Shown here: piece by piece, positions 1 through 32,173 of the stretch
How the letters are laid out: each line of letters opens with the position of its first letter
Position numbering within the stretch: position 1 is the stretch's first letter
Assembly (NCBI GenBank): GCA_003224525.1
Contig: QHZB01000211.1
Coordinates: forward strand, 1 to 32,173
DNA: 32,173 nucleotides
Direction of reading: 5' to 3'
Source: Acidobacteriota bacterium
GTDB lineage: Bacteria; Acidobacteriota; Terriglobia; Acidiferrales; UBA7541
Notes under the pieces: model-generated
The model's input: only the letters and a program-made list of their open reading frames with translations
What the model was told of the DNA's origin: nothing
The model's database searches: none
Made by a program: the position numbers and the translations under genes

Positions 1-53
1 TCCCACAGCGCCCTCACGGCATAGCGCAGGTTTTGCCTGAGTGTGCCCAGCAT
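1..53 (-). CDS. ABC transporter permease N-terminus (ADOP/MacB-like), cut by window edge
   Basis: Only the first 17 codons are present, reading leftwards from an ATG at 53-51. They give MLGTLRQNLRYAVRALW, which resembles the start of acidobacterial duplicated orphan permeases (MacB/FtsX-like), typically M-x-x-L-x-x-D/N-L-R-Y-A-x-R-x-L just before the first membrane helix. A GGAGG Shine-Dalgarno lies about 5 bases upstream of the ATG (plus-strand bases about 59-63), which supports a real start. The family is thought to export small molecules or to act on the envelope. The gene follows the oxygenase at 234-977 on the same strand after a 180-base gap in which I see no gene. With so few residues this is a pattern match, not a domain call. 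Confidence 0.55.
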   Translation of the reverse strand, partial: MLGTLRQNLRYAVRALW

Positions 54-233
54 CTGACCTCCGAGTGCAAGCAGAATTCATGGGCAAGCAGTTGACCATC
101 CGCCGATCACGTACGGTGCTGAACAAGAAAGACTTAGGCGGGCAAGGCACACGAAGAGGTAGGCGCCGGTGCCCGGTATTGGGACGCGGAGTGCGGATTC
201 GGACAGCAGCGGGAACGGGGAATTGTGTTGCGG

Positions 234-977
234 CTACTTCGCATCATGGAAAATGATGCCCAGCGTGTAGCGCCTACCGCGGTGCACGAGGCTGACGCCA
301 TGGCGCAGATTGACGCGATAGTAGCCGAGCGAACCTTTTACAGGCCGGTAGCGCGTGGTGAAGATGATCGCATGACCCTGATCGGCGACGACCACTTGCG
401 GCTTGGACTGCGTGCGCGGTTGCTGTTCGACGAGAATGAATTCTCCGCCTTCCCAGTCGCGGCCGTGTTGGCCGAGCAGGAATACCATTTGAAGGGGAAA
501 GCTGACTTCGCCGTAGAGATCCTGATGAAGACAGTTGTAGCCCCCGGCCTCGTAGTGGAGCATAAGCGGCGTAGGCTTCGTCTGCCTTGCTTGGTGGCAA
601 GTTTTCAGGAAAGCTGCATGCTCGCGAGGATATCGCGGAGCATTCTCACCAAGCAGCTCCGCCCAATGATTGGCAACTTCTCTGAGATGCGGATAAGCGC
701 TGCTTCTGAGCTCTGCAACGAGTTCCGGCAGCGGGTTGACGAAATACTTGTAGTCCCCGATCCCGAAGCGATACCGCTCCATGATGACGTGGCTGCGAAA
801 ATGGTTTGCATCGTTGAAAAGCGCCGCCAGAGCTTCACATTCCGCAAGCGAGAGAATGGCATCTGTAACCGCATAGCCACGCTCCGAAAGAGATCGCTCT
901 GCGTTCTTCCAATCCAGCGCGTCGATTCGTTGCGCGATAGTAAGTGGAGCGGCACTTTCTCCAGCTGCCCGTGTCAT
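234..977 (-). CDS. 2-oxoglutarate/Fe(II)-dependent oxygenase (COG3826-like)
   Basis: A 247-residue protein with the iron facial triad of 2OG/Fe(II) oxygenases: His151-Gln-Asp153 (in NCLHQDLYGE) and a distal His226 (in NLRHGVS), followed by Arg236 in GRRYTLGIIFHDA, suited to binding the 2-oxoglutarate carboxylate. The line EGGEFILVEQQPR before the distal His is typical of the double-stranded beta-helix core. The substrate cannot be read from sequence; some relatives have been linked to nucleic-acid or protein hydroxylation. I chose the ATG at 977 over an in-frame ATG at 1016 because GGGAGG stands 5-6 bases before it (rc of 983-988), whereas the upstream ATG lacks a ribosome site. No signal peptide is seen, so it should be cytoplasmic. 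It diverges from the aminotransferase gene at 1259. Confidence 0.85.
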   Translation of the reverse strand: MTRAAGESAAPLTIAQRIDALDWKNAERSLSERGYAVTDAILSLAECEALAALFNDANHFRSHVIMERYRFGIGDYKYFVNPLPELVAELRSSAYPHLREVANHWAELLGENAPRYPREHAAFLKTCHQARQTKPTPLMLHYEAGGYNCLHQDLYGEVSFPLQMVFLLGQHGRDWEGGEFILVEQQPRTQSKPQVVVADQGHAIIFTTRYRPVKGSLGYYRVNLRHGVSLVHRGRRYTLGIIFHDAK

Positions 978-1169
978 GCGGCCTCCCAAGTTGCACGATG
1001 CTCGACAGCACAGCAAAGCTTAGAGCATCCCGTGCGAGACAATCTATCCGATCCTGGCCATCAAATTTTTCGTTTATCGCCATCCAAAAGGCAAGGACGC
1101 ACACCGATTCGTGCCTGATACAACTCATGCTAAATCCTCCCTCGATTCGGTGCTATAGTGAAGCCCAGG

Positions 1170-1187
1170 CCGGATGAACCAATCCGG
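1170..1187. other. Small inverted repeat between divergent genes
   Basis: CCGGAT-GAACCA-ATCCGG is a perfect 6-bp inverted repeat with a 6-base loop, 72 bases before the aminotransferase ATG. It has no T-run, so it is not a terminator. It could be a small operator or leader hairpin. I see no other strong signal in 978-1258. Confidence 0.3.
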
Positions 1188-1258
1188 TTGCACTTACTGC
1201 CGAAATCACGAAGCAATATCTTTTCAGCGAAGACATTCGCTCGCATGAGGAGGGCCGA

Positions 1259-2458
1259 ATGAAGAGCAACGAGACACTTTCAAAAGGTTCGCGGAGGACC
1301 TTCCTCCAGTTGTCGGCTGCCGCGACGGCGGCGATGGCGTTCCGCATCTCTACCGAGGCATCCCTCGCGGCGGAAGAGCGCAAAGTTTTTCATCCGGGAG
1401 CCGTAGTGATCGACGCGAACGAAAATCCGCTGGGGCCGTGTGACGCCGCACGGAAGGCCATCGTGGATATGGCGCCGCAGGGCGGCCGGTATTCCTACTG
1501 GCTCAAGGAAGAATTCGTCAAGACATTTACGGAGATGGAAGGTCTGAAACCGGAATACCTGCGCGTCTTTCCCGGCTCAAGCGAACCGCTGCATTTCTCG
1601 GTGCTGTCGTTCACCTCGCCAACGAAGAGCTACGTCACCGCGGATCCCGGTTACGAAGCCGGTATGAAAGCGGCGAAAATCTCCGGTGCCCGCATCGTCA
1701 AAACCCCCCTGACGAAAACGTACTCGCACGATATCAAAGCGATGGTCGTCGCCGCACCGGATGCCGGGCTGTTCTATGTCTGTACCCCGAACAATCCGAC
1801 CGGAAGCATGACGTCGCACTCCGACCTCGAGCAACTAGTCGCAGCAAAACCGAAACGTTCCGTCGTGCTCGTCGACGAAGCCTACATCCATTTTTCCGAC
1901 GGCGTGAGCGCCATCGACCTAGTGAAAGCCAATCAGGACGTCATCGTGTTGCGAACCTTTTCCAAGATTTACGGCATGGCCGGTATTCGCTGTGGCATGG
2001 CCATCGCGCGTCCCGACTTGCTGGCAAAACTGGAAAACTTCAGCGGCTGGAGCGCCATGCCGATTACGGCCATGGCCGCCGCAACCGCCAGCCTCAAGCA
2101 CGAGCATCTTCTTTCGGAGCGCAAACAGTTAAACGCCGTGATCCGCCAAAAAACATTCGACAGGCTCGCCGGCCTCGGCTATGCCTACGTCCCTTCACAG
2201 TCAAATTGTTTTATGCTGGATGCCAAGCGCCCCGCGAAAGAAGTCATCGATGCGATGGCCGCGCGCAACGTATATATTGGCCGTTCGTGGCCCGTCTGGC
2301 CGACGCATGTTCGTATCACCGTCGGCACCCAGCCGGAGATGGATGCCTTCCACGAAGCCTTTGTCGCCGTGATGAAGAATTCCACGACAACGGGCAATGT
2401 GCCATCGCTCAACAAGCGACGGTCGTATCCCGACGGCCAATCCTGGCCCAGCGTCTAA
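1259..2458 (+). CDS. Tat-exported PLP-dependent aminotransferase, histidinol-phosphate aminotransferase-like
   Basis: A 399-residue fold-type I aminotransferase of the HisC type. Residues 1-38 form a twin-arginine signal: S11-R-R-T-F-L16, a hydrophobic Ala-rich stretch, and a likely cleavage site near ASLAAEE. The catalytic domain shows DANENPLGP (52-60), CTPNNPTG (175-182), DEAY (206-209) and the PLP-binding lysine Lys236 in TFSKIYGMAGIRCG. A clear GAGGAGGG Shine-Dalgarno precedes the ATG. HisC enzymes normally work in cytoplasmic histidine synthesis; a Tat signal implies folding with PLP in the cytoplasm and export, so this is probably not the biosynthetic HisC. No other his gene is nearby. 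The C-terminal 25 residues are polar and extend beyond the usual family end. Its substrate is unknown. Codons favour C in third position, unlike the G-rich style of several neighbours. Confidence 0.88.
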   Translation: MKSNETLSKGSRRTFLQLSAAATAAMAFRISTEASLAAEERKVFHPGAVVIDANENPLGPCDAARKAIVDMAPQGGRYSYWLKEEFVKTFTEMEGLKPEYLRVFPGSSEPLHFSVLSFTSPTKSYVTADPGYEAGMKAAKISGARIVKTPLTKTYSHDIKAMVVAAPDAGLFYVCTPNNPTGSMTSHSDLEQLVAAKPKRSVVLVDEAYIHFSDGVSAIDLVKANQDVIVLRTFSKIYGMAGIRCGMAIARPDLLAKLENFSGWSAMPITAMAAATASLKHEHLLSERKQLNAVIRQKTFDRLAGLGYAYVPSQSNCFMLDAKRPAKEVIDAMAARNVYIGRSWPVWPTHVRITVGTQPEMDAFHEAFVAVMKNSTTTGNVPSLNKRRSYPDGQSWPSV

Positions 2459-2485
2459 TAATGACCCGATTGGTTTTCCGTGCTC

Positions 2486-3078
2486 TTACTGGGCAGCCGT
2501 CCCCAGCGGAATCGCTTCGAAATATTTTGGCACAATCACCTTTGTCATTGGGGAAGCGGCTTTGATCTCCTCTAGAAAGGGTTGCAGCGCGCCAAGAGAA
2601 GGCTGCTGAGATGCCCCAAATGGGGCCGTAAAATTGTCCCAGTGCGTGGGCAGCACGGCCGCGGGAAAATGCAGGTCGCGCATGAGCCGGCCGCTGTAGT
2701 CATAGATCTCGCTCCGAGAAGCTGCTGCACCCATCAGAACGACGTCCGGCTGCTATCCTTCGATCTCGCGCTCGATGTAGTTCATCCCGCCAAACGCGAG
2801 AATTTGATGACCGTGAAAACGGATCAGGAAGGCCAGCGTGCTCCCTTCCGGGTGCATTTGCCGCAGTGTTAACGGAGCTTTCATTCCTTCAGGAGCTTTT
2901 TCAGAGCTGAAATAGTGCTTGTGGTCCAGGTAGTCCCGTCGCTGATCTCCCACCCCGCCGTCCCCAGCCACCGGAGAGTGACCGTTCCGTCTTTTTCACT
3001 GCCCGGCGGTTTCTGTCCTGCCAGCGCGCAGATCACCGACACAGCGAAAACTATTGACGCACGCACATATTTGCGCAT
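2486..3078 (-). pseudogene. Metallo-beta-lactamase-fold hydrolase remnant (internal deletion plus nonsense mutation)
   Basis: Three collinear pieces of one protein are seen. The 5' piece (3078 to about 2930) encodes an N-terminal hydrophobic signal and VTLRWLGTAGWEISDGTT, the first strands of an MBL-fold (UlaG-like) hydrolase. The reading then jumps frame near 2928-2935 into DYLDHKHYFSSEKAPEG and LTLRQMHPEGSTLAFLIRF, a late part of the fold. An in-frame TAG (2755-2753) follows GMNYIEREIEG, after which QPDVVLMGAAASRSE continues in the same frame to 2486, including VLPTHWDNF. The middle of the gene, where the family has its H-x-H-x-D-H metal motif, is missing. So the gene has lost its active site through a frame-changing deletion and also carries a nonsense codon (TAG where TTG would give Leu). 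It should not yield a working enzyme. Confidence 0.85.
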
Positions 3079-3174
3079 CAGAGGACTCCCTCACAAGCGG
3101 ATTTGAGCAGAGTCTAGCCACGCCGGTCCGCAGCGTCACGCGTTGTTTCGCAAACAAGACTATTCTTTCAAATG

Positions 3175-3199
3175 AAAAGGGCGGGAATGTATCCCGCCC
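3175..3199 (-). terminator. Rho-independent terminator of the aceBA operon
   Basis: On the minus strand GGGCGGGA-TACAT-TCCCGCCC forms a perfect 8-bp G+C stem with a 5-base loop, followed by TTTTCATTTG. It lies 12 bases past the aceA stop codon, in the right orientation to end aceBA transcription. Confidence 0.88.
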
Positions 3200-3211
3200 C
3201 ATGACAAATCT

Positions 3212-4579
3212 TTATGAAATTGCCCAAGGCTCAGGCGCGCGCTTCAGCGCGTGCCCATTCGATGGCGTGAGGGGAACCGCGTCATGAAACTGCTCTGCCT
3301 CCGTCGAGCCAGCTAGGGCGGTGGTGGACGAATTACCGCCGGAGACGACCTGGGCGATTTCGTCGAAGTAGCCGGTGCCGACGAAACGCTGGTGCGTCAC
3401 GGCGCGGTAGCCGAGTTCCTGCGCGGCAAATTCTTCCTGTTGGAGTTTCGAATATGCCGTCATACCCGCCTGCGAGTAGCCGCGTGCAAGGTGGAACATG
3501 GACATATTTAGCGCGTGGAATCCGGCGAGAGTTACGAACTGGAATTTGTAGCCCATCTTGCCGAGTTCCTGCGGGAAGTTCGCGATCGTGACGTCGTCGA
3601 GCTTTTTCTTCCAGTTGAACGACGGCGAACAGTTGTACGCCAGCAGCTTGCCTGGAAATTTCGCATGGATGGCTTCTGCGAATTTCCTCGCTTCCGCGAG
3701 ATCAGGTGTCGAAGTCTCGCACCAGAGCATGTCGGCATAAGGCGCGTAAGCGAGCCCGCGTGCGATGCCGGCGTCAATGCCGCCACGGAACTGGTAGAAG
3801 CCTTCGGGCGTGCGTTCGCCGTAGATGAATTCCCGGTCGCGCGGGTCCGCGTCGGAAAGCAGCAGCCCGGCGGAGTTCGCATCCGTGCGCGCGATAAGAA
3901 TGGTGGGCACGCCGCAAACGTCAGCGGCAAGACGCGCCGCCACCAATTTTTCGATGAACTCACGCGTGGGCACGAGGACTTTGCCGCCGAGATGGCCGCA
4001 TTTCTTCGCGGATGACAGTTGATCTTCGAAGTGAACGCCCGCAGCGCCGGCTTCGATCATCGCTTTCATTAGCTCGTAAGCGTTCAGCGAGCCGCCAAAA
4101 CCAGCTTCGGCGTCAGCCACGATCGGCGCAAACCAATACGTCCCGGTCTTCTTTCCTTCCGAGGATTCGATCTGGTCCGCGCGCAGCAGCGCGCGATTGA
4201 TGCGCTTCACCAGATTCGGCGCGGAATCGCAGGGGTAGAGACTCTGGTCGGGATAGACATCGCCCGCGGTATTGCCATCAGCCGCCACTTGCCAGCCGCT
4301 TCCATAGATCGCTTTCAGACCAGCCTGCACCATTTCAATGGCTTGATTGCCGGTGATGGCTCCGAGCGCCGGAACATAGGCGTCGGTGTGCATAAGATTC
4401 CACAGCCGGTCCGCTCCGAGCCGCGCCAGCGTGTATTCAATCTGGATCGAGCCGCGCAGCCGCAAAACATCCGAATACGAATAGGGACGCGTGATCCCGG
4501 ACCAACGGGGATCGGTGGTCCACTGGGAAAGCGCGTTGCGCTTGTTGCCGTTACCCCCGTTCGTTCTGTTGGACGACAT
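3212..4579 (-). CDS. aceA: Isocitrate lyase
   Basis: Cleaves isocitrate to glyoxylate and succinate, the first step of the glyoxylate shunt, in the cytoplasm. The 455-residue protein carries the catalytic signature KKCGHLGGK at 192-200 (Cys194), the Mg/substrate region [21 protein letters not shown] (161-181, in two parts) with HFEDQ at 183-187, and NCSPSFNW at 316-323. The length fits the bacterial class (about 430-455). I chose the ATG at 4579, with AAGGA about 8 bases upstream; the frame is open further (to 4672) but that extension is not family-like. aceB lies 148 bases upstream on the same strand, with no clear promoter between, so the two are probably one aceBA operon with the terminator just downstream. 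Confidence 0.97.
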
Positions 4580-4727
4580 TGGATGTTCCTTACCTTTCTG
4601 TTCTCTCGCGACTGCCAATTGAAAGACTAAAAAAACTTTCCAGGTCACGGGTGAAGCAAGGCCCGCTTCCACTTAAATCAAAAACTACAAATCAAATTAA
4701 TCACGAACTGAAAACTGAAAACTCTTC

Positions 4728-6338
4728 TCAGGCCGGATTGAACTCCTGACCCCGAATCATTTCCTCGCTGATGCCGCGCGCCTCCCGAAGCGTCGCGGCC
4801 ATCTGCGGATCGCTATTCTTTGCCGTTTCGCTCAGCAGCCGGTCGAGTTCCTCGTTAAACAGATCACGGATAAGTTCGGGTGTGTGGAGAACGGGCATGC
4901 CACTGTCATCGAGAATTTCAACTTGGCCGGAGTGCCTCATGCGCTGCGCGATCATCAGCCGGTAAATCCGGTCGGTGGCCAGATCTTCCATGTAGCCATC
5001 GAGGAGGCTCGCGCCTTTTCCGTTCAGGACCCCGTTGCGATAGCGAATGACCGTTCGAACCGCGGCGCGCGTACCGGCCAACGTGCGTTTGCCGACTCCC
5101 GTTGGCAGCGGACGAAGATCGGGATGCGTGCCGGCGTTCGCGGGAAGCGCCTGAAGTTGATTTGGAGCAGGGAACTGGCTCACGGCGATTTCGTTTTGAT
5201 CCGGATGTCCCGTCCACGCGCCGTCCATCATGGAGTTGGATTCGTTCTTCTTGTCTTCGGCGAGGGCCTTCAACGCGCGCGCGTTCAGTTCCGCATCTTC
5301 GCGGCTGGGAAAGAGTGCGGTCATGCCTCCAATAGCGAGCATGCCGTGTTTGTGGCAAATCTCGGGAATGAGGTTGCGCAAGTTCTGGAAGAAAGCCACA
5401 TTGTGCGGAATTGTGTTGCGATCGGGGAGTACCCACTCCGGTTTCTCGAGATTGAAATGAATCAAGCTGGCCATGTAGTCCCAACGGCCGAGATTGAGCC
5501 CCACAATGTGATCGCGAAGATTCCAGGCAAACTCTTCCATCTGAAATGCGAGCGGATGCGATTCGACCAAAGCCATGCACTTGATGGCATTCGTTGGCAG
5601 GCCCTTCAGCCGGGCAATTATCTGGAAAAGATCGCGCCACCAGAGCGCCTCGTCGGCGGATTCGGACTTAGGAATGTAAATGCAGAGAGGATGCTTCAGC
5701 GCCCTGAAGTCCACCTGATAAGCCACTATCGCGACGTCAAACAGCGAAGCCGGAAGCAATTCCCCGGGCAGAACACCAGCCTGATGAATGTGCAGGCCGC
5801 GGGGCCGCGTGAAAATAACCGTTGCACTGGAATTGATGCCCACTGTCTTGCTGCGCTTGCGGTCAAAGTAGGTGAGTCGGCCGGCGAGCGCTTCCAGAAT
5901 ATTCTTAATCCCTTGCGAATTGTGCTCCCAGGCGTTGGCAGTGGAATCTTCCAAATCGAGCATGACGCCCGGAGCGCCGGAATTCAGCATTTTCACGACA
6001 AGGTCGGCGTCATCCGCAGGGCCGGTCATCTGGTTTCGCTGATCCGCGCACCAGGCCGGAAGCTCAATTCGCCAGGAATTTGTGGTGGCGACCGAGGGCG
6101 GCAGGTAATCGGGAACCTTGCCCGCGTGGGCTTCGGCCAGGGCGCAATCGCGGCGCGCGACCAATGCGCGCTGCCGCAGCGTGAGCGCCGCATGCAGCGG
6201 CGCAAGAAATTCGAGAAAACCCGCAGGGAGATCGCGTGCCGGGTCGAAGTCCGGGGGAGCGGAATTGACCGCCACGATGCGATTCGAAAAGGGCAGGGGA
6301 ACGAGCGCCGGATTCGGCTTGGTGGTGGCGGTTGCCAT
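4728..6338 (-). CDS. aceB: Malate synthase A
   Basis: Condenses glyoxylate with acetyl-CoA to malate, the second glyoxylate-shunt enzyme. The 536-residue length is typical of the A isoform. Family motifs are clear: GVMLDLEDS (124-132), TRPRGLHI (177-184) with the catalytic arginine region, RDHIVGLNLGRWDYM (275-289), AIGGMTALFPSRED and MDGAWTGHPDQ with a late catalytic-Asp segment. The start is the ATG at 6338 (MATATTKPNP); an AAAGGA lies about 12 bases upstream, a slightly long spacing. An in-frame extension to 6431 looks non-coding. The leader between this ATG and the operator region at 6562-6651 is over 200 bases. It is divergent from the IclR gene at 6697, the usual arrangement for local control. 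The opposite strand has a 525-codon open frame, which I regard as a mirror of codon bias. Confidence 0.97.
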   Translation of the reverse strand: MATATTKPNPALVPLPFSNRIVAVNSAPPDFDPARDLPAGFLEFLAPLHAALTLRQRALVARRDCALAEAHAGKVPDYLPPSVATTNSWRIELPAWCADQRNQMTGPADDADLVVKMLNSGAPGVMLDLEDSTANAWEHNSQGIKNILEALAGRLTYFDRKRSKTVGINSSATVIFTRPRGLHIHQAGVLPGELLPASLFDVAIVAYQVDFRALKHPLCIYIPKSESADEALWWRDLFQIIARLKGLPTNAIKCMALVESHPLAFQMEEFAWNLRDHIVGLNLGRWDYMASLIHFNLEKPEWVLPDRNTIPHNVAFFQNLRNLIPEICHKHGMLAIGGMTALFPSREDAELNARALKALAEDKKNESNSMMDGAWTGHPDQNEIAVSQFPAPNQLQALPANAGTHPDLRPLPTGVGKRTLAGTRAAVRTVIRYRNGVLNGKGASLLDGYMEDLATDRIYRLMIAQRMRHSGQVEILDDSGMPVLHTPELIRDLFNEELDRLLSETAKNSDPQMAATLREARGISEEMIRGQEFNPA

Positions 6339-6561
6339 TGTCGAAGTCAGTCCTTTCCGGTGCGAATTCGAACGGAAGCCGGCCGGCGAACTAGAAGGGC
6401 AATTCGAAGGCCAACCGGCAGCGACGCGCAATCTCTAAGATCCATTCGCTCAAGGAGATAGAAGAGCCTCGGCAGAGCGCCAAGGATTCCGTGGGAAAAC
6501 GCGGACAAAGAGTGGAGAAATTTGCGCACCATCGGCGAGTTCTTTCCTTCCCAAATCTCTT

Positions 6562-6579
6562 TGTTCAATATATTGAACA
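6562..6579. promoter_or_regulatory. Candidate IclR operator 1 (perfect 18-bp palindrome)
   Basis: TGTTCAATATATTGAACA is an exact palindrome in the aceB/iclR intergenic region. A further half-site GTTCAA follows at 6583-6588. IclR-family regulators bind short palindromes in the divergent control region of their targets, so binding by the neighbouring regulator is a natural inference. I do not see a convincing aceB minus 10/35 pair to place it against. Confidence 0.65.
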
Positions 6580-6633
6580 CACGTTCAACGCTCTTTTCTC
6601 TTTTATCTGAGCGACGCCGCGGCCACAAGATGA

Positions 6634-6651
6634 TGTTCAATATCCTGAACA
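6634..6651. promoter_or_regulatory. Candidate IclR operator 2
   Basis: TGTTCA-ATATCC-TGAACA repeats the arms of operator 1 with a different 6-base core; the two centres are 72 bases apart, about seven helical turns, so both could be bound on one DNA face. It overlaps the proposed minus 35 element of the IclR gene, which would fit autorepression. Confidence 0.65.
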
Positions 6652-6664
6652 ATTATTCTATACT
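6636..6664 (+). promoter_or_regulatory. Putative promoter of the IclR gene
   Basis: TATACT at 6659-6664 is a good minus 10 element; 17 bases upstream, TTCAAT at 6636-6641 is a weak minus 35 lying inside operator 2. Transcription would start near 6671, upstream of the ATG at 6697. The rest of the 358-base aceB-iclR gap (6339-6696) holds the aceB leader, in which I see no gene. Confidence 0.4.
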
Positions 6665-6696
6665 TGAGCGATAACTATTTTTTATGGAAGGCCGCC

Positions 6697-7485
6697 ATGG
6701 CAGCTGTGGATACCAGTCCGGCGACAGCGGTGGAACGGGCGCTGAATATTCTGGAGGCGGCCGCGCAGCGCCGGGAGGGACTGACCAACGCGGAGATCAG
6801 CCGCAAGCTCGGTATACCGAAAAGCTCCGCGAGTTACATCCTGCGGACCCTGGAAAAACGCAGCTACTTGCGACGAGAAGCGGAAACGGGACGATATCGG
6901 CTGGGCTTGAAGATTTTAAGTCTCGGCGGCGACGCGCAGGCAAACCTGGACATCGCCGACGTGGCACTGCCGTTTATGAGGTCGCTGGTGGAGAGGATTC
7001 ATCTGACGGTGCACCTGGCGGTCTTGGACCAGGGCGAAGCGGTTTACATTGAGAAAGTGGAGGCGCCCGGATTTTTCAAGGTGAATACGTGGGTGGGGCG
7101 GCGAATGTTTTTGCATTCCACGAGCGTCGGGAAATGCCTGCTGGCCTGGCTGCCGAAGCATGAGGTGGAAACAATTGCGAAGCAGCAGGGTCTGAAGAAG
7201 AGAACGCCCGAGACCATCACCAGCATGCCAAAGCTGCTTGCGGACCTGGAGCACGTGAAGCAGTCGGGATACGCGGTAGATGACGAGGAAAACAGTTTGG
7301 GTGCGCGGTGCCTGGGCGCGCCCATCTTCGACACCGAGGGAAATGTAACGGCCGCGCTCGGGGCCAGCGGGACGCTGACCCAGACGGACGAGGTCAACAT
7401 GCCGAGGATCATCGAAGCGCTGAAGGAAACAGCGCGGCGGATATCGCGGCAACTGCAGAAAAGCGGCGCAACGGGGGCCGCCTAG
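6697..7485 (+). CDS. IclR-family transcriptional regulator, probable regulator of aceBA
   Basis: A 262-residue IclR-type regulator. Residues about 10-70 form the winged helix-turn-helix (AVERALNILEAAAQR, LTNAEISRKLGIPKSSASYILRTLEKRSYL), and the remainder is the effector-binding domain with the family line TSVGKCLLAWLP and GYAVDDEENSLGARCLGAPIFD. I start at the ATG at 6697, which has GGAAGG about 6 bases upstream; the frame is open back to a TTG at 6664, but that overlaps the minus 10 element. Placement divergent from malate synthase/isocitrate lyase, with two matching palindromes between, suggests it controls the glyoxylate shunt and itself. Whether it represses or activates, and which effector it senses, cannot be told from sequence. 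Confidence 0.93.
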   Translation: MAAVDTSPATAVERALNILEAAAQRREGLTNAEISRKLGIPKSSASYILRTLEKRSYLRREAETGRYRLGLKILSLGGDAQANLDIADVALPFMRSLVERIHLTVHLAVLDQGEAVYIEKVEAPGFFKVNTWVGRRMFLHSTSVGKCLLAWLPKHEVETIAKQQGLKKRTPETITSMPKLLADLEHVKQSGYAVDDEENSLGARCLGAPIFDTEGNVTAALGASGTLTQTDEVNMPRIIEALKETARRISRQLQKSGATGAA

Positions 7486-7519
7486 TAAACGACGCCGCGC
7501 GCGCGAAGGATTACATGGC

Positions 7520-8086
7520 CTAGCCCCTGACGACCAAATTGTTCTTCACAGAGAAGACGTTGGGAACTTGATTGGCTCGCAGACCCGCGAGATTCTTGTC
7601 GGTTTCGCTGTCGGCCACGCCCTCCAGCGTGACGCTGCCATTCTTCACGATGATATGAATGGAAGGCACGGCCTGAATGGAGTAACGCGCGAGGCCGGGG
7701 TCCCCATAAATAGCGCGGTACAGAGCATGGCGGAGCTGGTCATCTATCGGCGAGGGTGGAAGAACCTCGATGTTGCTCACGACCGAGGAGACTCCCTCGA
7801 GGCTCTTCACGGCGGCCTCGGCGTCGGATTTCAAAACCGGCCGAGTCACTTGGCCGGAGAGAATCACCTTGTCGCCCTCCACCTGATAGGCGAGGTTGTC
7901 GAACACGGAATACCACGGCAACATGACCAGCTGGTGCCGCACTTCCTTGTAGAGTTTTTCCCGATACTTTGCTTCGCTGCGCTGTTTCTTCTCATCCTGC
8001 GGCCGAGCTGCCGCGGAGTATGGCAACGCCACAATCGGCGCGGCGAGCAGACCTGCTACAAACAAGGCCCGGAGTTCCATTCTCAT
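7520..8086 (-). CDS. Secreted protein with two BON domains
   Basis: A 188-residue exported protein. Residues 1-28 form a Sec-type signal peptide ending near YSAAARP. Two BON domains follow: about 42-108 (YQVEGDKVILSGQVTRPVLKSDAEAAVKSLEGVSSVVSNIEV) and about 115-187 (HIIVKNGSVTLEGVADSETDKNLAGLRANQVPNVFSVKNNLVV), each with the GxVxLxGxV turn and the late VxxVxNxL strand. BON domains bind phospholipid or other envelope partners, and OsmY-like proteins of this plan act in the periplasm. A strong AGGAGGG site 5 bases before the ATG at 8086 fixes the start. It converges with the IclR gene (34 bases apart) and diverges from the phosphodiesterase gene. Specific function unknown. Confidence 0.88.
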   Translation of the reverse strand: MRMELRALFVAGLLAAPIVALPYSAAARPQDEKKQRSEAKYREKLYKEVRHQLVMLPWYSVFDNLAYQVEGDKVILSGQVTRPVLKSDAEAAVKSLEGVSSVVSNIEVLPPSPIDDQLRHALYRAIYGDPGLARYSIQAVPSIHIIVKNGSVTLEGVADSETDKNLAGLRANQVPNVFSVKNNLVVRG

Positions 8087-8292
8087 GATTCCCTCCTGGA
8101 CAAGCGTTCGATAACTGTTCCACCAGTTAGATTCAAGATGCAGGGCAAATGGGTGCGCGGTTCCGTGCCGCGGGCAGGTGTTAGCATACTCTCTACAAGG
8201 GCTGCAAGCAGTGTGGAATTGTTTCGGAGGGGAAAACCTGGTGAGCGCAACAGCGTTAGGCGGATACGTTTTGAGACGTGGAGAATAGTCTG

Positions 8293-9024
8293 ATGCTGGT
8301 CATTGCACATCGCGGGGCATCGGGGAACGCGCCGGAGAATACGCTGGCGGCATTCAAGAAAGCTGTTGCGCTGGGAGCGCCGTTCATTGAAACGGATTTG
8401 CAGCTTTCGCGCGATGCGCATTTCGTGGCCATTCACGATGCGACGGTGAATCGAACCACAAACGGGCAGGGAGCAGTGCACGACATGAAGCTGGCGGAAT
8501 TGCGGCGCTTGGATGCGGGGTCGTGGTTCGGGAGCGAGTTCGCCGGAGAGCGCATCCCCACGCTGGAAGAAGTTCTGGAGTTCTCCAAGAAAAATGATGT
8601 GGTGTTCTACCTGGAGATAAAGCCGGGCGGATCGTGGGGCGGGGAGCACGCGCTGGTGGGAGCGTTGCGCGAATCAGGAGAGATACCGCGGGTGGTGGTG
8701 ATTTCTTTTGACCCGGCGATCGTGCTGAGCGTGCGGAAAATCGAGCCAACGCTGATGACCGGGCTCTTGTACGACGGGCAGATCGAGAATCCGCTGGAGA
8801 AGGCCGTCGCCATCGGCGCGCGGCAAGTGGTGGTACGCGGAGATCTGGTGACGCCTGCGCTGATCGCCGAAGTCCGGAGGAAAGATCTGCAAGTGGTGTG
8901 CTGGACGGTGAATCATCCCGCGCACATGCGGATGCTCGCCGCCGCGGGTGTGGACGGAATCATGAGTGATTATCCGGACCGGCTGGCGGCGGCGGTGAGA
9001 AAAGAAGCCGAGAGCATCTCTTAA
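8293..9024 (+). CDS. Glycerophosphodiester phosphodiesterase
   Basis: A 243-residue GDPD-family TIM barrel. The start IAHRGASGNAPENTLAAF contains the catalytic His and the HRG-x(n)-PENT motif; ETDLQLSRDAHFVAIHD follows with the metal-binding Glu-Thr-Asp and second His, and FYLEIKPG carries a further metal ligand. VVCWTVNHPAHMRMLAAAGVDGIMSDYPDRL is the usual barrel end. The enzyme hydrolyses glycerophosphodiesters to glycerol-3-phosphate and an alcohol. No signal peptide, so cytoplasmic. I prefer the ATG at 8293 with GGAG about 9 bases upstream and a family-like start (MLVIAHRG); a GTG at 8278 is possible but has no ribosome site. Confidence 0.93.
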   Translation: MLVIAHRGASGNAPENTLAAFKKAVALGAPFIETDLQLSRDAHFVAIHDATVNRTTNGQGAVHDMKLAELRRLDAGSWFGSEFAGERIPTLEEVLEFSKKNDVVFYLEIKPGGSWGGEHALVGALRESGEIPRVVVISFDPAIVLSVRKIEPTLMTGLLYDGQIENPLEKAVAIGARQVVVRGDLVTPALIAEVRRKDLQVVCWTVNHPAHMRMLAAAGVDGIMSDYPDRLAAAVRKEAESIS

Positions 9025-9084
9025 AAGCGAGAAACCCAGGGGAGCGAAGTTCCATTCCAAAAGTGGAGAGCGGTCGGGCGTCCA

Positions 9085-9900
9085 TCACGAACCAGCCAGC
9101 TGAGCCTGGAGAGCGGCGAGTTGGGCGACGGGGATTTGTTCGGCGCGGGCGTCGGGACGCAAATTCAGTGAGGCCAAGGCCTCGCGAACACGATCGGGTT
9201 TGGCGAGAGACCGCAGATTATTGATCAGGGTTTTACGCTTCTGCGAGAAACATAATTTCACAAAATCCAGGAAACGAGATGCGTCGCTGAGGGAGAGCAT
9301 TGCGCGTTCGCCGGGCAGGCGGAGCGTGACCAGGGCGGAGGCGACTTCCGGCGGCGGCTCGAAGGCGTCGCGAGGGATCTCGAAGACGAGTTCGGGACGC
9401 GTGTAGAACTGGGTGACGACGGAAAGATAGCCGTAATCGCGCGTGGCCGGTTGGGCCGCGAGGCGACGCGCGACTTCGCTCTGGATGACGATGTGTATTT
9501 CGTCGATGAAGTCGGCAAACGTGAAAAGGTGATGAAGGATCGGCGAAGTGATGTAGTAAGGAAGATTGCCATAGATCCGTAGGCGGCGACCGGCGGCGAT
9601 GGCGGCAATGTCGGCTTCAAGAATGTCCCCGGGGATGACGGTGAGACTGGGGAATTGCTTTGCGAGATGGCGAAGGCCCGGCAGGAACGCAGGATCGATT
9701 TCGATGGCGTGGACGGGAGTGCCGGCGGCGAGGAGGTGCTGGGTCATCTCGCCGTGACCGGAACCGATTTCGATCCAGCAATGTTGATCGTCTGGCGGGC
9801 GAGGAACGGTGGAATGCGGCGAAACGCGAATGGCGCGCGCAATCTCTTCGCGCCAATGGAGATCGCCGAGAAAATGTTGGCCGAGGCGTTGGCGTGCCAT
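9085..9900 (-). CDS. rsmA: 16S rRNA (adenine(1518)-N(6)/adenine(1519)-N(6))-dimethyltransferase
   Basis: A 271-residue RsmA/KsgA protein that dimethylates two adjacent adenines near the 3' end of 16S rRNA during small-subunit maturation. It begins with ARQRLGQHFL, the family N-terminus, then the SAM-binding loop IEIGSGHGEMTQHLL (43-57), IEIDP (67-70) binding the ribose, and the catalytic NLPYYITSP (112-120). FSQKRKTLINNL is the conserved C-terminal segment that contacts RNA. Length matches the family. The start lacks a strong Shine-Dalgarno. It converges with the phosphodiesterase gene (60 bases). Loss of this enzyme gives kasugamycin resistance in other bacteria. Confidence 0.97.
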   Translation of the reverse strand: MARQRLGQHFLGDLHWREEIARAIRVSPHSTVPRPPDDQHCWIEIGSGHGEMTQHLLAAGTPVHAIEIDPAFLPGLRHLAKQFPSLTVIPGDILEADIAAIAAGRRLRIYGNLPYYITSPILHHLFTFADFIDEIHIVIQSEVARRLAAQPATRDYGYLSVVTQFYTRPELVFEIPRDAFEPPPEVASALVTLRLPGERAMLSLSDASRFLDFVKLCFSQKRKTLINNLRSLAKPDRVREALASLNLRPDARAEQIPVAQLAALQAQLAGS

Positions 9901-9940
9901 GGGTGGAACAGTGTAGCAGGCAGCGCGGGGATCGCCGTGA

Positions 9941-9972
9941 GAGATAAGGAGATAAGGAGATAAGAAGATAAA
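9941..9972 (+). repeat. Tandem octamer repeat (GAGATAAG x3 plus a variant)
   Basis: Three exact GAGATAAG copies (9941-9964) are followed by AAGATAAA (9965-9972), placed between the rsmA start and the broken PIN gene. The copies end one base before the PIN-frame ATG and supply purine-rich, ribosome-site-like sequence. Copy number could vary by slippage. Confidence 0.8.
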
Positions 9973-9973
9973 G

Positions 9974-10356
9974 ATGACGAGTTACTCGGTGCTGGCCGCT
10001 GCCCGGATGAAGCGCGCCAAACTTCCCGTGCTGATTGCCCCGTTTGGCGAACTCGAGCTCACCAACGCCGTCGCTTTGCGGCTTTTCCGGAAAGAGCTTT
10101 CTGCCTCTCAAGTGAAGGCTGCGCACGCGCTGATCAGAAAGGACCTGGAAGACGGCGTTCTAATGGTCAACGCATTGCCCGCGAGCACCTTCGAACGGGC
10201 GAAGCCGATCGCGCGAAGACAACGCCTCGTTTGGGTGCCCGAACACTCGACGTACTTCACGTGGTCTCCGCACTCGCCCTGCAGGCGGACACCTTCTACA
10301 CCTTCGACACGCGGTAAGTGAAACTGGCCGCGGCCGATGTGCTGCTTGTTCGTTGA
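9974..10356 (+). pseudogene. PIN-domain (VapC-like) toxin remnant
   Basis: The first frame reads MTSY then AAARMKRAKLPVLIAPFGELELTNAV, which has the central ExxN/E-type helix of PIN nucleases, and VKAAHALIRKDLEDGVL. It lacks the usual N-terminal segment with the first catalytic Asp between MTSY and the first helix. Near 10220 the frame breaks: one base missing in GACAACG switches to the frame reading TPRLGARTLDVLHVVSALALQADTFYTFDTR (in two parts, Asp of LDVLH and of FDTR being the late acidic residues). That frame then meets TAA at 10315-10317, with KLAAA beyond it. So three lesions are visible: an N-terminal deletion, a frameshift and a stop. PIN toxins are Mg-dependent RNases paired with an antitoxin; no antitoxin gene is left upstream, where rsmA and the octamer repeat lie. 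Confidence 0.8.
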
Positions 10357-10427
10357 TCCAGGGCCCTTGAACCACGGGCCCATTTGAAATCAGGCGCGGT
10401 GGCGCACGTATGGCACTTATCCAGAAT

Positions 10428-10451
10428 AAAAAAAGCGTTGCCGGAATGCGC
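10428..10451 (-). terminator. Weak candidate terminator of the lyase/epimerase operon
   Basis: On the minus strand a short imperfect stem (GCATT / AACGC) is followed by seven T residues (plus-strand A-run 10428-10434), beginning a few bases after the lyase stop. The T-run is good but the stem is weak with one mismatch. Confidence 0.35.
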
Positions 10452-10453
10452 TC

Positions 10454-11521
10454 TCAGGGCTTCAGCCACTGGTCGCGGCGTTCGAGGACGAAGGAATCGT
10501 CGTTTAGATGGGGATAGGCGGCGTAGACGCGATCGATCTCTTCTCGTTGTCCGGGACTGAGGGTTTCGTGGGGATCCAAGCACCAGATACCTTCCAGGAG
10601 GCCTTGCCGCCGCAAGACCTCATGCAGTCCCGCGATGCAGCCGGCGAAATTGTTCGGCACGTCGAAAAAGGCCGCGTTGGTATCGGTGATTTCGGCGCTT
10701 CTTCGGAGCAAGTCTTTCGAAACGCCTCCCGCTTCGTGCGCCACGGCATGGCACTCCTGTAAGAGATCGACGGCGCGGCGAGTCCATACCGCCCAGTGGC
10801 CCAAAAGGCCGCCTACAATGCGGTATTCCCGCGCGCGTCCGTTGACCTGGAAAAAATAGGGCGTCAGAAGATCCATGGCCATATTGTCATCATTGCCGGT
10901 GTAGAGCGCGATGTCTCGGCCAGATTCGGCGACGGCGCGGACGACATCCAGCGTCTGGTAACGGTTGAATGGCGCAATCTTGATAGCGACAACATTTTCA
11001 ATCTCGGCGAACGCGCGCCAGAATTTGTAGGAAAGCACGCGGCCGCCCACAGCCTGCTGCAGGTAAAAACCAATCAGAGGTATGACTTCCGCTACTTTTC
11101 GGGAGTGAGCTATGAGGGCCGCGTCCTCCGCGCCTTTCATGGCGGCCAAGCTCAACAGGCCCGCGCTGTATCCCAAACTCGCGAGCAACTCCGCTTCCGC
11201 GACAGCTTGCGATGTCGCCCCGCAGATACCTCCGATGCGGATTAACGGCTCTGCGCGGCCGCGATCAGCACGGTCCATTTCTTCCGCTGCCAATTTTAGG
11301 ACGGGTGCGAAGAGCCCGATGCGTGAGTCTCGGATGGCAAACTGCGTGGTATGGACGCCCACGGCCAAGCCGCCTGTGCCAGCGGCGACGTAATAACGCG
11401 TGAGAGCTCTTTGGCGCCGCTCGTCCAGCTGCCGGTCTGCCGTGAGTGCTAATGGATGCGCGGGGATCACCACGCCTCGCGCCAAGACGCGCCGAATCGT
11501 TGGATCCAGTTGCCGTGGCAT
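10454..11521 (-). CDS. DapA/NanA-family (dihydrodipicolinate synthase-like) lyase
   Basis: A 355-residue class I aldolase of the DapA/N-acetylneuraminate lyase superfamily. The Schiff-base lysine is Lys181 in NVVAIKIAP, and the preceding tyrosine position is represented by Tyr153 in LIGFYLQQAVGG. Early lines GTGGLAVGVHTTQF and LIRIGGICGATSQAVAEA replace the G-T-T-G-E motif of true DapA with a divergent sequence, and the protein is about 60 residues longer than DapA, so it is unlikely to be the lysine-pathway enzyme. Members of this branch usually cleave or form 2-keto acids in sugar-acid catabolism; the substrate here is not predictable. It lies 35 bases downstream of the epimerase gene on the same strand and is probably co-transcribed with it. 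Confidence 0.85.
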   Translation of the reverse strand: MPRQLDPTIRRVLARGVVIPAHPLALTADRQLDERRQRALTRYYVAAGTGGLAVGVHTTQFAIRDSRIGLFAPVLKLAAEEMDRADRGRAEPLIRIGGICGATSQAVAEAELLASLGYSAGLLSLAAMKGAEDAALIAHSRKVAEVIPLIGFYLQQAVGGRVLSYKFWRAFAEIENVVAIKIAPFNRYQTLDVVRAVAESGRDIALYTGNDDNMAMDLLTPYFFQVNGRAREYRIVGGLLGHWAVWTRRAVDLLQECHAVAHEAGGVSKDLLRRSAEITDTNAAFFDVPNNFAGCIAGLHEVLRRQGLLEGIWCLDPHETLSPGQREEIDRVYAAYPHLNDDSFVLERRDQWLKP

Positions 11522-11556
11522 AGGAATTGGCCTGCTCTCTCCGCTGCGGGCTCTTT

Positions 11557-12600
11557 CTAAAAGCGTCCCGCGCGTTCCTCAAAATGTGTGGGTTTTGCCA
11601 ATGTCGCTCCGTCCCGGCTAAGCCAGTCCGCGATCCAGGCGATCAGTTGATTGGCTTCGACGCGGGGATGGCCGAAGAGTTCGTACGATTTTTTTGCGTT
11701 GCTCAAGAGAGCGTCGGCCGATTCCTGTCCTTCAAGGCGCACGGGCTTATGCAAGCGTTCACCAAATTGCTCGGCAACGCGGCGCACACTCAGCAACTCA
11801 GGTCCGGCAATGTTGATCAGGAAGGGAGGCACCGACGCGATGCCAAGAGCTTGCAGGCTCATGGCAGAGGCGTCACCCTGCCAGATGGCATTCAAATAGC
11901 CCATGGAGAGCGAAACCGGCTGTCCAGCGTAAACGCGCTGGGCAATGTCCACCAGAACGCCATAGCGGAGTTCCGTGGCGTAATTGAGCCGAAGTATGGA
12001 CATCCTGGTGTGGTTCGTGCGGCTGAAGTGCTCGAAGATGCGTTCTCGGCCGAGACAACTCATGGCGTATTCGCCTGCGGGATTCAGCGTGTCATCTTCT
12101 CGCGAGCCGCCGCCGGAAACAGGCGAGAGCCCATAGACATTGCCTGTGGAGAAGGCCGCGATTCTGCTCTTGCGATATCTTTCGCTCACGAGGCCGGGCA
12201 AAAAACTATTCATGGCCCAGGTCCGCGATTCTTGCCCTGTCGTCCCGAACTTCATGCCAGCCATATAGATAATGTTGGCGGCATCCGGGAGAGCGGAGAG
12301 CGATTTTGGTTCCAGCAAGTCGCAGCGCAGCGTTTCCACGCCCCACATTTGCAACTGCGACTCTAACTCGGAGGATGAGAAACGAGAGACACCGATCACA
12401 CGCCGCGAAACTCCCGCGATCTCCGATGCTCTCTTGGCCATGCGGGCGAGAGTCGGCCCCATCTTCCCGCCCACGCCCAAGATGACAATGTCGTCATCGA
12501 GGGCAGCGAGCGTGCCAATGACGGCGTCCGTCGGCTCGCTGAGAAGTTCATCCAGCTCTTCGATATCGCGGACGGAGGTCTTCTGGTGTGATGATGCCAT
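11557..12600 (-). CDS. NAD(P)-binding epimerase/dehydratase-like protein with atypical active site
   Basis: A 347-residue extended short-chain dehydrogenase-like protein. The Rossmann turn is GVGGKMG at 42-48 (IVILGVGGKMGPTLARMA), followed by IIYMAGMKFGT in place of the usual NNAG/HLAA line and by FSTGNVYG (150-157) supplying the catalytic Ser/Thr. The expected Y-x-x-x-K is EYAMSCLGRE: Tyr178 is present but Cys182 stands where Lys is expected. The enzyme may therefore use altered chemistry or be a binding protein. It has a 35-residue polar N-terminal extension before the first strand. It is upstream of the DapA-like gene and divergent from the GNAT gene; together the pair suggests a catabolic route for an unidentified sugar acid, an inference only. 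Confidence 0.82.
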   Translation of the reverse strand: MASSHQKTSVRDIEELDELLSEPTDAVIGTLAALDDDIVILGVGGKMGPTLARMAKRASEIAGVSRRVIGVSRFSSSELESQLQMWGVETLRCDLLEPKSLSALPDAANIIYMAGMKFGTTGQESRTWAMNSFLPGLVSERYRKSRIAAFSTGNVYGLSPVSGGGSREDDTLNPAGEYAMSCLGRERIFEHFSRTNHTRMSILRLNYATELRYGVLVDIAQRVYAGQPVSLSMGYLNAIWQGDASAMSLQALGIASVPPFLINIAGPELLSVRRVAEQFGERLHKPVRLEGQESADALLSNAKKSYELFGHPRVEANQLIAWIADWLSRDGATLAKPTHFEERAGRF

Positions 12601-12792
12601 TCGTTGCTCTCAAGTCATTCGATGCAGCGGCGATCGAATGCCCATAAAACTGGCGAGTGCGATTGTACTCGAATCGCCGAGGCATGGTCTTCCGTCTTTG
12701 TCTCTGCCTTTTCAGACTTTTTTCTACGGTCCAGATTTCTCCGGAGACCCATTCGAAGGGGTTTACAATCTCCCCCGAGGAATTCGGCAGCC

Positions 12793-13650
12793 ATGCGCTT
12801 GCGCATCATGACGATGGCGGACATCCCGGCGGGAATGCGGTTGAAGGAGATCGCGGGCTGGAATCAGACCGCGGCGGACTGGAAACGGTTTCTCGAAGCC
12901 GGCCCGGCAGGTTGCTTTGCCGCGGAAGAAGACAGGAGGGTATGCGGCACGGCAACGACGATCTCGTTTGAAAATCGATTTGCATGGGTCGGGATGGTGC
13001 TGGTGGACCCCGAATATCGCAGTCGAGGTATCGGAACCCGGCTTCTTGAAAGAGCGATCGAGCACCTCGATGATTTGAAAATTCCCGCCATTAAGCTCGA
13101 CGCGACACCGCAGGGAAAACCGCTCTACGAAAAATTAGGATTCGTGTCCGAATACGAGATCGAACGATGGACTCTGCGGAGATCGTCTTCCGGGGCGGCG
13201 AAAGCGTCCGGTTCCGGTGCGCGCGATTCATTCTCTCCGGGACTCTTGGAATCGATTTGCAAAGCGGATCAAGAGATTTTTGGCGCAGACCGCAGTTTGC
13301 TGCTTAAGTCTCTCGATGAGGATGCGCCTGAATTCACGGCGGGGATTTGGAATGCAGGTGTGATCGAGGGTTATTCATTCGGGCGGCGTGGCTCTTTCGC
13401 GGATCATTTCGGTCCCTGGATGGCGAGAGACGCAAGCACAGCTCGCCAGCTACTCGAAGCGTTCCTGGGACACTCTTCGCGTGAGTTCGTGGTGGTGGAT
13501 TATTTGAAATCAAACGCCATCGCTGGCCGCTTACTGAGGTCTTTCGAATTCAGCTATTCGCGGTCGCTCACTCGAATGTACCGGGGATCGAATGAGCACC
13601 CGGGACGATCGGAACTCCTTTGTGCGATTCTAGGCCCGGAGTTCGGCTGA
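12793..13650 (+). CDS. Two-domain GNAT N-acetyltransferase (YitH-like)
   Basis: A 285-residue protein with an N-terminal GNAT domain (residues 1-128) and a C-terminal domain of the kind found in YitH-type acetyltransferases. The acetyl-CoA pyrophosphate loop is R76-S-R-G-I-G81 in VDPEYRSRGIGTRLLERA, and LDATPQGKPLYEKLGFVSEYEIERW is the usual final strand and helix. A Ser/Ala/Gly-rich linker (about 131-147) joins the domains, and the second begins LLESICKADQEIFGADRSLLLKSL. I start at the ATG at 12793, where the GNAT fold begins (MRLRIMTMADIPAGMRL); the frame is open back to 12604 but that part is not protein-like. A GAGGA sits about 12 bases upstream. Acceptor substrate unknown. Confidence 0.88.
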   Translation: MRLRIMTMADIPAGMRLKEIAGWNQTAADWKRFLEAGPAGCFAAEEDRRVCGTATTISFENRFAWVGMVLVDPEYRSRGIGTRLLERAIEHLDDLKIPAIKLDATPQGKPLYEKLGFVSEYEIERWTLRRSSSGAAKASGSGARDSFSPGLLESICKADQEIFGADRSLLLKSLDEDAPEFTAGIWNAGVIEGYSFGRRGSFADHFGPWMARDASTARQLLEAFLGHSSREFVVVDYLKSNAIAGRLLRSFEFSYSRSLTRMYRGSNEHPGRSELLCAILGPEFG

Positions 13651-13733
13651 GAATGTCTGGCCGCAGGACGCGCGGTTCGCAGCTTCTTTCCAGAAATTGA
13701 TTCCCGGTTTACGAGAAGGCACGGAGCTCATTC

Positions 13734-14987
13734 ATGGCGAACCATCGATCAACGCGCATCTTTTACGGATGGTGGATTGTTGTTGCGGCGTTCCTGAATC
13801 TCTTCTTTGCCGTGGGAATCATTTTTTACGGGTTCCCGGTTTTTTATCCCGCGTTCGTGGAATCCCTTGGTTTCACGCGTGCGCAAGTCACGCAGGGCTT
13901 CCTCCTCGGATTTCTTGTGGCGGGCCTGCCGTTTGGTTTGCTGGCTGGAGCGGTGATTGACCGGATAGGCGCGAGATGGGTCATTCTCTCGGGAGCCGGA
14001 CTCGTCGGCATTTCCCTAGTGCTCATGGGGTCCATGACCAGGCTGTGGCATTACGAACTGCTCTGCATCCTGGAGGTTGTGGGCTACGTGCTGGCGGGGC
14101 CAATCGCCAATCAAGTCCTCGTGGCCCGATGGTTCCAAGTGCGGCGTGGACGGGCGATGGGTTACGCGTATCTCGGGTTGGGGCTAGGCGGAGTCGTTTC
14201 GCCGCTGCTGGTGCATTTTTTGACGCGAAGCTTCGGTTGGCGCCATGCCCTTGAGGTCGTGGGCCTGCTCATCCTGATGGTGCTCTTTCCGGTGGGGATC
14301 TGGATTACGCGCTCCACCCCGGCCGAAATGGGTCTTCTGCCAGATGGGGCGGAAAGCAATGGACCGCCGGAAGAAAAGAACAGCGCCACCTTTTCCTCCG
14401 CAAGCGGAGTCGGAGAAGCGGTTCGTACAGCGAATTTCTGGCTCATCCTGGCGGGGTCCACGCTGGTGATGGGCGCCATAGGCTCGGTGACTCAACATTT
14501 CATCCTCTTCCTCAAAGATCAGGGCTACTCGGCAACCACCGCCTCTCGATACTTTACAGCTCTGCTTGCGGTAGGTCTCGGCGGCCGCGTACTGGCGGGC
14601 TATCTGGCGGACCGCTTCAGGAAGAAGAACACCATGGCCCTGTTCTACGCATTGCTCAGCGCGTCGCTCCTCTTACTCGGTATGGCCCATCAGCCCGTTG
14701 CCGCCGGGACCTTCGCGCTGGTATTTGGCTTCTCCATGGGCGCGGACTATATGCTGATTCCCCTCGTCACGGCGGAGTGCTTCGGGACCGCGTCGCTCGG
14801 CAAACTGCTGGCACTGATCATCATGGGATACTCGCTCGGTCAGTGGGGAGCGCCGTGGATTGCGGGAAGAATCTTCGATTCGCAGCACAGTTATGAATTA
14901 GCATGGAAAATCATGGCCGCGGCGGGTTTGTTGGGAGCCGCCGCCATTTACGCCGTCTCGGACCGGCGTAACACAAAGCACGTCTGA
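13734..14987 (+). CDS. MFS transporter (monocarboxylate/oxalate-formate-antiporter-like)
   Basis: A 417-residue membrane protein with about 12 hydrophobic segments in two halves split by a polar loop around residues 205-230 (DGAESNGPPEEKNS). The loop between helices 2 and 3 reads GAVIDRIGARWVIL, the MFS G-x-x-x-D-R-x-G-x-R motif, and is echoed in the second half by GYLADRFRKKNTM. The start RIFYGWWIVVAAFLNLFF is characteristic of the OFA/monocarboxylate group. It probably exchanges or symports a small organic acid. GGAG about 7 bases before the ATG supports the start. It lies alone between the GNAT gene and glgA. Substrate not predictable. Confidence 0.9.
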   Translation: MANHRSTRIFYGWWIVVAAFLNLFFAVGIIFYGFPVFYPAFVESLGFTRAQVTQGFLLGFLVAGLPFGLLAGAVIDRIGARWVILSGAGLVGISLVLMGSMTRLWHYELLCILEVVGYVLAGPIANQVLVARWFQVRRGRAMGYAYLGLGLGGVVSPLLVHFLTRSFGWRHALEVVGLLILMVLFPVGIWITRSTPAEMGLLPDGAESNGPPEEKNSATFSSASGVGEAVRTANFWLILAGSTLVMGAIGSVTQHFILFLKDQGYSATTASRYFTALLAVGLGGRVLAGYLADRFRKKNTMALFYALLSASLLLLGMAHQPVAAGTFALVFGFSMGADYMLIPLVTAECFGTASLGKLLALIIMGYSLGQWGAPWIAGRIFDSQHSYELAWKIMAAAGLLGAAAIYAVSDRRNTKHV

Positions 14988-15032
14988 CCGGGAAAAAAAG
15001 CTTACAGCTCAACGACAACCAAGCCCCACGCC

Positions 15033-15061
15033 TTGACGGCGTTGGTAGCGTCAGATAGCGT
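15033..15061 (+). promoter_or_regulatory. Putative promoter of glgA
   Basis: TTGACG (15033-15038), a 17-base spacer and TAGCGT (15056-15061). The minus 35 is near consensus and the minus 10 is poor. It is 43 bases before the glgA GTG. Confidence 0.35.
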
Positions 15062-15104
15062 AAAATGATTGCGTGGTTCCTTTTGAGCCGCTGGTGAGAA
15101 CACC

Positions 15105-16679
15105 GTGAGAATTCTGTTTGTGGCATCGGAGGGGCTGCCGTTTTCAAAGACGGGCGGCCTGGCGGACGTCGTGGAGGCACTGTCGAAGGCGCTGGTGGTG
15201 CAGGGCCATGAAGTGGCGGTGGTGTTGCCACGGTACCGCGGGACAAAGGCCACTGCGGTGGTGATGCCGAGCCTGACGATTCCAATGGGTGGGACACGGT
15301 TGCGCTTTCCGGCGATAGCCGATGGCACGCAACTGAATGGCGTGCGCTACTACTTTGTGGATGACCCGGAGTATTTCGATCGTGACGGATTGTATGGCGG
15401 CAGCAGCGGAGATTATCCGGACAACGGGGAGCGGTACACGGAGTTCTGCCGCGCGGCGATCGAGGTAACCAAGCATGTCTGGCCGGCGGATGTGATTCAT
15501 TGCCATGACTGGCAAACGGCGCTGGTGCCCGTGCTGCTGCGGACGTCTTACCGCGATGATCCGTTGGTGAGAGATATTCCTGTCGTGTTCACGATTCACA
15601 ACATGGGGTACCACGGGCAGTTCACCAAGGATGTGCTGGACCGCGCGGGAATTCCCCAGGGCGTATTTCATACCGGCGGGATTGAGTTTTTCGGGAAGGT
15701 GAACTTGCTGAAGGGCGGGCTAGTTTATTCGGATTATTTGACGACCGTCAGCAGGAAGTATGCGGAAGAGATCCAGACACCGGAAAATGGACACGGACTA
15801 GATGGCGTTGCGAGAGGCCGCGCGGATCGGTTGGTGGGAATTCTGAACGGTGTGGATTACGCGGCGTGGAATCCGGAGAAGGACAAACTCATCGCGGCAA
15901 GGTACTCGTCGAAGGACTTGAGCGGGAAGCAGGTGTGCAAGCAGGAGCTGCTGGAATTGTTTGGATTGTCACACGATCACCTGGAACGGCCGCTGATCGG
16001 GATCGTGTCGCGCTTCGCGGATCAAAAGGGTTTCGATTTGATTGCGGAAAAAGCGCACGAAATGATGCGCGAAGATCTGGTGTTGGTGGTGCTGGGAACG
16101 GGCGAGCGCAAATATGAAGACTTGTTCCGGTCGCTGGCGGCGGCCTATCCGGGCCGCGTGGGCGTGAAGATCGCTTACGACAACGCGCTGGCGCACAAAG
16201 TCGAGGCGGGGGCCGATATGTTCCTGATGCCTTCGCGCTACGAACCCTCGGGGTTGAATCAGATGTACAGCTTGAAGTATGGTACGGTGCCGATTGTGAG
16301 AGCCACCGGCGGGTTGGACGACAGTATCGAGCCGTTCGATGTGGAACACGGCACAGGGACCGGGTTCAAGTTCAAGGAGTATACCGGCGAGGCGCTCTTG
16401 TTTGCGATTCGGCAGGCGCTGCATCATTACATGGATGAGCGGATCTGGAAGCACATCCAGTTGAACGGGATGGCCAAGGATTTTTCATGGAAGACGCCTG
16501 CAGCGGAGTATGCGAAGCTGTATGAGGCCGCGCGAGTCCCTCGCGGATTATCGTCACAGGCACAAAGCTCAGGAAAGGCCGCTCCAGGCGCCGGACAAGC
16601 GGGCCGCGGGGCGGGGCAGACCCCTCAGGCTACGGGGCAAGGCGCAAGAAACCAAAAGCCTGTTAGAACATCTAACTAA
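15105..16679 (+). CDS. glgA: Glycogen synthase (ADP-glucose)
   Basis: Transfers glucose from ADP-glucose to a growing alpha-1,4-glucan; GT5 family, cytoplasmic. The GTG start at 15105 gives MRILFVASEGLPFSKTGGLADV, with the ADP-glucose-binding K15-T-G-G-L-A-D-V22; GGTGAG lies just upstream. Later landmarks are VIHCHDWQTALVPVLL, VFTIHNMGYHGQF, LNGVDYAAWNP, GIVSRFADQKGFDLI and the C-terminal catalytic PSRYEPSGLNQMYSLKYG. The protein has 524 residues; the family norm is about 480. The excess is a Gly/Ala/Gln-rich tail from about residue 482 (repeated GAGQ / GQ units), probably disordered. No other glycogen gene lies in the window. Thioredoxin follows after 60 bases on the same strand. Confidence 0.96.
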   Translation: MRILFVASEGLPFSKTGGLADVVEALSKALVVQGHEVAVVLPRYRGTKATAVVMPSLTIPMGGTRLRFPAIADGTQLNGVRYYFVDDPEYFDRDGLYGGSSGDYPDNGERYTEFCRAAIEVTKHVWPADVIHCHDWQTALVPVLLRTSYRDDPLVRDIPVVFTIHNMGYHGQFTKDVLDRAGIPQGVFHTGGIEFFGKVNLLKGGLVYSDYLTTVSRKYAEEIQTPENGHGLDGVARGRADRLVGILNGVDYAAWNPEKDKLIAARYSSKDLSGKQVCKQELLELFGLSHDHLERPLIGIVSRFADQKGFDLIAEKAHEMMREDLVLVVLGTGERKYEDLFRSLAAAYPGRVGVKIAYDNALAHKVEAGADMFLMPSRYEPSGLNQMYSLKYGTVPIVRATGGLDDSIEPFDVEHGTGTGFKFKEYTGEALLFAIRQALHHYMDERIWKHIQLNGMAKDFSWKTPAAEYAKLYEAARVPRGLSSQAQSSGKAAPGAGQAGRGAGQTPQATGQGARNQKPVRTSN

Positions 16680-16739
16680 TTAGGGTGATTCAGAGAGAGA
16701 GGCGGCAGCCAGATTGGCAAGCCGCTGAGGACAAAGAAC

Positions 16740-17078
16740 ATGGCTGACAATACAATTCAAACGGCAACCGATGGAAATTTCGAAGCCGAAGTGCTTACGG
16801 CCAGTAATTCGCAGCCGGTGATGGTGGACTTCTGGGCGGAATGGTGCCGTCCGTGCCACATGCTCGCGCCGACGGTGGCGGAGATCGCGCATGACTATGC
16901 GGGCAAGCTCAAAGTGATGAAGTTGAACGTCGATGAGGCGATGAATTCCGCGGGCCGGTATCGCGTTCAGGGAATTCCCACGTTGCTGCTGTTTAAGAAC
17001 GGACAGGTCGTCGAGCAGATTGTGGGAGCGGTTCCGAAGGAGCAAATCACCAAGGCGCTGGAGCGGCACATCGCGTAA
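16740..17078 (+). CDS. trxA: Thioredoxin with CRPC active site
   Basis: A 112-residue single-domain thioredoxin, cytoplasmic (no signal peptide), reducing protein disulfides. The active-site line is VDFWAEWCRPCHMLAPTV: Cys36-Arg-Pro-Cys39 in place of the standard C-G-P-C. The rest is canonical: LNVDEAMNSAGRYRVQGIPTLLLFKNG with the cis-Pro at 80, and the terminal helix KEQITKALERHI. Arg at the second position should shift redox potential or partner choice relative to CGPC enzymes. It follows glgA by 60 bases and ends at a strong terminator, so it may be partly co-transcribed with glgA. Confidence 0.95.
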   Translation: MADNTIQTATDGNFEAEVLTASNSQPVMVDFWAEWCRPCHMLAPTVAEIAHDYAGKLKVMKLNVDEAMNSAGRYRVQGIPTLLLFKNGQVVEQIVGAVPKEQITKALERHIA

Positions 17079-17096
17079 ATTTAAAGGCCATTGAGG

Positions 17097-17130
17097 GGCG
17101 TCCCGATCCGATCGGGGCGCCGCGATTTTT
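17097..17130 (+). terminator. Rho-independent terminator after thioredoxin
   Basis: Arms GGCGTCCCGATC and GATCGGGGCGCC pair with a single G-T wobble around a tight centre, and ATTTTT follows at 17125-17130. It lies 19 bases after the trxA stop codon. Confidence 0.82.
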
Positions 17131-17223
17131 CGATGACCTCCATCGTTTCGCCTATCACTGCGAGTAAGAGTCCTGACATAATCTTGGCACCAGCTTCGAA
17201 TAAATTCTTGCGGCGGAGGGAGA

Positions 17224-18981
17224 GTGCATCATCTGCATCGCTCGCAGGCGGAAGAGCAGGACCCACTTTCTCCGGCAGCTGCGCCGCCCAAGCCCCACCC
17301 TCGAATCTTCTTCTGGTGCGTGGCCCTGGTTTTGGGACTGTTACACGTGTGGGCGCACCGCAATGATGTGTCCCCCGACAGCATTTCGTATATCGAAATC
17401 GCCTGGGCCACGGCTCGCTCTGGTTTGCAACAGATTGTCAACGCCTACTGGAGTCCGCTCTATCCTTTTCTTCTGAGTCTCGTTTTTCGGCAATTTCATC
17501 CTCCGGTGCAGTGGGAATTTACGGCTGCGCATCTCCTGAATTTTGCGGTGTATCTTGCTAGCCTCGCTTCCTTTGAGCTGTTTCTGGAAGAATTAATTCT
17601 GCAGCGGCAAGCTGCCTGTGAATCACACGAGAAATCTTTGCATGTTTCGCCGCGAACCGTGTGGATCTGGGGATACCTATTTTTCCTCTGGGCTAGTTAC
17701 TTTTGGCTGGGTCTGGCCTGGGTTACGCCGGACCTTTGCGTTGCCGTGCTGGTGTATCTCCTCACCGCGCTGTTGCTTCGCATCCGGCGCGGCCGGGGCA
17801 ACTGGCTCGAGTTTGCGGGACTTGGCGCATCGCTCGGCCTCGGCTACCTGGCGAAAGCGGCGATGTTTCCTTTGGCCTTCGTTTTTTTGCTCAGCGCTTT
17901 CTGCCTCGGCTGCATCGCGGGAGCTTCTTTTCGCACCTCGGCTCTCCGCACGCTGCTGGCGAGTGCAGTGTTTGCCGGGTTTGCGCTGCCACTTGTCCTG
18001 GCGCTCTCGGCGACGAAAGGACGGCTGACATTTGGAGATTCCGGACGCATCGCGTACACGGAATATATTGATGGGGCCACAAAAATAGTTCATTGGCAGG
18101 GAGAGCCATTGGGGGCAGGAAAGCCCGCGCATCCGACCCGCAAGATTTTCTCCGACCCCGAGGTGTTTGAATTTGCTTCTCCGATACCGGGCTCGTATCC
18201 GCCATGGTATGACCCTTCCTATTGGTATGAAGGAGCGCGTCCGCATTTCTCGTTGAAGGGACAATTGTGGGCCTTGTTCCGGGCGGCCAACCTGTATCTG
18301 AAGATATTTTCGAAGAGCGGCGCGCTTTGGGCGGTGTTGTTGGCGGTGTTGGTCGTCGGGAAAAGGGCGCTGGCCTGGGGACGCTTTGCTACAGGTGCGT
18401 GGCCCGCGATATTGCCTTCGGTGGCGGCGCTCGCCATGTATTCGCTCGTGCTCGTCGAATTTCGTTACGTCGCGCCGTTCGCGCTGCTATTGCTGATCTG
18501 GATGCTGGCGAAAATGAGGATCGTCGTAGGGGCGGAGCCGCAATTGCTGAGACGATTCCAACTCGTTATCGTCCTTGCACCGGCGCTCACCGTGGCGTGG
18601 CCAGTAACGCGCGATGTGTATGATGTTATACGCAACAAGCCTTATGAGCCGTGGGTGGTTGCGCAACAACTTCACTTCATGGGGATCGCACCCGGGACGG
18701 ACGTGGGTGGCCTCCGGAGTTCTGGTGACGCTGATTGGGCGCATTTGGCCGGTGTGCGGATCATCGTGGAGATCCCCTACACCGAACTGCCGCGTTTCGT
18801 CGGCGCGGATACGGCGCGAAGGCAGCAGGTTCTCGCGCTGTTTACTAGCGTTGGGGCTAGAGCGATCATCACCAGGAATGCCGAAGCTGCCAACCCCGTG
18901 GACGGTTGGCAGCCGATCCCGGGAACGCATTATTTTATCTGGCAGCAACCGTGGCTGATCGCGGCGCCGGAAAAAAAGTGA
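17224..18981 (+). CDS. Polytopic membrane protein, GT-C (GT39-like) glycosyltransferase candidate
   Basis: A 585-residue integral membrane protein with a short cytoplasmic Pro-rich N-terminus, about ten hydrophobic segments and a soluble C-terminal region of roughly 130 residues (from ALTVAWPVTRDVYD). After the first helix the loop reads NDVSPDSISYIEIA, an acidic D-S-x-S-Y-x-E/D-I-A line as in GT39/ArnT-like GT-C proteins, and WSPLYPFLLSLVF follows. Such enzymes move a sugar from a polyprenyl-phosphate carrier to an acceptor at the outer face of the membrane. The start is a GTG at 17224 preceded by GGAGGGA. It lies 31 bases upstream of tag. Acceptor and sugar are unknown; a non-enzymatic role is possible. 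Confidence 0.72.
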   Translation: MHHLHRSQAEEQDPLSPAAAPPKPHPRIFFWCVALVLGLLHVWAHRNDVSPDSISYIEIAWATARSGLQQIVNAYWSPLYPFLLSLVFRQFHPPVQWEFTAAHLLNFAVYLASLASFELFLEELILQRQAACESHEKSLHVSPRTVWIWGYLFFLWASYFWLGLAWVTPDLCVAVLVYLLTALLLRIRRGRGNWLEFAGLGASLGLGYLAKAAMFPLAFVFLLSAFCLGCIAGASFRTSALRTLLASAVFAGFALPLVLALSATKGRLTFGDSGRIAYTEYIDGATKIVHWQGEPLGAGKPAHPTRKIFSDPEVFEFASPIPGSYPPWYDPSYWYEGARPHFSLKGQLWALFRAANLYLKIFSKSGALWAVLLAVLVVGKRALAWGRFATGAWPAILPSVAALAMYSLVLVEFRYVAPFALLLLIWMLAKMRIVVGAEPQLLRRFQLVIVLAPALTVAWPVTRDVYDVIRNKPYEPWVVAQQLHFMGIAPGTDVGGLRSSGDADWAHLAGVRIIVEIPYTELPRFVGADTARRQQVLALFTSVGARAIITRNAEAANPVDGWQPIPGTHYFIWQQPWLIAAPEKK

Positions 18982-19012
18982 AGAATGTGGCGGGAGTGAA
19001 ACCACAAAGACC

Positions 19013-19597
19013 ATGACGGAAAACCAGCAGATCACCAGAATGCGTTGTGCATGGGCGAAAAGCGAACTGAACATCCCCTATCATGATGAGGAATGGGGCG
19101 TGCCCGTGCACGACGAGCGCAAATGGTTCGAGTTCCTGGTGCTGGAAGGGGCGCAAGCGGGATTGAGCTGGGACACGATTTTGAAGAAACGCGCGCGGTA
19201 TCGCGAAGTGTTTGACGGATTCGATCCGGAGAAAGTGGCGCGCTACGACAAAAAGAAAGTCCGCGAGTTGCTCGGCGACGCCGGAATCATCCGCAACCGC
19301 CTTAAAATCGACGCCACCATCAGTAACGCCCGCACCTTCCTCGAAGTCCAGAAAGAATTCGGCACCTTTGACGCCTACATCTGGCGCTTCGTCGGCCGCC
19401 AGCCCAAACAAAATGCCTGGAAAACCCACAAACGCCTCCCTGCAAAGACCACGGAATCCGACGCCCTCAGCAAAGATCTGCAAAAGCGCGGCTTTCGCTT
19501 CGTCGGCTCAACCATCTGCTACGCTCTCATGCAAGCCACCGGCATGGTAAACGATCACCTGGTCTCCTGCTTTCGTTTTGCCCAGCTTAAGAAGTAG
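19013..19597 (+). CDS. tag: DNA-3-methyladenine glycosylase I
   Basis: Removes 3-methyladenine from alkylated DNA in base-excision repair; cytoplasmic. The 194-residue protein has the zinc ligands of TagA: Cys12 (MRCAWA), His24 (YHDEEWGVP), His182 and Cys186 (NDHLVSCFR). LEGAQAGLSWDTILKKR (44-60) holds the acidic residue that recognises the base, and the rest is the helix-hairpin-helix fold (VRELLGDAGIIRNRLKIDATISNA). Length and motifs match the family. It directly follows the membrane protein gene and precedes a small membrane-protein frame. An alkylation-repair link with the oxygenase at the left edge is not supported by position. Confidence 0.96.
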   Translation: MTENQQITRMRCAWAKSELNIPYHDEEWGVPVHDERKWFEFLVLEGAQAGLSWDTILKKRARYREVFDGFDPEKVARYDKKKVRELLGDAGIIRNRLKIDATISNARTFLEVQKEFGTFDAYIWRFVGRQPKQNAWKTHKRLPAKTTESDALSKDLQKRGFRFVGSTICYALMQATGMVNDHLVSCFRFAQLKK

Positions 19598-19636
19598 AAT
19601 CACCGCTGACTCCTCAAGGCTAGGGGTATCAACTGG

Positions 19637-19906
19637 ATGGCCCGATTTACCGATCGCGCGAAGTGGCTCCCGCTGCTTCTTGCAGGTGGTGTGTTCCTCT
19701 GGGACTTCGCCGCATTGCAATGGGTTTTCGCGCATGAGCCGGGCATCACGGCGCGCGTTGTCTTCTATTTCGATGTCGCACTCCTGCCGGGTACGCTTCT
19801 GTTCTCCCCAACGCCGGCAATTTTATTTAATTGCAACCTGGCCGGTCTGATTGGCTTGGTCATTTGGCTGGTGCTGAAAGAGCGTGCGAACCATTCTAAA
19901 GCCTGA
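19637..19906 (+). CDS. Small hypothetical membrane protein
   Basis: An 89-residue frame with three hydrophobic stretches: LPLLLAGGVFLWDFAALQWVF, VVFYFDVALLPGTLLF and LAGLIGLVIWLVL, ending in basic residues (KERANHSKA). No family recognised. A weak purine-rich site (AGGGG) lies upstream. It sits between tag and the decayed toxin-antitoxin module on the same strand. The membrane-like composition and lack of an overlapping gene support it, but homologues would be needed for certainty. Confidence 0.55.
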   Translation: MARFTDRAKWLPLLLAGGVFLWDFAALQWVFAHEPGITARVVFYFDVALLPGTLLFSPTPAILFNCNLAGLIGLVIWLVLKERANHSKA

Positions 19907-19985
19907 ATTGCGCTTGCTTACCTTGAGGGCGGGCGAGTGACGAGAATGTGGGATCAGCAAGGAGGTCCGTGTTAAACTTCAAGGT

Positions 19986-20260
19986 ATGGAAGTCACTCTC
20001 CACGTTCCCCACGATGTCGCGAAGCGGCTTACGGCCGCGGGCGGCGACGTATCGCGCCGCGCCCTCGAAGCACTTGCCCTGGAAGGCTATCGCGAGCATG
20101 CGCTGGCCCTTTACCAGGTTTCAGAAATGCTGGGGTTGTCCCGCGTAGAGACGGAAGATTTCTAGGGCAACACCAGGTTCCACTTTCCGCGATCGGCGAA
20201 GCCGATCTCGATCGCGAGGAGGCCTTGTTTGAAGCGGCGGCGCGTCGCCGCCCGCGCTAG
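19986..20260 (+). pseudogene. UPF0175-family antitoxin, frameshifted
   Basis: The first frame reads MEVTLHVPHDVAKRLTAAGG then DVSRRALEALALEGYREHAL and QVSEMLGLSRVETEDF and stops at TAG 20163-20165, giving only 59 residues. UPF0175 proteins are longer, and the continuation is intact in another frame: LGQHQVPLSAIGEADLDREE then ALFEAAARRRPR, ending at TAG 20258-20260. Restoring one C in the run GATTTC-TAGGG (to TTCCTAGGG) would join the halves perfectly, so the lesion is a single-base deletion near 20161. The N-terminal part is the DNA-binding, helix-turn-helix-like half, so a truncated product might still be made. It directly precedes a DUF3368 toxin frame, the standard partner. Confidence 0.85.
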
Positions 20261-20275
20261 CCGTTCCGCGGCAGG

Positions 20276-20746
20276 ATTGCTGTCTCCAACACCACTCCGC
20301 TTCGGTACCTGATTGCCATAGACCAAGAACATCTGCTCGGACAACTATTCGAAAAGATTTTTGTGCCTAACGCGGTTCACGCTGAATTGACCAATGAAAA
20401 GACTCCGGAAAAAGTCCGCAGATGTGTCTGCTGGCTTCCCGGGTGGTTTGAAGTTCGCAGGCTGCAACTGACCTCACCCGCATCGATCCCCATAAATCGG
20501 CTTCAAGGCCAGCGAGAAGCCATCCTGCTTGTGGAATCGCTTCCGGCTGATGTTCTTTTGATGGATGAACAGACTGGGCGGACGATCGCCCTGGGTCGGA
20601 ACTTGGCTCTTTCCGGCACACTTGGTGTCCTTGAAGGGGCTGACACCATCGGGCTCATGAGCGATTTTCCACTCGTTCTCGGGTTCTTCATTTCATCGGA
20701 ACAACAATTGTTACAACCTCATCGTGCGCGACGAGGGCCCAAATAA
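20276..20746 (+). pseudogene. DUF3368 (PIN-like) toxin, start codon missing and C-terminus shortened
   Basis: The frame reads IAVSNTTPLRYLIAIDQEHLLGQLF, IFVPNAVHAELTNEKTPEKVRR, EAILLVESLPADVLLMDEQTGR and LSGTLGVLEGADTIGLMSDFPLV (each a separate stretch), all typical of DUF3368 toxins. There is no ATG, GTG or TTG between the preceding in-frame stop (20258-20260) and the conserved VSNTTPL; only ATT at 20276 follows an AGG, so the start codon appears lost or is a rare ATT. The first usable start is the GTG at 20363, which would omit the first catalytic strand. The end, FPLVLGFFISSEQQLLQ, appears compressed compared with family members, consistent with a small deletion. Asn in VSNTTP is common in this family and is not itself damage. 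Likely a dying toxin-antitoxin locus with 19986-20260. Confidence 0.72.
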
Positions 20747-20758
20747 CTGAACTATCCC

Positions 20759-20788
20759 TTGCTTGCGTTGAGGGGGCGAGCTTACGAT
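20759..20788 (+). promoter_or_regulatory. Weak promoter candidate upstream of purA
   Basis: TTGCTT (20759-20764), an 18-base spacer and TACGAT (20783-20788). Orientation and distance suit the purA-moeA-moaC run, but both boxes are partial matches. Confidence 0.3.
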
Positions 20789-20874
20789 AAGAACCTGCCG
20801 TTTCTTGATGTTTTCCAAAGCAGTAAAGGTGAAGTGAACGCGAATTAGTTGAAGTGTGATTGGGGAGAGGGAAT

Positions 20875-20896
20875 GGACAGGCAAGAATGCCTGTCC
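20875..20896 (+). repeat. Perfect 8-bp hairpin (REP-like) in the purA leader
   Basis: GGACAGGC-AAGAAT-GCCTGTCC is a perfect 8-bp stem with a 6-base loop, ending 21 bases before the chosen purA ATG. It overlaps a possible upstream ATG at 20873. It may be a dispersed palindromic element or a leader hairpin that affects purA translation. Confidence 0.7.
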
Positions 20897-20917
20897 CGCC
20901 TTGGGGGGAACGTCTGC

Positions 20918-22216
20918 ATGAAATCGGTGGTCGTGGTGGGCGCGCAATGGGGCGATGAAGGCAAAGGCAAGGTGGTGGACTACCTTGCGGGATCGTTTGA
21001 CTACATCGCGCGCGTCGCGGGCGGCCACAACGCTGGGCACACGGTCATCATCGGCAAGGACCGCTACGTTTTGCAGCTGATTCCGTGCGGAATTCTTCGG
21101 CCGAAGCAACAAGCAGTGATCGGAACGGGCACGGTAGTGGATCCGGCAGCGCTGGTAGCGGAAATTGCGACGCTCTCCAAGGCCGGGATAGATGTGAAGG
21201 GGCGCCTGCACGTTAGCAATCGCGCACACCTGATTTTTCCATATCACCGGGAGCTGGACAAAGCCGCGGAAAGCGCGCGCGGCGCGAACAAGATTGGCAC
21301 GACCTCCCGCGGAATCGGGCCGGCCTACGAAGACAAAATGGCGCGGCGCGGGCTGCGCATGTGCGACCTGCTGGAGCCGGAGTTGTTTCGAAAGAAAGCC
21401 GCGCACGTGGTCGCGGAGAAGAACCGGCTGGCGAAGGGCGCCTACGGTGCGGACATCGACTTTTCGCATGAAGTGGAAGAGACCCTGAAGCTGGGCGAAA
21501 AGATTCGCAGGTACATTTGCGATACGGCGGAACTGTTGAACCGCGCGATGGACGAGGGGAAGTCCGTGCTGTTTGAAGGCGCGCAAGGAACGATGCTGGA
21601 CATCGACCATGGAACGTATCCATATGTAACCTCTTCGAGCGCGACCTCCGGCGGTGCGGCGACGGGCGTGGGGGTGCCGCCGACAAAGATCAAGCACGTA
21701 CTTGGAATTTCAAAAGCGTATACGACGAGAGTGGGTGGCGGACCGTTTCCGACGGAGATGCCCGATCTCGACGCGAAGGAAGTCCGCGAACGCGGAAAAG
21801 AATTTGGCGCGGTGACAGGGCGGCCGCGGCGCTGCGGCTGGCTGGATTTGCAGGTCCTGCGCTACGCGAAGATGATCAATGGGATCGATTCGCTGGTAAT
21901 CACCAAACTGGATGTTTTTGATACGCAGCGGGAAATTCAAGTGTGCGTGGGGTACAAGTACAAAGGAACGCCGCTGAAGGAAATGCCCGCGCTCGCGGAA
22001 GAATACGAGCACGTTACCCCCGAATACAAGACACTCGCTGGGTGGAATGAAACAACGTACGGCGTGAAAGACGCCGCAAAACTCCCAAAAGCTGCGATCG
22101 ACTATCTGCGCTTCGTTTCGGATTTTCTGCAGGTCGAGATTGGAATGATTTCCACCGGACCCGAACGCGACGCGACAATTGTGCCCGCGGGAACACTGCT
22201 GGCGCGGTGGTTATAG
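20918..22216 (+). CDS. purA: Adenylosuccinate synthase
   Basis: Joins IMP and aspartate with GTP to make adenylosuccinate, the first committed step to AMP; cytoplasmic. From the ATG at 20918 the protein has 432 residues, the family norm, starting MKSVVVVGAQWGDEGKGKVVDYL: the GTP-binding G12-D-E-G-K-G-K18 with catalytic Asp13, then GGHNAGHTVII with catalytic His41. GTTSRGIGPAYEDK is the IMP-binding loop, and TSSSATSGGAATGVGVPP, VGGGPFPTE and GRPRRCGWLDL are conserved. The frame is open back to a TTG (20849) and an ATG (20873), but these add non-family residues across a hairpin; a G-run (GGGGGG) about 9 bases upstream serves the chosen ATG. It heads a same-strand run with the molybdenum cofactor genes. 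Confidence 0.97.
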   Translation: MKSVVVVGAQWGDEGKGKVVDYLAGSFDYIARVAGGHNAGHTVIIGKDRYVLQLIPCGILRPKQQAVIGTGTVVDPAALVAEIATLSKAGIDVKGRLHVSNRAHLIFPYHRELDKAAESARGANKIGTTSRGIGPAYEDKMARRGLRMCDLLEPELFRKKAAHVVAEKNRLAKGAYGADIDFSHEVEETLKLGEKIRRYICDTAELLNRAMDEGKSVLFEGAQGTMLDIDHGTYPYVTSSSATSGGAATGVGVPPTKIKHVLGISKAYTTRVGGGPFPTEMPDLDAKEVRERGKEFGAVTGRPRRCGWLDLQVLRYAKMINGIDSLVITKLDVFDTQREIQVCVGYKYKGTPLKEMPALAEEYEHVTPEYKTLAGWNETTYGVKDAAKLPKAAIDYLRFVSDFLQVEIGMISTGPERDATIVPAGTLLARWL

Positions 22217-22239
22217 CCAAGGGCCCAAAGATCCACACC

Positions 22240-23451
22240 ATGCTCAGCTACGAGCAAGCCCGGAACAAAGTCGTCGAACAAGTTGGGAGGAGGAAAGGAC
22301 CACGCGCAACCGCCGTTGTGAGCGTGTGGGATGCGCTGGGACTGGTGCTGGCCCAGGAAGTTCAGACGGACCGCGAATATCCCCCATTTGACCGCTCGAC
22401 GCGGGATGGGTACGCGGTTCACTCGAAAGAAGCCGCGCCAGCCGCGCAACTTAAGTGCGTGGGAGAAATCAAAGCCGGCGACACGGTGAGGGAAGCACTG
22501 GCCGCGGGAACCTGCTTGCAAATCATGACGGGCGCCGCGGTTGCGGCAGGCGCGGATGCGGTCGTGATGATCGAACACACCAGCCGGGAAGGCGATCTCG
22601 TGCGATTCGAACGAGCGGCGCAACCCGGACAGAACATCGTGCCAAGGGGAAGCGAGGCGCTAGCCGCGCAGACCATTTTGACGCCGGGCATGCGGCTCGG
22701 ATACGCGGAGCTGGCCCTGGCGGCACAAGTCGGTGCGGTGCACCTGCAATGCGCGCAGCGGCCGCGCGTCGGAATTCTATCCACCGGGGACGAAGTAGTA
22801 TTGATCGACGAAACACCAGGAGAGTTTCAGATTCGAAACAGCAATAGCGTCTCGCTTGCCGCGCAGGTTCGAATCGCGGGCGGCGAGCCCGTAGTCCTGG
22901 GGAATGCGGCGGACCGCATCGAGGATTTGGGAGAGAAAATCAAGCGTGGGCTGAAGGAAGACACGCTCGTGCTGTCGGGCGGCGTCTCGATGGGAAAATA
23001 CGACCTCGTTGAAAGCGTGCTCAAAGCCATGGGCACGGAATTCCTTTTCGATGCGGTGGCGATCCGGCCGGGGAAGCCGGCCGTGTTTGGAATGTGCCAG
23101 GGCAAACCGGTGTTCGGCTTGCCGGGGAATCCCGTTTCGACGATGGTGACGTTCGAATTGTTTGTGGCGCCCGCGATTGATTTGTTGAGCGGTGCGCAGG
23201 CGCGCGCCTTGCCGTTGGTCGAGGCGCGGCTGGCGGAAGCATTGAAGGAAAAACCCGGGCTGGCGCATTTTTTGCCCGCGCACGTGGGGTGGGGTGGCGG
23301 GGTACCGGAAGTGAAAGCGTTGAGGTGGCAGGGCTCGGGCGATATTGCCGCGCTTTCCAGGGCGAATTGCTTCCTCGTGGTGCCCGCAGACCGTGAAAAG
23401 ATCGAGATCGGCGAGAGTGTTTCCGTGTTACTGAGGAAGGACGCGGTCTAG
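22240..23451 (+). CDS. moeA: Molybdopterin molybdotransferase
   Basis: Inserts molybdate into adenylated molybdopterin, the last step in making the molybdenum cofactor. The 403-residue length fits MoeA. Features in order: an N-terminal PPFDRSTRDGYAV (48-60), the MoeA substrate loop; GILSTGDEVV, the MPT-binding Gly-Asp-Glu; LSGGVSMGKYDLV, the conserved SGG-x-S-x-G-x-x-D; VFGLPGNPVSTMVTFELFV, the GLPGNP loop; and a C-terminal beta-barrel domain. I start at ATG 22240, 23 bases after purA; an in-frame GTG at 22207 inside the purA end is less likely. moaC follows after 10 bases. moaA, moaD and moaE are not in the window, apart from a MoaD-like protein at 26981. Confidence 0.96.
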   Translation: MLSYEQARNKVVEQVGRRKGPRATAVVSVWDALGLVLAQEVQTDREYPPFDRSTRDGYAVHSKEAAPAAQLKCVGEIKAGDTVREALAAGTCLQIMTGAAVAAGADAVVMIEHTSREGDLVRFERAAQPGQNIVPRGSEALAAQTILTPGMRLGYAELALAAQVGAVHLQCAQRPRVGILSTGDEVVLIDETPGEFQIRNSNSVSLAAQVRIAGGEPVVLGNAADRIEDLGEKIKRGLKEDTLVLSGGVSMGKYDLVESVLKAMGTEFLFDAVAIRPGKPAVFGMCQGKPVFGLPGNPVSTMVTFELFVAPAIDLLSGAQARALPLVEARLAEALKEKPGLAHFLPAHVGWGGGVPEVKALRWQGSGDIAALSRANCFLVVPADREKIEIGESVSVLLRKDAV

Positions 23452-23461
23452 GCTCACGGGT

Positions 23462-23956
23462 ATGGCAAAGCTTTCGCACTACGGACAGAAAGGCGAAGTG
23501 CGGATGGTCGACGTGTCGGAGAAAGCAGTGACGACACGAACGGCGGCGGCGCGGGGTTTTGTGAAGATGAAGCCGCGCGTCGTGAGCGCGGTCCGGCGGG
23601 TGAAAAACCCGAAGGGGAATCCGCTGGAAGTGGCGCGGATCGCGGGAATCGCGGCCGCAAAGAGGACCGCGGAATGGATACCTCTTTGTCATCCACTGCC
23701 GCTGACGCACATTGATGTGACCGCACGGCTATGCCAAAATGGCGTGGAAGTACGATCCACAGTGACCACGGCCGCCCAGACGGGCGTGGAAATGGAAGCC
23801 CTGGTTGCCGTTACCGCCGCGGCCCTCACAGTTTACGACATGTGCAAAGCCCTCGATAAAGGGATGGAAATCACGGACATCGTTCTCACCGAGAAGACCG
23901 GCGGGAAGAGCGGGGACTTCCATCGGCGGAAGTCTGCGCGGAGGCGCGCGCGATGA
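23462..23956 (+). CDS. moaC: Cyclic pyranopterin monophosphate synthase
   Basis: Works with MoaA to convert GTP to cyclic pyranopterin monophosphate, the first pathway intermediate. The 164-residue protein shows EWIPLCHPLPLTHID (71-85), GVEMEALVAVTAAALTVYDMCKALDKGMEI (108-137, active-site Asp126 and Lys131-region) and TEKTGGKSGDF (143-153) with the catalytic lysine. The C-terminus ends in a basic stretch (RRKSARRRAR). Its last bases overlap the next gene by 4 (ATGA), so translation is likely coupled. It is 10 bases downstream of moeA. Confidence 0.97.
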   Translation: MAKLSHYGQKGEVRMVDVSEKAVTTRTAAARGFVKMKPRVVSAVRRVKNPKGNPLEVARIAGIAAAKRTAEWIPLCHPLPLTHIDVTARLCQNGVEVRSTVTTAAQTGVEMEALVAVTAAALTVYDMCKALDKGMEITDIVLTEKTGGKSGDFHRRKSARRRAR

Positions 23957-24711
23957 GCACCGCAGCGCACAAAACGGTAAAGCTGCTCCTGGCGGATGAT
24001 AACCCGCTCGTGCGGGAGTTGATCGTGAAGGGGCTTGAACCGGTCTGCGAAGTGGAGACCTCCACGGACGGCGCGGACGCCCTCTTGAAGGTCGTCGACG
24101 CGCCACCCGATGTGATTCTCTGCGATTACAAAATGCCCGGCCTGGACGGCCGGCAACTCTTCGAGAAACTGCGCGCGCGCGAGTCGACGCGGCACATTCC
24201 ATTTTTGTTCATGGCCAGCCGGCCGGACATCGAAGAGCGTCTGAGGCCGCTGGTGGATGGTGTCGAGGATTTCATCACCAAACCATTTTTGATTAAAGAT
24301 CTGGTACGCATCACGAAAAAAGTTGTGGATCGCTTGCACCTCGAAAAACTGCAGAAAAAGGCGTCACGACCGGGCGTCATTCAAGGACGGCTGGAAGAGA
24401 TGAGCATGATCGACCTGATGCAGTCGCTGGAGATGGGGCAGAAATCGTGCCGGTTGATCGTGCGGCAAAATGGCGCGCAGTGTGAACTGTATTTTGCTAG
24501 CGGTCAGTGCCGCGACGCCAAGATCGGTTCGGCGGAAGGGGATGAAGCCGTTTATAAAGTTGTGTTGTGGACGGCGGGAGAATTTGAGATCGATTTTAAC
24601 GCCGCGAATGCCTCGACAAAAACGACCACGACGCGCAACACGACTGGCCTGTTGATGGAAGCTATGCGGCTGATGGACGAGGCCAATCGCGATACGGTAG
24701 GAGCGCCGTGA
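23953..24711 (+). CDS. Response regulator receiver with C-terminal DUF4388 domain
   Basis: A 252-residue two-domain protein. Residues 8-125 are a receiver domain: acidic pocket Asp15-Asp16, phospho-acceptor Asp58 (ILCDYKMPGLDG), and Lys110 (FITKPF), all intact. A charged helix (about 120-140) leads to a DUF4388/PATAN-like domain (about 143-248: IQGRLEEMSMIDLMQSLEMGQKSCRLIV, then GAQCELYFASGQCRDAKIG). DUF4388 domains occur in myxobacterial and acidobacterial signalling proteins and likely mediate protein contacts. No DNA-binding domain. It lies between moaC (4-base overlap) and mog, so it is translated with the cofactor genes; the cognate kinase is not in the window. Its link to molybdenum metabolism is positional only. 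Confidence 0.9.
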   Translation: MSTAAHKTVKLLLADDNPLVRELIVKGLEPVCEVETSTDGADALLKVVDAPPDVILCDYKMPGLDGRQLFEKLRARESTRHIPFLFMASRPDIEERLRPLVDGVEDFITKPFLIKDLVRITKKVVDRLHLEKLQKKASRPGVIQGRLEEMSMIDLMQSLEMGQKSCRLIVRQNGAQCELYFASGQCRDAKIGSAEGDEAVYKVVLWTAGEFEIDFNAANASTKTTTTRNTTGLLMEAMRLMDEANRDTVGAP

Positions 24712-24733
24712 GTCTCCCGAAGAAACCTTCCTA

Positions 24734-25210
24734 ATGCGCGTCGCGGTCCTTACCATCAGTGACTCGGTGACCAAGGGCGAGCGCGAGGATTTGTCCGGCC
24801 CCGCTGTCGTCGCGTTTTGCCGCGGGCTGGGCTGGGAAGTCACCTCGTCATTGCGCGTGTCGGACGATCCCGCAAATATCCGCGAGCAGTTGCGCGCCGT
24901 GGCGGATTCCGGGCGCGTGGACGTGCTCTTGACGACCGGCGGTACGGGGATCGGACCACGAGATAACACGCCGGAGGCCACCCAGGCGGTGGCTGACCGG
25001 ATGGTGCCGGGCATTTCAGAAGAGATGCGCCGCAAGGGCCTGGAACATACGCCGACGGCAGTGTTGTCGCGCGGCGCTACAGCGGTGCGCTGCAAAACGC
25101 TCATCGTCAACCTGCCGGGAAGCCCCAAAGGCGCGGTGGAATCTCTCGAGGTCGTGGCCCACCTACTGCCGCACGCCGTGAAAGTCCTCCACGGGGCACG
25201 GCACGACTAG
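24734..25210 (+). CDS. mog: Molybdopterin adenylyltransferase (MogA/MoaB family)
   Basis: Adenylates molybdopterin before molybdate insertion by MoeA. The 158-residue protein has the MPT-binding loop TTGGTGIGPRD (67-77), a preceding SDDPANI segment with the conserved acidic residues, VPGISEEMRRKGLEHTPTAVLSRG (91-114) and NLPGSPKGAVESL (126-138), all standard for MogA/MoaB. It is 22 bases after the response regulator, at the end of the purA-moeA-moaC-RR-mog run. MogA and MoaB cannot be separated with certainty from sequence alone; both catalyse this step in different bacteria. Confidence 0.93.
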   Translation: MRVAVLTISDSVTKGEREDLSGPAVVAFCRGLGWEVTSSLRVSDDPANIREQLRAVADSGRVDVLLTTGGTGIGPRDNTPEATQAVADRMVPGISEEMRRKGLEHTPTAVLSRGATAVRCKTLIVNLPGSPKGAVESLEVVAHLLPHAVKVLHGARHD

Positions 25211-25259
25211 AGTTCCATTGGCGCTTACCGAGTCAAATCCTGAGACGTTCTGTTCGAAG

Positions 25260-25697
25260 CTAGTTAGCCGTTGAACGGATGCTCTTTTCCGCCCAGCGTT
25301 GCCGCACTGCAGCCAGAAATTTCTCTTTGTCCTTTTGCATTAGCCGCACCAGCGTTTGATTACCGGTATCTTCGTGCCCGGCTGCCCACAGGACCATTTC
25401 CGTGAGGACCGGCGCAAGATCGATTCCTTTCGTTGTGAGCGAGTAAATCAGCTTTCGCCCATCCGATGGATCTCGCTCGGTGGTGATGATTCCATGAGCT
25501 ACCAGCTTCCGCAGGCGATCTGCCAATATGTTCGTCGCGATTCTTTCGTAGGACTCCAAGAATTCCTTGTAACTCCGGAATCCCCGGAGCATCATGTCGC
25601 GGATGATCAGCAACGACCAGCGATCGCCCAAAATCTCCACGGAAGCATTCAGCGGACAACCCGACCGCCGCTTTGGACTCGACGTCTTCTTTGGCAT
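25260..25697 (-). CDS. HxlR-family (DUF24) winged-helix transcriptional regulator
   Basis: A 145-residue single-domain regulator: SGCPLNASVEILGDRWSLLIIRDMM, then GFRSYKEFLE, IATNILADRLRKLVAHGIIT and RLIYSLTTKG-type wing (RKLIYSLTTKG, 81-91). The conserved N-terminal cysteine (Cys14) is the redox-sensing residue in members such as YodB and HypR, where it reacts with electrophiles, so sensing of quinone/aldehyde or oxidative stress is possible. I choose the ATG at 25697: an upstream in-frame ATG at 25727 falls inside the inverted repeat at 25720-25736. It is divergent from the BNR gene and probably controls it and itself. C-terminal 30 residues are charged and helical. Confidence 0.9.
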   Translation of the reverse strand: MPKKTSSPKRRSGCPLNASVEILGDRWSLLIIRDMMLRGFRSYKEFLESYERIATNILADRLRKLVAHGIITTERDPSDGRKLIYSLTTKGIDLAPVLTEMVLWAAGHEDTGNQTLVRLMQKDKEKFLAAVRQRWAEKSIRSTAN

Positions 25698-25719
25698 AAT
25701 TCGACGGTAGCATATTTTC

Positions 25720-25736
25720 ACTTGCATTTCACAAGT
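25720..25736. promoter_or_regulatory. Candidate HxlR operator (ACTTG-N7-CAAGT)
   Basis: ACTTG-CATTTCA-CAAGT is a 5-bp perfect inverted repeat with 7-base centre, 22 bases upstream of the regulator ATG and 63 bases upstream of the BNR ATG. Its size and position fit a dimeric winged-helix regulator site in a divergent promoter. Confidence 0.5.
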
Positions 25737-25782
25737 AAGATGGGCACACTGCCTCTCGTTATGCGGGCGATCCTTAGTCTAT

Positions 25783-25797
25783 CTTACAAGGAGTAAG
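25783..25797. promoter_or_regulatory. Second inverted repeat overlapping the BNR ribosome-binding site
   Basis: CTTAC-AAGGA-GTAAG is a perfect 5-bp inverted repeat whose centre contains the AAGGAG Shine-Dalgarno of the BNR gene (ATG at 25800). It may be a second regulator site or a hairpin that hides the ribosome site. Confidence 0.45.
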
Positions 25798-25799
25798 TT

Positions 25800-26984
25800 A
25801 TGAGCGGAGTACGGGTTCTGGTTGGCACACGCAAGGGCGCGTTCGTCCTGACGTCGGACGGCAAGCGCGAACGCTGGGGTGTAAGCGGTCCCCATTTTGC
25901 AGGCTGGGAGATGTACCACGTCAAGGGCTCGCGCGTCGACCCCCATCGGCTGTATGCGTCGCAATGCAGCGGCTGGTTCGGGCAGATCATTCAGCGGTCC
26001 GATGATGGCGGCAAAACTTGGACGCAGCCGGGGACGCCGCCGGGCGAACGGACCACCCCAGAGGGAATGCCGAAAGGCGAGAGCAACAAGTTCGTGTACG
26101 ACACCTCCGCGCAAACCGGCAAACCCCTCACCACTCATCAGTGGTATGACGGCACACAGCATCCGTGGGAGTTCAAGCGCGTCTGGCATCTCGAACCGTC
26201 GCCTACCGATCCGGACACCGTCTACGCCGGAGTAGAAGACGCCGGCTTATTCCGCTCGACCGATGGCGGACAGAACTGGCAAGAACTCGCCGGACTGCGC
26301 GGCCATGGCACAGGGCCCAAGTGGCAGCCCGGCGCCGGCGGGCTGTGCCTCCACACCATAATTCTCGATCCGAAGGATCCCGGCCGGATCTACATCGCCA
26401 TCTCGGCCGCGGGCGCCTTCCGTACCGACGACGCCGGCAAGACCTGGCGGCCGATCAACAAGGGACTGCATTCCCAATATATCCCAGACCCGAATGCCGA
26501 GATCGGCCACTGCGTTCACCACGTCGCCATGCACTCGTCTCGCCCGAACGTACTCTTCATGCAGAAGCACTGGGACGTGATGCGCAGCGACAACGCCGGC
26601 GACTCTTGGCAGGAAGTCAGCGGCAACTTGCCCACCGACTTCGGCTTCGTGATCGACGTTCACGCCCACGAGCCGGAGACCATCTACGTCGTCCCCATCA
26701 AGAGCGACGGGGAGCACTTTCCGCTCGATGGCAAGCTGCGCGTGTACCGCAGCCGCACGGGAGGCAACGAGTGGGAGGCGCTCACGAAAGGTCTCCCGCA
26801 AAACGACTGTTACGTGAACGTATTGCGCGACGCGATGGCCGTGGACTCGCTCGATAAATGCGGCGTGTATTTCGGCACCACCGGAGGCCAGGTGTACGCC
26901 TCGGCCAACGCCGGAGACTCCTGGACCCCCATCGTCCGTGACCTTCCGGCCGTGCTTTCTGTCGAGGTCCAGACGCTGCCGTGA
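25800..26984 (+). CDS. BNR/Asp-box beta-propeller protein (sialidase-like fold)
   Basis: A 394-residue protein with no signal peptide, so apparently cytoplasmic. Six Asp-box-like S-x-D/N-x-G-x-x-W motifs are seen: SDDGGKTW (67-74), STDGGQNW (153-160), TDDAGKTW (209-216), SDNAGDSW (263-270), SRTGGNEW (318-325) and SANAGDSW (368-375), each on a propeller blade; VYAG-, IYIA-, IYVV- and VYFG-type strands precede most. This is the fold of sialidases and photosystem assembly factor YCF48, but no sialidase catalytic Arg triad was recognised, so a binding role is more likely. The AAGGAG site and ATG at 25800 are well placed. Its stop overlaps the start of the MoaD-like gene by 4 bases, so the two are translationally coupled. 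Confidence 0.88.
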
Positions 26985-27277
26985 TTCGCGTCATACTCCC
27001 CGGACATTTGCGGGCGCTGGCGCGCGTCACTGCCGAGGTGCAGCTCGACGTCAAGGGTCCCGTCACGCAGCGCTCGGTGCTCGACGCCCTCGAAGCACAG
27101 TATCCGATGCTGCGTGGCACGATCCGCGATCATGTCACGCAGGAGCGTCGTCCGTTCCTGCGCTTCTTCGCTTGCGAGGAAGACTATTCCCTTGAGCCGC
27201 CTGACACCCCGCTGCCCGACGCCGTCGCATCGGGGAAAGAGCCCCTTCTCATCATCGGGGCGATTGCCGGCGGCTAG
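26981..27277 (+). CDS. MoaD/ThiS-family (ubiquitin-fold) protein with Gly-Gly tail
   Basis: A 98-residue beta-grasp protein: [24 protein letters not shown] (strand, turn, strand), [14 protein letters not shown] (central helix), [22 protein letters not shown] and a C-terminus [13 protein letters not shown]. The final Gly-Gly is the signature of sulfur carriers (MoaD, ThiS, CysO-like) and ubiquitin-like modifiers, adenylated by an E1-type enzyme. The start is a GTG whose bases overlap the BNR stop (GTGA at 26981-26984). It could be the small subunit of molybdopterin synthase, since moeA, moaC and mog are 1.8 kb away, but pairing with a BNR protein rather than MoaE suggests a different role. The carrier function is inferred from the tail; the partner is unknown. 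Confidence 0.87.
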
Positions 27278-27303
27278 CCCCCGGCTAGCCCTCGGCTAGC
27301 CCG
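27271..27303 (+). repeat. Three tandem 11-bp repeats CGGCTAGCCC(C/T/G)
   Basis: Three copies start at 27271, 27282 and 27293. The first contains the MoaD-like stop codon (TAG at 27275). Because 11 is not a multiple of 3 the three TAGs (27275, 27286, 27297) fall in all three plus frames, and CTAG being self-complementary gives the same on the minus strand. Confidence 0.9.
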
Positions 27304-27419
27304 GATTTATCACGACGCAAGCACGTGCTCTCAGGCTGATCCATACTCGGCGTCGACATACGCTGGAAACGATTTCACACATCTGTTAGTTTTCACGGGT
27401 AGACCTCTGGAGGAAATTC

Positions 27420-28051
27420 ATGGAATCAGCTATTCAAACGGTCTCGAAGACAAGCCTCTGGGTTGGACGCATCATCAGCACGCTCGTAGTACTGTTCCTG
27501 CTCTTCGACGCCGTCGGCAAATTGATGAAAATCGCTCCTGTTCTTCAGGCATTCACACCGGATTCTCCACCAGCCTCGCGGTTCCCATCGGGGCGGTCCT
27601 GCTCGCCTGCACGATCCTCTACGTGATTCCGTCTACCTCGATCCTCGGCGCCATCTTGCTGGCAGCCCATCTTGGAGGCGCAACTGTTACCCACCTGCGC
27701 GCCGGTCAACCTTTCTACTTCCCAATTATTTTTGGCGTGCTCGTCTGGGGAGGACTTTACCTGCGCGAGGACCGGCTGCAGGCCCTCATCCCGCTGCGAA
27801 GTCCCAACGCGCCCTCGCAAGCGCAATCCACGCAGGTGCGCATGAGTGGCCCTGAGCAGGGAGGCCCGGTCGCAAGTCAGGCACCCCCGTATTCAACCTG
27901 GAGAGGACCGCGCCCGGAAGATATGCGACTGCGGTTCCAAGAGACCAGCGAAAATCTCGAATTAATTTCTCTGCGCCACAGGCCAGAATCAAGCAACTTC
28001 ATGCCAGGTCTCCGTGTGCCGGCTGTTGGCGCGCCACAGGCTGTGCGGTAA
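27420..28051 (+). pseudogene. DoxX-like membrane protein, frameshifted
   Basis: A strong GGAGGAAATTC-ATG start at 27420 opens MESAIQTVSKTSLWVGRI, STLVVLFLLFDAVGKLMKIAPVLQA, then falls out of frame in SPPASRFPSGRS. The continuation is intact in another frame from 27554: HTGFSTSLAVPIGAVLLACTILYVIP, ILGAILLAAHLGGATVTHLRAG and PIIFGVLVWGGLYLREDRL (separate stretches), the helices 2-4 of the four-helix DoxX-like membrane family. So there is a net shift of one base near 27551-27554. The restored protein would end its family homology near 27810; the frame then stays open to 28051 without recognisable domain. It follows the tandem repeat region by about 117 bases, with no other gene between. Confidence 0.8.
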
Positions 28052-28120
28052 AAGTTAACATAAAACCTAAACTGTCTAATATTGTACAGACACTACTACC
28101 CTCGTGTCGTAGATTTTTAG

Positions 28121-29544
28121 ATGCTTAGAACCGAAACATTCACGGGGCCAGCATGGCAATGGGAAGGGCTGGCCCCCGTGAGTGTTTCCCAACTCTCAAT
28201 GGCTTCGACCCCACAGGCCCGCCTCAAGCGAGACGTCCTTAGCGGATCGGAAGGCAGACATCTGCCTCTGCACATCCTCTTTGTTCATAGTCACGTAGCG
28301 GAAGTAGAGCGCTGCCTGCAAGAGCTCAACAAGATGCATTTCACGGTCAGCGCGGAGATCGTTAGAACTCCCGAGGAGTTTAGCGAACGGCTGGGCTCCT
28401 ACTCCTATGACCTTGTCGTCGCCGAGTACCCCAGCCCCGATTGGCGGGAAACGCAGGCACTGGAACTCTTGCAGCTATCGAAGAGGCAAATCCCGCTTAT
28501 CTTCGTCGGGGGCACGCTGCAACGTGAGACGGTGGCGGAGTTCATTACAAGAGGTGCCTACGATTGTATTGAAATGGGGCACATTGGTCATCTTCCTGTA
28601 GCCGTTCATCAGGCGCTGGATGAGAAAGCATTGCGCGATGAACGCGACCGAGCCGAAAACGGGCTGAGGCATTCAGAAGCACGCTACCGCGCCTTGGCAG
28701 GAAATCTAAGCTACGGAATTTGCCGCTGCGGCCGCGACGGCAAGTTCCTCGAAGTGAATGAGGCCTTGGTGAAAATGCTCGGGTATGCCTCAAAAGAGGA
28801 ACTATTGGGTGTAAACCTTGTGGGTGCCCTGATTCAAGATGCTGACAAGCGGGCGCAATTGCTGGGGCAATCGGGCCAGCAAGGTCTAGTTGATCCCATC
28901 GAAATAGAGTGCAAGCGAAAGGACGGCGCACCCCTGAAGATCCGGGTCAGCGGACAAGAAGTCCTCGGTGAGCAGGGCGGGCTGGACGCTTATGAGGTGA
29001 TCACTGAAGATGTCACCAAACAGCGTCAGTTGGAGGATCATCTGCGTCAACAGGCGGCCCGCGACCCATTGACGGGACTAGCCAACTACCGCCGCCTTGC
29101 GGAAGTGCTGGATATGGAAATCAAGCGTTCCGTGCGCACAGGGCGGGAGTTTGCCCTGTTGTTATTTGATCTGGATGGATTGAAGCAAATCAACGACCGT
29201 ACGGGCATCTGACGGGAAGCCATGCGCTCTGCCGGGTGGCCGATGTTTTGAGCTTTTGCCGGGACATCGATACGGCGGCGCGCTACGGCGGGGACGAGTT
29301 TGCAGTTGTGTTACCGGAAATAGGCGCAGAGGCGGCCAACCAGGTGGCGCAACGTATCTGCGACAGCATTGCCAATGACGGGATGGAACCGCTGCTTTCC
29401 GTCAGCATAGGCGTTGCAGTTTATCCCCATGATGGGGAAAGGATGGAAGCCCTCTTACGGAAGGCAGACGCGGCTATGTATGCGATGAAGACCAAAAAAC
29501 GCGAGCTTTTTGACGCAAGGCCGCGCGTTGCTTGTCAAACGTAG
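28121..29544 (+). pseudogene. Receiver-like/PAS/GGDEF diguanylate cyclase, frameshifted in GGDEF
   Basis: The first frame encodes a receiver-like domain (about 48-165) in which the phospho-acceptor position is Glu (LVVAEYPSPDW) and the conserved lysine is absent (YDCIEMG), then a coiled linker (EKALRDERDRAENGL), a PAS domain (about 185-300, SEARYRALAGNLSYGICR to AYEVITEDVTKQRQLE) and the GGDEF start DPLTGLANYRRLAEVL to DLDGLKQINDRTG. It stops at TGA 29210-29212. The rest continues in another frame: GHLTGSHALCRVADVLSFCR, ARYGGDEFAVVLPEIGAE, LLSVSIGVAVYP and DAAMYAMKTKKREL, ending at 29544. One G missing in ACGGGCAT (29201-29208) explains the break. The GGDEF motif itself is intact but cannot be reached. 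The ATG at 28121 has no clear ribosome site. Confidence 0.82.
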
Positions 29545-30254
29545 CCGCGCTTTTGCCGAACGGACGGGTGGGCCAGGCTTTTGAATTGGGTGGCCCTCGA
29601 TAAGAGCGAAGGCCTTGTCAAGAGACACTTTTTCCCCGCCATGCTTTGCAGCACCGTTTGGTTGCCAGAGTGGTTGAGGACCGAATCTCTGAAACTCTCA
29701 CGGTGAATCAGCTTTCGGCGGCCCTTCGAACAGATCGTTCCGCCAACCATCGATACGGTCTAATTATAAACCTCGACCTTGATTCTTCTATCCGAATCCG
29801 GTTTTCGCCGGAACGAGAGCGCCCCATCAACCCTGCGGCCTAGCTTGCGCTGACCAGCGCCACCTGCGAGCTGCTCTCGACACGAACGACCTCTGGATAC
29901 CGGTATTCCTGCGCAGCATCCGCGTTCGCCGTGCGGGCAGCCAGGGGACATGGGCTTCGCGAATGCGCTTCCCGGTGGTGAGGCCCCCTATCTGAATTCC
30001 GTTTTCGAGGAAGAAGTCGATCAAATCGTAAAGCACGGAGCGCTTGTCAGCCGTTGGCGGGGCCGCGGGGTCCGCAGCCACGTTGGCCGCATGGGGGAGG
30101 GAAGAAGCGGGATCCATGGTTCTATCTTCCCATTGGCGGGCCTCGGCGGGTCCACGGCAGAAGAGTTGTGCCCGCTGGAGTAACTGTTCGAGGAGGCGGG
30201 ATTTGAGATTCTTCGGTTGACCGATTGCTGATTCAAGTCAAGAATGTTTGCACC
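29545..30254. other. Region of about 0.7 kb with no convincing gene
   Basis: No recognisable protein or RNA. Plus-strand frames are short. The only protein-like stretch is a minus-strand frame from 30117 (listed separately). The region separates the decayed GGDEF gene from proC and may contain the proC promoter, which I could not place. Confidence 0.6.
29827..30117 (-). CDS. Doubtful small hypothetical frame
   Basis: A 96-codon frame from the ATG at 30117, with GGGAAG about 8 bases upstream. MDPASSLPHAANVAADPAAPP is followed by the protein-like VLYDLIDFFLENGIQIGGLT; after VPWLPARR it becomes arginine-rich and looks unreal. A different frame continues more protein-like (ANADAAQEYRYPEVVRVESS, ending at 29840), suggesting a small frameshifted gene. 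No family recognised; it may be a decayed gene. Confidence 0.3.
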   Translation of the reverse strand: MDPASSLPHAANVAADPAAPPTADKRSVLYDLIDFFLENGIQIGGLTTGKRIREAHVPWLPARRTRMLRRNTGIQRSFVSRAARRWRWSAQARPQG

Positions 30255-31082
30255 ATGGCGCAAAAACTATCGGACAAAAAACTAGCTGTTCTGGGCACAG
30301 GAAAACTCGGCAGCATTTTGCTGCGAGCTTATCTGAAGCAGGAGCTCTTCTCCCCGAAACGCGTTACGGCGACGGTGAAGCACGCTGAAAAGGCCGCGGC
30401 CCTGGTGAAGGAACTCGGCGTGTCTGCGACGACCGAAAACCGCACGGCGGTGCATGGCGCGGACATCGTGCTCCTCGGCGTGAAGCCGCAAGTCGTGGGC
30501 GAAGTGTTGAAAGAGATTGCCCCCGAGTTGAACGAGAAGACGCTGGTCATTTCCGTTGCCGCGTCTGTGCCCACGAGCTACATCGAGCAGCGACTCGGGG
30601 GAAAAGTCCCCGTGGTGCGCGCCATGCCCAATACGCCTTCGGCCGTGGGATGCGGAATGACGGGCATTTGCCGCGGGGCACACGCAGGGGCAGAGCATCT
30701 CGAGATGGCGCGCGCGATGTTTGACGCCGTCGGGCGCACGGTGGTCGTTGACGAGAAAAATATGGACGCAGTGACCGGGCTTTCAGCGAGCGGCCCGGCG
30801 TATGCCTACATTATTCTCGAGTCGCTCGCGGAAGCTGGCGTCAAGGTAGGTCTCCCGCGCGATGTCGCGACGTTGCTCGCAGCGCAGACGATGAAAGGCG
30901 CGGCGAGTGTGGTTTTGGAAACGGGCGATCACCCCGCGCTGCTGAAGGACGCCGTGACGACGCCCGCAGGATGCACCATCGATGGAATTATGGAATTGGA
31001 AGAAGGCAAGCTCCGCGTGACGCTCATCAAGGCGGTTGTAAAGGCCACCAGCCGAGCGGGGGAGCTGCTGTTTGAGAAGTGA
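30255..31082 (+). CDS. proC: Pyrroline-5-carboxylate reductase
   Basis: Reduces 1-pyrroline-5-carboxylate to proline with NAD(P)H; cytoplasmic, last step of proline synthesis. The 275-residue protein starts AQKLSDKKLAVLGTGKLGSIL with the Rossmann G-x-G-x-x-G; VRAMPNTPSAVGCGMTGIC and GLSASGPAYAYIILESLAEAGVKVGLP hold the substrate-binding loop and dimer helices, and TTPAGCTIDGIMELEEGKLR is the family C-terminal signature (usually SPGGTTIAG-like). I start at ATG 30255; the frame is open to a TTG at 30225 that adds non-family residues. Length is normal. It precedes nuoA by 50 bases on the same strand. Confidence 0.96.
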   Translation: MAQKLSDKKLAVLGTGKLGSILLRAYLKQELFSPKRVTATVKHAEKAAALVKELGVSATTENRTAVHGADIVLLGVKPQVVGEVLKEIAPELNEKTLVISVAASVPTSYIEQRLGGKVPVVRAMPNTPSAVGCGMTGICRGAHAGAEHLEMARAMFDAVGRTVVVDEKNMDAVTGLSASGPAYAYIILESLAEAGVKVGLPRDVATLLAAQTMKGAASVVLETGDHPALLKDAVTTPAGCTIDGIMELEEGKLRVTLIKAVVKATSRAGELLFEK

Positions 31083-31132
31083 GCCGGCCGCGGGATTGAC
31101 AACGGTGATAGGATGCTGCTTGTGAGGTAGTG

Positions 31133-31507
31133 ATGCAGAACGCGTACATCCCTGTGTTGATTTACGCCGTGTTGGTAATCGCGTTTCCTGCCGTCACACT
31201 GGTTCTGGCGAAGTTCATTCGGCCGGCATCCACCTCGTTCGGCGCGAAGCTCAAGCCCTATGAGTGCGGGATCCCTCCGGAGAGCGATGCGCGTGGGCGG
31301 TATTCGGTGCGGTTTTACATCGTGGCCATGCTGTTTGTGATTTTCGACGTGGAGACGATGTTCCTCATTCCTTGGGCGATTCTGTACAAGGGTTGGGTCG
31401 CGGCGCACCAAGGGCTGTTCGCTCTGGTTTCGATGATGGCATTCCTCGGGATCCTGCTGGTCGGGTATTTGTGGCTATACAAAAAGGGTGCTCTTGAGTG
31501 GGCGTAA
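31133..31507 (+). CDS. nuoA: NADH-quinone oxidoreductase subunit A
   Basis: A small membrane subunit of respiratory complex I in the proton-pumping arm. The 124-residue protein has three hydrophobic helices (IPVLIYAVLVIAFPAVTLVLA; FYIVAMLFVIFDVETMFLIPWA; ALVSMMAFLGILLVGYLWLY) and the conserved loop KPYECGIPP with the Cys/Glu region, plus FDVETMFLIPWA with the conserved Glu. I prefer the ATG at 31133 with GAGGT 5 bases upstream; a GTG directly before it (31130) is also in frame. nuoC follows after 168 bases, and nuoB, usually between them, is absent. Confidence 0.95.
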   Translation: MQNAYIPVLIYAVLVIAFPAVTLVLAKFIRPASTSFGAKLKPYECGIPPESDARGRYSVRFYIVAMLFVIFDVETMFLIPWAILYKGWVAAHQGLFALVSMMAFLGILLVGYLWLYKKGALEWA

Positions 31508-31563
31508 GCCGTAATTCTCCTCCTCTCCCCAAAACCCATCATCCCGTGCGCAAGTGGTTCTGA

Positions 31564-31592
31564 TTGACTAGGTTTGCAGCGTGTGTTAGAAA
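31564..31592 (+). promoter_or_regulatory. Putative promoter before nuoC
   Basis: TTGACT (31564-31569), a 17-base spacer and TAGAAA (31587-31592). Good minus 35, fair minus 10, in the nuoA-nuoC gap, 84 bases before the nuoC ATG. Confidence 0.38.
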
Positions 31593-31675
31593 CGCGGCGT
31601 TTGAATTTTCGGCTGCTCCTCTGTTGCCGATTGTGAACGGTAGCTGTTCACCGCAGCCTGTCGCACCCCGGGTCC

Positions 31676-32173
31676 ATGGCTGACGAGCCCAAGGAACCTA
31701 AACCGCCTCAAGTCCCCACGGGCGTCAAGCCCGCAAGCAGCACATCCCCTGTGTCGACTCCCCCTGCCAAAACTGCGGACGCGCCCGCTGCTCCTGCGAA
31801 AGCGGCGGCTCCCGCCCCTCCAAAACCGCCCGTGGTGTTGCAGACTCCGCTCGACAACGAACTTGTCACGCGATTTCGCGCCAAGTTCGGTGCTGCACTT
31901 TTCGAAGCAATGGAGGACCGCAAGCAGGCCATTCTGACCGTGGAACGAGCCCGGTTGGTGGAGATTGCCTTGCACCTGCGCGAGGAGGAAAAATTCGACA
32001 TGCTCGCGGACTTAACGGCGGTGGATTGGCCGAAGCGTGAGAAGCGCTTTGACGTGGTGCTCAATCTGTACTCCTTCTCAAAGAACGAACGGCTAAGGCT
32101 GAAAGTGTGGGCGGCAGACGCTGAAAATGTGCCGAGCGTCGTGAGCGTTTGGCCCACGGCGAATTGGCAGGAG
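31676..32173 (+). CDS. nuoC: NADH-quinone oxidoreductase subunit C, N-terminal part (runs off window)
   Basis: The first 166 codons of NuoC, a peripheral-arm subunit of complex I. After an Ala/Pro/Lys-rich N-terminal extension of about 55 residues (KPPQVPTGVKPASS, APAKAAAPAPPKPP) the NuoC domain begins LDNELVTRFRAKFGAALFEAM and continues FDMLADLTAVDWPKREKRFDVV, LNLYSFSKNERLRLKVWA and PSVVSVWPTANWQE, the family core (L-x-D-L-x-x-V-D and V-x-S-V-x-x-x-W-x-x-A-x-W-x-E). The start is the ATG at 31676; the frame is closed by TGA at 31634-31636, and no better start lies between. No strong ribosome site is seen. The gene continues beyond 32173. The extension is probably a flexible linker, not a targeting signal. 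Confidence 0.93.
   Translation, partial: MADEPKEPKPPQVPTGVKPASSTSPVSTPPAKTADAPAAPAKAAAPAPPKPPVVLQTPLDNELVTRFRAKFGAALFEAMEDRKQAILTVERARLVEIALHLREEEKFDMLADLTAVDWPKREKRFDVVLNLYSFSKNERLRLKVWAADAENVPSVVSVWPTANWQE

Follow-up and report, generated by a model that had tools for sequence, protein, structure and literature searches.

The BNR propeller gene examined here and the adjoining gene for a small ubiquitin-fold protein ending in Gly-Gly (Ubl) form a conserved module. The two genes lie on a 32,173-nucleotide stretch of an Acidobacteriota bacterium (contig QHZB01000211.1), here referred to as the window. The arrangement in an earlier note made from the sequence alone, in which the BNR and Ubl genes overlap by GTGA and an hxlR gene is divergent from them, was borne out by the open reading frames and the sequence (Table 1), and the two genes are probably made from one transcript. 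On the 3' side of the Ubl gene, a DoxX-like gene (27420-27900) loses its frame partway in comparison with its relatives at loci L076 and L077, and a gene assigned by eye to the GGDEF type is broken into two frames (28121-29212 and 29236-29544). Together these breaks hint at sequencing or assembly errors in the contig.

Table 1. Features of the propeller-Ubl locus, in window positions
Feature	Position	Strand	Basis and remarks
BNR gene	25800..26984	+	ORF, 394 aa; Pfam BNR and Sortilin-Vps10 above cut-off; top PDB match 3b7f
Ubl gene	26981..27277	+	ORF, 98 aa; GTG start; C-terminus AIAGG
GTGA overlap, BNR stop and Ubl start	26981..26984	+	Read from sequence
hxlR, divergent regulator with Cys14	25260..25697	-	Pfam HxlR; shorter start preferred, longest ORF from 25727
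Probable HxlR operator, ACTTG-N7-CAAGT	25720..25736	.	Rare in window and conserved beside hxlR

Conservation of the pair was surveyed in the order, among named species genomes, in the phylum and on plasmids. In 95 genomes of the order, Ubl was found in 73 (E 1e-3) and a BNR match in 83 (E 1e-20), and 72 of the 79 Ubl matches had a same-strand BNR match no more than 3 kb away. In 38 of these 72 the spacing was identical to that of the window pair. The seven unpaired matches comprised one in a genome without any BNR match (G044), four on a different contig from the BNR match (G067, G080, G084 and G087) and weak second matches in G033 and G034. A 13-row BNR alignment, scanned against named species genomes, returned at least 592 stretches, including at least 581 relatives. 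The best 80 of these loci were used, a sample that leans toward close relatives (74-89% identity), and in 78 of the 80 a same-strand Ubl followed the BNR gene; none was found for L095 and L108, second look included. Presence was scored by searching every frame with a profile, which replaced greedy ORF calling after the latter was seen to lose Ubl genes to antisense ORFs (Ubl cluster in 31 of 80 loci). Record names for these loci include Acidobacteria, Nitrospira, Gemmatimonadetes, Planctomycetota, Anaeromyxobacter, Deltaproteobacteria and others, mostly metagenome bins of which some are possibly mis-assigned.

The 396 Acidobacteriota genomes sampled contained 146 BNR matches (E 1e-80 or better) in 140 genomes, and at least 103 of the 146 had Ubl within 3 kb, a lower bound resting on 150 Ubl rows among the matches listed. 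Among these listed matches both gene orders were found, BNR-Ubl at least 57 times and Ubl-BNR at least 46 times, and no Ubl lay on the strand opposite BNR. When seven of the 43 BNR matches without a listed Ubl were examined, five had a Ubl in the stretch and two (L168 and L170) did not. Strong Ubl matches in the phylum, among those listed, adjoined a BNR match in 51 of 53 cases, and the remaining two begin no more than 310 bases from a contig end. Some of the listed Ubl matches in the phylum (e.g., G132, G190 and G259) sit in open frames of ~480-570 aa, which may be fusions or frames that are long by accident. G008 (C34 3804-4996) has a second and more distant pair, with a 34%-identical Ubl adjoining a BNR match in a 705-aa open frame.

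BNR matches occurred in 24 plasmid records, of which eleven were also examined. The pair was present in records of Pseudomonas aeruginosa, Burkholderia stagnalis, Mitsuaria, Cupriavidus metallidurans, Paraburkholderia, Arthrobacter and Nonomuraea (the last without Gly-Gly), and one Streptomyces and three Rhodobacterales records carried the BNR gene with no Ubl in the stretch searched. The earlier note had set conservation of the pair across genomes as a test of its proposal, and the two genes are indeed kept together in the order, in the best 80 of at least 581 loci and in the phylum. Propeller and Ubl probably work together, since they are found paired in distant groups and with either gene first.

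Phylogenetic analysis gave a similar pattern for both proteins. The linked members of a 23-Ubl tree split into a 98-residue type (11 rows), which includes the window Ubl, and an 89-residue type (7 rows) ending LSGG, each supported at 99/98; the Arthrobacter Ubl joined neither. Among 32 BNR proteins in a second tree, those paired with the two Ubl types made up two clades of 11 and 8 rows, each at 100/100. In each tree the 89-residue type, in which the gene order is reversed, mixed Acidobacteriota with Beta- and Gammaproteobacteria. With the same two types common to both trees, the pair seems to travel together, and the deeper joins are unsure because of long branches.

The BNR protein is a member of the 3B7F Asp-box propeller family. 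It scored above the Pfam cut-offs for BNR (42.4 bits) and Sortilin-Vps10 (52.7 bits) and matched YP_299179.1 (PDB 3B7F, Reut_B4987, Ralstonia eutropha JMP134) over the full length at 33% identity. The profile match to this family was likewise full-length (E 2.7e-113, chain residues 24-390). The structure model of the BNR protein (pLDDT 82, pTM 0.87) had 3b7f at the head of its Foldseek list (E 2.9e-34, TM 0.80 by query, 33% identity), and a model of the L088 fusion compared with 3B7F gave Z 43.6 and rmsd 2.6 with 352 aligned. The six Asp-boxes reported in the earlier note were present as six hairpin positions, read by eye, but only three of them keep the strict S/T-x-D-x-G-x-x-W motif, N or T replacing D in the remaining three. 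Predicted strands fell into seven blades by our own grouping, in which three short outer strands were placed by eye. The part consulted of a 2009 survey describes the 3B7F protein as a seven-bladed propeller of uncharacterised function whose tunnel measures 9 by 11 A (PMC2716378). The first strand of the BNR model begins at residue 3, which leaves no room for a signal peptide.

Relatives of this protein are annotated as exo-alpha-sialidase or sialidase family protein, and GH74 xyloglucanases come after 3b7f in the fold list, as might be expected if it were a sialidase or other glycosidase and the Ubl a bystander. We regard this as improbable: the full-length match is the seven-bladed 3B7F, whereas GH33 sialidases are six-bladed according to the same part of the survey (PMC2716378), the lack of a signal peptide does not fit, and the Ubl is conserved beside the BNR gene. 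A GH33 sialidase was disfavoured on the seven blades of our strand grouping and on 3B7F as best match, and the annotation name exo-alpha-sialidase is probably misleading. Outside the Asp-box motif, eight polar residues (T10, K12, H185, S202, H240, Q255, H257 and R343) were invariant in 13 BNR sequences (alignment A1), and all eight lie in or adjoin the D-A and B-C loops with none in the opposite loops; the enrichment of invariant residues on this face was not significant (20/168 vs 2/45, p 0.18).

The Ubl has the ThiS/MoaD-type beta-grasp fold with a free Gly-Gly end. Against Pfam ThiS the window Ubl scored 13 bits, below the cut-off of 22.5, and four of seven linked relatives scanned passed with 27 to 48 bits; the MoaD/ThiS-like label of the earlier note is thus weak on the window protein by itself and is carried by its relatives. 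A profile of the linked Ubls matched SAMP1 (E 6e-4), CysO (E 1e-3) and a MoaD, and the Ubl part of the fusion model showed the elements E-H-E-H-E-H-E at a block pLDDT of 78-97, with 47 for the last block. The C-terminus could be read to its end at 73 of the best 80 of at least 581 loci, five others being cut by contig ends and two lacking Ubl. Gly-Gly was the exact C-terminus in 70 of these 73, and the other three run on by 1, 2 or 14 residues. Residues beyond Gly-Gly were also seen in three of the five Ubls found on second look in the phylum loci, and the BNR-linked Ubl-like protein of Nonomuraea (L073 6081-6392) ends just ahead of the Gly-Gly position.

A protein modifier, conjugated through Gly-Gly to the propeller or to other proteins with the propeller as adaptor, would account for so exact an ending, and the archaeal modifier SAMP1 is among the nearest solved relatives. 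SAMP1-like proteins can carry sulfur too, and this likeness does not decide between conjugation and sulfur carrying. No E2, E3 or JAB was seen among 22 recurrent neighbour clusters, a weak argument given that the clusters were named by eye and genes were missed, and we consider conjugation a serious but rather unlikely rival. Alternatively, the Ubl could be a stable non-covalent subunit of the propeller, with Gly-Gly at most a binding peptide. The Nonomuraea protein, which adjoins a BNR gene without Gly-Gly, and the several relatives with residues beyond it are compatible with a subunit, as is Ycf48, a similar propeller fold that binds its partner's C-terminal tail in the sections consulted of PMC10403576. 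However, the ending is stricter than plain binding seems to require and the fusion model gave no confident arrangement of the two parts, making a plain subunit an unlikely, if serious, candidate.

A further explanation is that the Ubl is the ordinary MoaD of a molybdenum-cofactor cluster, since a family search found moeA (22207), moaC (23462) and a MoCF-domain, moaB-like gene (24734) just upstream of the pair. However, moeA, moaC and moaB-like genes occurred in just 2 of the wider loci of the best 80 of at least 581, both near relatives. The genome has four other ThiS/MoaD matches, one of which adjoins its sole moaE match on contig C110, and in the Ubl tree the window Ubl stands apart from this C110 moaD, whose own place is unsure on a long branch. 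With the low ThiS score in addition, an ordinary MoaD is very improbable; it was rejected on the separate moaD-moaE pair, the tree position and the rarity of cofactor genes at other loci. Distinctness from the genome's ordinary MoaD, the other test set in the earlier note, therefore came out in favour of its proposal.

That note was also correct that neither an E1 nor moaE lies beside the pair: the two E1 matches of the genome fall on contigs C3 and C156, and its moaE on C110. No rhodanese was found among the ORFs around the pair in a Pfam scan. E1 was present in 94 of the 95 genomes of the order, including all 73 with Ubl, and because E1 genes are near universal their presence says nothing about the pair; co-occurrence with E1 was set aside as a useless test. 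On contig C3 of this genome (G000, 26466-29140), another Ubl was clustered with an E1 and with genes that by eye look like cysteine synthase and JAB genes.

The regulator scored 66.3 bits against Pfam PF01638 (cut-off 20.8), confirming an HxlR winged helix. Its start is probably at 25697, not 25727, because the conserved palindrome overlaps 25727 and the L077 protein starts at the next Met, and the Cys14 pointed out previously is correct for this shorter form. In other HxlR members an N-terminal Cys senses electrophiles. The palindrome ACTTGCATTTCACAAGT (25720-25736) occurs once in the window against 0.02 expected. Its ACTTG-N7-CAAGT form was followed in the 30 BNR loci retained when the order was searched, the window itself (L035) included. 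All 17 loci in which hxlR is divergent carry it immediately ahead of that gene, two of them with a single altered outer base. It was likewise present in one of three loci with same-strand hxlR and in none of the ten whose stretch lacks hxlR, L053 among these offering 5 upstream bases only. Where the gap widens it keeps company with hxlR and not with the BNR gene, and from this pattern it is a probable HxlR operator. Of the two inverted repeats originally seen in the gap, this one is beyond chance and conserved; CTTAC-N5-GTAAG at ~25783-25797 was discounted for its 5-base arms, its position over the ribosome-binding site and the lack of a counterpart upstream in L077, the one nearest-layout relative checked.

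HxlR genes were present in 21 of the best 80 of at least 581 loci, 13 sharing the strand of the BNR gene and 8 lying on the other. The base rate of 3 in the 6.47 Mb genome predicts ~0.4 in the 852,050 bases of the 80 loci, a comparison of counts from different models over loci related to each other. At this frequency HxlR is not a fixed part of the cassette. The hxlR gene is lineage-limited, and HxlR control of the pair in this lineage is plausible; the stress induction proposed in the earlier note is putative.

Other gene families recur around the pair. By raw count, at least one of the VOC, ECF42, DUF1428, DUF1579 and AHSA1-type genes was found in at least 41, and DoxX-type genes in at least 19, of the best 80 of at least 581 loci; these are lower bounds, with the full 6 kb on both sides present in 40 of the 80 only. 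The search models were built from the neighbour clusters themselves, and the family names (DoxX included) are our presumed assignments from sequence features. ECF42 factors are accompanied by a nearby YCII-type gene, and ECF-10 of Pseudomonas putida, an ECF42, affects oxidative stress and antibiotic sensitivity, as given in the excerpt consulted of a review (PMC8999054). The recurring VOC, DUF1428, DUF1579, AHSA1, DoxX and ECF42-type sigma factor neighbours suggest that the pair helps to deal with reactive or foreign small molecules.

In our best explanation, a cytosolic seven-bladed propeller of the 3B7F type and its own Gly-Gly Ubl would constitute a two-gene module, whose transcript in this genus may be controlled by the divergent HxlR. 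A general E1 (from C3 or C156) would adenylate and thiocarboxylate the Ubl, and the charged tail would dock on the propeller, most likely near Lys12, His185, His240, Gln255, His257 and Arg343. There the Ubl would hand its sulfur to a small molecule held on the propeller. CysO hands on sulfur in this way for CysM and MoaD for MoaE; charging, docking and transfer in the present pair are inferred. Sulfur transfer is the leading reading because of the dedicated neighbour, the strict Gly-Gly end and the shared E1. There is a precedent for one E1 shared among Ubls: mycobacterial MoeZR sulfurates MoaD1, MoaD2 and CysO in the portion consulted of PMC3227635. We tentatively favour the two-gene module with an E1-charged Ubl whose tail serves the propeller, probably in sulfur transfer.

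Structure prediction did not place the tail. The earlier note had proposed predicting the complex with the Gly-Gly tail in a BNR pocket. The propeller-Ubl fusion model gave the tail no confident position, the last three residues having a pLDDT below 50, and pTM was 0.71 vs 0.87 for the propeller alone, so the model lends the complex no support. Also counting against the favoured reading are the Nonomuraea Ubl that lacks Gly-Gly, the Ubls with residues beyond it and the BNR genes that have no Ubl nearby. The alignment folded (A7) had BNR rows added and Ubl rows 61-87% identical to the fusion, as judged from its summary. Alignment A6, without the added BNR rows, was viewed whole and aligned well, and A4 was dropped, its Ubl rows seemingly having been put on the BNR part.

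ThiS, MoaD, CysO and similar Gly-Gly sulfur carriers each serve particular client proteins, and the module can be set beside several such systems. MoaD-MoaE likewise has a small Ubl and a larger partner encoded by neighbouring genes, but the partner here is not MoaE. Archaeal SAMP1 has the Ubl fold and a weak profile match in common with the window protein, whose family here is tied to a propeller gene. In CysO-CysM-E1, too, a Gly-Gly Ubl lies beside its client, and mycobacterial CysO is sulfurated by MoeZR in the part consulted of PMC3227635; here, in contrast, the candidate client is a propeller and E1 is not adjacent. The genome's own CysO-like cluster is that on C3, with its CysM-like and JAB-like genes named by eye. 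Ycf48 is seven-bladed, matches the BNR protein in fold and binds its partner's C-terminal tail, the D1 tail wrapping around the outside of the propeller (PMC10403576, in the sections consulted). It differs in being a photosystem assembly factor of the lumen with no Ubl, a likeness of fold only.

Open-access literature searched by title and start of abstract, with subscription papers outside its scope, yielded no description of the pair among the papers listed. In word searches of two ubiquitin-fold surveys, one contained no mention of propeller, sialidase or BNR (PMC1779556) and the other a single mention of propeller, in a figure legend (PMC1949818). PA1356 is the putative PAO1 name of the BNR gene. 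In the one paper found to mention PA1356, the text consulted reports lower expression of this gene under salts and a promoting effect on adhesion and biofilm formation (PMC11538994).

Many soil bacteria keep this propeller gene side by side with a Gly-Gly Ubl gene, and the presence of the pair in cultivable Cupriavidus metallidurans, Pseudomonas and Burkholderia makes it open to direct testing. It is possible that these genes represent a widespread and undescribed ubiquitin-fold pathway, in which the propeller would serve a Gly-Gly sulfur carrier as its dedicated acceptor or enzyme. The two genes would then pass together from one phylum to another and be tuned, as part of small-molecule stress defence, by regulators of the HxlR or ECF42 type. 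If true, a function would be given to a structure solved in 2007 and still without one in the 2009 survey, as far as the part consulted goes (PMC2716378), and the propeller client would be a new partner fold for Gly-Gly sulfur carriers.
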